A DNA stretch of 39,191 nucleotides from Gammaproteobacteria bacterium. Lineage in GTDB: Bacteria; Pseudomonadota; Gammaproteobacteria; Ga0077536. The position numbers and the translations under genes are program-made. A model generated the notes under the pieces. The model was not told where the DNA came from. It did no database searches and saw nothing but the letters and a program-made list of their open reading frames with translations. The first letter of the stretch is position 1; every line of letters begins with the position of its first letter. Location: positions 1 to 39,191 of the forward strand of contig JAIEQK010000310.1 of the NCBI GenBank assembly GCA_019747795.1, read 5' to 3'. Below are positions 1 through 39,191 of this stretch, piece by piece.

Positions 1-1657
1 CGGGCGCCACCTCCGGCGGCACCATAGTGTCAGCCGGCGGAGCGCCTGGCGGCGCGCCCGGAAGCGCGGGCTGCGTGCGCGAGAGCGCCTGGCCGCCGGC
101 GCCCATGCCGCCGCCCATCAGCGCGCCGATGAAGGCCGCCTCGCCCACGCCGGACAGCAGCTCCTGGTTCTGGTCGTACACCGCCTTGCCGATGTTGCTG
201 ACCACTTCCTGAAGCGCTTCCGTGCTGCCCTCCAGGCCCGCCTGCTTCGCGCCCTCGATGGCGATGCGGCGGAGCATGGGCTTGGTAGCGAACTCGCCCA
301 CCACAGCCTCGCCGAACGCCTTCTTCAGCGCCGGCACCTGGCGCATGAGGTTCGAGATCGGCAGCGTCTCCAGCACCGCGTTGACCACGCCGACGGCCTG
401 GGCCGTCATGGCCGCGTCCTCGGGCGAGCCCGCGACCTTCAGCAGCTCGTCGTAGGAGAAGCCCGACTCCAGCAGGTAGGTGGTGCCGAACGCCGCGGCG
501 TTGGCGCCCGCCATCCCGGCGGCCGCGCCGCCCGCGACACCAGCGGCCATGCCCACGGCCAGGTTGGGCGTGTTCTCGCCGATGGCGCGCGCGAACCAGG
601 CGCCGCGGGTGCGCGGATCGGCAATCAGCTCGGTCCACGGCCGGCTCACCAGCTCGGGCGCGCGCTCCCACTGCGGGTTCCGCTTCAGCACGTCCTCGGC
701 GTACTTCGTGATCTCGGCGCCGCCGGCCTTGATCGCGGCGGCCGGCGCTTCGCCGGTCAGCAGGCCGAACGTGGGGCTGGACTCGATCGTCTCGCGCGCC
801 TTGCCGATCTGCTGCTCGACCCACGCCTCGCGCTTCTTGGCGAGCGCCGCATCCAGCACCTCCGGCGGCGGCTCTGCGCCTGGCACGTCGGCGTAGGCGG
901 GCTCAGCCAGGACGGACTGCTTGCGCCACTCCTTGGCCGCTTTCTCGCGCTCCTCGGGCGACAGCTGGACGCGGCGCTGCGCCTCCTCTGCCACGTTGTC
1001 GCGGAACACGCGCCCGTAGAAGTCGCGCGTCGGCCCCATGACGGAATCGAACGCGCGCCCGGCCGCTTCCATGCCGCGGCCGATGCCCTTTATCGCCTGC
1101 ACGCTGCCCTGCGCGAGCGCGGGGCCCAGGTTGCCGGTGAAGCCGTCCTCGACGCTCCGCGGCGCCAGCTCTTCGAGGTAGGCGCGCTCGATGGCCTGGC
1201 CGGTCGTCAGGCCGCGCCGCACGCGCCCGGACAGCGAATTCGGATCGGTCAGCGGCTGTTCATCGACGACGGACCACGGGTCTTCGTTCTCTTCGTACTG
1301 CTGCCTGATCCACGACGCCTCGCGATCGATCTGCGGGTGCTCGCGGAGCATGTAGTCGACTTCGGCGTCGTCCACCGTGTCGTAGGACTGGAACGGCTGC
1401 CCGGTGTCGGGATCGACGTCGTTCGAGCGGCGCGCGATGTCCTGCGCTTCCTCGGCCGAATACTTCTGTCCGCCATACATGGTGGGGATGTTGGTCGGCC
1501 GGCCCTCGTTGATGTCCGGGTCTGTGACCGTCATTTCGAGGTGCGTGGAGATCGATCCGTCCGGGTTCATCACCACGGGACGGCCGTTCTTCATGCGGCC
1601 GATGATCTGCGGTTCGAGCGGTCCTTCGCCGACGACGTCCCACTCGTTGACGGCCAT
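1..1657 (-). CDS. Large internal virion/tail-associated protein, C-terminus beyond the window
   Basis: The frame is open from an ATG at 1657 to the left edge, giving 552 codons without a stop, so the gene is cut by the window. The N-terminal 130 residues are acidic and polar, with short motifs such as GRPTNIPTMYGG and DPDTGQPFQSYD. Middle residues are charged and helical. A Gly/Ala-rich hydrophobic stretch lies at about residues 360-395. A long, partly hydrophobic protein at the end of a podovirus structural operon usually is an ejected internal virion protein, sometimes with a lysozyme domain, but no catalytic domain is visible in this part. The start abuts the TAA of the upstream gene. The role is inferred from position and composition. 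Confidence 0.8.
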   Translation of the reverse strand, partial: MAVNEWDVVGEGPLEPQIIGRMKNGRPVVMNPDGSISTHLEMTVTDPDINEGRPTNIPTMYGGQKYSAEEAQDIARRSNDVDPDTGQPFQSYDTVDDAEVDYMLREHPQIDREASWIRQQYEENEDPWSVVDEQPLTDPNSLSGRVRRGLTTGQAIERAYLEELAPRSVEDGFTGNLGPALAQGSVQAIKGIGRGMEAAGRAFDSVMGPTRDFYGRVFRDNVAEEAQRRVQLSPEEREKAAKEWRKQSVLAEPAYADVPGAEPPPEVLDAALAKKREAWVEQQIGKARETIESSPTFGLLTGEAPAAAIKAGGAEITKYAEDVLKRNPQWERAPELVSRPWTELIADPRTRGAWFARAIGENTPNLAVGMAAGVAGGAAAGMAGANAAAFGTTYLLESGFSYDELLKVAGSPEDAAMTAQAVGVVNAVLETLPISNLMRQVPALKKAFGEAVVGEFATKPMLRRIAIEGAKQAGLEGSTEALQEVVSNIGKAVYDQNQELLSGVGEAAFIGALMGGGMGAGGQALSRTQPALPGAPPGAPPADTMVPPEVAP

Positions 1658-2911
1658 TTACTCCACCTGCACCGGCTGGCCGTTGATCAGCGTCCACACC
1701 TGGCCATTGCGGAAGCGCGTGCCGACGCCTTCCTTCAGCTGGCCGACCATGGCGTCGGGGAGGGTGGCGCCAGGCTGCGCCGCGCCAGGCTGGGCGGCCG
1801 CGGGCTGTCCCGGCGCCGGCCCCGGCGTCGTGGGCGGGATGCCCAGGTGGCGCTGCTTGAAGTCCTGGACCATGGCCGTGATCTGCTCGCGCGCCTGCGC
1901 CAGGCGCTCGGGATTCCGCGCCACAGAAGAGTCGATCATCTTCGCGGTGATGGCCTGCTCGTAGGCCATGACGGCGCGCATCGGGTCGTTGTTGCGCCCG
2001 CCGATCGCCTTCGCGCGCTCGGCCGCGCCGCGCGCGTAGCGCTGCTCGCGAGTCTCCCCCGCCTTGGGGGGGCCAGCAAACGCCTCGACGTCCTTTATCA
2101 GCGCGCTCTGCCCGCCGCGCTCGGAGCCCTTGAAGGTCGGGGTGAGGCCGCGCTGCGGACCCGCCGGCGCGGCGCCGGCGGGCGCCGGGTCAGCGGGCGC
2201 TGCGCCGCCTTCAACCGTCACCGGGCGCATGGTTTCACCGCGCACGGCATAGAGCCCGCCGTCGTCGCCCACCTTGTAGGCCGGCGCGCGGCGCCTCTCG
2301 GCGCGGTCTTCACGGGCGATGGCGCGCTCTTCGGCGCGGTCCTCCCGGTCGATCAGGCGCTGCTCTTCGGCGTCGCGCTCGCGCTGCTTCCGCTTCTCCT
2401 CGATGTACTCCTTCGGGTCGGCCATGTAGCTCGCCATGCCGGCCACCTGCTCCAGGTCCAAATCCTTCGCTACGCGGCCGTTTCCGAAGTCCAGCGTGAA
2501 CTTCTTCGTCGCCGGGTCGCGGTTGATCACCACCTTGTTGCCGTCGGGGTATCGCTCGTTGTACAGGCTTTCCAGGCCCTTGTAGTCCTCGCCGTCGGTG
2601 GCGATCAGCCGGCCCATCACGTCGTCCAGCTCGCGCGTGAACTGCTTGTGCTCCTGCTCGTCCTCGGCCTCTTCCAGGCGGATGTTGCCCAGCTTCATGC
2701 TCTGGTCGTGCGACTGCTTCGCGCGCCCCTCTCGGTCCTTGGCCCGGAGCGCTTCTTCGCTCGCGCGCGCGTCTGCGTTCTGCGCGCGGATCTCGGCGTT
2801 CGCCTTGTACTGGTCGTCCACGCGCTGGCGCTTCTGCCGGTCAAGATCGTCCAGGCCCTCGCTCAGGCCGCGGGCCGCACCTGCGATAAGGTAAGGAGTA
2901 GAAAAGCTCAT
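1658..2911 (-). CDS. Coiled-coil internal virion protein, putative
   Basis: This 417-residue protein is highly charged. Residues about 25-100 and 165-205 are rich in Arg, Glu, Asp and Ala with heptad-like spacing, for example EERAIAREDRAERRRA, suggesting long coiled coils. A Pro/Ala/Gly-rich linker lies near residues 235-255, and a second one of the same type near 350-380 precedes a short C-terminal domain ending PVQVE. It sits between two other putative internal virion proteins, so it is probably a structural or ejected core component. No enzymatic motif was seen and I do not recognise a named family. Confidence 0.8.
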   Translation of the reverse strand: MSFSTPYLIAGAARGLSEGLDDLDRQKRQRVDDQYKANAEIRAQNADARASEEALRAKDREGRAKQSHDQSMKLGNIRLEEAEDEQEHKQFTRELDDVMGRLIATDGEDYKGLESLYNERYPDGNKVVINRDPATKKFTLDFGNGRVAKDLDLEQVAGMASYMADPKEYIEEKRKQRERDAEEQRLIDREDRAEERAIAREDRAERRRAPAYKVGDDGGLYAVRGETMRPVTVEGGAAPADPAPAGAAPAGPQRGLTPTFKGSERGGQSALIKDVEAFAGPPKAGETREQRYARGAAERAKAIGGRNNDPMRAVMAYEQAITAKMIDSSVARNPERLAQAREQITAMVQDFKQRHLGIPPTTPGPAPGQPAAAQPGAAQPGATLPDAMVGQLKEGVGTRFRNGQVWTLINGQPVQVE

Positions 2912-2918
2912 AGTGTCA

Positions 2919-3633
<715 letters not shown>

Positions 3634-3644
<11 letters not shown>

Positions 3645-4101
3645 CGCCAAGCCCTCGCACAAAGTCCTCGAACGGTTCGTCGTTCAAGAGATCCAGCCGA
3701 ATGTCCAGGGACACCTCGCGCATCCACTCGTAGCCACCGACAATGCCCGCGCTCGCGATCGCCACCTCGCCGACCAGGTCGCGCAGCACATACGCGAGGA
3801 TGAGGTGGTCCTTGCCGCCCAACTCGATCAGCTTGTTGCTGTCCAGCCAGGCGTTGATGCCCATGCGGACCAGGATGTGCAGCGCGGCGAAGTGCTCCTG
3901 GTAGAACGGATCGACCGCCAGGTGCAGCAGCGCGCCCTCGAAAGCGCGGTTGATGTCGTCGGCTGTCACCGGCCTGTCGCCGTCCACCAGGTCGTCCCAC
4001 ACCTGGCACAGGGACGAGAACGTGGCGACGAAGTCGATCGCCGGTCGGTAACCCTTCAGGAAGTAGTTCAGCCGCTCGGTCTGGAACTCGGGGCTTGCCA
4101 T
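3634..4101 (-). CDS. Conserved-type phage protein of unknown function in the tail module
   Basis: The 155-residue product begins MASPEFQTERLNYF and is a mostly helical soluble protein with many aromatic residues and no membrane segment. A GTG one codon upstream (4104) is an alternative start. The ATG overlaps the upstream TGA by one base, consistent with translational coupling. It lies between a fibre-like gene and the internal virion protein genes, so an assembly or minor structural role is plausible, but I do not recognise the family. Confidence 0.75.
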
Positions 4102-5300
4102 CACCGCTTCCCGACCACGCTGGCTTCGCCGCTCACGAACGTATTCGAGCCCGTGACACCCAGGCGGATGCCGTCGAGCACGCTCGTCGGGGAGGCGGTA
4201 TCGAAGTCGACGATGCCGCTCACGGACACCGACGCGCCTATGCCGGTCAGCGTCAGCTCGCCGCTAGCGGCCCACACGTCGCCGCCAGGTATGGCGGCCG
4301 CAATGGCTCGCTTGAAAACGATCAGCCCAGACAGAGAATTCCCTGAGCCGCCAATGTTGGCTCGGAAGCCATTGCCGGAGAAGTTGTTCGTCGGCAGAAC
4401 GCCGTTGTTGACCGTCGCGCTGCGCGACACGTAGCTGGCGGTCTGCCAGCCGCCCTGGCGTCTGAACTGAATCAGAAGATCGTCCGTGCCGCTCAGCTTC
4501 ACGCCGTTGAGGATGAGATCGACTTCGTAATAGCCTTCGCCGCTCAGGCCGGTCGCCCCCAGAGTGATGGGGGCCGCGCCAGATAGGCTCTGGTTCTGCA
4601 CAAAGGACTGGAACTTGGCGTCCTTCTGCGTCGCCGGCGGGCTCGCCGCATAGGTGTAGCTGATGAGGCGCCACTTCCCGGCCAGGTACTCGTAGAACAC
4701 TGCCACGTCGCCGGCCGCGGTGGTGATGTGCAGGCCGCCCGGCAGCACCAGGTCAGTCGCGTGGTGGAACAGCCGGGCCGCGCCGTCGAACTGGAAGACC
4801 ACGATCGAGCCGACGCCCTTCGTGTTCATCGTGTTGATCGTGGCCGTGCCGGTGATGTCGAAAATGTTGCCGGGGATGTCGATCGCAAGCGCCGATGCGC
4901 TGGCGACGTCCGCCCCCACCTGGAACGAGACAGACCCCGTGAAAGCCCCGCCGCTCGAAGGCATCGACGCGGCCTGGGCGGCGATGATGTCCAGGATGTC
5001 CTGCGCGGTCAGGCGGACGGACAGCGCGGCGCCGGCGGTGAACGCCAGCTTCGAGGTGCCTTCCTGCGCGCGCACCGCGGTGAGCGAGTCGTTCGTGCGG
5101 CTGGTGACCTTCATGATCTCGAAGGTCTTGTCCGGCTTGATGACGAACAGCTTGAAATACTTGCCGCCCGCCGTGCTCGGGAACTTCAGATTGCCGTCAC
5201 CCGGCGTCATGGAGAACGTCGCCGGGTCGTCGACGTTGTTGATCGAGCCGACCAGCAAGGACTTGGCGACGTTGGTCAGATTCAGATCGGTGATGGCCAT
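4101..5300 (-). CDS. Tail fibre-like structural protein
   Basis: This 399-residue protein starts with a domain (residues 1-110) resembling phage fibre N-termini: MAITDLNLTNVAKSL, then short beta-rich stretches such as FKLFVIKPDKTFEIMKVT. The middle has the pattern AGDVAVFYEYLAGKWRLISY, common in fibre and neck-type beta modules. The C-terminal half is Gly/Ser/Thr/Asn-rich and beta-prone, consistent with a trimeric receptor-binding or decorating fibre. It is coupled to the upstream small gene by a one-base overlap (start A of ATG shared with the stop). No chaperone or catalytic motif was noted. The fibre call rests on composition and place in the tail operon. Confidence 0.7.
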   Translation of the reverse strand: MAITDLNLTNVAKSLLVGSINNVDDPATFSMTPGDGNLKFPSTAGGKYFKLFVIKPDKTFEIMKVTSRTNDSLTAVRAQEGTSKLAFTAGAALSVRLTAQDILDIIAAQAASMPSSGGAFTGSVSFQVGADVASASALAIDIPGNIFDITGTATINTMNTKGVGSIVVFQFDGAARLFHHATDLVLPGGLHITTAAGDVAVFYEYLAGKWRLISYTYAASPPATQKDAKFQSFVQNQSLSGAAPITLGATGLSGEGYYEVDLILNGVKLSGTDDLLIQFRRQGGWQTASYVSRSATVNNGVLPTNNFSGNGFRANIGGSGNSLSGLIVFKRAIAAAIPGGDVWAASGELTLTGIGASVSVSGIVDFDTASPTSVLDGIRLGVTGSNTFVSGEASVVGKR

Positions 5301-5545
5301 CAGTCCTGCACCTGCTCCAGAAGCTCGTTGTAACGGGCCGCGAGCGTGTTCAGATCGCTCACAACCTTGTTGTAGTCGGCGGCGGTGGGAGCCGGGCCAG
5401 CGGCGTCGAGCAGCACAGACGTCAGGCCCGCGCGCTGCGCCTTGCGGCCGCGGCGGCCGGCGATGATCTCGACCACGGTCTGGATGCGGCTTGCCCAGCC
5501 TTCCGTCAGCTCAGTGCGACCGATGCCTGGCTTGACCGCACTCAT
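5300..5545 (-). CDS. Small phage protein between nozzle and fibre genes
   Basis: The 81-residue product (MSAVKPGIGRTELTE...) has a basic middle segment GRRGRKAQR and a helical C-terminus with heptad-like Leu spacing (LNTLAARYNELLEQV). It overlaps both neighbours by one to four bases, so it is part of the tail translation chain. A short C-terminal coiled coil suggests an oligomeric connector or attachment protein for the adjacent fibre, but this is inference. Confidence 0.7.
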   Translation of the reverse strand: MSAVKPGIGRTELTEGWASRIQTVVEIIAGRRGRKAQRAGLTSVLLDAAGPAPTAADYNKVVSDLNTLAARYNELLEQVQD

Positions 5546-7905
5546 CGGGCGGCCAGCTCGCTCATCGTCGGCGCCACCTGGACGCTCTGCACCTTGACGT
5601 TGCCGGTCATGCGGATCTCGTGCACGCCGTGGTCTTTGCCGTCCGGGAGGCGAAACGGCAGCGAGGCGGAAACCTGGGTGCTGTAGATCAAACTCCCATC
5701 CCCGTACAGCTCGAAGGTGAGCCTATTCAACTCCCCGCTGAGCATGTCCGTCAGCTCGTCGTCGCCGATTGCCAGGTCGCCGATCGCCGCCTCGCCGATC
5801 TCGCCGAACAGGTCGCCCACCTCCATCGCGCCGGTCGGGGTGCCGGCGATCACCGCGGCATTCGCAGCCTCGGCCGCGGCATTGGCCGCCGCGATGGCGG
5901 CCGACTCAGCCGCGTCCACGATGGGGTCGAACTCGACCTTGGCCGCCTTGTACTGCACGGGCATGGGCTCCACCCGCTTCAGGCTCCGCCACTCGAATAT
6001 CTGGCGGTAGGCGTCGTCGGCGTCCCACTGGCTTATGCCGTCGTCGTTCACGATGTAGGCCAGGCCGGTTTCCGCATCGAACCAGGCGCCCGCGACCACG
6101 AAGTCGTTCGTGCTGATCGCCCCGCGCACGTCGCTTGGGTCGAAGATGATCGCGCCGCCCACCTCGGCCGAGACGGGCCAGAAGCCGTAGTAGCGGCCCT
6201 CGAACTCCATGGAGAACATCGAGTCGCTATCCACGCCGGTCTGCCAGGACTCGCGGTCGTAGAAAATCTCGGTGATGAGGCGCGTGCCGCCGACGGCGTC
6301 CATGGCCAGGCCGCGATCGGTGGCAAACAGCACCCCGAAGGCGCTGCCGCTGACGATTGAGCGCTTCGAGACGCAGGGGTAAACCTCTTTTCCGCGCTCC
6401 AGCGCCAGCGCCTCGGGGTGAAACCCGTTCAGGCTGTAGGGGATGGCCGTGGTCAGCGCGGACAGCGTCGACCCGTAGTTGCCCAGCCCCACGATCGGGA
6501 AGTCGGTCGTCTTCCGGTAGCGCGTCGGCCAGGCGTAGGGCGCGAACGGCTCCGAGAAACACAGCTCGTTCGTGCCCTCGCGGAACGCGGCGAAGAAGCC
6601 GCCAGGCATCGACACGATGCCGACCAGGTCGCCGGGCGGCATGTCCCAGGCCGATCCGACGATGTCGGGGTCTTGGGTGCGCAGGATCTCGCCCAGCTGC
6701 TCGGGCCGCTTCGTGTCGGTGTAGCTGGTGGTGGCGACCGGGATCTCATCCACGAACCGGTAGTCCTGGCCGTTGACGCCGGACAGCACGCGGTAGATGC
6801 GCTTCACCATGTTCGTCACGTTGTAGGGCGCGACGCGCGTCCAGGTGCCGCCGGCGGTGTAAACCTGGACCGTGGTCAGCGCCACGCGGAACATGGCGAG
6901 GATGACCGTGCCGGCGGTGTCCGCGGTCGTGCCTTCGTTGCCGCCGACGGATGCGTAGGTGATCGCCCGCGTCGTGGTGTTCACGCCGGTCAGCGTGACG
7001 TTGCCGTTGTAGCCGGCGCCGCCCAGGCCCGACACCACCACCACCTGGCCGACCGCCAGGCCGGACACGCTCTCCAGCACCACCGTCGCGACGTTGGCGT
7101 TTCGCGCGCGGGACACGGTGCGCGAGGTGCGGTTGACCGCGGCCGTCACCTGGCGCGTGCCGTTCAGATCAGTCATGCCGCCCACGCTCGCCAGCGTGAC
7201 CCTGTGAAACTGCCGCAGCCAGTGCAGCGCCGAGCAGTAGACCGTCACGACGCCGGAAGCGTGCGTCGCGCCGATGATGCTGCCGGTGTTCAGCGGCGCG
7301 GTGTCCATGCCGGACAGCGGCCAAGAGCCATTGGGCGTGCCGCTCTGCACGCCGGACGGCGGCGACGGCGCCGACTCCCAGCCCCACGCATCGGCGAAGG
7401 TGTAGACGTATGCGCGGGTTTCCGTGGTGCCAGTGCCGCCGGACGGCGTGCCCAGCAACGGCGAAGTGATCGGCGGGTGTATCCCCAGCGCATAGAAGCC
7501 GCGCGGGTAATCGGTGGCCACGGCCTCGCCGTAGCCGCCGGGGTAGTTGTTCGATCCGTCGATGGTGTCGGTCTTCGCCGCGGACAGCTCCGCGTGCGTG
7601 ACGCGCGGCTCACCGTCGCCGGTGTAGAACAGCTTCTTCGTGGTGTCGCCGGCGACGGGCCCGCGCACCGCGTTGACGTCAGCCGCCCAGTGCAGCCAGT
7701 AGTCCACGCTCAGGTAGGGCAGGCGGTAGATCGACTGGATCGCGCCCGGCTTGGTGAGCACCTGGATCAGCTTCGGCTTCTTCAGGGACTGGAGCACGCC
7801 GTTCCACAGCTTGCAGTTCACCGCGACTTGCGCGGCCGCCTGCGGCAGCATCTTCGGGTCGACGCGCGGCACCAGGCCGCCGAACGCTCGAATATCCCAG
7901 ATCAC
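5542..7905 (-). CDS. Tail nozzle / tail tubular protein B-like, putative
   Basis: This 787-residue protein uses GTG at 7905 (V/M-I-W-D-I-R). The opening, with FGGLVPRVDPKMLP, resembles podovirus proteins of about 600-900 residues that form the tail tube nozzle. The body is beta-rich with Trp- and Tyr-rich blades and an Ig-like repeat region around residues 200-320, where VTLTGVNTTTRAITYAS recurs in related form. An Ala-rich helix near residues 660-690 precedes the C-terminus. It follows the spanin genes directly: its start lies between the Rz1 and Rz stops. The nozzle role is inferred from size, composition and the podovirus gene set. Confidence 0.72.
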   Translation of the reverse strand: MIWDIRAFGGLVPRVDPKMLPQAAAQVAVNCKLWNGVLQSLKKPKLIQVLTKPGAIQSIYRLPYLSVDYWLHWAADVNAVRGPVAGDTTKKLFYTGDGEPRVTHAELSAAKTDTIDGSNNYPGGYGEAVATDYPRGFYALGIHPPITSPLLGTPSGGTGTTETRAYVYTFADAWGWESAPSPPSGVQSGTPNGSWPLSGMDTAPLNTGSIIGATHASGVVTVYCSALHWLRQFHRVTLASVGGMTDLNGTRQVTAAVNRTSRTVSRARNANVATVVLESVSGLAVGQVVVVSGLGGAGYNGNVTLTGVNTTTRAITYASVGGNEGTTADTAGTVILAMFRVALTTVQVYTAGGTWTRVAPYNVTNMVKRIYRVLSGVNGQDYRFVDEIPVATTSYTDTKRPEQLGEILRTQDPDIVGSAWDMPPGDLVGIVSMPGGFFAAFREGTNELCFSEPFAPYAWPTRYRKTTDFPIVGLGNYGSTLSALTTAIPYSLNGFHPEALALERGKEVYPCVSKRSIVSGSAFGVLFATDRGLAMDAVGGTRLITEIFYDRESWQTGVDSDSMFSMEFEGRYYGFWPVSAEVGGAIIFDPSDVRGAISTNDFVVAGAWFDAETGLAYIVNDDGISQWDADDAYRQIFEWRSLKRVEPMPVQYKAAKVEFDPIVDAAESAAIAAANAAAEAANAAVIAGTPTGAMEVGDLFGEIGEAAIGDLAIGDDELTDMLSGELNRLTFELYGDGSLIYSTQVSASLPFRLPDGKDHGVHEIRMTGNVKVQSVQVAPTMSELAAR

Positions 7906-8318
7906 TCAGGCGCCCTCGCCTCGGGATGCGCCGCCATCCACTCGGCGAGCGCCGCCGCGCGGCCGTTGCACGTCCTCAGCTCGCGCCGGGTCGCCCGCCA
8001 CACCTGCACGATGTCCTCGGTCGTGTCGCCCGCCAGCACCGGCACCGGCTGCTGCGTCGCCAGGTGCGCCGGCGGGCGCAGCCACTCCGTCACCGTCTTC
8101 GTCTGCACAGGGGCCGGCGTCCCGCAGGCAGTCATACAGCTCGCCAGGCATGCGAGTATCGAGAAACGCGCGAACGTCAGGACGCTCTCGCGCCAGCGCT
8201 GCGCGCGCCTGCTCGCCGCGGTCGTGCTCGCGGACTGCCGCGCGGGCGGCCGCTTCGGCGGATGCCAGGGCGCGATCTGCGTCTTCGCGCTGAGCCTTGA
8301 GCTGGCCGATGGTTGCAT
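7902..8318 (-). CDS. Rz1: Rz1-like outer-membrane spanin lipoprotein, nested in Rz
   Basis: The frame is offset within the Rz gene. It carries a hydrophobic segment ending in a lipobox-like ILACLASCMTAC (residues 54-65), where LASC or MTAC could be processed and lipidated. A Pro-containing periplasmic part with two more helical stretches follows. This is the plan of an o-spanin, which pairs with Rz to fuse inner and outer membranes at lysis. The exact start is unclear: the ATG at 8318 leaves a 44-residue pre-signal stretch, and the only closer candidate is a CTG at residue 47, so the mature N-terminus is better supported than the start. The stop lies four bases beyond the Rz stop. Confidence 0.72.
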   Translation of the reverse strand: MQPSASSRLSAKTQIAPWHPPKRPPARQSASTTAASRRAQRWRESVLTFARFSILACLASCMTACGTPAPVQTKTVTEWLRPPAHLATQQPVPVLAGDTTEDIVQVWRATRRELRTCNGRAAALAEWMAAHPEARAPE

Positions 8319-8472
8319 CTTTGGCCTCCAGGTTGTCGCGGGCGGTCTGCATGGCCTGGGCGTGCTGCGCGGCCTCGGCGGCGCGCGCCTGGCGCTGGTG
8401 TTGCCAGTCCCACGTCACGTAGGCCGCGATGACGATCAGCGCGACGGTGGCGTAGGTCTGGAACGGGACCAT
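7906..8472 (-). CDS. Rz: Rz-like inner-membrane spanin
   Basis: I place the start at the ATG at 8472, which overlaps the TAA of the upstream gene (TAATG); the frame is open further upstream but that part is an artefact. The N-terminus has one membrane segment (FQTYATVALIVIAAYVTW, residues 3-20). An Ala/Glu/Arg-rich periplasmic coiled coil runs from about 25 to 100, followed by a low-complexity Gly/Ala tail that coincides with the Rz1 coding overlap. This is the classic i-spanin layout, with Rz1 wholly overlapping in another frame. The protein has 188 residues. It works with the neighbouring holin and endolysin candidates in the last step of host lysis. Confidence 0.8.
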   Translation of the reverse strand: MVPFQTYATVALIVIAAYVTWDWQHQRQARAAEAAQHAQAMQTARDNLEAKDATIGQLKAQREDADRALASAEAAARAAVREHDRGEQARAALARERPDVRAFLDTRMPGELYDCLRDAGPCADEDGDGVAAPAGAPGDAAAGAGAGGRHDRGHRAGVAGDPARAEDVQRPRGGARRVDGGASRGEGA

Positions 8473-8777
8473 TACGGCGTGATCACATGCGGGTGCACGA
8501 CGCCCTGCTCCACCAGCCACCGGATCGTGTTGCTCGTGGTGCTGTAGGCGACGGCGTAGGACATCAGGGCGGAGGCCAGCAGAATCACCAGCGTCTCCAC
8601 CACGCGAGAGCGCTTGTTCTCCATGCGGGTGATGTGTAGCTCGGCCCATATCTTGTCGAGGTCGCGGCGGATGTCGCCGATCTCGACTGAGTTGGACTCG
8701 CCCACCGACTTCGCGTTGGCGATCGCTTCGACGGTGCGCAGCGGATCGAGGCGCGGCACCTGGTTCTCTACGCTCAT
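8472..8777 (-). CDS. Small coiled-coil plus membrane-anchor protein, XhlA/holin-like
   Basis: The 101-residue protein has a charged helical N-terminal two-thirds (IGDIRRDLDKIWAELHITR), then one membrane segment (about residues 60-80, VVETLVILLASALMSYAVAY) and a short tail. A soluble coiled coil followed by a single membrane helix is the plan of XhlA-type holin-associated proteins. It sits between the other candidate holin and Rz and overlaps both by one to four bases. A lysis role is inferred from topology and context; it could instead be a holin regulator. Confidence 0.7.
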   Translation of the reverse strand: MSVENQVPRLDPLRTVEAIANAKSVGESNSVEIGDIRRDLDKIWAELHITRMENKRSRVVETLVILLASALMSYAVAYSTTSNTIRWLVEQGVVHPHVITP

Positions 8778-9229
8778 GGCTGGCTTCCTTCAGTGCTTGA
8801 TTCTGGCGGCGACACCACGCGCAATTCCGTCGTGGTGTCTCCAGATCCGAAGTCAGCGGCCAGCGCCGGGCGCTTGGCCTTCAGGTAGTCCATGTAGACC
8901 TTCATGAAGGCCGGGTAGGCCCAGCTGACGAAGAGCGAGTGCCCGAGCGCGCGGTCGAGCGGCCACTGCGCCACCATGACCGTCACCAGCATCGCGCACG
9001 GGAAACAGAAGGCGGCCGCCAGGATGCGAAGCTGCCACTTGCCGAGCTTCGGTTTGCCGGCCCTCTTTCGTGCGTCCTTCGCCAATTCGACGTGCGCGTG
9101 CGCGACGAACGGCGAGACGACGTAGGCGCCGAAGTAGGTGGCCATCGCCGCCAGGTCGATGCCCATCTGCGCCAGGACGGTGTTCAGCGCGGCGAGCGCC
9201 GCGGCGATCTCTTGCAGCCACTGCGCCAT
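8774..9229 (-). CDS. Candidate holin, multi-spanning membrane protein
   Basis: The 151-residue protein has a hydrophobic N-terminal region (about residues 5-42), a basic loop (KDARKRAGKPKLGKW), a clear membrane helix (about 68-92) and a third amphipathic or hydrophobic stretch (about 96-115) before a polar tail. Its place directly before an XhlA-like protein and Rz/Rz1, and after the endolysin candidate, makes it the best main holin candidate. Two or three membrane passes are possible. The ATGA overlap at 8774-8777 couples it to the next gene. Membrane topology is judged by eye. Confidence 0.68.
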   Translation of the reverse strand: MAQWLQEIAAALAALNTVLAQMGIDLAAMATYFGAYVVSPFVAHAHVELAKDARKRAGKPKLGKWQLRILAAAFCFPCAMLVTVMVAQWPLDRALGHSLFVSWAYPAFMKVYMDYLKAKRPALAADFGSGDTTTELRVVSPPESSTEGSQP

Positions 9230-9231
9230 GG

Positions 9232-9453
9232 TCAGTCCTCTTCGATCAATCGAACCAGAAGTTTCGCCTTGACGTATTCGAGAATTCCCAGCCTCGTGAG
9301 GATGTTCTGAGATTTCGACCAGAAGACGTTCACTTCGTCGTCTTTGGTCACGAACACGACAACCTCATCGGGGTTCGTCGCCAGCACTTTTCGCAGCGTA
9401 TCTCCCGCGCACCTCTGGAAGTCTTGCTTGTAGACCTTCAATTCGGCGCTCAT
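9232..9453 (-). CDS. Small protein in the lysis cassette, unknown function
   Basis: The frame is open far upstream, but the real start is the ATG at 9453, two bases from the stop of the upstream gene. This gives 73 residues beginning MSAELKVYKQDFQRCAG. The alternating hydrophobic segment EVVVFVTKDDEVNVFW followed by a helix suggests a small alpha/beta fold. There is no signal peptide or membrane segment. It lies between the endolysin candidate and the holin candidate; its role is not evident. Confidence 0.72.
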   Translation of the reverse strand: MSAELKVYKQDFQRCAGDTLRKVLATNPDEVVVFVTKDDEVNVFWSKSQNILTRLGILEYVKAKLLVRLIEED

Positions 9454-9455
9454 GG

Positions 9456-9956
9456 TCAGCCCTCGCAATGCCGGCGGTAGTTCGCCAGCCAGTCTTCGAC
9501 CGTGCCCTTGCCGTGCACGGTGTTGTAGAACTGCTTCCAGTAGGCCGCGAGGCCGGGCAAGTCGTTCGCCGCTGGCAGCGCGCGCGGCGCGCGGAAGTAG
9601 AGCAGCCGGCACGTCGCGCACGCGAAGCCGATGTCGCGGATCAGGTGCTCCGCCGGCGGGTAGCCCGAGTAGCGTTTCGGCACCATGGCCATGTAGGCGA
9701 CCATCACGGCAGAGCGCGAGCGCGTGAGGCCAGGCGCGGTGTTGCGCAGGAAGTCGTAGTACGTCTCGGGCTCGATGCCCCACCAAGACAGCGCGGGCCC
9801 GCCGTACTGCTGCACGGCGTCGTAGCCGTCGCCCTCGTGCGCACCGGTGCCCCACACCAGGATCTCGGCCGCCTCCGACCACAGGCCCAGCTCCTGAAGC
9901 ACCGGACGGACGATCAGCTCGCGGACTTGCTTGCCTTCTACGCGGTCACGGGACAT
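9456..9956 (-). CDS. Putative endolysin (lysozyme/transglycosylase-like phage family)
   Basis: The 166-residue protein contains WGTGAHEG (Glu at about residue 41) followed by YGGPALSWWGIEPETYYDFL. From memory, this resembles phage proteins with the pattern GTAAQES...GGPALGLFQMEP, which look like lysozyme or transglycosylase relatives with Glu as the catalytic acid. The second half (DIGFACATCRLLYFRAP, then GLAAYWKQFYNTVHGKGT) also fits that family. No signal peptide is present, as expected for holin-dependent release. It heads the lysis cassette and has a good CAGGAGG site upstream of the ATG. The usual Gln-Glu-Ser is replaced by His-Glu-Gly, so activity is not certain. Confidence 0.6.
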   Translation of the reverse strand: MSRDRVEGKQVRELIVRPVLQELGLWSEAAEILVWGTGAHEGDGYDAVQQYGGPALSWWGIEPETYYDFLRNTAPGLTRSRSAVMVAYMAMVPKRYSGYPPAEHLIRDIGFACATCRLLYFRAPRALPAANDLPGLAAYWKQFYNTVHGKGTVEDWLANYRRHCEG

Positions 9957-10015
9957 GGGGCCTCCTGGGGGCGCGGGTGCAGTGGATCGCTTGTTGAGCA
10001 GGGCCTGGTGGATTT

Positions 10016-12196
10016 CTAGACGTGCGACGGCTCGACCCCCATGCTGACCAGCGCGTTGTAGGCGTCGATCACGGTGCCGGTGTTGATCACGTTCTGCCTG
10101 GACCGGAAAGCCAGGCGGTCGCAGAAGCTGATCAAGTTCGTCATGCTGACGGCGTCGAGCAGGAAGTGGTGGTAGTTCGACGCGATTTGCCCCTGAGTCG
10201 CCAGCGCGTCGATGAACGGCGCCACCAGGTTCGTGCCGGTCGACGTGATGTCAGATCCGGAGTCGGTCTGAAGCGCTACGGGGAACGTGTTGATGTCGCT
10301 TACCGTGGCGGCGAAGCCCTGGCCGGCCGCGCCGAGGCCGCCCGTGCTGTGCGACACCGGATTCCGCGGGATGAAGTTCGACGCACTGGCGCCAGTAGAG
10401 CCCAGCACCAGCGACACCGACGCCACCTCGCCCGACGCCTTGAGCTGGCGAAGCGCCTCCTCCACCCAAACGTCGATAGCGCCCTGATTCACCGCGATGT
10501 GCTGGTAGCCGTTCAGGCCCCACTGCTTCATCAGCGCTTGGCCGGCGCGGAAGTCCGCAAGAATTGCGCTCTCGTTGGGCGCAGAGCCAGCGTAACGGTA
10601 TCCGAAGTTAGCCGGGGTTCCGCCGCTAGTCAGATCAATGGTGTTCACGCCCGCGCAGGAATCCTCCTCGGTCAGGTGCACGGCGAAGGCCGTCGTCGAG
10701 GTGTTGCGCAGCCAGTACGTCTGTCCAGCGACCAGAGGCGCCGGGAGAGCGTTCGCGGCCGTGGTGTTGAAGAAGGTAACCGGGTAACCCTGGTTGCCGT
10801 AGAGGTTGGCGCCGACGACGCGCGTGATGCCGTGCGTCGCGGAAGTTGTGATGGTGTCCGAGTTGGTATCGACGCTCGAAATCGAGCCATACCGGTTCTG
10901 CGCAAGGTAGAAGCCGTAAGGCCCCAGAAGCCGTGCGCCGGCGTTGCCACCATCGAACGGGTTGGCGTGCGCTTGTAGGCAGATCGCGTGCCCGCGCGCC
11001 TGGAGGTTGAGCAGGTCTTCGACGGTCGCGTACCCCTGGCGGACGACCTGTAGGTATCCAGTCAGCACGAAAAGCGAAGCCTTCAGCCCAAACGCTTCGA
11101 CGATGTCGATCATGCTCATCGGCGTGTTGGCTGGGATCACAACGCCGCTCGCGCCGTTGAAGGGCGATCCGATCGACATGCGCTTTGCGATCTGGTCCCT
11201 GGTGCAGTCGTCGAAGCGCACGTAGGCAAAGCCGCGGCCGCCCGAATTGGTGTAGACGGGGCCGATCTGAAATCTGTCGCCGACCTGCATACCCAGGCGC
11301 ACCGACGTGCCGCCGTAGACAACGGCCGTGGTTGCCACTGCCGTCAGCGGGCGGTCCCACACCACGGCCGTTGAGCCGTTGGTAAGCTGAGCGTTTCGCA
11401 CCTCGCCGCTGGAGAAGCGCAGTCGGTAAGGATTGGACGTGCCAGCGAAGTTCGCGTTGAGAGTGGCCGACAAGTCGCCCACGGCCGGCGCGCCAGTCAA
11501 AGTGAGACTGGTATTCGGCGCGGTATCGATCACTCGCGCCGAGTTCATGTTCGAGCTGCCGAGCGTAAAAGTGCCAGATACGCCAAGTTGCTGCTTGTGC
11601 AGGCTCAGCAATCTCCACTTGCCGTCTCGACGTGCCGTGAAGGTTCCAAAGACCTTGTTCGCCCAAGAGTTCCCAATTGCGGTCGCCGCGTCGTCGCTGG
11701 ACATCTGCAGTTGGTACATGCCGTATTTTTCGCCGTCGGCAGTCGGATCGGCCTTGAACCAGAAATTCAGGTTGTTGAAGGTCGACGGCACGTTGGTTAT
11801 CGCCGCGCCATTGGCCGAGAGGTTTGCGATGTACGAACCGGAAGACCCGGAGCCCTGTGGGATAGACGTGTAGATCGTCGGGCTTTCCGGCCACACGTCG
11901 ACCGTCGACGGGGTGCCGCTCGCGCCGTTCGACCAGTCGCAAATCAGAGTGCCGCGCCCGTTGTTCTGGCGGGTCGGATCGAGCATCTGGTTCTGCTTGG
12001 CAAGGCCAACCAGAGTGTTAAGATTCAACTCGTCTCGGCCCCACGCCTTGCCGTCCCACCGGTAATTTGTGAGAGTGTCGGTCTCGAAAAACTCGTCGCC
12101 TCGCTTCAGCGGGTAAGGCGTAGGCGGCGTGGGCTTCGTGTCGGTCGACAGGCCAAGGTAGAAACGCAGGCCATTGAAGACGTCACTTGTGATCAT
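10016..12196 (-). CDS. Tailspike/receptor-binding protein with polysaccharide-deacetylase-like domain
   Basis: The 726-residue protein has a short virion-attachment-like N-terminus (residues 1-55) and a beta-rich, possibly carbohydrate-binding module (about 90-225). A region resembling the NodB/polysaccharide deacetylase fold covers about 320-690. Key matches are VRFDDCTRDQ (Asp329, Asp330; usual FDDG), FGLKASLFVLTGYL, and RGHAICLQAHANPF (His403, His410; usual GHExxxHxxxH), with HHF at 676-678 near the end. A roughly 100-residue beta module (about 437-536, with PAPLVAGQTYWLRN) appears to be inserted inside the catalytic region. Such enzymes remove acetyl groups from surface polysaccharides, so this is probably the host-recognition enzyme. 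Assignment is by motif, not alignment. Confidence 0.65.
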   Translation of the reverse strand: MITSDVFNGLRFYLGLSTDTKPTPPTPYPLKRGDEFFETDTLTNYRWDGKAWGRDELNLNTLVGLAKQNQMLDPTRQNNGRGTLICDWSNGASGTPSTVDVWPESPTIYTSIPQGSGSSGSYIANLSANGAAITNVPSTFNNLNFWFKADPTADGEKYGMYQLQMSSDDAATAIGNSWANKVFGTFTARRDGKWRLLSLHKQQLGVSGTFTLGSSNMNSARVIDTAPNTSLTLTGAPAVGDLSATLNANFAGTSNPYRLRFSSGEVRNAQLTNGSTAVVWDRPLTAVATTAVVYGGTSVRLGMQVGDRFQIGPVYTNSGGRGFAYVRFDDCTRDQIAKRMSIGSPFNGASGVVIPANTPMSMIDIVEAFGLKASLFVLTGYLQVVRQGYATVEDLLNLQARGHAICLQAHANPFDGGNAGARLLGPYGFYLAQNRYGSISSVDTNSDTITTSATHGITRVVGANLYGNQGYPVTFFNTTAANALPAPLVAGQTYWLRNTSTTAFAVHLTEEDSCAGVNTIDLTSGGTPANFGYRYAGSAPNESAILADFRAGQALMKQWGLNGYQHIAVNQGAIDVWVEEALRQLKASGEVASVSLVLGSTGASASNFIPRNPVSHSTGGLGAAGQGFAATVSDINTFPVALQTDSGSDITSTGTNLVAPFIDALATQGQIASNYHHFLLDAVSMTNLISFCDRLAFRSRQNVINTGTVIDAYNALVSMGVEPSHV

Positions 12197-12240
12197 GCGA
12201 GTGCTCCGGTTTTGATCGGCTCTTCACTGAAGGTGGGCAT
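12193..12240 (-). CDS. Possible 15-residue leader peptide before the tailspike gene
   Basis: A short frame (MPTFSEEPIKTGALA, then TGA) fills the gap between two structural genes. Its TGA overlaps the tailspike ATG (ATGA), as in most real junctions in this phage. No clear ribosome binding site precedes it. It may serve translational coupling or be chance. Confidence 0.3.
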   Translation of the reverse strand: MPTFSEEPIKTGALA

Positions 12241-12249
12241 GGCGCCTAC

Positions 12250-12633
12250 TCAGACTGCGCTGGCGTAAACGGTCGGGGTGGCGGAGTCGACAGCAGCGCT
12301 GGCCTGAATGCGAACGCGTGAGAGTCCTCGCGTGTCGAGATACAGGAGCGCAGTCGCGCCGGCGGCGAGGGTGACCGGCGCTCCGACAGCGCGGAGCAGC
12401 GGCGAAAGCGGCGTCGAAAAGTCGCCGCCGGCGCTCGCGATAGGAACCCAATTGGGCGACCCGGCGACCTGCACCGACAAGATGAACGCATCGAACGCCT
12501 GCGCCGCGTTGACGATCTCGATCAGTAGCTTCGTGAATCGGCCGACATCCCACTCGCCGATAAGCGTGTTGCCCGCCGCGGGGACCGTGACCGGCTGTGC
12601 GACGACGTTCTTCAGGGCCTCTACTTGGCTCAT
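12250..12633 (-). CDS. Minor structural protein, unknown
   Basis: The 127-residue protein is Ala/Val-rich and beta-prone (for example APVTLAAGATALLYLDT), with no charged coiled coil or membrane segment. The composition resembles small virion decoration or tail-attachment proteins. Its ATG overlaps the stop of the upstream DUF6682-like gene by four bases. It directly precedes the tailspike gene, so it could be an adaptor for the spike, but no family was recognised. Confidence 0.72.
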   Translation of the reverse strand: MSQVEALKNVVAQPVTVPAAGNTLIGEWDVGRFTKLLIEIVNAAQAFDAFILSVQVAGSPNWVPIASAGGDFSTPLSPLLRAVGAPVTLAAGATALLYLDTRGLSRVRIQASAAVDSATPTVYASAV

Positions 12634-13307
12634 TGGCGTACCTCAAGCTGTTTGCCGTGCTCCAGGATCTTCGGAGACACAGCGAGATCGGCCCGGACCT
12701 TGATGCCCAGGAGCTGGAAGAAGTTAGCGAAGTGCCGCGAGGCGCGGACGTAGTTGGGCGTGCGCTCGGAGTCGCGCGCGTAGCAGTTGTAGAGCACCCA
12801 TTCCCGAAGCGGCGCGGCGTAGACGTCGCCCGCCTGGAGCGCGTCGTTCTCGTCGGTCAGCTCGGTCGGCACCAGGAAGAGCTTCGCTTCCACGACCCAG
12901 GTGCCGGACACCACCGGGTAGACGTAGAAGTCGCGCGGCGTCTCCTCGTCGTAGACGTAGGTGCGCACGTACTCACCGGTGCGCGTCGACCAGAGCGGAT
13001 CGGTCGCGTCCATCGGCTCGCGCGGCGAGGGACCGACGATTGCACGGCCAGGCGTCGCGCCGTCGGCGCCCATGTTCCGGAGCAGGCCACCCAGGCGCGC
13101 CACGGTCGCGGGCAGCGTCTGGCGGGACAGGCTGGGCGCCAGGCTGAAGTTCTGGATCGAGCTGAGCGCGTCCGGCCGCACCAGCGCGAGCGTGCGCTGC
13201 GCGTCGTTCACCCAGCGCAGGTGATGCTCCTCCAGGTAGGTCACGTACTGGCGATCTTCCAGCACCTCGGCGGCCGCCTGCTTGATGTCGAGCACCTGGA
13301 GCGCCAT
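12630..13307 (-). CDS. DUF6682-like phage adaptor/structural protein
   Basis: The start is the ATG at 13307 overlapping the TAA of the upstream gene (TAATG), giving 225 residues; the longer frame to 13361 is rejected. The N-terminal part contains HHLRWVNDAQRTLALVRPDA (residues about 27-46), matching the DUF6682 signature of a WlNdaqreivllrPda-type helix. The remainder is rich in aromatic and acidic residues and ends in a helical domain (ASRHFANFFQLLGIKVR). Proteins of this family occur next to adaptor genes in podovirus operons and probably belong to the head-tail connector. Confidence 0.72.
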   Translation of the reverse strand: MALQVLDIKQAAAEVLEDRQYVTYLEEHHLRWVNDAQRTLALVRPDALSSIQNFSLAPSLSRQTLPATVARLGGLLRNMGADGATPGRAIVGPSPREPMDATDPLWSTRTGEYVRTYVYDEETPRDFYVYPVVSGTWVVEAKLFLVPTELTDENDALQAGDVYAAPLREWVLYNCYARDSERTPNYVRASRHFANFFQLLGIKVRADLAVSPKILEHGKQLEVRQ

Positions 13308-13960
13308 TAGAAGTAATACCCCATGGTCTTGCGCTTGCGCTGGTGGCGGCGGTCCTGCCACTTCGCGATCGCCATGCTCTTCGCCTCTTCGATCGCCTCC
13401 TCGAAAAGCGCGCCGAGCGCGACGCCTACCTGCTCATTGGTCCACTGCTGGTCGGGCATCATCTTCAGCCGCGCGGCCGCGCCCTGGCCGATAGCCTCGA
13501 CGTAGTCGAGCAGCACGTCGTCCAGCGTCGGCGAGCTGAGCGCGGGCTGGAGGATCTGCGTGACGCGCAGATCGTTCGTCACCGCGACAGTCGGATAGGG
13601 CACCAGGCGCACGCGCGTGGGCGTCGTCATGGTGAAGTAAGCGGGCGCGCCGGTCGCGGTGCGCCACTGCGTCGAATAGTTCTCGGCCAGCCACTCCGGC
13701 GTGCGCAGGAACAGCGGCTCGCCGGCATGCTCGATGGGGATCAGAACGCTCGCCAGGTAGGCGCCGGCCGGCGGCGCGACCTGGTACTCACCCGCGGCCA
13801 CCTCGTCGGTGACCGTGGTGAACAGCTGATCGGCGCGCCAGTAGGAAGACCGCGCGCAGAAGTCCCGGATCGCGTGCAGCAGCTGGCGCTCTGCCACCGG
13901 GATCGGCGCCCCCGGACAGTGCGGCAGCACGTCCGGGAGGAAGTCTTCCAGCGTCGCCAC
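13307..13960 (-). CDS. Head-tail adaptor / tail tubular protein A-like
   Basis: The 217-residue protein starts with GTG at 13960. The opening (LEDFLPDVLPHCPGAPIPVAE) is followed by a helix ending FCARSSYWR, a beta-rich centre, and a C-terminal helical bundle with KSMAIAKWQDRRHQRKRK. This is the architecture of podovirus adaptor proteins that dock on the portal ring. It lies downstream of portal, scaffold and capsid genes and just before the DUF6682-like gene, as expected for a connector. The call rests on pattern and gene order. Confidence 0.7.
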   Translation of the reverse strand: MATLEDFLPDVLPHCPGAPIPVAERQLLHAIRDFCARSSYWRADQLFTTVTDEVAAGEYQVAPPAGAYLASVLIPIEHAGEPLFLRTPEWLAENYSTQWRTATGAPAYFTMTTPTRVRLVPYPTVAVTNDLRVTQILQPALSSPTLDDVLLDYVEAIGQGAAARLKMMPDQQWTNEQVGVALGALFEEAIEEAKSMAIAKWQDRRHQRKRKTMGYYF

Positions 13961-14578
13961 TTAGGCGCTCGCGGCCTGAAGCTCGGCGATGCGCTGAAGC
14001 AGCTTCAGCGTGCCGCGGCGCTGGTCCAGCGTCTCGCCGTAGTTCTCTTCGGCGTACTGGGCGAGCTGCGCGTGGTTCTTCGGATCGGTCACGCCCGGCA
14101 GCGCGCGGCCGTAGGCCATCCACACGTCGCCGTCAGCGGTGGCCGGCGGGATCTCGGGGAGCGCGCCGCCGAGCGCAGACGCGGGCGCCAGGCCGTCGTC
14201 GTCATCCTCGCCGGTGTAGGCGTCGCCACCGTCGTCGGTGTCGTCGTCGTCCACGTATTCGGTGCGGATCTCGACCTGGCCGGCGGCCATGCGCGGCGCC
14301 TGGTCGTCGTCGTCGTATTCGGTCCAGCCGTAGGCTTCGGTCGCCAGCGCTTCAGCCTCTGCGCCGTAGGGCGCGAAGCCCTCGCGGATGGCCAGCAGGC
14401 GGCGGATGTCGGCCTCGTGGGTCACATCGCAAACCATCACGCCCTTCTCGTTCGGCGCGAAGTCGTAGACGCGCGTGATGCCGCGCTTCACCTGGACAGG
14501 ATCGGGCAGGTTGCGCAGCAGGCGGCCGCCCAGCGGCAGCTGGAAGGGTTCCTGGTGCGTGAGGGATTGGATCAGCAT
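13961..14578 (-). CDS. Acidic phage protein between capsid and adaptor genes
   Basis: The 205-residue protein has a compact N-terminal part (about residues 1-80), then a very acidic linker with runs of Asp (YDDDDQ and YVDDDDTDDGGD), and a helical C-terminal part ending LLQRIAELQAASA. The acidic region could mimic DNA or bind basic virion proteins. The TAA directly abuts the next start. A minor head or assembly role is inferred from position only. Confidence 0.75.
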   Translation of the reverse strand: MLIQSLTHQEPFQLPLGGRLLRNLPDPVQVKRGITRVYDFAPNEKGVMVCDVTHEADIRRLLAIREGFAPYGAEAEALATEAYGWTEYDDDDQAPRMAAGQVEIRTEYVDDDDTDDGGDAYTGEDDDDGLAPASALGGALPEIPPATADGDVWMAYGRALPGVTDPKNHAQLAQYAEENYGETLDQRRGTLKLLQRIAELQAASA

Positions 14579-14610
14579 GTCGTTCTCCGGTTGGTGGGGG
14601 GAAACGGCAA

Positions 14611-14630
14611 GGGGGCGCCGGAGCGCCCCC
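14611..14630 (-). terminator. GC-rich hairpin after the 162-residue head protein gene
   Basis: A perfect 8-bp stem (GGGGGCGC with GCGCCCCC) closes a four-base loop, UCCG in the leftward RNA. In the leftward direction it is followed by TTGCCGTTT. It lies in the gap after the stop at 14640, so it may be a weak or partial terminator. A strong T-run is lacking. Confidence 0.45.
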
Positions 14631-14639
14631 CCGCCATCA

Positions 14640-15128
14640 TCAGTCGTCGTAGCCCGCCGGCAACGCCATCAGGTAACCGCGGATTGCCTTGGACGCGGTG
14701 CCCGCGCCACCGGTGGTGGCGGTGGCGACCACGATCAGGTCGGTGTCGGACGGCGCGTAGGCCGCGGCGAGCGCGGCCTGGAGCGCGTTGCCCAGACGCT
14801 CGCGACCGACAGCGCGCGCGGTGGTCGAAGCTGCGATGAAGCAGTCCGTGTCCACCACGGTGCCGACGGTGGCATCGGTCGCGGTGTCGTCCTGGTAGAG
14901 GCCGACGTCGTAGACCAGGTTGGCGCCGGAGTCCATGTCGGGCCAGTCGATGACCAGGTCCCACGCGATGTACTGCTTGGGGAGCTTGCACAGCTTGAGC
15001 TGGTCGTTGGTCGCCCAGGCGGCGGTCATGGTGAGAAGGAACGGCAGGAACACGGGGGAGCCCACGGCCTGCGCGCCGACGTGCGCCGGGCGATTCCGGC
15101 GAGCAGCGTTTGCGACAAAAACAGCCAT
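14640..15128 (-). CDS. Head protein, possible capsid decoration protein
   Basis: The 162-residue protein begins with a basic N-terminus (MAVFVANAARRNRP) and is otherwise Ala/Thr/Val-rich and beta-prone, for example DLIVVATATTGGAG. It follows the major capsid gene and is flanked by two GC-rich hairpins. This position, size and composition fit a capsid decoration or stabilising protein. A GAGAGGA ribosome binding site lies seven bases before the ATG. No specific family was recognised. Confidence 0.75.
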   Translation of the reverse strand: MAVFVANAARRNRPAHVGAQAVGSPVFLPFLLTMTAAWATNDQLKLCKLPKQYIAWDLVIDWPDMDSGANLVYDVGLYQDDTATDATVGTVVDTDCFIAASTTARAVGRERLGNALQAALAAAYAPSDTDLIVVATATTGGAGTASKAIRGYLMALPAGYDD

Positions 15129-15150
15129 TTGAAAATCCTCTCGATTGAGA

Positions 15151-15168
15151 GCGGGCCACGCGGCCCGC
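15151..15168 (-). terminator. GC-rich hairpin between capsid and next head gene
   Basis: A 7-bp perfect stem (GCGGGCC with GGCCCGC) encloses a four-base loop. In the leftward direction it is followed by TCTCAATC, a poor T-run. It sits just after the major capsid stop and could be a partial terminator or mRNA-stabilising 3' hairpin. Confidence 0.4.
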
Positions 15169-15196
15169 CCTTGTGGTTACAGGGTCAGGCCAGGGC

Positions 15197-16318
15197 TCAG
15201 CCCGGATCGGCCGCCGCGGTGTCCATCGCCATGACGCCGTAGTCCTGGCTGTTGAACCGCGTCTTCTTGACGCCGAAGATCGAGCTGGTGGTGATCACCA
15301 CCTGGTTGCCGCGGTCCTCGGTTTCCTCGTTCCAGTCGAAGCGCAGGTTGGTGCCCGGCGAACCGAATGCGCACACACCCGCCTGTTCGCCCAGGAACAG
15401 GTTGCGAGCCGCCGCGACGTTGGCGCCCGCGCCGTAGTCGGTGAAGCGCAGCACGTTCTTGTGCTTGTGCAGGACCACGTTCGCGAGCATGCCCAGGCCG
15501 CCCTTGAAGATCGGGTTGTTCCGACCCTCGGAGGTGGCTGCGGCCTTCTGGATCTCCAGCCAGCCGCCGGCGCCCGACTCGATGCGCAGGTCGTAGGCCA
15601 CGTAGGTGTGCATGAGCAGGACGAAGTGCTCTTCGCCCTCGATCATGATCGGCTGGAGCTGGGGAAGCTCCTCGGTGCCGCCGCCCATGGTCTCGGCCTT
15701 GGTGGACGCGCGCTCCACCAGGTTGCGGGTCATCTTGCCGGCGGAGGTCAGCGTCGCCTTGGACGTGCCGTCGCCGTACATGATGTGGTTCGAGTCCGGC
15801 GCCTGGAGGCTGTTGTTCGCGAAACCGGTGTAGGTGTTGCGGAACAGGTAGCCCGGATTCTGGAAGCCGGTCGTCGCGCCCGGCGTCGGGCCGGACAGGT
15901 AGATGAAGAAAAGCTCGTCGAACAGGCGAGCCCACCACTCGGACTGGCGGCGACGCGCGATGTTGCGCAGGTTGTGCACCGTGCGCTTGCGGGTCATCCG
16001 GCCGCCGGTGTTCACGCCACCGCGCATCTGGTCGATGTAGACCTGGTCGGTGTAGAACTTGAGGTCTTCTTCCTGGCCGCGCAGCGTGTCGTCGCCTTCG
16101 ACGGGCTGCATCTTCATCTGCATGGACAGATCGAAGCTGATCTGTTCGCCGGCTTCGGACTCCAGCTGCGTGAGCATCTGGATCGGGGTGCTGGCGGTTT
16201 CGCCGGCGCCCATGAAACGCTTCGACCAGTAGCTGATCTTGGCGGTGTCGACCGCGAGGAACGCGGAATAGCGCTTTACGGCCTTTGCGTCATTGAGGCC
16301 AATGATGGTGCGAGGCAT
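15197..16318 (-). CDS. Major capsid protein, N4-gp56/DUF4043-like
   Basis: The 373-residue protein has the characteristic segments ISFDLSMQMKMQPVEGDD, RGQEEDLKFYTDQVYIDQ and MRGGVNTGGRMTRKRTVH, the pattern I associate with DUF4043/N4-gp56-family major capsid proteins of the HK97 fold. The C-terminal part is beta-rich with FDWNEETEDRGNQVVITT. It follows portal, scaffold and a CsrA-like gene. GGAG lies eight bases upstream of the ATG, in an 84-base leader holding a GC hairpin. Length and placement fit a high-copy shell protein. This is one of the firmer calls here. Confidence 0.88.
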   Translation of the reverse strand: MPRTIIGLNDAKAVKRYSAFLAVDTAKISYWSKRFMGAGETASTPIQMLTQLESEAGEQISFDLSMQMKMQPVEGDDTLRGQEEDLKFYTDQVYIDQMRGGVNTGGRMTRKRTVHNLRNIARRRQSEWWARLFDELFFIYLSGPTPGATTGFQNPGYLFRNTYTGFANNSLQAPDSNHIMYGDGTSKATLTSAGKMTRNLVERASTKAETMGGGTEELPQLQPIMIEGEEHFVLLMHTYVAYDLRIESGAGGWLEIQKAAATSEGRNNPIFKGGLGMLANVVLHKHKNVLRFTDYGAGANVAAARNLFLGEQAGVCAFGSPGTNLRFDWNEETEDRGNQVVITTSSIFGVKKTRFNSQDYGVMAMDTAAADPG

Positions 16319-16382
16319 GAGTATTTCTCCACTGGCGCCTAGCCATCGGTGGGGTACTCATGCACACCCGGTTTTTTCAAAG

Positions 16383-16402
16383 CCGCGCACTCTTGCGCGC
16401 GG
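16383..16402. other. GC hairpin in the leader of the major capsid gene
   Basis: Inverted repeat CCGCGC / GCGCGG with an eight-base loop lies directly after the CsrA-like gene stop and before the capsid start. Leftward it is followed by CTTTG and then an A-run, so it is not a typical terminator in that direction; rightward it is followed by TTATTT. It could protect mRNA or modulate capsid expression. Confidence 0.35.
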
Positions 16403-16591
16403 TTATTTCGGGACCGTCAGCCCTTTGCTGATCGGGTTGGGTCGCTCTTTCGGCGACACCTTCACGGGGATCGACCGGTCAGCGTCCACCAGGACGCGGA
16501 CATCGGCGCCGCTTCGCTTCTGGAAGGTGATGACGATGCGGCCCTCGTCTATCACCAGGGAATCGCCGAACGGGACATTGAGCGCCAGCAT
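16403..16591 (-). CDS. Divergent CsrA-like protein in the head operon
   Basis: The 62-residue product matches the CsrA plan over its first 45 positions: MLALNVPFGDSLVIDEG against the usual MLIL-x-RkvGEsi-IGd, then VRVLVDADRSIPVKV against [17 protein letters not shown]. The conserved RNA-contacting HREE segment is replaced by KVSPKE, so canonical GGA binding may be altered. CsrA proteins are dimeric RNA-binding translational regulators. It lies between scaffold and capsid genes, and a canonical CsrA is encoded elsewhere in the window. No strong ribosome binding site is visible. The similarity is by eye and needs structural confirmation. Confidence 0.62.
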   Translation of the reverse strand: MLALNVPFGDSLVIDEGRIVITFQKRSGADVRVLVDADRSIPVKVSPKERPNPISKGLTVPK

Positions 16592-16606
16592 TCGGCGATC
16601 GCTCTA

Positions 16607-17551
16607 TCAGTGCCGGACCGTGCCGAAACGGCGCTCGGCGTCGGGCGTCAGTCGCGCGATCCGCGCTTCCACCTCCAGCGGATCGAGATTCGGATCGCCC
16701 AGCAGCGCGTCCAGCTCGGCGAACTCGTCCGCACTCAGCTGATCGTCGCTCTCTGCGGCCGGCGGCACGTCCACCAGCGTGCGCGGCGCCCTGGACTGGG
16801 CATCGGCCTGCTGCTTGGCGCGCCTCGCGATGGCCTCGCGCTTCTGTTTCTCGGGGTCTGGCTTGGCGTCCTCCGCCTTCGGCGCGGTGCCGCCCAGGTT
16901 GAACTTCGTGCGGATGGCCTCCGATGCCTGGCGAAGCACCGCCGCGCCGGACAGAGCGGGGTTCTCGCGCGCGAGCAGCTTCACCTGCGTGTTCAGGGCC
17001 TCGAAAAGCACCGGGTCTTTGTCGCGCGCGAAGACGGCGTTCTCCGGGCGCGACCAGAAGCGCTTCTGCTGGGCGTCCCACACGGCCTCGGCATGGCGCA
17101 CGGCCTGGTGCGCGGCGTGCTCCAGCAGTCGCTTGTCGGACACCAGGTCGGCACGCTTGTCGGAGAGCTTGTCGCTTTCCTCCAGGTACTCGTCCTGGCC
17201 CAGCTCGCCCTTGGCGTAGCGGTCGCGCAGCGCGGTCTTCTCGGCTTCGAGGGCCTTCAGCTCGGCGGTGATCTCTTCGAGCCGCTTCGGATCGGCGCCG
17301 TAGTCGGGGATGACGCTCTCGTCTTCCTCGTCCTCGGGATCGGGCTCGGCCTTTTCGTCCGCGGGCGGCTCGTCAGCCTTCGCGGCCTTGGCAGGGGGCT
17401 CGTCTTCGGCGCCCTCATCCGCGTCGTCCTGGCCTTCGGCTTCTTCGTCCTCCTCGTCTTCCTCGTCCTTCGGCAGCTCGCCAGCGTCGCGCAGCGCCTC
17501 CAGCTCCTCTTCGCTCAGGGCGCCCAGCGATTGAATGTTGTCCGGGTCCAT
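16607..17551 (-). CDS. Capsid scaffolding protein
   Basis: The 314-residue protein is extremely charged. Residues 25-80 are acidic and Ala/Pro-rich (DEEDEEDEEAEG), and a long central helix (about 85-165) is rich in Glu, Lys and Leu. A basic patch (KQKREAIARRAKQQ) lies near residue 240, and the C-terminus ends in a helical region with RIARLTPDAERRFGTVRH. Low complexity, coiled-coil character and location between portal and capsid genes are typical of podovirus scaffold proteins, whose C-terminal helices bind capsid subunits. Sequence conservation in this class is poor, so identification rests on context and composition. Confidence 0.8.
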   Translation of the reverse strand: MDPDNIQSLGALSEEELEALRDAGELPKDEEDEEDEEAEGQDDADEGAEDEPPAKAAKADEPPADEKAEPDPEDEEDESVIPDYGADPKRLEEITAELKALEAEKTALRDRYAKGELGQDEYLEESDKLSDKRADLVSDKRLLEHAAHQAVRHAEAVWDAQQKRFWSRPENAVFARDKDPVLFEALNTQVKLLARENPALSGAAVLRQASEAIRTKFNLGGTAPKAEDAKPDPEKQKREAIARRAKQQADAQSRAPRTLVDVPPAAESDDQLSADEFAELDALLGDPNLDPLEVEARIARLTPDAERRFGTVRH

Positions 17552-17561
17552 AGGTCCTCGC

Positions 17562-19811
17562 TTACGCGGCGATGGGTGCCGCAGGTGGTGTAGTAATGGC
17601 CTGCTCTTCGCCGGCGATCGTGTCGTTCACATACGCGATCAGCTGGTCCATGACGGCAGCCATTTGAGGGTTGATGATGATGTCGGTGCTGGTCTGCATG
17701 GCGGCTTGCAGGTTCTGCACGCCGGCGGCGATCGCCTGCTGCTTCTTCAGCAGCGCTTCGGCGCGCGCGGTGAGCGCCTGGTTCTCGGACAGCGCGATCT
17801 CCGCTTCCGCGGCGCGCTGCTGGAGCGCGGCGGCGGCGGCCTCGGCCTGTTCCTTCGCCATGCGCTGCTGCTCAGCCTCGGGACTGCCTTCCTGCGTCGG
17901 ATCTGGCTGGCCGTTGATCTTGCGGATGCGGGCGACTATTTCGTCCTTGTTCGGCCCGTCCCACATTTCCATCACCAGGTCGAGCATGTCGAGCGCGACC
18001 TTGGCGCCCGCCTCGCCCATCTGCGTGAAGTTCGACAGCATTTCGAACAGCTGATCGAACATGGCCTGGCGCGCGTTCTTCCGGTAGTCGGCCAGGTCCA
18101 CCACGAAGTCGGCCTTCGTGGCCGTGATGTCGTTCTCGACGGTCGGCTCGCCGTTCGGCCCCACGCCCACCACGTCGTTGATGGTCATGAATTCGGTCGC
18201 GCCGCGGTCGCTGGTCAGGCGGATGATCTTGGGCGCGCTGTAATACTGCTCGATCAGCGACAGCCGGATCTCGCCTTGGAGCTGGAGCGCGAAGGCGAAA
18301 TTGTCGAACAGCTCCGTGGTGACCACGGCGCCCTCGTTCTGGCGCGCCTCGATGGCCTTGCCGCTGGTGGCGTTTGTCTCGTGGCCCAGGTTCTCGGTGG
18401 TAACGCCGCCGGCCTCGCGGATCATTTGCCGGTTCATGTTGGCGATTTCGATGTGCTGGGCGGCCACCGCGTTGTCGCGCGTGATCTCGAAGCGCTTGTT
18501 GCGCTTGACCGTGATCCAGCCGTCCGGCGCGGCCACCTCCTCGCGCGCCTCGTCGATGTCGTCGACGGCGCCCTCCTCAGCGATCACCTGCGAGGTGTTC
18601 AGGATGTGCTGCGCCTTGGACAGGCGCTTGTTCATGTCCTCCTGCGGGTCGCGCTGGTTGCGGATGGCGCCATAGCAGGCGCCGTCACGCTTCCGGCGGT
18701 AGCCCCAGATGGGCGTGAAGGGGAAGCGGTCGTGCTTGTAGGGGCTCGGCGCGTTGGAGAGCAAGCCGCCCTCGACGAAGATCGCGCACCACACTTCCAT
18801 GCGGATCGCGTTGTAGACGCTGGCCAGGCCCTCTTGCACCATGCCCTGGTGCTGCTCGGGCTCGAACACCTGGCCGTCGGCCTGCGTGTACTCGGGCGCG
18901 AGCTGGTCGTGCACACGCACCACCTGGCGCGCCACGGCCTTGCGATACCAGCACTCCACCAGGCGCACGCGCTCGCGGCGGTTGCCCACCTGGCCACTGA
19001 CGTCCTCGGTGTAGGTGGACGACGTGATGGCGCGGCCGGTGGAGTCCACGCGGTAGTAGAGCTGGACGTCCAGATCGTCGTCGTCGGTCGCGCCATACAG
19101 GTCGTGCGCGCGCGCCGCGGCCTTGATCATGCCCTCGGCGTCCGGGAAGTAGGCCACGGCCACATCCACGTCCGCCCAGCGCGAGCGGAACAGGTAGCGC
19201 GCGTCCGACATATCCGGCTCGGTGGCCAGGTGGTCGTACCAGATGTTGCGCCAGCTCTCAGAGCGCGTGTACAGCGGCTCCTTGGTTGGGTCGCCGCGCA
19301 CGCCATCTTCGAGCCAGCCGATGCCTACGCGCGCGGTGTCGGCGAACGCGCGCGACCGGTGGAACTGCGCGTGGTTCACGTCGTCCGTGTACTTCAGCAG
19401 CTTGGTCTTCACCTCGGCCGGCTTGCGGTCGTCGTCCGTCCGCGGGTAGATATGCCAGTCGAACTTGGTCCGCTTCTGCGTGCCGATGATCCAGTCGATC
19501 ACCGGCTTGATCATGTTGAAGACCAGCGCCGGCTGGCCGCGGCCCTCGATGACCGCGCGGTCGGAGTCGGCCCATTGCAGGCCGTCATAGAAGTCGTCGT
19601 CGATCGCCTGCTCGTAGCGGCCGGCGGCCTGGTCGGTGCGCGCCTTCTGCCACCAGTCCCGGATCATGCGGTAGTCGCGCTCATGCTCCGGCGTGCGGAA
19701 CCGGCTCGGGCCGTCGCCGCCCTTGGCCTGCCTGGCCTGGTCGCCGTCGGGCACCAGGCCGCTGTAGATCGACCGTTCGACCCAGCTGGTGCTTGCGGCT
19801 TCGACTTCCAT
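17562..19811 (-). CDS. Portal protein, P22-type
   Basis: The 749-residue protein is in the size range of P22-like portals. Matching segments include DDDFYDGLQWADSDRAVIEG, GQPALVFNMIKPVIDWIIGT and WRNIWYDHLATEPDMSDAR. A long C-terminal helical barrel-like region, rich in Ala, Glu and Gln (about residues 610-735), follows. It forms the dodecameric ring through which DNA enters and leaves. It follows the terminase genes and precedes scaffold and capsid, the canonical order. The start overlaps the upstream stop by one base (TGATG). Confidence 0.9.
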   Translation of the reverse strand: MEVEAASTSWVERSIYSGLVPDGDQARQAKGGDGPSRFRTPEHERDYRMIRDWWQKARTDQAAGRYEQAIDDDFYDGLQWADSDRAVIEGRGQPALVFNMIKPVIDWIIGTQKRTKFDWHIYPRTDDDRKPAEVKTKLLKYTDDVNHAQFHRSRAFADTARVGIGWLEDGVRGDPTKEPLYTRSESWRNIWYDHLATEPDMSDARYLFRSRWADVDVAVAYFPDAEGMIKAAARAHDLYGATDDDDLDVQLYYRVDSTGRAITSSTYTEDVSGQVGNRRERVRLVECWYRKAVARQVVRVHDQLAPEYTQADGQVFEPEQHQGMVQEGLASVYNAIRMEVWCAIFVEGGLLSNAPSPYKHDRFPFTPIWGYRRKRDGACYGAIRNQRDPQEDMNKRLSKAQHILNTSQVIAEEGAVDDIDEAREEVAAPDGWITVKRNKRFEITRDNAVAAQHIEIANMNRQMIREAGGVTTENLGHETNATSGKAIEARQNEGAVVTTELFDNFAFALQLQGEIRLSLIEQYYSAPKIIRLTSDRGATEFMTINDVVGVGPNGEPTVENDITATKADFVVDLADYRKNARQAMFDQLFEMLSNFTQMGEAGAKVALDMLDLVMEMWDGPNKDEIVARIRKINGQPDPTQEGSPEAEQQRMAKEQAEAAAAALQQRAAEAEIALSENQALTARAEALLKKQQAIAAGVQNLQAAMQTSTDIIINPQMAAVMDQLIAYVNDTIAGEEQAITTPPAAPIAA

Positions 19812-20260
19812 CAGAACGCGTGCATCAGGCCGCCGGCGGCGAGGGTGCCGCCCTGGTAGACCTTCACCTCGCCATCCACGGGGATGTCGGGGTGGCGATC
19901 ATCCTTGACCATTTCGTACTCGAACGCTTCGAGCACCATCGGCAGGTAGTCGCCGATCATCTGGAAAATCTGCCGGCGCGCCTGCACGCCATCGCCCAGA
20001 CCGATCATGTTCCCGATGTCCGCGGTGCGCTGGTAGCACCAGCTGGTCGGGTAGCCGTCCGAATTGCAGTAGCGCCAGGCGGTGGACAGCGGGATGACCC
20101 ACAGCTTGCGGTCGCCCGACTTGCGCTCGTGCGTCGTGATGCACAGGCACGGCTCTTTCGAGTCCATGCCGTTCGCGTTGTAGCCTGCGCCGTCCGGGAT
20201 GTAGCTGACGAACATCACCAGGTCGCCGCGACGGAAGGCGGTGCCGCCGGCTTTGCTCAT
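19811..20260 (-). CDS. Small protein between terminase and portal, unknown
   Basis: The 149-residue protein has a beta-rich N-terminal half with several Cys (CLCITTHE, WRYCNSDG, WCYQRT) and a helical middle (RRQIFQMIGDYLPMVLEAFEYEMV). It ends with VYQGGTLAAGGLMHAF. There is no membrane or catalytic motif. It is coupled to the portal gene by a one-base overlap. Proteins of this kind in the terminase-portal interval are usually assembly factors, but no family is recognised. Confidence 0.78.
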   Translation of the reverse strand: MSKAGGTAFRRGDLVMFVSYIPDGAGYNANGMDSKEPCLCITTHERKSGDRKLWVIPLSTAWRYCNSDGYPTSWCYQRTADIGNMIGLGDGVQARRQIFQMIGDYLPMVLEAFEYEMVKDDRHPDIPVDGEVKVYQGGTLAAGGLMHAF

Positions 20261-20282
20261 ATCGTTGCCTCGTTGAATTCGA

Positions 20283-20666
20283 TCACGCCGGCACCCGCGC
20301 GCCCAGCTTGCGCCGCACCTCGGACGCGTAGCCGCGCACGAAGGACGGCAGCTTCTCGCGGCCGTAGCGGAACTGGCCGGTCAGCCACTCCTGGATGCGC
20401 GGGCCCTCTTCGTCCAGCTCGACCAGGCGCGCGGCGTCGCGCTGCCCTTCCAGGCGCGTGCGGATCTCAGCCACCACGCTGCGCGCGATGGTCGCGTCGT
20501 CGACCACCGGGCTCAGCAGCACCGGGCGGCGCAGCAGCGCGTGGGTCGCCATGACGCAGCCGCGCACGCGCTCCAGGTCGGTCACCTCGGCGGCCATGCC
20601 GACGGACAGGGTGAAGCCGACCAGGTCGATGCGATCGATCGGCTCTATCTTGCGAAGTTGAGACAT
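20283..20666 (-). CDS. Small phage protein downstream of terminase, unknown
   Basis: I use the ATG at 20666 (127 residues, MSQLRKIEPIDRID). The frame remains open to 20888, but the upstream part has weak coding character and an in-frame ATG here follows a CAACGGAGA site. The protein is soluble and helical, with AEIRTRLEGQRDAARLVELD and a basic C-terminus (SEVRRKLGARVPA). Function is unknown. It precedes a 149-residue gene and the portal gene in the late operon. Confidence 0.7.
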   Translation of the reverse strand: MSQLRKIEPIDRIDLVGFTLSVGMAAEVTDLERVRGCVMATHALLRRPVLLSPVVDDATIARSVVAEIRTRLEGQRDAARLVELDEEGPRIQEWLTGQFRYGREKLPSFVRGYASEVRRKLGARVPA

Positions 20667-20978
20667 AGTGGGGTGTCTCCGTTGAATTAGGCGGCAGTTT
20701 TGAGCTGCGAGCGCTCCGGCAAGGTCCGTGCGCGGGTGCTTCCAGCCATTGGGTGCATTGCCGCCGTCGCGGATACACCACGTTGCTAAACCCGCGTCCA
20801 TTTCCGCTCGCTGTTCCTGCGGCTCGCCACCTGGCGGTGACCAGGTGGATACCTCGCAGTCGTCATGCCTAGGACGGCCAGGCCACACCAGACTTCATCG
20901 GGCGCACCGTGGGCTCGGCCCATCAGCGGCGCTTGCGCGCCCTTTACAGCTTCCCTCGATCTGGTTTCCCGACTCGAA
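20667..20978. other. 312-base gap after the terminase gene, no confident gene
   Basis: No convincing gene fills this stretch. Two weak leftward frames exist: one from an ATG at 20923 (45 residues, ending NSERKWTRV) and one from an ATG at 20793 running in frame into the downstream gene. A perfect 8-bp inverted repeat, CCACCTGG / CCAGGTGG with loop CGGTGA, lies at 20827-20848, without a T-run on either side. The gap is unusual in an otherwise packed genome; it could hold a small RNA, a decayed gene or a promoter. Confidence 0.5.
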
Positions 20979-23315
20979 TCACGCGGCGCGCCAGTTGCGC
21001 TGCCGCTTCTTCTTCTCGCGGTCGCGCCCGTAGGCGCGCTCGTAGTGCCACTCCTGGCACAGCTGCCGAAAGGCGTCGGCGCCGTGAATGGCGGGGGTCT
21101 TGGCCGGGTTGTCCTTGAACGACTCCAGTCGCTCGTCCCAATCGCGGCGGTAGTTCTCCAGGTGCGCGATGCCGAGTGCACAGCCGCGCTCGCTGAAGCG
21201 CGAGGCGGGCAGCACCAGGCGCACGGCCTCGATGCCGTCCAGCACGCTCGGCACGCGCTCGACCACCTCGATGTTGCGCATGCCCAGGCTTTCGAGATAC
21301 GTGCGCCGCGTCTCGCCCTTGGCCTGGCTCAGCTCGGACACCTCGATGTCGTGCGGCAGGTAGTGCGCGCCGTAGGTGAAGCCGAACTCCTCGCGCACCT
21401 CGCGCAGCAGGTTGACCCAGTACACCAGGCCCTCGGAGTGGCCCTCTTCGTAGCGCAGCCAGCGGTGCTCGCCCAGCGTGACGATGTACTGGTGCCACCA
21501 GATCGCGGTGCTGTCGTTCTTGCCCAGGTCCCAGGTGGTGTTCACCGGGATGCGCGGGTCGAACGGCAGATCGGGCGCGATGCGCTGCTGGCGGCGCAGC
21601 CACACCATCTGCTTGCCGTAGTAGGTGCCCTCGGTCGCGCCCTGGAATGCCTCCGGCGGCGTGCTCGGGTGCTCCCGGTACATGAGGTCCGATTGCGTCT
21701 CGAACTTCTTCGCGTACCAGGCGCGCTGGCCAGGCGTGAGCTTGATGCCCTCGCGCTTCGCCAGGTCCTTGAAGTAGGTTTCCACCTCGCGCGGCACCTG
21801 GACCGTCTTCGGGTTCAGGACGTTCTTGCGGTCGCGCCACCACGGGTAGAAGTGGAAGCGGAAGTCGAGCTGTGACAGCTCGGCGCCCGACTCCAGCCGC
21901 TTGCGCGCGCGCTCGGCGTACTCGTAGAAGTCGCCCTGGCGGCCCTCGGCCGTGCTCTCGATCGTGATGCGCTTGCCGACGTGCACGGTGTTCAGCGCGC
22001 CGGACCGGATTTCCTTGGCCTTGTCCGGGAACTTCGCGCAGATTTTGCCGTGCTCGGAAATGTGCAGCCATTGCAGCGTGCCGCCGCGCATCGAGGTGCC
22101 GCAGCTGATCCGCGAGCCGTGCGGAAAGGTCAGCTCGCGGGCGTTGTCTTCGGTGGTGGCGGCGACCGGCGCCAGGTGCGGGTGCTTCTCCAGCAGCCGG
22201 CGGACCACCCAGCGGATCTTGTCTTCGAAAATGCGCTCGCTGTCCTCACGCGTGTGTGCGATGAGGTGCGCGTGGAAATTCTCGCGCCAGATGCAGGCGT
22301 CCAGCATCTGGATCGCGGTCAGTGTGGTGTTGTGCGACACGAAGCCTTCGGCGATGTACGTGCCGGTGCTGGTCTGCAAATCGATCATCGTTTGCTCGGC
22401 CAGCGGCTCGATGGAGGTAATGGTCGCCCACCCCACGCCGCCGTTTCGCTTGCCCGGAAGCTCTCGGCCTTCCCACCAGCGCGTCCCGATGAATCGCGCG
22501 GGGCGCGTCTTGCCTAGCAGACGGAACAACTCATCCTGCCGGCCGATCTCAATGCGATGCACAGGCTTCGTGCCAATCTTGCTGCGGTCGCCGCAGCGCG
22601 TATCGACCCACTCGCCCGTGTGGAAGCCGCCATCGGCGAGATAGGCGCGCAGCCGGTTGAGGACGGCCCCGGCCACCTGAGAAACGCCCAGCGTCACGCT
22701 ATGGTTCGTGTGGAGCGAGCCTTCACCATCGATCAGCCCGCCGACCCAGCCATCCTCAAACGTCGGCGCTGACCACGGCTTGGTCACCCATCGGACTCGC
22801 GTCCCCACGGTCAGGCGGCCGTGCTTGGTCTTCTCTATGGTGCGCCACTGCGCGTCCGACGCGGCCTTGCGCGACAACCAGGGGTGCTGCCCGGTGCAGA
22901 TTACGGAGCGGCCGTCGTCGAAGGTGACGCGGTAGGCTTTCCGGCACACAGAGACGACGCCTTGGACCGTGGCCGTGCGCATCTTGCGCGCACGCCCCCT
23001 GCCGCCGGGCACGTGCTCGTCTACCGCGACCAGCTCATCACCGATGCGAAGATCGCCGATGCGGACCCAGCGCAGATCAGCTGTGAGCACGTTCGTCCGG
23101 GGGTCCAGACAGAATCCATGCTGGCGACTTTTAAGGATCAGATCGAAGTACCACTGGTTCCAGTAGTAGTCGGTCTGCACCGCGTTGGGGATGAACGGGA
23201 CGGCGTTCGCGTCCTCGTCCACGATCTCGTAGAGGTGCGTGATGCGCCACCACGGATCGGCGAGGCATTCGGCCTCAGTCTTCGGCTGCTTGTACCAGGC
23301 GGGTGTCCACAGCAC
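20979..23315 (-). CDS. terL: Terminase large subunit, interrupted in frame by an intein
   Basis: The 778-residue precursor contains a 261-residue intein (residues 69-329). Joined exteins give 517 residues, normal for a large terminase. The splice site falls in the ATPase Walker A-type motif: KSRQHGF before and TTLTAIQ after, giving KSRQHGFTT. The Walker B and catalytic-acid region is LHISEH (about 417-422). RNase H-like nuclease acidic residues are likely Asp596 (TTWDLGKND), Asp656 (LPHDIE) and Asp748 (GADAFRQ). The protein cuts and pumps DNA into the procapsid through the portal. The start is GTG at 23315, nine bases after the small subunit stop. Without splicing the ATPase should be inactive. 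Confidence 0.93.
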   Translation of the reverse strand: MLWTPAWYKQPKTEAECLADPWWRITHLYEIVDEDANAVPFIPNAVQTDYYWNQWYFDLILKSRQHGFCLDPRTNVLTADLRWVRIGDLRIGDELVAVDEHVPGGRGRARKMRTATVQGVVSVCRKAYRVTFDDGRSVICTGQHPWLSRKAASDAQWRTIEKTKHGRLTVGTRVRWVTKPWSAPTFEDGWVGGLIDGEGSLHTNHSVTLGVSQVAGAVLNRLRAYLADGGFHTGEWVDTRCGDRSKIGTKPVHRIEIGRQDELFRLLGKTRPARFIGTRWWEGRELPGKRNGGVGWATITSIEPLAEQTMIDLQTSTGTYIAEGFVSHNTTLTAIQMLDACIWRENFHAHLIAHTREDSERIFEDKIRWVVRRLLEKHPHLAPVAATTEDNARELTFPHGSRISCGTSMRGGTLQWLHISEHGKICAKFPDKAKEIRSGALNTVHVGKRITIESTAEGRQGDFYEYAERARKRLESGAELSQLDFRFHFYPWWRDRKNVLNPKTVQVPREVETYFKDLAKREGIKLTPGQRAWYAKKFETQSDLMYREHPSTPPEAFQGATEGTYYGKQMVWLRRQQRIAPDLPFDPRIPVNTTWDLGKNDSTAIWWHQYIVTLGEHRWLRYEEGHSEGLVYWVNLLREVREEFGFTYGAHYLPHDIEVSELSQAKGETRRTYLESLGMRNIEVVERVPSVLDGIEAVRLVLPASRFSERGCALGIAHLENYRRDWDERLESFKDNPAKTPAIHGADAFRQLCQEWHYERAYGRDREKKKRQRNWRAA
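22329..23111 (-). mobile_element. Intein with LAGLIDADG-type endonuclease domain in terL
   Basis: The element encodes 261 residues. It begins with Cys1 (CLDPRTNVLT, block A), has a block B TGQH at intein residues 73-76, and ends GTYIAEGFVSHN with the terminal His-Asn, followed by Thr as the +1 extein residue. A single LAGLIDADG-like motif, WVGGLIDGEG, sits at about 122-131. No clear second copy is seen, so the endonuclease would act as a dimer or be decaying. All splicing residues look intact. Boundaries follow from the extein reading KSRQHGF / TTLT. Confidence 0.9.
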
Positions 23316-23324
23316 CTGGCAACG

Positions 23325-23876
23325 TCACTTCCCCACGGCGCCCGGCGGCACCAGCGGGGTAGCGGATGCCTGGCGCACGACTGCCACCAGCGGATTCTCG
23401 GTATCGCCGCGCGCGGTCAGATCGACCTTCACGCCGTACTTCTTCGGCAGCATCTTGGCCGCGATGGACAGGCGCGCATCGACGCGCAGCTTCGAGCGCT
23501 GGATCGCCTCGTTGTTCACCGCGTAGCCCAGGACGTTGCCGTCCTTGTCCTTGCGCTCCATCCAGTCGTTGCGACCGTCGTCGGCGATGTCCAGGACGTC
23601 GTCGAGGTTCACTTCCTGCTGAACCTCTCTTGCAAGCGTGTATTGGTCAAGAAATTGCTTGTGCAATTCCGGCGGGTTTGGTCGGTTCGCCATCAGCAAC
23701 CAGGTCAGCAGCGTTTGCCAGGACGGCATGTCCGGGTCTTCGCTAATCGACCGCAGCGATCGCGGCTGGACCAGGCGCAGGCATATCTCGTCGATCAGCT
23801 CTTGCGTCAGCTTGCTCGGGCGGCCTGGGCCTGGCCGCTTCTCACCGGCGGCGCTCTTTTCGCTCTTCTTGGGCAT
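23325..23876 (-). CDS. terS: Terminase small subunit, putative
   Basis: The start is taken at the ATG at 23876 (183 residues), with GAGAAG about eight bases upstream; the frame is open to 23945 but that part overlaps another small gene. A basic N-terminus precedes GRPSKLTQELIDEICLRL and a helix-turn-helix-like segment (SLRSISEDPDMPSWQTLLTWL, split by one residue turn), followed by an oligomerising helix (REVQQEVNLDDVLDIADD). This is the usual plan of small terminases that bind pac or cos DNA. It lies directly before the large subunit. Family assignment is by architecture and position. Confidence 0.82.
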   Translation of the reverse strand: MPKKSEKSAAGEKRPGPGRPSKLTQELIDEICLRLVQPRSLRSISEDPDMPSWQTLLTWLLMANRPNPPELHKQFLDQYTLAREVQQEVNLDDVLDIADDGRNDWMERKDKDGNVLGYAVNNEAIQRSKLRVDARLSIAAKMLPKKYGVKVDLTARGDTENPLVAVVRQASATPLVPPGAVGK

Positions 23877-24048
23877 TGTGGGTCTTCTCGCGCTCGTCGC
23901 GCGATTTAGTTCGGCGAATCCGGCGCCCATCACCATGCCCACCACCTGGCTTCTGGTGCGCCGGATTGCCGAGGCTGGCGTACAGCGAAGACATACCGGC
24001 TGATGCGGGGTGGGCGCCGGCCATCTTCGTGTGCGGTACTTTCTTCAT
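23842..24048 (-). CDS. Small basic protein upstream of terS
   Basis: The 68-residue product is Lys/Arg/His/Gly-rich (KKVPHTKMAGAH, RRIRRTKSRDERE). It begins five bases after the stop of a 16-residue frame and overlaps the terS start by 35 bases. It has no strong ribosome binding site of its own, suggesting coupling to the preceding mini-gene. Its basic nature suggests nucleic acid contact. It could also be a non-coding by-product of the leader region. Confidence 0.55.
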   Translation of the reverse strand: MKKVPHTKMAGAHPASAGMSSLYASLGNPAHQKPGGGHGDGRRIRRTKSRDEREKTHNAQEERKERRR

Positions 24049-24052
24049 GGAC

Positions 24053-24103
24053 TCAGCGCGGTTTCGGCCGCGGCTTCGACTTCGGTCCGCAGGACTTGGC
24101 CAT
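24053..24103 (-). CDS. 16-residue basic peptide with strong ribosome binding site
   Basis: The frame MAKSCGPKSKPRPKPR, stop TGA, is preceded by AGGAG seven bases before the ATG, one of the best sites in the window. It is followed after four bases by another small basic gene. The KPRPKPR tail suggests nucleic acid binding or a leader for coupling. It is below the usual gene-calling size limit. Confidence 0.55.
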   Translation of the reverse strand: MAKSCGPKSKPRPKPR

Positions 24104-24121
24104 TGCGTTTTCTCCTAGGGT

Positions 24122-24646
24122 TTACCGCGCTCGCTTGAGCGCGGAATACTTGCTTTTCCCGCCTTTCACCTTAGCGTGGGGCCTGGCGAATGCTTCGAGG
24201 GCTGTCCTGGACTGCGCCGCCAAGTCGGCGGCCTCCTGAACGGCGGGCGCGGGCCGGAACCACTCGCCTCGCTCGCGGTGTTCGGCCAGCGCGGCGTGCA
24301 GGGCGCGCTCGACCCAGTGCTCTGTCTCCACGCACGCCAGCACGACGATTGGGAGCGGGCAGAACGTGCGTGCGTCAGCGATCCGCTGCTTGATGCCGCG
24401 GCGCGTCTGGCCGATCTTGATGAAGCCGCCAGCCTCGACGAAGTAGACGTGCGTGGGCGTGACGTTCAGGCCCTCCCAGCACTTCTGCTGGTCGGGAGTA
24501 AGCGCGCGCTTTGCAAGATCGTCGTAGTGGGACTCGCAGTAGATCGAGAAGGTCAGCGCCTCAGACTCACAGCCAGGGAATTCGCACGAGCGGGACTCGC
24601 GCGGCGCGGCTGGTGAGGGGCGGAAAAGCTGCTTGCGCGCTCTCAC
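24122..24646 (-). CDS. GIY-YIG family (T5orf172/MUG113-like) protein with zinc-binding N-terminus
   Basis: The 174-residue product starts with GTG. An N-terminal cysteine cluster (CEFPGCES, then IYCESHY, residues about 21-41) suggests a small zinc-binding module. Residues about 66-130 carry the T5orf172/MUG113 pattern: HVYFVEAGGFIKIGQTRRG, RIADARTF, then HWVERALHAALAEHRERGEWF, with the conserved KIGQT, Glu and GEWF. These are GIY-YIG-superfamily domains found in phage homing or repair-like nucleases. It stands at the head of the terminase genes. The basic C-terminus may bind DNA. Confidence 0.75.
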   Translation of the reverse strand: MRARKQLFRPSPAAPRESRSCEFPGCESEALTFSIYCESHYDDLAKRALTPDQQKCWEGLNVTPTHVYFVEAGGFIKIGQTRRGIKQRIADARTFCPLPIVVLACVETEHWVERALHAALAEHRERGEWFRPAPAVQEAADLAAQSRTALEAFARPHAKVKGGKSKYSALKRAR

Positions 24647-24673
24647 GGATGAGAAGGGCCGCAGCCTGGCGAA

Positions 24674-24702
24674 ATTGGAGCATCCGGATTGCGTTCCGTC
24701 AA
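24674..24702 (-). promoter_or_regulatory. Candidate leftward late promoter after the Q-like gene
   Basis: On the minus strand TTGACG (24697-24702) is followed after 17 bp by TCCAAT (24674-24679). It lies in the 61-base gap between the Q-like gene and the first gene of the terminase operon. In lambdoid phages the late promoter sits just downstream of Q. The -10 element is imperfect. Confidence 0.4.
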
Positions 24703-24707
24703 CTGCC

Positions 24708-25280
24708 TCATGCCGCCCTCGCCTTCCCCACGACGCGACGCACGCCGATGGACTCCCACTCCACTAGGCGCGCAAGCCGGCCCATGTAGAATTCCTGGGC
24801 CGCGCCGCCCTTGAAGGTGTTGAAGGCCAGCCCGAGCGCTGCGGCGCGCGCCTGCATTGAAGCCGGGGCATAGCCAGTGCCCGTGCAGCCCTCACAGGTC
24901 ACCACCGATGCGCCTCGCATCACGGTCTGCCGCCCCAAGCACGCCTCGCAGCGCCGCGCGCGCAGGAACTCCGCCACCACCGCGCGACACACGACCATCC
25001 GCGCCGCGCGGATCTCCCATGTTCGGCAGCCACCGGCGTCCTCGCATAGGTCGCGCACCAGCTCGCCGGCATCCCGTTCGTCGCCGCCCGCGTACTTGAT
25101 CAGCAGCACGCGGACAGCGCCATCCGGCAGGGTTCTGAAGGTTCCGTCGTCGCGAAGACGCCCGGCCAGGGCGTGGCCCACCTCGGCGGAGGTGAAGGCG
25201 GCTTTCCCGCCACCCACCCACACCTCGTACTGGCCACCTCGCGCCGTGGCGCGCGCCAGGATGTCCTCGGCCGCGCTCAT
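24708..25280 (-). CDS. Zinc-finger protein, putative Q-type antiterminator
   Basis: The start is the ATG at 25280 (190 residues, MSAAEDILAR); the longer open frame upstream is an artefact. A four-cysteine zinc site is formed by Cys111-x2-Cys114-x-G and Cys129-x2-Cys132-x-GTG. The C-terminus is helical and basic (ARAAALGLAFNTF, LARLVEWESIGVRRVVGKARAA). CxxCxG pairs followed by a helical tail at the end of the leftward early operon, just before late genes, are typical of Q-type antitermination proteins. A DnaJ-like zinc domain is the alternative reading. Function is inferred. Confidence 0.55.
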   Translation of the reverse strand: MSAAEDILARATARGGQYEVWVGGGKAAFTSAEVGHALAGRLRDDGTFRTLPDGAVRVLLIKYAGGDERDAGELVRDLCEDAGGCRTWEIRAARMVVCRAVVAEFLRARRCEACLGRQTVMRGASVVTCEGCTGTGYAPASMQARAAALGLAFNTFKGGAAQEFYMGRLARLVEWESIGVRRVVGKARAA

Positions 25281-25543
25281 GCAGCCACCGGCGGCGGTTC
25301 GGGCTCGGGCACCATGCCCATTTCCAGGAACTCGGTAGCCTGGCGCTGGATGCGCACGGCCGCGGCCATGCGATCGCGCGGGTCGGGTCCGGCCGCCACC
25401 TGGCACGATGCGATCATCAGCGAGGTGAGCAGTTCGGACTCGGTGCGCGTCAGCTTCCTGGCCTCGGCCATGACCATCATCTTCTGGTAGAACTCCGCGA
25501 CCTTGGTCAGCGGGTTCCGCGGGTGCGGGGTGACGTCGGACAT
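25277..25543 (-). CDS. Small helical protein, unknown
   Basis: The 88-residue protein (MSDVTPHPRNPLTKVAEFY) is mainly helical, with AEARKLTRTESELLTSLMIASC and a helix near residues 60-75, and ends in a Pro-rich tail. It overlaps the Q-like gene by four bases (ATGA). No known family was recognised. Confidence 0.68.
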   Translation of the reverse strand: MSDVTPHPRNPLTKVAEFYQKMMVMAEARKLTRTESELLTSLMIASCQVAAGPDPRDRMAAAVRIQRQATEFLEMGMVPEPEPPPVAA

Positions 25544-25552
25544 CGGTCCTCC

Positions 25553-26614
25553 TCAGTGCAGGCTTGGGTCGATCTCGCCCCATCCTTTGGGCAGAAGGTC
25601 GGCCACGCCGTTGTCGGCCGCCCATAGGCGGATGGCCTCGGGCGGGACCTGTGACAGATGCTCGTAGCCCAGCATCCTGGACAGCTTCATCGCCGCGACA
25701 CCGGATGACTGGACCGCGCGGCCCGTCAGATCCCCGACGCGGGTTTTCACTGCCGGGTGTGAGAAGAAGCCGCTTTGCCAAAGCGCCTGCGCCTCCAGCT
25801 CGTAACTCTCCTCGGGCTCCGGCTCCTCCTCCTCGTGCACCTGGTCGGCCTCGAAGATGATGCAGCGCATGGTGCTGCCCTCAGCTTCCAGGCGCGCGGC
25901 GCGCTCGGCCAGGCTCTCTTCGCCGCCCAGCTCGCCACCCTTGATGTCCAGCGCGCGCAGCACGATGAATTGCCCTTCGACGGTTTCGGACAGCTCGACC
26001 ACGTCCACGTCGCCCATGAAGTAGACGGGCACCTCGCTCGACTCCGGGTCCTCCAGGTCTTTCAAGGACATCCCACCGGCGGCGGCCGACGCGATGCGCT
26101 CGGGGATGTAGTTCTCGACGTGCAGGTGCGGGCTGTGCACGTAGGTGGTGCCGTCCACCGTCACCTCGACCAGCGGCTTGCCGGTGGCGGTGTGCACGAC
26201 CTTGAAGATGCGGGGATCGTGATCGCCAGGGGTCGAAGGGTCTGTCGCCACCTTGACGTGGAACGGCGCGTCCTCGGCCGAAGAGTATCCGGCCTCGAAC
26301 GCTTCAGCTGGCGACCAGGATGAGTATCCATCCTCGTATTGGACGTAGTAGCCGGTGGTGATGTGCTCCGCTAGCGCCCGACGCTCGCCTGCCGTCACCG
26401 GCAGGTCTTCCCCGCCCAGCACGCGGGACATGACCCACTCCTCGGAAACCTCGACCGAATAAAACGCCAGCGGCGTCTCCTCGACCGGCGTCTCGGGCTT
26501 TATGGGGACCGCCAGATCGAGCGTCCAGCCGCGCGGCGTGTGCTGAAAGAAGCGCGCGGCGTTGATCTTCGCGGCCTTGACCGTCTTGTGGCTCTTGTAC
26601 AGCGGCAGGTTCAC
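25553..26614 (-). CDS. Multi-domain early phage protein of unknown function
   Basis: The 353-residue protein starts with GTG overlapping the CsrA stop. The N-terminal [15 protein letters not shown] is a module seen in assorted phage proteins. Residues about 90-110 hold a second module, [19 protein letters not shown], also known from separate small phage proteins. The centre is beta-rich and acidic, and the C-terminal part (about 275-353) is rich in helices with [20 protein letters not shown]. It looks like a fusion of small phage domains. No catalytic motif could be assigned. Confidence 0.72.
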
Positions 26615-26796
26615 GCCTCCCCCTTCCGCGGCTCGCCGCGGGCGATGCGCTCGGCCACCTCTTCGCGGTGCACCGGCACCTCTTTCGGGGCCTCGATGCC
26701 GAAGCGGACCTGGCCGCCCCTCACCCCCAGCAGCTGCACCTTGATGTTTTCCCCGATCACGATCGACTCACCTATTCCGCGCGTGAGAATCAGCAT
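26611..26796 (-). CDS. csrA: Canonical CsrA-type RNA-binding regulator
   Basis: The 61-residue product follows the CsrA consensus throughout: [20 protein letters not shown], then [19 protein letters not shown], with Leu4, Arg6 and the VHREE motif including the key Arg. CsrA dimers bind GGA-containing hairpins and repress or stabilise mRNAs; a phage copy could retune host carbon metabolism, motility or phage timing. The leader has AAGGAG and AAGGA, two GGA motifs right before the ATG, compatible with self-regulation. Neighbours overlap by four bases downstream. Confidence 0.92.
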
Positions 26797-26812
26797 TTCC
26801 TTCGTCTCCTTG

Positions 26813-27118
26813 TCAGGCGACCAGCACCAGCTGGCCGCGGGTCATGAGCAGCGCGACGGTTCTTGCCGTGCCGCGTAGTAGGTAGAACTGTCGGTCCTCG
26901 CGGCTCAGCCGCTTGCCTTGGTCCACCTCGAAATGACAGGCCGGGCAGCCGGCGGCGCCGACGTCGTGGGCCTTGATGCCCGTGCCCTTGCCCATGCTCA
27001 GCATGTTCAGGTGGCAGAGCACACTCGGGTGCTCGCCACAGTTCTTCACGCCCGCCACGTTCAGCTGGCAGGGCAGCTCGCGCACCACCTCGCGCATCTT
27101 CGAGCTGCGCATGTTCAT
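26813..27118 (-). CDS. YbcO/DUF1364 family nuclease-like protein
   Basis: The 101-residue protein matches the YbcO/DUF1364 pattern: [56 protein letters not shown] (split by the conserved GMGIKA-type stretch). Conserved Cys, His and Asp residues suggest an HNH-like metal site. Members occur in lambdoid early operons near NinB/NinG-type recombination genes. It is coupled to its upstream neighbour by a four-base overlap. Confidence 0.78.
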
Positions 27119-27411
27119 CGCCGCCCTCGCTCGCGCATGCTGGCGACGTGCCGATCCACATCGTCGAACGTCTCGACGATCACGATCTTCGAGCCCTTCC
27201 AGGTCTGGTGCAGGTCGTCCTCCTTGGGCGTCAGCTTCCGATTGCTCTTCGGCTGGCGCGGGTCTTTCACCTCGACCAGGTCGGTCACGCCGCCGGCGCC
27301 CACCACCAGGTCCCAGCTCGCGAAGCGCGACACGACGATCACCGATGCCAGGTTCGCCTGGTAGCGGGCGATGATCTCGTCCTGGTTCCCGTCGCTGCGG
27401 TGCGTCCTCAT
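27115..27411 (-). CDS. VRR-NUC-like PD-(D/E)xK endonuclease, putative
   Basis: The 98-residue protein has NQDEIIARYQANLASVIVV, then SWDLVVGAGGVTDLVEVKD, and LTPKEDDLHQTWKG. The Asp in WDLVVG and Glu-x-Lys in EVKD (residues about 34 and 48-50) form the PD-(D/E)xK catalytic core, followed by the helix seen in VRR-NUC-like phage nucleases that resolve branched DNA. It is coupled to both neighbours by ATGA overlaps. A Holliday-junction-resolving role is plausible. Confidence 0.72.
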   Translation of the reverse strand: MRTHRSDGNQDEIIARYQANLASVIVVSRFASWDLVVGAGGVTDLVEVKDPRQPKSNRKLTPKEDDLHQTWKGSKIVIVETFDDVDRHVASMRERGRR

Positions 27412-27863
27412 TGCGGGTTGTCCGGCATCAGCTCGACCATGCGCGCGACGTCGTCGGCGTCCAGGTCGTGCCAGTATTCGGCGGCCTGGCGGCAGATCCC
27501 TTTGTAGGTCTCCTCGAACTCGATTTCATCCATGTCCCCGAAGGACAGCGACAAGGGGATGCGCTGCACCACGGTTTGGCCGGCCAGGCGGTAGGCGATC
27601 TCCTCGCAGCCCACGCCGGACTCCAGTTGCAGCCGCTTCAGGACGCGGTGCGCCCCCATTCCCTCGAATGCCTCCACGCTCTCAGCCATGAGTTGCCCCA
27701 GCCTGTGTGCGAGGCGGTGAAAGCGCGGGTTCCTGAGCTTCACGATCGTGATGAAGGCGAGGTCGCCACGCCGCAACCCTAGCTCCCTGAGCCTCAGCCT
27801 GGCGTTGTGGTCTGCCGGGATTAGGCAACCCGCGTCCACCAGCATCGCGATGCACTCGCGCAT
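27408..27863 (-). CDS. DUF1367 family phage protein
   Basis: I place the start at the ATG at 27863 (151 residues, MRECIAMLVDAGCLIPADHN); the frame is open to 27998 but that part is Pro/Ser-rich shadow. The segment RRGDLAFITIVKLRNPRFHR matches DUF1367, whose members have a KxRnpkFHr core. The C-terminal half (PLSLSFGDMDEIEFEETYKG, CRQAAEYWH) is also typical. Function is unknown; the family is found in early operons of lambdoid phages. Confidence 0.72.
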   Translation of the reverse strand: MRECIAMLVDAGCLIPADHNARLRLRELGLRRGDLAFITIVKLRNPRFHRLAHRLGQLMAESVEAFEGMGAHRVLKRLQLESGVGCEEIAYRLAGQTVVQRIPLSLSFGDMDEIEFEETYKGICRQAAEYWHDLDADDVARMVELMPDNPQ

Positions 27864-28047
27864 GCGCTTCCGCGACTTCGAACGCTTCCTCTTTCGTGGG
27901 CGATCGGCCGATCCACGCCCCACAGAGGTAGACGTTGAACCAGGCGACGCCGGCGCCGTCGGTGTAGGTGACCCGATAGGGGTGGGCTGACCAGACACCG
28001 GACTCGACTTTGCGCCAGCTCAGGCGAGCTGCGGCTTCTTCGTCCAC
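27682..28047 (-). CDS. Small phage protein whose 3' part overlaps DUF1367
   Basis: The 121-residue frame starts with GTG. Only the first 65 residues look protein-like: LSWRKVESGVWSAHPYRVTY, WFNVYLCGAWIGRSP, then EEAFEVAEAHARVH, a compact beta-beta-alpha module of a type seen in other phage early genes. The remaining 55 residues overlap the DUF1367 gene by 182 bases and have Pro/Arg/Gln-rich composition. Either the overlap is real or the original stop has been lost. Function is unknown. Confidence 0.55.
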   Translation of the reverse strand: MDEEAAARLSWRKVESGVWSAHPYRVTYTDGAGVAWFNVYLCGAWIGRSPTKEEAFEVAEAHARVHRDAGGRGLPNPGRPQRQAEAQGARVAAWRPRLHHDREAQEPALSPPRTQAGATHG

Positions 28048-28286
28048 TGCTCGATGTCCTTCTTCAGCTGTGTGAGCGCGGGTTCTTCGGGCGGGCGCTT
28101 CTTTCGAAGATCGCGCTCAACGACGACCCAGCGACCGTGCGGCGTAGAAACGAAGTAGAGGAACTCGTCCTTGATCCAGAACACCTCAACGACGCACACT
28201 TCGCAGCCCACTAGGATCGATCTGCCGTCAGCACAACGGACAGGGCGCGCCGTCTCGGCTATCTCGCCGACTCGAAACTTGTTCAT
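28020..28286 (-). CDS. Small early protein, unknown
   Basis: The 88-residue protein (MNKFRVGEIAETARPVRC) has a beta-rich body with EVCVVEVFWIKDEFLYFVST and a basic, helical C-terminus (DLRKKRPPEEPALTQLKKD). It resembles small SH3-like phage early proteins, but no family name is certain. It overlaps both neighbours by four to 28 bases. Confidence 0.7.
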   Translation of the reverse strand: MNKFRVGEIAETARPVRCADGRSILVGCEVCVVEVFWIKDEFLYFVSTPHGRWVVVERDLRKKRPPEEPALTQLKKDIEQWTKKPQLA

Positions 28287-28555
28287 TCCGCACCTCCAAT
28301 GTACCCGAATGCCTCGCGCTGGTTGACGACGCGCGCGCCGCAGCGCTTGGCGTAGCTCACGACGTCATTGATCTCGCTGGTCGACCGCATCAGGTCGCGC
28401 GCGATGTCTGCGTGGCGCTCGCCGCGGTTGTGCCTGGCGATGATCTCGGAGCGCGTCTCGGGCGAGAGCGCGTCCAGCTTCGCCGCGCAGTTGGCTGCGA
28501 CGAATGCGTAGCGCGCGAACGGCGGCATGCGGCGGAACTCGGCCGGCGTGATCAC
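28283..28555 (-). CDS. Small helix-turn-helix-like protein
   Basis: The start is GTG at 28555 overlapping the upstream TGA (GTGA), giving 90 residues; the longer open frame upstream is a shadow of the next gene. Residues about 30-70 read LSPETRSEIIARHNRGERHA then DIARDLMRSTSEINDVVSYA, which fits a helix-turn-helix such as those of phage regulators. The C-terminus is basic (KRCGARVVNQR). A DNA-binding role is likely but the target is unknown. Confidence 0.68.
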   Translation of the reverse strand: MITPAEFRRMPPFARYAFVAANCAAKLDALSPETRSEIIARHNRGERHADIARDLMRSTSEINDVVSYAKRCGARVVNQREAFGYIGGAE

Positions 28556-29022
28556 GACGCCACCTTGCGATCGTCTGGCGGTAGGTTCGAGGCCCAGCGG
28601 TTCGCCTTGTGCGGCTTCTTCGGTGCGCGCGGGTTCGGGCCCAGCGTCAGCGTGCCGTCGCCAGGCCAGTGCGCCTCGCGGCTGGCGACCATTTCCTCCA
28701 GCGCGTCGCGCCCGACGCCGGTGGCCAGGCGGATGCGCTGCGGCGTGCGCGGCCCGCGCGCCTGGAGGTAGAGCTTCACGCGCGTGTAGGCCGGCAGGCT
28801 CCGGTCTTCCCACGGCTGCGGCTCGCGCACCTGGCCGTCGCCCTTCGCCAGGCGCACCTCTGAGCGACCAACGCGCACCAGCACGCCGGCGTTGATCATC
28901 CGGTAGATCATGGTCCGCACGCTGCCGCGGTTGCGCGCGCTCAGCTGCCCCATGATGTCCAGGTCCGCGACCGGCCCGTCGGTCGCCTCGCAGATCGCGA
29001 TGATGTCCAGTTCGATGCTCAT
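28552..29022 (-). CDS. Winged-helix DNA-binding protein, putative
   Basis: The start is the ATG at 29022, which overlaps the upstream TGA (ATGA), giving 156 residues. It has two candidate winged-helix units: residues about 5-55 (ELDIIAICEATDGPVADLDI, RGSVRTMIYRMINAGVLVRV) and about 80-120 (SLPAYTRVKLYLQARGPRTP, IRLATGVGRDALEEMVASRE). The tail is Lys/Pro-rich. It could be a transcription factor or replication accessory protein. It neighbours another winged-helix gene. Confidence 0.68.
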   Translation of the reverse strand: MSIELDIIAICEATDGPVADLDIMGQLSARNRGSVRTMIYRMINAGVLVRVGRSEVRLAKGDGQVREPQPWEDRSLPAYTRVKLYLQARGPRTPQRIRLATGVGRDALEEMVASREAHWPGDGTLTLGPNPRAPKKPHKANRWASNLPPDDRKVAS

Positions 29023-29342
29023 ACCCAAAACTCCCGATGAATCCACACTACCGCCGCGCGGCCGCTTTCTGTTTCGCGCCTCATCTGCGAGTCAACCAAT
29101 TCGCCGGCCTCGCGCAGCTCCTTCATTCGAGGGCACACGGTTTGGATCTTCATGCCCAGCGCTTTGCCGACTTCTTCATTCGTCGCGCCCGCGCGTCCTC
29201 GGCCGTAAACGAATCCCAGGCAGGCCGCCCGGTAGCTTTGCGCTCTAGGGCGAATCTCTTCGGCCGCTTGGCGGGACGTCTCGCTATCGCGCTGGAACGG
29301 CGCAGGCAGGTCACGAAGCGCGAGGCTCAGCTGCGCGCTCAT
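29019..29342 (-). CDS. Winged-helix protein, putative
   Basis: Using the ATG at 29342 (107 residues, MSAQLSLALRDLPAP), the middle shows GATNEEVGKALGMKIQTVCP then RMKELREAGELVD, a typical MarR/GntR-like winged-helix recognition unit, and a C-terminal beta wing (AAVVWIHREFWV). Such proteins are common in phage early operons, often preceding replication genes. The start overlaps the stop of the DUF4406 gene (ATGA-type). Confidence 0.7.
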   Translation of the reverse strand: MSAQLSLALRDLPAPFQRDSETSRQAAEEIRPRAQSYRAACLGFVYGRGRAGATNEEVGKALGMKIQTVCPRMKELREAGELVDSQMRRETESGRAAVVWIHREFWV

Positions 29343-29680
29343 CACGCGGCCACCACGCGTTCGTTGATGAACAGCCATTTCGCCCAGTGTCGGCACGGCA
29401 TGCTGAGCGAGCTGGCCACCCGCTCTTCCAGCCGCGCGCCGCGCGAGTCGCGCCAGCCGTCCAGCATCGCCAGCCCATCGGCCTGCACCACCTGGACGAT
29501 CGCGATGCGCATCCAGTTTTCCCAGGTCGGGTCGGCCGGCGCGGGGTTCTCGGCGGGGTTGATCACCGTGAAGCCGGCATCGCGCAGCAGTTCGGCCACG
29601 CGGTGGAACATGGGGTGGTTGTAGTCGGCGAGCCTGGTCATGGGGCCGGACAGGTACAGCGTGAAGGGCTTGACGGTCAT
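29342..29680 (-). CDS. DUF4406 family, nucleoside deoxyribosyltransferase-like
   Basis: The start is the ATG at 29680 (112 residues). It opens with FTLYLSGPMTRLADYNHPMF, a hallmark of DUF4406/nucleoside 2-deoxyribosyltransferase-like phage proteins, followed by AAELLRDAGF-type helix, TVINPAENP and AIVQVVQADGLAMLDGWRDS. The family binds or modifies nucleotides. A role in altering the host nucleotide pool or phage DNA is plausible but unproven. Overlaps of four bases link it to the P-like gene. Confidence 0.82.
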   Translation of the reverse strand: MTVKPFTLYLSGPMTRLADYNHPMFHRVAELLRDAGFTVINPAENPAPADPTWENWMRIAIVQVVQADGLAMLDGWRDSRGARLEERVASSLSMPCRHWAKWLFINERVVAA

Positions 29681-30102
29681 GGCATCAGCACTCGCTTGGC
29701 AGCGGCGACGTGCGCGCGTCCCGCGGCGCGCTGCTCGTCGGTCAGCAGGTGCGGCAGCTGTCGCTCGGGCGGTAGGCGGTACATCGCCGCGTGCTCGCGC
29801 TGGGATTTCGGCGGACGGCAGAGCGCGCGGAACTCGGGCAGTGACGGCGGCCACGAATCGTCGCGCGTCACGCAGGCGATGAAGCCGGCCTTGAGCTCGT
29901 CGCTGCTCATGTCCGCCAGGCCCTTCGCCCAGGTGCCGTCGGCGTCCTCGTAGCCGTAGGCCGAGGTCCACTTGTGGCCGTAGATTTCGGCCATGCGCAC
30001 CCAGATTTCATCGATCACCGCCGTCGGCAGCTGCGCGTACCGCTGCGGCTGCTCGGACGCGATCGACCGCGCTCGCTGGACGACTTGGGCGATGGGTTCC
30101 AT
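29677..30102 (-). CDS. Replication protein P-like
   Basis: The 141-residue protein has IDEIWVRMAEIYGHKWTSAY, then GTWAKGLADMSSDELKAGF and DDSWPPSLPEFRALCRPP, a pattern typical of phage replication proteins paired with O-like initiators (helicase-loader P family fragments). A strong GAGAGGAG site precedes the ATG at 30102. It overlaps the O-like gene by 95 bases. It probably helps load the host replicative helicase. Confidence 0.7.
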   Translation of the reverse strand: MEPIAQVVQRARSIASEQPQRYAQLPTAVIDEIWVRMAEIYGHKWTSAYGYEDADGTWAKGLADMSSDELKAGFIACVTRDDSWPPSLPEFRALCRPPKSQREHAAMYRLPPERQLPHLLTDEQRAAGRAHVAAAKRVLMP

Positions 30103-30946
30103 TCAGGGCTCCTCTCAGCCAGGACCGGGGGTCGGCTGCGGGTTTGAGGGCGAGCGCGGCGACCTTCTCGGCGACGGCGATCTCGCCGTGGGCCTTGCAG
30201 AGCGAGGCGAGGAAGGCCCGCGCGGTCCCCTCGGCGATGCCGGTGTCGGTCAGCAGGGTGACGCCGGTGCGCCAGATGATTTCTCGGGCGTCGGGGGGTG
30301 CTGCGACTGGCAGCTCGACGACGTTCGGCGCCGGTCCGCCGGCAGGCGGATCGGCAGGGACGATAGTCCCTGAATCTTGAGTAGATCCCTGTCCCTGTCC
30401 CTTGGATCGTGTTTCCCTGGGGACGTCTCGGGGACAATCCTTTTTGTCCTCGGGGACAGGGAGCGGTTGTCCCTGGGGACAGCCCTGCGACAGCCACTCG
30501 CTGTACTCGGGGACACGCAGTGAGACGCGGTGACGCTGGTTGTGCTTCTTCACGCGCGCGCACTCGGTCTTCCAGCGCTGTATCAGCTTGGATTCCCAGG
30601 CTTCCATGGCCTTGGCCGCCACCACGGGGTGGTAGAGCCGGCCGTCGGCGCACTCCACCCAGCCGCGGAGCGCGCCCTTGCGCACCTCCTTCCAGCGCGG
30701 CGACACCTTGCCCTGCGCCACATAGCCGCACTGCTTGGCCAGCCACTGGTCGCTGTTCGGCACCGACGCCGCGGGAACCTGGTGCCAGGACGCGCACCAC
30801 AGGAGCACAGCCGCCCAGCACGCCTCGGGCGTCTCGTCTGCCGCCAGGTCAGAGTCACGCAGCCGACGCACGTCGAGCGGCATGAAGCTGAAGTCGCGCA
30901 GATCGACGTCGGCGGGGACTAGCGGCGCTGGGCGGGCGTCCTGCAT
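30008..30946 (-). CDS. O-like replication initiator (DUF1376-type) carrying the origin
   Basis: I prefer the ATG at 30946 (312 residues); a GTG lies one codon upstream. The N-terminal domain (about residues 15-145) carries DUF1376 features such as DLRDFSFMPLDVRRLRDSDL, WHQVPAASVPNSDQWLAK, GALRGWVECADGRLYHPVVA. A polar linker (about 150-200) rich in Gln, Gly and Asp is encoded by the iteron-like repeats. The C-terminal half (AREIIWRTGVTLLTDTGIAE, RSWLRGALNG) likely binds P or helicase. The layout copies lambda O: N-terminal origin binding, origin in the linker, C-terminal loading. Confidence 0.8.
   Translation of the reverse strand: MQDARPAPLVPADVDLRDFSFMPLDVRRLRDSDLAADETPEACWAAVLLWCASWHQVPAASVPNSDQWLAKQCGYVAQGKVSPRWKEVRKGALRGWVECADGRLYHPVVAAKAMEAWESKLIQRWKTECARVKKHNQRHRVSLRVPEYSEWLSQGCPQGQPLPVPEDKKDCPRDVPRETRSKGQGQGSTQDSGTIVPADPPAGGPAPNVVELPVAAPPDAREIIWRTGVTLLTDTGIAEGTARAFLASLCKAHGEIAVAEKVAALALKPAADPRSWLRGALNGTHRPSRPASAVDRVRAAAAVRAAADGGDR
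30366..30514. repeat. Iteron cluster, candidate replication origin inside the O-like gene
   Basis: Five copies of GGGGAC start at 30419, 30430, 30452, 30475 and 30509. Their spacings (11, 22, 23, 34 bp) are close to multiples of one DNA turn. Several are part of palindromes such as TCCCTGGGGACG and TGTCCTCGGGGACAGG. Inverted units TCCCTG occur at 30367, 30386 and 30392, with TCCCTT at 30398, three of them in tandem. Short A/T-rich gaps (around 30372-30385 and 30437-30446) could melt. The position in the linker of the O-like gene matches lambda ori. Confidence 0.72.
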
Positions 30947-30949
30947 CAC

Positions 30950-31273
30950 CTACTCCGGGTCATCGTCCGCGAGCGGCGGCAGCTGGACGCCGCGCACCGC
31001 GTAGTAGTGCAGGCGCGCGATCTCGTCCGGCGCGTAGCATGTCTTCGACTCGTCCACGCACTTCAGGCCCAGCACCGCCAGCAGCTCGGCCAGCTGCTCC
31101 AGCCGGCCGTCGCTGCGAATGCGGGAAAGGGTGGATTCGTCGATTCCCAGCGCCTCGGCGGTCTGCCGGGCGGTGCGACTGGTGAGGCGCTTCAGAATGG
31201 CTTGAAAGTTCTTGCGCCCGCGTGATCGGCCTTGATCGAGGATCGCGGCCGCTTGCAGTCCGGTGCTCATCAT
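30950..31273 (-). CDS. CII-type transcription activator
   Basis: The 107-residue protein contains TARQTAEALGIDESTLSRIR, the helix-turn-helix of lambda CII-family proteins (there TVA-x-AVGVdkSqISRw), followed by LEQLAELLAVLGLKCV. Two adjacent ATGs (31273 and 31270) are possible; AAGGG lies seven bases before the first. CII activates repressor and integrase synthesis after infection by binding TTGC direct repeats; such a repeat is found just upstream of this start. It lies between Cro and the O-like gene, as in lambda. Confidence 0.85.
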   Translation of the reverse strand: MMSTGLQAAAILDQGRSRGRKNFQAILKRLTSRTARQTAEALGIDESTLSRIRSDGRLEQLAELLAVLGLKCVDESKTCYAPDEIARLHYYAVRGVQLPPLADDDPE

Positions 31274-31306
31274 TTGCTAGCCCTTGCCGCGGTGGCGGCG
31301 GAAGCT
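31274..31306 (+). promoter_or_regulatory. Candidate pRE-type promoter with TTGC-N6-TTGC activator site
   Basis: TTGC TAGCCC TTGC lies at 31274-31287, at the cII start. The promoter would run toward cI, antisense to cro, as pRE does in lambda. The putative -35 is the six-base spacer and the -10 lies about 17 bp on (AAGCTT at 31302, weak by consensus as pRE is). CII dependence is inferred. Confidence 0.6.
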
Positions 31307-31312
31307 TGAACA

Positions 31313-31330
31313 CGCCCGGCAGGCCGGGCG
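31313..31330 (-). terminator. tR1-like hairpin between cro and cII
   Basis: A perfect 8-bp stem, CGCCCGGC with GCCGGGCG and a two-base loop, lies between cro and cII. On the leftward strand it is followed by TGTTC, a weak tail. In lambda a terminator (tR1) is found at this position and limits early expression. Confidence 0.45.
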
Positions 31331-31371
31331 CATCTTGGAGTGGCTGACACATGACCATCCGTAGCGCCCAG

Positions 31372-31599
31372 TTAGGCAGCGGACCTGCGGAGCAGATCGG
31401 CCTTCGTGACGCGACCGCCTGTCAGCGCCTCGATGGTCTCGGAGTAGTTGGTTTCTCCGGTCCACTCTGTGCGGGGGAGGCGCCCTGCCTTCTCCCACTT
31501 CCGAAGAGCCTGGTAGGTCACTCCGCAGGCCGAGGCCAGCGGCTGAAGGCCGACCAGTTCGATCGCCACGGTGATGAAGTTGGGGTTTGCGGTGCTCAT
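31372..31599 (-). CDS. Cro-like repressor (YdaS-type helix-turn-helix)
   Basis: I use the ATG at 31599 (75 residues, MSTANPNFITVAIELVG). An alternative TTG lies 12 bases upstream. The segment LQPLASACGVTYQALRKWEK is a YdaS/Cro-like helix-turn-helix. It is divergent from cI with shared operators between, as expected for a switch protein. The predicted promoter -10 lies only about nine bases upstream of this ATG, so the mRNA could be leaderless. Confidence 0.82.
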   Translation of the reverse strand: MSTANPNFITVAIELVGLQPLASACGVTYQALRKWEKAGRLPRTEWTGETNYSETIEALTGGRVTKADLLRRSAA

Positions 31600-31607
31600 G
31601 AGCACGG

Positions 31608-31637
31608 ACAATAGTACCGAAAGTTACCTTTCGTCAA
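31608..31637 (-). promoter_or_regulatory. Leftward early promoter (pR-type) with operator sites
   Basis: On the minus strand TTGACG (31632-31637), an 18-bp spacer and TATTGT (31608-31613) form a promoter. A perfect palindromic site, CGAAAGTTACCTTTCG at 31618-31633, sits between the elements. A second GTTACC site lies at 31647-31652, 24 bp away. Both probably bind CI and Cro. Confidence 0.65.
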
Positions 31638-31678
31638 GAACTGCACGTTACCCCGCTCGGTTCGGAGAATCGCGGGGT

Positions 31679-32392
31679 ATGGGGAAGGATCCAGAACGAG
31701 AGCGGCTGGCGTTCGCGAAGCGCTTGAACGAAGCGTGCGACGACGCCGGCGTTCCGGCGAAGCATCATGGCCGGCAGGGCGCTTTGGCCTCCCTGTTCGG
31801 GGTCACGCAGAAAGGAGCGCGTAAGTGGCTTGAGGGCGAGAGCATGCCGAGTCCGACTCGCTGGCCTGAATTCGGCGCCAAGCTGCACGTGCGACCGGAA
31901 TGGCTGTTTTTGGGCCAGGGCGGGAAGACTGAAGCCTCGCGCACGGCAAGCGTCATCGACCGGCCGCCGACCCTAAGCATCCCGCTGCTAAGCAGTTTTG
32001 CGTCGATGGGATTAGGGTTCCCAGTCCAAGAGCACGAAACCGTCATAGACAACCTGCGCCTGTCGCAGGACTGGTGCCGGCGGAACCTAAACGTCTCGAA
32101 TCTCGGGAATCTCGCCGCCCTCTCCGCCTACGGCGATTCCATGCGGCCCACATTCGATGATGGGGACATCCTCATCGTCGACCGGGGTATATCTTCTCTG
32201 ACCGTCGACGCGGTTTACGTTCTTCAGTTTCGCGACGAGCTATACGTCAAGCGAATCCAGCGCCGGCCGGATGGCGCCGTCGTGATCCGCAGTGACAATG
32301 CCTTGTACGAGCCTCTGGTGATCGACCCAGCAAGCGACGGGCTGCGGGTGCTCGGCCGCGTCGTCTGGGCGTGGAACGGTCGAAAGCTGTGA
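31679..32392 (+). CDS. cI: CI-type LexA-like phage repressor
   Basis: The start is the ATG at 31679 (237 residues, MGKDPERERLAFAKR); the frame runs upstream to 31571 without a stop but that part overlaps the operators. An N-terminal helix-turn-helix is seen at residues about 30-52 (RQGALASLFGVTQKGARKWL). The C-terminal S24 peptidase domain contains YGDSMRPTFDDGDILIVDRG with the nucleophile Ser154, and LYVKRIQRRPDG with the base Lys191. Such proteins repress lytic promoters and self-cleave upon RecA activation. It is divergent from cro. The cleavage bond is not certain; FASMGLGF in the hinge is a candidate region. Confidence 0.92.
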   Translation: MGKDPERERLAFAKRLNEACDDAGVPAKHHGRQGALASLFGVTQKGARKWLEGESMPSPTRWPEFGAKLHVRPEWLFLGQGGKTEASRTASVIDRPPTLSIPLLSSFASMGLGFPVQEHETVIDNLRLSQDWCRRNLNVSNLGNLAALSAYGDSMRPTFDDGDILIVDRGISSLTVDAVYVLQFRDELYVKRIQRRPDGAVVIRSDNALYEPLVIDPASDGLRVLGRVVWAWNGRKL

Positions 32393-32640
32393 GGATTATC
32401 CGGGAGTGGTCGTGGCGATGGATTCGCCTGAAAGCAGGTGAAGCGGCGGAGGCTGCTCGCGCGAGGCCGGTCCTCATTCTCATCTTCCTTGCAGCCATGG
32501 CTGTTGCCTGGCTGTTCCGCTACACGCCAGTCGCGAGGTCACGAGACGAAGCTGTCGTCCTGGATCGCTGGACCGGCAATTTCATCTACGTCGACTGCTG
32601 CTCTCGACGAGTCATCCCAGAGGAAAACCGCAACCCCTGA
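32389..32640 (+). CDS. Small membrane protein coupled to cI
   Basis: GTG at 32389 overlaps the cI TGA (GTGA) and starts an 83-residue protein; an earlier in-frame GTG at 32371 is less likely. It has a basic N-terminus, one membrane helix (ARPVLILIFLAAMAVAWLF, residues about 26-44) and a C-terminal domain with FIYVDCCSRRVIP, possibly periplasmic. Being in the same transcript as the repressor, it should be made in lysogens. Superinfection exclusion or lysogenic conversion is a reasonable guess, without direct motif support. Confidence 0.62.
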   Translation: MRIIREWSWRWIRLKAGEAAEAARARPVLILIFLAAMAVAWLFRYTPVARSRDEAVVLDRWTGNFIYVDCCSRRVIPEENRNP

Positions 32641-32673
32641 CCGCCGCGAACGTCGCGGTAACGCCATCACGCC

Positions 32674-32724
32674 CGAAAAGGTTACTTTCAGTTCTTGACA
32701 ATAAGTAACCGCTAGTTCTATCTT
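32674..32724 (+). promoter_or_regulatory. Rightward early promoter (pL-type) with operator sites
   Basis: TTGACA (32695-32700), an 18-bp spacer and TATCTT (32719-32724) form the promoter of the right early operon. The core CAGTTCTTGAC is the same as in the leftward promoter. Operator-like sites GGTTACTT (32680-32687) and AAGTAACC (32703-32710) form an inverted repeat whose GTWAC centres are 23 bp apart; the first lies in GAAAAGGTTACTTTC, close to the palindromic site at the cro promoter. Confidence 0.7.
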
Positions 32725-32809
32725 CCTTCCGTCCGGCACCAGTCGGCGAGCAACACCACCCCGGCGGCCAGTGCTTCGGCCTGGTCGCCGGGCCCACGAC
32801 GGAAGGAAG
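32722..32809 (+). promoter_or_regulatory. Inverted repeat that can hide the ribosome binding site of the first early gene
   Basis: CTTCCTTCCGTC (32722-32733) and GACGGAAGGAAG (32798-32809) are perfect 12-bp complements. The right arm is the ribosome binding site of the ATG at 32815. Inside the loop a second stem (32761-32771 with 32781-32791, 11 bp with one G-U pair) is possible. The pL-type start should fall near 32731, so transcripts from that promoter would lack most of the left arm, whereas read-through RNA from cI would have it. Confidence 0.55.
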
Positions 32810-32814
32810 GAACC

Positions 32815-32967
32815 ATGGCGAACACGGTCCTCATGCGCGACTACGCGCCGCGTCACTGGCGCCGCCAGCGCCCGCTGCTGCTGGAGTGGCTGCCCGAGGT
32901 GCTGGCCTGGACGTTCATCGCCGCGGCCTGCTGGCTGCTCTACGTCGGCTGGCAGGTGCTGTCATGA
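32815..32967 (+). CDS. First early-operon gene, small membrane protein
   Basis: The 50-residue product (MANTVLMRDYAPRHWRR...) has a basic N-terminus and one membrane helix near the C-terminus (VLAWTFIAAACWLLYVGW). A strong GGAAGGAAGG site precedes the ATG. The TGA overlaps the next ATG (ATGA). Its place directly after pL resembles lambda small inhibitors such as those of the N/kil region, but no family is recognised. Confidence 0.72.
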   Translation: MANTVLMRDYAPRHWRRQRPLLLEWLPEVLAWTFIAAACWLLYVGWQVLS

Positions 32968-33170
32968 GCGCCGCCGACTTCGATCCGATCATCCTGGGCA
33001 TGCGGCGCCGGCTGCACCTGATCAACACCGCGGCATTCCTCGACCCGAAGGAGAAAAGCCTGCTCCGTCTCATTGTGCTGCGGGACACGCTGATCGAGTG
33101 GGCCGACGACGGCCTGCGCACCGGCCAGCAGCTGGACTGCATCACCACCACCGCGAGGGACTTGCAGTGA
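32964..33170 (+). CDS. Small helical early protein
   Basis: ATGA overlap with the previous gene sets the start (68 residues, MSAADFDPIILGMRRRLHL). The protein is mostly helical (LRLIVLRDTLIEWADDGLR), without a membrane segment. It ends in overlap with a GTG-started gene. The function is unknown. Confidence 0.7.
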   Translation: MSAADFDPIILGMRRRLHLINTAAFLDPKEKSLLRLIVLRDTLIEWADDGLRTGQQLDCITTTARDLQ

Positions 33171-33334
33171 AGCGCACCGAGCAGCCTTCCCTCATCCGAC
33201 TCATGCCATCCGCGCGCCCAGTGCCGCCTGCGGAGCGCGCGAAGTGCGTGCTCCTCATGCTGCTGAAGCGCTTGTGGATGGTGGACAACCGAATCCCGAC
33301 CGTCGATCACGGCGGCGGCAAATACAGGAGATAA
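33167..33334 (+). CDS. Small basic early protein
   Basis: GTG at 33167 overlaps the previous TGA (GTGA). The 55-residue product is basic and helical (KRTEQPSLIRLMPSAR, KCVLLMLLKRLWMVDNRIP). Its coupling suggests it is expressed together with the two preceding genes. No family is recognised. Confidence 0.62.
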   Translation: MKRTEQPSLIRLMPSARPVPPAERAKCVLLMLLKRLWMVDNRIPTVDHGGGKYRR

Positions 33335-33336
33335 CG

Positions 33337-33678
33337 ATGGATACGACTGAATTCATCGGCGATCTGGAGGCGGGGAATTTCGCCACCCGGATCGCCAAGG
33401 CGATCACGCTCGCGGCCGCCGGTGCCGTCACGCACGGGAAGAAAGGCCAGGTGTCCCTGGACTTCGAGTTCTCGCGCGTGCCGGGCAGCGCGCAGGTGTC
33501 GATCAAGCACAAGCTCGCCTTCGTCGAGCCGACGTTGACCGGCAAGGCGAGCGAGGAGCACACGGCGCAGACCGTGATGTACGTCAACAACGACGGCAGC
33601 GTCACGCTGCTGCCGGGCGACACCCGTTCCGACCTGTTCGGAAAGGAAGACCGCAAGGAGGGCCGCATCCATGGCTGA
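33337..33678 (+). CDS. Early phage protein paired with DUF2303
   Basis: The start is the ATG at 33337 with AGGAG seven bases upstream (113 residues, MDTTEFIGDLEAGNF). The N-terminal helix (ATRIAKAITLAAAGAVTHG) is followed by a beta-rich body (GQVSLDFEFSRVPGSAQVSI) and an acidic-basic tail. Small proteins of this type commonly precede DUF2303 genes in phage recombination modules. The stop overlaps the next start by eight bases. Confidence 0.75.
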   Translation: MDTTEFIGDLEAGNFATRIAKAITLAAAGAVTHGKKGQVSLDFEFSRVPGSAQVSIKHKLAFVEPTLTGKASEEHTAQTVMYVNNDGSVTLLPGDTRSDLFGKEDRKEGRIHG

Positions 33679-34489
33679 TCTGAGCGCACAGACCATTGAC
33701 CGCATTCTCCAGCTGGGCGAGGCCGCGCGGAAGATCGACTGGGATAAGGTCGCGGCTGGCGGCATCGACGGCGTCATCATCGATGGCGGCGCGAAGCTGG
33801 TGGACCTGGAGAAGTTCTTCCCCGGCCGCCGTCGGTTCCGCGGCGTGTTCAATACCCGCAGCTTGGCATCGTTCATGATCTACCTGAACGAGGCTGGCAG
33901 CGGCGACCTTTGTTTCATCGACCAGGACCAGATGGCTGCGCACGTCGTCATTGACATGGGCAACACCGAGGCCCCCGGCCATTGCGATCACAACGCCTGG
34001 CTGGAGCTGACGAAGAGCGTCGAGTACGAGGCGGTGCTGGCCGTGAACGGCAAGCTGATGAGCCAGATCGACACCTCGAACTGGCTGGAGGACTGGGCGG
34101 CCTGCATCACGGTGCCGGAGTCCAGCGCCAAGGCGGCCGCGAAGGCGTTCCGCACCATTGACCTGAAGGCGAAGGTCGAGCAGGAAAGCAAGGTCGGCAA
34201 CTTCGCCGAGTCCCAGTCTCGACTGCAATCGATCGAGGCGTCGAGCGCGCACAAGCTGCCCGAGGAGGTGCACTTCCGGGTGGCCGCGCCTTACGCCGAA
34301 TTCGACGAGCGAACCATCGTTCTCCAGCCCTCGATCCTCACGTCGGGCGATCGCCCCATGGTGCGGTTCCGTATTGTCGGGCTCGAACTGCTGAAGCAGG
34401 CCCTCGCGGACGAGTTCGCCGCGCGGTTGCGCGACGCCCTGCCCGAGAGCATCGAGCCGCTGCTGGGCAAGTTCGACGCGAAGAGCTGA
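33671..34489 (+). CDS. DUF2303 family protein
   Basis: The 272-residue protein has DGGAKLVDLEKFFPGRRRFR, GVFNTRSLASFMIYLNEAGS, CFIDQDQMAAHVVIDMGN and APGHCDHNAWLELTKSVEYE, the standard DUF2303 signature. The family occurs in phage early operons near recombination or single-strand-binding proteins, with unproven function. It follows its small partner directly and precedes a gp3-like gene after 35 bases. Confidence 0.85.
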   Translation: MADLSAQTIDRILQLGEAARKIDWDKVAAGGIDGVIIDGGAKLVDLEKFFPGRRRFRGVFNTRSLASFMIYLNEAGSGDLCFIDQDQMAAHVVIDMGNTEAPGHCDHNAWLELTKSVEYEAVLAVNGKLMSQIDTSNWLEDWAACITVPESSAKAAAKAFRTIDLKAKVEQESKVGNFAESQSRLQSIEASSAHKLPEEVHFRVAAPYAEFDERTIVLQPSILTSGDRPMVRFRIVGLELLKQALADEFAARLRDALPESIEPLLGKFDAKS

Positions 34490-34524
34490 TCTCACTCTCA
34501 CCACCACGAACAGGAAGGAAACCT

Positions 34525-35796
34525 ATGTCTACGTTGCCAACTGTTCGCCAGACCGGGGGGCTCGCCATCGCTGGCGGGCCCTCCGTTCTCGGCGAAAAAC
34601 CCGTGCGCCTGCCGACGGCAGGCAAGATCCGCCCCGGCATCAAGCGCCTCACGCGCCAGGCCGAGGCCAACCCCGACGCGCGCCGCGCCTACGACGAAGG
34701 CGTGGCCAAGGGCCAGGATTGGGGCACCATCGAGAAGGCGGTGCGCCAGGCGCTGAAGCTGGGCGATGACGCGCGATCGCCGATGACGCCGCAGAACACG
34801 CCCTACTTCCACGTTTGCCGCGCCGACTTCGTCATGCCCGAGATCGCCGATCGGATATTGGATTTGTACGGCGAAGATCGCGGCCAGGGCCGTCACCTAT
34901 ACCGCTTCCCGATCGTGCTGCCGGTGGACAACTGGCAGGCGGTGCTGCCGCACTCGCTCAAGGCCCACAAGCGCAACGAGCTGGTCTATTGGAGCGAATA
35001 CGGCGCGGACGGCGTGCGCTATTGCAAGATGCACGAGCCGCTGCGCGTCGATCCTCAGTCGAAGCGCGCGGCGCGCCCGTTCGGCGGCCGCCGGACCATG
35101 CTCCGCCCCGAGTTCTCCGGCCGGTGCGAGCCCGAGCAGTGCCCGCAGTACCAGTCCACGCCGCAGCAGTGCCGGCTGACCGGGAGCTTCATCTTCTACA
35201 TCCCGCAGATCCCCGGTGCCGGCGCCATCGAGCTGCCCATGACGAGCTTCTACGGGCTCCAGGGCATCCGCCAGCAGCTGGAGCTGATGACCTACGTGCG
35301 CGGCCGGATCAGCGGCACGCACAACGGCCAGCCGATGTTCTGGCTGACGAAGCGCCAGGAGGAGGTGTCCATGCTCGACCTGGAGCAGGGTATCCCGAAG
35401 CGCGTCACGCAGTGGATCACGACGCTGGAAGGCGCGGTCGATATGACGGCGCTCCTCACCGCGCCCGAGGAAGACCACGACGACCTGGTGACGCATGCAG
35501 CCCAGGTGCTCGAAGGGCCAGGCGTCACCATCGAGGGCGCGGCCACCGAGGCAGAGGAAGGCCCGCCCGATGATGGCGGCCCGGCGGTGAAGGATCTGCA
35601 AGCGAGCATCGCCGGCGAGCTGCGCGACCTGCGCGTCCAGTGGGCGACGTTCACCCCCTACGCCAACCACAAGTTCGGTGCCGACTGGACGGAAGACCGC
35701 ACGAAGCTGGCCGACATCCTGGCTGAGCTTCAGTCCGCCGTGTCGCACGACCAGTACCTCGAAAAGATCCACCTCACCATGGAGGACGCGCCATGA
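34525..35796 (+). CDS. gp3-like (recombination directionality factor-like) zinc-binding protein
   Basis: The 423-residue protein starts MSTLPTVRQTGGLAIAGG, with AGGAAGG before the ATG. The core (about residues 85-260) includes NTPYFHVCRADFVMPEIADR, RHLYRFPIVLPVDNWQAVLP, a cysteine cluster CEPEQCPQYQSTPQQCRLTG (four Cys, likely zinc), and IELPMTSFYGLQGIRQQLEL. From memory this pattern belongs to gp3-like phage proteins, sometimes labelled hydrolase/metal-binding. The C-terminus is acidic with a helical end. It is coupled to the SbcD-like gene. A role in recombination or single-strand DNA handling is likely; directionality factor function is not shown. Confidence 0.7.
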   Translation: MSTLPTVRQTGGLAIAGGPSVLGEKPVRLPTAGKIRPGIKRLTRQAEANPDARRAYDEGVAKGQDWGTIEKAVRQALKLGDDARSPMTPQNTPYFHVCRADFVMPEIADRILDLYGEDRGQGRHLYRFPIVLPVDNWQAVLPHSLKAHKRNELVYWSEYGADGVRYCKMHEPLRVDPQSKRAARPFGGRRTMLRPEFSGRCEPEQCPQYQSTPQQCRLTGSFIFYIPQIPGAGAIELPMTSFYGLQGIRQQLELMTYVRGRISGTHNGQPMFWLTKRQEEVSMLDLEQGIPKRVTQWITTLEGAVDMTALLTAPEEDHDDLVTHAAQVLEGPGVTIEGAATEAEEGPPDDGGPAVKDLQASIAGELRDLRVQWATFTPYANHKFGADWTEDRTKLADILAELQSAVSHDQYLEKIHLTMEDAP

Positions 35797-36998
35797 TCCG
35801 CGTAGCCCACCTTTCCGACATTCACTACTGCGACAAGTACCTGGCCGAAGTCGATGGGTGCATGGACGCGGCGATCCATCACATCCAGCGCAACCCGGTC
35901 GATCTGATCGTGCTGAGCGGCGACACCTTCGATCACCGGCTGGAGCAGAACAGTCCTGCGCTGTTCGCGGCGATCGACGCGGTGACGGAGTTGGCCAACC
36001 TTGCGCCGACGCTGATCCTGCAAGGAACGCTCTCGCACGACGCGCCCAACGCGGTCGGCATCTTCAGCAACCTGATGACGGGCTGCCCGATCTTCGTGGC
36101 GGACACCATCTGCCAGGTGGTGCTGTGGAACGACGCGCTGCTGCGGCCGGACTCACTGCCTGACGGCGCGGTTCCATCGAACGCACAGGCGCTGATCAGC
36201 TGCCTGCCATCCATCAACAAGGGCCAGGTCGCGGCCGCCGTCGGCGCCGAGAAAGCCGCGGAGTCGGTCGGCGAGCACGTCCAGCAGCTGCTGCGCGGCT
36301 GGGGTGGGAGCAACAACCGCCAGGCGCGCGCGCTGGGCGTCCCGACCATCCTGGTCAGCCACGGCACCGTGAGCGGCAGCGTGTCCGAGCACGGCGTGCC
36401 CATGATGGGGCTCGATCACGAGTTCACCACCGGCGCGCTGTTCGAGGCGAACTGCTCCGCCGTGATGCTGGGCCACATCCACAAGCACCAGGCATGGGCA
36501 GAGGAGAACGACGTCATCGCCTACCCCGGAAGCCTGGGCCGCCTGCACTTCGGCGAGCACGATCCGAAGGGCTTCCTCATGTGGAGGGTCAGCGGCGACG
36601 GCGCGAGCTTCGAATTCATCGAGACACCCGCGCGCCAGCTGGTCGACATCACGTTCCCTGGCTCGCCGGACATGGAAGAGCTAGCACGCCTGGCGAAGGA
36701 AGTGCCCGCGGGCTCGCACGTCCGAGTCAGATTCTCGATTGACGAGGAATTTCGCCAGTCAATCGACAGGACCGCGATGGCGGCCCTGTTCGAAGGGGAA
36801 GTGAAGATCGAGGGACGAATAAACCCGGTCCAGCGCCAACGATCTGCTGGCATAGGAAGCGCCTCCTCCATCCACGAAAAGCTGAAGCGCTACTGCGAGT
36901 CTGCTGGAATCGAGCCTGGTCCGCTTTTGGAGCGCCTTGAGCAGATCCTTGTGTGCGACCCCTCTTCCCAGAGGGAGGCGTCTGACCGTGCCGCGTAA
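35793..36998 (+). CDS. SbcD/Mre11-like nuclease subunit
   Basis: The 401-residue protein shows the calcineurin-like phosphoesterase motifs: HLSDIHY (DxH), LSGDTFDH (GDxxD), LQGTLSHD (here GTxSHD in place of GNHD), VSHGTVSG and MLGHIHKH (GHxHxH). This places it with phage SbcD/Mre11 proteins, which with an SbcC/Rad50 ATPase process DNA ends and hairpins. The replaced GNHD motif is seen in other phage relatives as well. The ATGA overlap joins it to the upstream gene. The SbcC-like partner is separated by an HNH gene. Confidence 0.85.
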
Positions 36999-37488
36999 AG
37001 CCGATCTCAAGGGCCGTCGATTCGGCCTATGGACCGTCATCGAGGAGGCCCAGCGCGCAGGGCGCTACACCAGATGGGCGTGCGTGTGCGACTGCGGCGA
37101 ACGTCGCGACGTTGATACCCACAACCTGCTAAGCGGCGCATCCACTTCCTGCGGGTGTAATCGGATCGCTAACAACGGCATGCGGACGCACGGGATGACT
37201 CGCTCTCCGCTTCACTATGTTTGGGTTTCTATGCGCGCGCGGTGCCGAAATCCTAGGAACAAGGATTTCCATCACTACGGAGGAAGAGGGATCTACGTGC
37301 ATGCGTGCTGGGATGAATTCTTGGCGTTCCGAGACTGGGCGATTTCCGCCGGATACCAAGAGGGATTGACCATCGAGCGCATCGACAACAACAGCCCGTA
37401 CTCGCCGAGCAATTGCCGCTGGGCGAGTCGCAAAGAACAGGCCGCAAACAGGCGGACGAACCCACTCTGGAAAAGGAAGGCAGCATGA
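36988..37488 (+). mobile_element. Free-standing HNH-type homing endonuclease gene
   Basis: GTG at 36988 overlaps the SbcD stop region and gives 166 residues ([17 protein letters not shown]). It has cysteine pairs (CVCDCGE, TSCGC), then [38 protein letters not shown] and [18 protein letters not shown], the pattern of phage HNH homing endonucleases. The DNA has a more mixed base usage than neighbouring genes, suggesting recent entry. Its stop overlaps the start of the SbcC-like gene (ATGA), so insertion kept the translation chain. Confidence 0.82.
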
Positions 37489-39191
37489 ACCCACTACACC
37501 TCACTCTCCGCGGCTTCAAGGGAATCCGCGCCGGCCTGGGCAAAGACGAGATCGCCGTTGATCTGCGCATGCCGGGTCAGCTCGTCGCCCTTGTGGGCCC
37601 GAACGGCGCCGGCAAGACCACTATCCTGGACAACCTGCACCCGTACCGCGTGATGCCCTCGCGCGCCACGGGCTACGCGCCGGGCAGCTTCAGCTACTTC
37701 GACCACTGCTACCTGGCGGACTCGAAGAAGGTGCTGGTGTGGGAGCACGACGGCACCGTGTACGAGTCGACCATCCTGATCAAAGCGTCGGGCAAGACCA
37801 CGAAGCAGGAGTGCTACCTGGCGCGCGTGTCCGGCGACACCGCCCAGCCCGCGCGGCTGCCGGACGGCACGACCAGCGACGGCAAGACGAAGACCTACGA
37901 CGCGCTGGTCGAGCACATCCTGGGCACGCCTGAAATGTTCTTCACCGCGGCTTTCAGCTGCCAGGGCCGGCGCACGCTGGCCGACTACACGAACGGCGAC
38001 ATCAAGGCGCTGATGTCTGAGCTGCTGGGCCTGGGCGGCATTCTCGCTCTGGGCGAGCAGGCGAACGAGGAGCAGCGCGCGCGGCGCGCGCGCCTGGAAG
38101 GCATGCGCCAGCGCGTGCAGCGCGCGGCCCAGGTCGAGCGCGAGCACGAGGAGGCCGAGCTGGGCGCCATCGCGGCCGAGCAGACGGTCAACACCTGCCG
38201 CGCGAACGAGGCCCTGGCGCGCGACGCGCTGAGCGTGGCCGACCAGCGGCTGCTGGAGGCGCGCACGAACGCGGCCGGCTTCGCCGAAACCGAGCGCCGG
38301 CGGTCCTCGCTCCAGATGCAGATCGGCCAGCGCCAGGCGGAGCTGGAGAAGGCGGCGTCGGATATGAGTCTGGCGGCCGCGGCGGAGATCGCCAAGGTCA
38401 ACGACGCCATAGCCAAGACGCGCCAGGAGAAGAGCGAGGCAGAGGCCCAGGCGAAGCGCTTGGAAGATCAGATTTTCGACTTGAATCGGCAGCTGTCCGA
38501 CCGTGACGCCATCGAGGCGGCGCAGGCCGCGCTGCCCGCGCTGGAAGCCAAGGTGGATGCTCAGCGGAAGAAGGTCACCGCGGAAGAGCGCGCGGCGATC
38601 GTGTTCAACGACGCCGCCAAGGCGGTCGAAACCGCCGCGGCGGTGCTGAAGCTGGTCGAGCACGGCGGGAAGGCGCTCGCGGAAACCTGCGAGGGCGTGC
38701 GCTCGCGCGCCTGCCTGGCCGACCAGGTGCCGTGCCAGGGGACCGATCTCCAGGGGCGGTGCCAGCTGCTCGCGAACGCCATGGAGGCCAAGGCCGACCT
38801 GCCCAAGCTGGAAGCAGAGCTGACTGCGAAGCGCGAGGAGCGCGCCACTGCATTCTCGCAGTGGGAAACCGCCAAGGCGACGCTGCTGAGCCTCGTGGCG
38901 CCCACCGTGGCCGCATCGCGCGACGCGCTCGACGCCATGGAGCACGAATATCGGCGAACCGCGGCTCTCGCGGCCAAGGCCGGCGAGCAGGACGCGCTGG
39001 AGGCGCGCGTGGCGGACAAGAAAGCCGCATTGGAGGAGGCGCGACACCGCATATTCGGCATGGCCGCCATGATCGTTAGCCAGGAGAGCCAGGTCGAGGG
39101 CATCCGCGCGCAGAACGAAATGAACGTGACCGTCTTCAAGGCCGGGCGCGAGGCCGAGATCCAGGTGCTGCGCGACGAGCTGGCCGCGCTG
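37485..39191 (+). CDS. SbcC/Rad50-like ATPase, 3' part beyond the window
   Basis: The frame is open from ATG at 37485 to the right edge (569 codons). It begins with [11 protein letters not shown], then the Walker A motif GPNGAGKTT (about residues 38-46) and a Q-loop-like [14 protein letters not shown] long Ala/Glu/Arg-rich coiled coil follows from about 190. A cysteine-bearing turn, [16 protein letters not shown], near residue 405 could be the zinc-hook equivalent, after which the returning coil begins. The Walker B part must lie beyond the window. It forms the end-processing complex with the SbcD-like protein. Confidence 0.87.

Follow-up and report, generated by a model that had tools for sequence, protein, structure and literature searches.

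An intein in the ATPase loop of a phage large terminase appears to represent a mobile lineage of uncultivated phages

The window, by which we mean the whole 39,191-nt stretch of DNA analysed, contains a phage large terminase gene (terL, 20979..23315, minus strand) with an in-frame intein (22329..23111, minus strand). The open reading frame starts with GTG and encodes a 778-residue precursor, with a predicted spliced product of 517 residues (778-261). The N-extein of 68 codons (23112..23315, minus strand) ends in LILKSRQHGF, and the C-extein (20979..22328, minus strand) runs from TTLT to the stop codon, covering the remainder of the ATPase domain and then a presumed nuclease domain. Neighboring genes encode an Sf6-like terminase small subunit (terS, 23325..23945, minus strand; PF20901, E 1.5e-31), a P22-like portal protein (17562..19811, minus strand; PF16510, E 2.7e-162), and a major head protein (Phage_capsid_3, 15197-16318), indicating that terL belongs to a head and packaging module. 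Phage large terminases match the C-terminal 449 residues of the terL product, with 38-43% identity for the annotated ones listed, and no isolated-phage record spanned 80% of the interrupted TerL. The contig ends carry no exact direct terminal repeat of 20-200 bp.

Several other genes in the window are worth recording. Upstream of terS lies a gene with a T5orf172/MUG113 (GIY-YIG-like) nuclease domain (24122-24646, minus strand), which could be a free-standing homing endonuclease. A NinB/Orf-like recombination mediator (27408-27998, minus strand) and an SbcD-like nuclease subunit (35793-36998, plus strand) could serve repair in homing. The SbcD-like gene is immediately preceded by a gene for a Gp3-like protein (recombination directionality factor-like, PF18897; 34525-35796, plus strand), which lies on the other strand from the packaging genes. 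A second intein was considered in the SbcD-like gene itself, where the Metallophos match is longer than the profile, but its translation contains no intein.

Judged from its sequence, terL carries a class 1 intein of 261 residues. The insert of 261 codons remains in frame, and the plus strand over the same interval contains stop codons. It begins with CLDP and finishes with GFVSHN, followed directly by TTLT. The N-terminal splicing (HINT) half comprises residues 1-110 with blocks A and B (22782..23111, minus strand), and the C-terminal splicing half comprises residues 226-261 with blocks F and G, ending in HN (22329..22436, minus strand). Block B reads T73-G-Q-H76, and C1, H76, E130, H260, and N261 are invariant in an alignment of 71 sequences. 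The +1 residue is Thr in this TerL and Thr, Ser, or Cys among the listed relatives. The NCBIfam model NF038136, built for an intein-bearing protein, covers intein residues 1-261 (64.9 bits, E 6.5e-18). Matches to curated splicing models fell below their cut-offs, at 22.7 bits vs. 35.8 for the Pfam model Intein_splicing PF14890 (E 9.6e-5) and 22.2 bits vs. 24.5 for TIGR01445 (E 2.1e-4); relatives reach E 8.9e-10. An AlphaFold2 model built from the 71-sequence alignment (pLDDT 95.7, pTM 0.91) predicts a HINT splicing domain into which a single complete LAGLIDADG unit is inserted, and it superimposes on gp41-1 inteins with Z 19.5-19.7 and 1.4 Å over 123 residues (VIA-align; Z 19.7 for 6riz). It supersedes an earlier model from nine sequences in which the nuclease was poor (mean pLDDT 43-45 at residues 111-140). 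The NF038136 match, the splicing residues, and the HINT model together bear out the initial annotation, which had called the element an intein.

The exact boundaries could be checked against TerLs that lack the insert. When joined, the exteins align with five intein-less TerLs of isolated phages without a gap at the junction, where those proteins read LKARQ[LM]G[FY][ST]T, in agreement with the earlier statement that 261 residues split KSRQHGF from TTLT. We also surveyed the 80 closest TerLs in IMG/VR, found by a scan with the C-extein. All 79 readable ones were empty, 78 by automatic call and one (L109, KSRRHGM^TTL, with the caret marking the insertion point) by eye; the truncated L111 was left out of the count. 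The closest TerL found, L100, is 59% identical over the C-extein and reads LLKSRQHGF^TTLL with no insert. Intein-less alleles therefore do exist in related terminases, and a search for close homologs carrying the 261 residues as a normal insert found none.

A TerL profile alignment to T4 gp17 places the junction at RQLGK^TT, the classic P-loop position. The earlier description of a Walker A-type motif is thus right as to position, with the refinement that the residue aligned with the Walker A Lys is Phe here. Lys62 at the motif start may take over the role of that Lys, as we presume by analogy with other terminases whose Walker A motifs are deviant. The empty-site and gp17 alignments likewise uphold the view that the element has a strongly conserved target in the ATPase loop. 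Mycobacteriophage TerL1-a (PMC5050341) and archaeal MCM-a (PMC10643990) are inserted at the same P-loop position.

The predicted homing endonuclease domain occupies residues 112-222 (22446..22778, minus strand; AlphaFold2 pLDDT 95.7). Residues 122-131 (22719..22748, minus strand) form its LAGLIDADG motif, WVGGLIDGEG, which includes E130, the presumed catalytic acid. In the model, helices 118-130, 149-160, and 192-202 and strands 131-134, 140-146, 165-170, and 184-189 form one full alpha-beta-beta-alpha-beta-beta-alpha unit. Of the 71 relatives, 18 gave a Pfam LAGLIDADG_3 match, and a motif scan found exactly one motif, of the type W[MFVI]xGxxDGE, in every terminase-loop relative. Neither the scan nor the model revealed a second LAGLIDADG unit, confirming the earlier observation of only one copy.

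That observation had left the endonuclease as either a dimer type or a decaying one. Across close pairs in the lineage, nuclease dN/dS was 0.05-0.19, with synonymous sites often near saturation. Because the window's intein has no close counterpart, the selection acting on its nuclease is extrapolated from relatives. Still, the single motif is common to the ~60 loop inteins and their nuclease is under purifying selection, which argues that it does not reflect decay. The invariant E130 and the complete modeled unit point the same way, and from sequence and model we favor a nuclease of the homodimer type. A homodimeric LAGLIDADG enzyme is expected to prefer a roughly palindromic target. Dyad symmetry of the target showed no excess in intein-bearing vs. 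empty alleles, which counts against the homodimer reading, and no conservation was seen at third codon positions of the target.

Approximately 60 terminase-loop relatives were found in IMG/VR, and Mesobacterium pallidum and a single-cell genome each contributed one more. Most are inserted at the main position, Gx^[ST]. Others occupy shifted positions, namely K^CRQ (L049 and L066), two residues before the Lys (L025, L055, and L027), and G^CTT (L070). One loop thus offers four neighboring positions. Inteins at the three shifted positions have Cys as the +1 residue, and those at the main position have Thr or Ser. The L070 intein lies one residue upstream of the site in its close relatives (G^CTT vs. 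Gx^ST), with Cys replacing the -1 residue, amounting to a natural one-codon shift of the site.

Further relatives, 30-37% identical, interrupt other proteins (L078-L099, L028, and L029). These show that the same intein clade is found in many phage and bacterial proteins, several of them at recurring sites (e.g., YGVDMA.D^ and ISFPPTY^). Within the host assembly, no relative was found besides the terL intein. One genome from this host family includes a contig with a Pham3880-like terminase that carries a related intein (L012, at G034:C714, reverse strand, in a 980-aa frame), and its site is of the same kind as in Mycobacterium phage LinStu. This may reflect Bixzunavirus-like phages outside the cultured mycobacteriophages or a misbinned phage contig.

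Comparison of inteins with their host proteins points to horizontal movement. Inteins that share 61-64% identity with the one in the window interrupt TerLs whose C-exteins are only 35-42% identical to the window's, and the intein was the more similar part in 99% of 1824 pairs. However, inteins might simply evolve more slowly than the extein, and therefore two sharper tests matter. In the first, the grouping of L036 with L041, which has a support of 99 in the intein tree, was rejected by the extein data (p-AU 0.001). In the reverse direction, AU tests on intein data did not reject the extein clades {L044,L060,L054,L066}, {L037,L068,L071}, and {L022,L040}, and vertical descent was not rejected in two such tests of extein clades (p 0.35 and 0.17). 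The second test is the pair of sister phages L064 and L069, whose extein DNA is 84% (N) and 90% (C) identical and whose inteins are only 60% identical. Flank identity drops to 60-70% in the 80 bp just before the intein but is mostly 80-100% farther upstream and downstream, which confines the divergent tract to the 5' side. Such a pattern is expected if one intein allele replaced another with co-conversion on the 5' side, and flank co-conversion is established for phage intron homing (PMC3943268). Taken together, the sequences indicate that the lineage moves horizontally between diverged terminases.

A 5' codon footprint is visible in the window's terL itself. Codons -11 to -1 relative to the intein (23112..23144, minus strand) include unusual A/T-ending ones (CTT AAA AGT ... 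CAT GGA), presumably a 5' co-conversion tract or a remnant of the homing target. Of the 11 codons from -8 to +3, six end in A/T, vs. 6% over the rest of the extein. Across 29 GC-rich intein-bearing TerLs, A/T-ending codons are most enriched from -11 to -1 (z 7.2), and 36 empty TerLs have no such enrichment around the site (codons -8 to +3, z 0.6); because the sequences are related, z is not a strict probability here. We favor a conversion tract as the explanation, with target constraint or a translational effect as alternatives.

We consider it very probable that the element is a homing-competent intein of class 1 and that the phage-borne lineage to which it belongs targets the terminase DNA encoding the Walker A loop. 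Following the conserved chemistry of such elements, Cys1 would attack the Phe68-Cys1 bond after translation, the chain would pass to the +1 Thr, and Asn261 would cyclize. The exteins would then be joined as KSRQHGFTTLT, restoring the ATPase loop. It is reasonable to suppose, as the initial annotation did, that packaging depends on splicing. The intein would dimerize through its single LAGLIDADG helix, and the dimer would cut intein-less terL of co-infecting phages at the ATPase loop. Repair off the intein-bearing copy would insert the element and drag in some 5' flanking DNA.

The most plausible of the competing accounts, though unlikely in our view, is that this copy splices while its endonuclease is already inactive, so that no homing occurs. 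In favor of this, the branch leading to the window's copy is rather long (0.62), and the scans turned up no twin that had diverged recently. Against this, E130 and the LAGLIDADG glycines are intact, the reading frame is open, the modeled unit is complete, and nuclease dN/dS is low in close pairs elsewhere in the lineage. That the insert is instead an ordinary domain kept in the mature terminase, with no splicing at all, is hardly credible. It would fit an in-frame insert, but such a domain would separate two residues of the ATP-binding loop, the splicing residues are invariant in 71 sequences, TerLs without the insert are complete, and related terminase inteins splice (PMC5050341).

It could also be argued that conditional splicing times packaging and that the intein is kept as a partly regulatory device. 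An essential motor carries the intein in its ATPase loop, and a sensor function has been proposed for several inteins at sites of this kind (PMC5050341). However, five tested mycobacteriophage terminase inteins spliced quickly (PMC5050341), the intein is evidently dispensable given that all readable close TerLs lack it, and homing accounts for the data here. We therefore regard a regulatory role as very unlikely and retain the homing-competent intein as our preferred reading. An extended version of that reading would join all of these features in a phage-specific lineage with a homodimeric nuclease, moving among unrelated terminases via the few bases that code for KxRQxGx[S/T]T, shifting over four neighboring positions, leaving a one-sided 5' conversion tract, and gating packaging through splicing. 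We offer this fuller picture only tentatively, and it is probably not correct in its entirety.

These results extend the terminase ATP-loop inteins, described mainly from mycobacteriophages, to a wide lineage in uncultivated phages in which a single LAGLIDADG motif would be a stable trait. The L064/L069 allele replacement and the 5' codon footprint may serve as natural records of homing. With empty, filled, and shifted sites all available, the adaptation of one intein lineage to neighboring splice positions becomes testable. The low scores with curated splicing models and the lack of any isolated-phage record matching most of the interrupted TerL also illustrate how automatic annotation can miss such elements.

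Among known systems, inteins at the P-loop and elsewhere in terminases have been described in mycobacteriophages, where five splice fast and two cut DNA (PMC5050341). TerL1-a and TerL1-b are also located in the Walker A loop of phage TerL (PMC5050341), and TerL1-a, between the invariant Lys and Thr, uses the same junction as judged by the T4 gp17 alignment. Their host terminase family, however, differs from this one. The nucleases of BAKA (TerL1-b) and Bethlehem (TerL1-c) have LAGLIDADG motifs in blocks C and E (PMC5050341), compared with one motif here, and annotated Mycobacterium phage TerL genes (e.g., Dallas) match only intein residues 6-84 (E ~0.04). Full-length relatives are found in other proteins. 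The intein of LinStu gp250 (Bixzunavirus C1, Pham3880-type) is 32% identical (E 5e-31) with one DGEG-type LAGLIDADG motif. Pham3880-type inteins are, however, located at the end of the ATPase domain rather than in the P-loop, which their terminase-like host protein is said to lack, and the Pham3880-g intein of ScottMcG (gp245) is among those that splice (PMC5050341). The portal-protein intein of Gordonia phage Minos (gp8) is also 32% identical with one LAGLIDADG motif, at an unrelated site. The Rv2578c-type radical SAM intein (NF038136) gives the best curated match over the 261 residues, with the intein part alone being shared and the host protein unrelated. The HINT fold is held in common with gp41-1, other solved mini-inteins, PI-SceI, and TliVMA (Z 16-20); gp41-1 has no nuclease, and PI-SceI-type nucleases have two LAGLIDADG units. 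A literature search, with subscription journals mostly outside its reach, found no report of P-loop TerL inteins beyond mycobacteriophages or of single-LAGLIDADG inteins. On the sequence evidence, then, the terL intein appears to be a well-documented new branch of a known selfish element that is common in uncultivated phages.

Follow-up and report, generated by a model that had tools for sequence, protein, structure and literature searches.

In bacteriophage T4, the early transcripts of e, soc, 49, and I-TevI form structures that cover the start region, and the late promoters of these genes sit within the 5′ strand of that structure, so that RNA made from them lacks the strand and is translated, an effect of about 100-fold in the case of gene e (PMC3014915, PMC2988022). 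The locus described here is similar in that RNA from an upstream promoter is predicted to fold over the Shine-Dalgarno (SD) sequence or start codon while RNA from a nearer promoter would escape. In T4, however, the nearer promoter is a late promoter and the device serves lytic timing; at this locus the nearer promoter is of the CI-type pL kind, and the longer RNA would come from the repressor operon of a lysogen. The T4 leaders bear no sequence relation to the one we describe.

In Tn10/IS10, outside transcripts are reportedly silenced by RNA folding in which sequence from upstream of the element's own promoter start takes part. Tn10 is described as guarding against external promoters (Davis et al. 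1985, as cited in PMC2965389). The likeness is that a mobile element uses RNA folding so that outside transcription leaves its gene unexpressed; the difference is that the gene there is an insertion-sequence transposase and the RNA comes from the host, whereas here the RNA is that of the phage's own repressor operon. Phage lambda shares the layout, with a repressor operon (cI-rex) that is co-directional with pL-N and like promoters that flank the repressor, but the leader of lambda N, the classical pL gene, has no lock: the same computation applied to a 150-nt leader gives an opening cost of 5.2 kcal/mol for read-through RNA and 6.9 kcal/mol for pL RNA. In searches of open-access literature, we found no report of a lock at a cI-to-pL junction. 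The principle has precedents in T4 late genes and Tn10, and its use at this junction looks like a new variant.

Lysogens need silent lytic genes even though the repressor gene, which is always transcribed, can face the pL operon. A lock in the start region would offer insulation that needs neither a protein nor a terminator and that sorts RNAs by origin, giving both a concrete, testable answer to the problem of pL insulation and a signature with which to screen other prophages. On the basis of the sequence, the promoter pair, the predicted folds, and the self-matching arms that recur in relatives, we postulate that the early (pL) operon carries such an origin-dependent translation lock, a reading to which we assign a probability of about 0.75. 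The window, meaning the whole stretch of DNA that was analyzed, is one entire contig of 39,191 bases from a genome of 5.9 Mb, and the features of interest are as follows.

31608 to 31637, minus strand: pR, a cro-type promoter (TTGACG-18-TATTGT) and the partner of pL, found by pattern and alignment
31679 to 32392, plus strand: cI-type repressor with an S24 peptidase-like C-terminal domain (PHROG phrog_4, E = 1.3e-41; Pfam Peptidase_S24, E = 9.8e-20)
32389 to 32640, plus strand: small open reading frame (ORF) with a hydrophobic segment, its GTG start overlapping the cI stop
32680 to 32724, plus strand: pL with operator-like GGTTACTT...AAGTAACC (TTGACA-18-TATCTT at 32695 to 32724)
32722 to 32733, plus strand: left arm CTTCCTTCCGTC, the anti-Shine-Dalgarno strand; it overlaps both the −10 element and the predicted start (about 32731)
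32760 to 32792, plus strand: inner hairpin of 14 pairs with a UUCG tetraloop, found by folding
32798 to 32809, plus strand: right arm GACGGAAGGAAG, holding most of the ribosome-binding site (RBS)
32815 to 32967, plus strand: first early gene, 50 amino acids with a hydrophobic segment, third-position GC (GC3) 0.96, its stop overlapping the next start
32964 to 36998, plus strand: remainder of the pL operon, namely two small ORFs, an ORF at 33337, and DUF2303, Gp3-like, and SbcD-like phosphoesterase genes

The repressor start codon (ATG at 31679) was picked by reading the sequence. The repressor transcript runs toward pL, and both cI and the small ORF behind it, which is probably co-transcribed with cI and has no family match in PHROG or Pfam, read co-directionally into that promoter; pattern scans of the plus strand found no intrinsic terminator between cI and pL. 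The pL and pR regions are identical at 33 of 50 positions and share an 18-nt spacer, while 2,000 mononucleotide shuffles peaked at 26 identities. As in lambda immunity regions, similar operator-promoters thus flank cI, one directed toward cro and the other toward the early left operon, and this layout of two look-alike operator-promoters makes pL credible. The −10 element of pL ends at 32724. Transcription by sigma-70 polymerase usually starts at the seventh base after the −10, and G32731 (+7) is the sole purine in +1 to +10 besides the G at +10. Together with the likeness to pR and the shared spacer, this places the predicted start at about 32731, within the left arm, in agreement with the preliminary description, and RNA from that position would keep three left-arm bases.

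On the far side of the repressor, the cro-type gene (31592 to 31613, minus strand) is nearly leaderless, beginning just 8 bases past its −10, and its start codon lies inside a perfect palindrome, GTGCTCATGAGCAC. The DUF2303, Gp3-like, and SbcD-like assignments in the pL operon come from PHROG and Pfam searches. The first early gene had no homolog in searches that included these two databases, and two larger proteins of the operon had none in the viral contigs searched. A 517-amino-acid open frame farther on (37494 to 39047, minus strand), with no PHROG or Pfam match, may be spurious or a novel gene.

The two arms are exact reverse complements of 12 bp, as the preliminary description had stated; they are separated by a loop of 64 nt and connect the boundary between the pL −10 and start site to the RBS of the first early gene. 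The 3′ arm lies over the SD or start-codon region, as in promoter-in-the-arm sequestration of the T4 e and I-TevI kind. The 39-kb window holds three perfect inverted repeats with arms of 12 bp or more and loops of at most 100 nt (shuffle mean, 0.85). When the upstream 108 nt were shuffled and the RBS was kept, a 12-mer match recurred with p = 5e-5, and among 980 other gene starts (from the window and the loci of relatives), perfect complementarity to the SD region reached 10 bp at most. Rfam gave zero matches above any family's gathering score in the window.

Between the arms lies a second stem, as had been described, although it is longer than the 11 bp originally given: 12 contiguous pairs, one of them G-U, and two further pairs that close the UUCG loop (−29.5 kcal/mol; z = −5.3). 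RNA spanning 32722 to 32809 has a predicted fold of −52.2 kcal/mol (z = −4.8), and RNA that crosses from upstream is predicted to fold at −69.5 kcal/mol (z = −4.5) with the RBS paired. In the predicted fold of RNA from 32731, mainly the inner hairpin is left. Folding both RNAs in silico, the check proposed in the preliminary description, gave the expected contrast, with the stem predicted to form in read-through RNA and to be lost from RNAs that start near 32731. Opening the RBS is predicted to cost 17.4 kcal/mol in read-through RNA versus 5.7 kcal/mol in pL RNA, and 5.6 to 6.4 kcal/mol for every start from +5 to +9; an RNA beginning at or before 32725 would retain the 12-bp stem.

In the scheme that we infer for transcript ends, lysogen read-through, and translation, the anti-Shine-Dalgarno strand would be encoded in the interval from the −10 element to the start site. 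Read-through RNA from the cI operon would carry both arms, drawn together by the inner hairpin, and its RBS would be hidden and its translation blocked. RNA initiated at pL would begin within the left arm, retaining about 3 of its 12 bases, and would leave the RBS open, with the inner hairpin still in place.

A DNA search of 50,697 phage records returned no relative of the window leader, and a comparison with 190 related genomes gave short, chance-like matches only; the leader has no close homolog, and the comparison therefore used distant relatives. These were found via cI homologs in viral and genome contigs, and their pL promoters mostly by resemblance to the pR of the same phage. In many of these relatives, the bases right after the −10 are complementary to the first gene's start region, and the arm sequences differ between phages. 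Inner hairpins lie between the arms of L054 (TCTCCC/GGGAGA), whose cI is 55% identical in its C-terminal part, and L188 (CTCTCC/GGAGAG). Other pairs are CCTCC/GGAGG in L149, GTCCATCTC/GAGATGGAC in L070, CACGTCCGTCTC/GAGATGGACGTG in L034, and CCTCAC/GTGAGG in L080.

Real pairing can be told from pyrimidine-rich starts meeting purine-rich RBSs by a swap test, in which each phage's start segment is scored against its own RBS and against those of all other phages. At 19 curated loci, with starts chosen by the analyst, own pairs scored −11.8 kcal/mol versus −7.8 kcal/mol for swapped pairs (z = −6.8; p = 2e-5, the lowest value attainable with 50,000 permutations). Removing the window and the loci whose start may have been picked with knowledge of the arm left z = −4.6. 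An automatic rule for promoters and start codons picked 17 loci, some of them shared with the curated set and a few with doubtful starts; these gave z = −5.4, or z = −4.7 once the window was removed (p = 2e-5). Judged by own versus swapped pairs, the arms are conserved or compensating among distant relatives. Predicted opening costs were 9.1 kcal/mol for native read-through RNAs, 5.6 kcal/mol with swapped arms, and 4.1 kcal/mol for pL RNAs.

The complementarity signal extends from about −3 to +12 after the −10, peaks around and just before the predicted start, and has its center between the −10 and that start. With an 8-base sliding segment, it rises at the −10 end, is best within −1 to +10 (curated) or −1 to +8 (automatic), and is absent from segments beginning at +9. 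This is where a strand unique to read-through RNA should sit, whereas a hairpin of the pL mRNA should sit further on. One control segment, at −33 to −18, showed a weak, unexplained excess (z = −2.5 and −2.7). L064 and L095 have little or no lock, and at L088 the complementarity leaves the predicted fold unchanged. The preliminary description had regarded a lack of complementary arms in relatives as fatal to the idea; instead, diverse relatives have different, self-matching arms in the same place, with a minority lacking them. All parts of that description open to computational checking held up.

A first scan found an intrinsic terminator 78 to 131 nt before the end of the pL −10 at 10 of the 19 loci (L068, L181, L188, L149, L088, L064, L074, L090, L095, and L047), all GC-rich, and none at the window and eight other loci. 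Locks measured 11.4 kcal/mol at the nine loci without a terminator versus 7.1 kcal/mol at the others, in a post hoc comparison (p = 0.015; 0.028 without the window). With a looser scan, which skipped clear terminators and accepted doubtful ones, the association was not significant (p = 0.07 to 0.10); given these faults, we base the association on the first scan and treat it as post hoc. The pattern suggests that pL can be insulated by either a terminator or a lock, a relationship that needs a larger sample. We would give even odds to the broader proposition that temperate phages with a repressor operon directed into pL recurrently use a discriminator-encoded anti-Shine-Dalgarno for insulation, replacing or supplementing a terminator, with new arms re-evolved across lineages.

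The stem might instead belong to the pL mRNA, with transcription starting farther upstream and the structure acting as a 5′ stabilizer or as translational control opened by a factor. The lambda N leader, which is processed by RNase III, offers a parallel, and at L070, L072, L080, and L067 the left arm runs 2 to 4 bases past the predicted start, so that part of the stem stays. At the window, L054, L188, L149, and L088, however, pyrimidines follow the −10 to +6 or +7, and a start at the first purine therefore excludes the arm wholly or almost so. Since complementarity also declines past about +7 to +9, in the region expected to be most complementary if the hairpin belonged to the pL mRNA, we consider this account unlikely.

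The size of the stem, 12 bp stacked on a 14-bp hairpin, and the tendency of terminator-less loci toward stronger stems would also be consistent with a read-through structure whose main role lies in processing or termination (as an RNase III site, for example) rather than in hiding the RBS. But no T tract follows the hairpin, and what the left arm consistently complements across phages is the SD/start region, making either function quite improbable as the main one. Low-complexity arms (CTTCCTTCC/GGAAGGAAG) invite the thought that a pyrimidine-rich start segment complements a purine-rich RBS by chance; yet the shuffling result for the window RBS and the advantage of own over swapped pairs, in which both compositions are preserved, leave chance a very slim prospect. 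A reading of the arms as a DNA site for a protein was set aside because they lie 64 nt apart, each is asymmetric, and they vary together with the RBS between phages.

Some relatives, mostly Comamonadaceae, have a second kind of pL leader (L037 at 8581, L057 at 7957, L063 at 8566, L077 at 8465, L078 at 9472, L085 at 7455, L097 at 8157, L043 at 6951, and others), with shorter forms in L083, L084, L044, L049, L092, L106, and L050. Here the predicted start carries CCATCGC, which pairs with GCGATGG or with varied partners (e.g., GCCTAACT/AGTTGGGC), and the pairing partner lies just 5′ of a conserved CACCACGGCATCGACCGGG..CCCGGTCTTT terminator-like hairpin. Both arms of an inner stem vary together in L071 and L077 (CAAACAACC/GGTTGTTTG and CACAAAC/GTTTGTG). 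The element had no Rfam match at the five loci scanned; an antitermination or attenuator RNA is one possibility. In L037, Rfam identified a Burkholderiales-2 RNA (RF02917; 9297 to 9371, minus strand) some 0.7 kb downstream of the pL leader.
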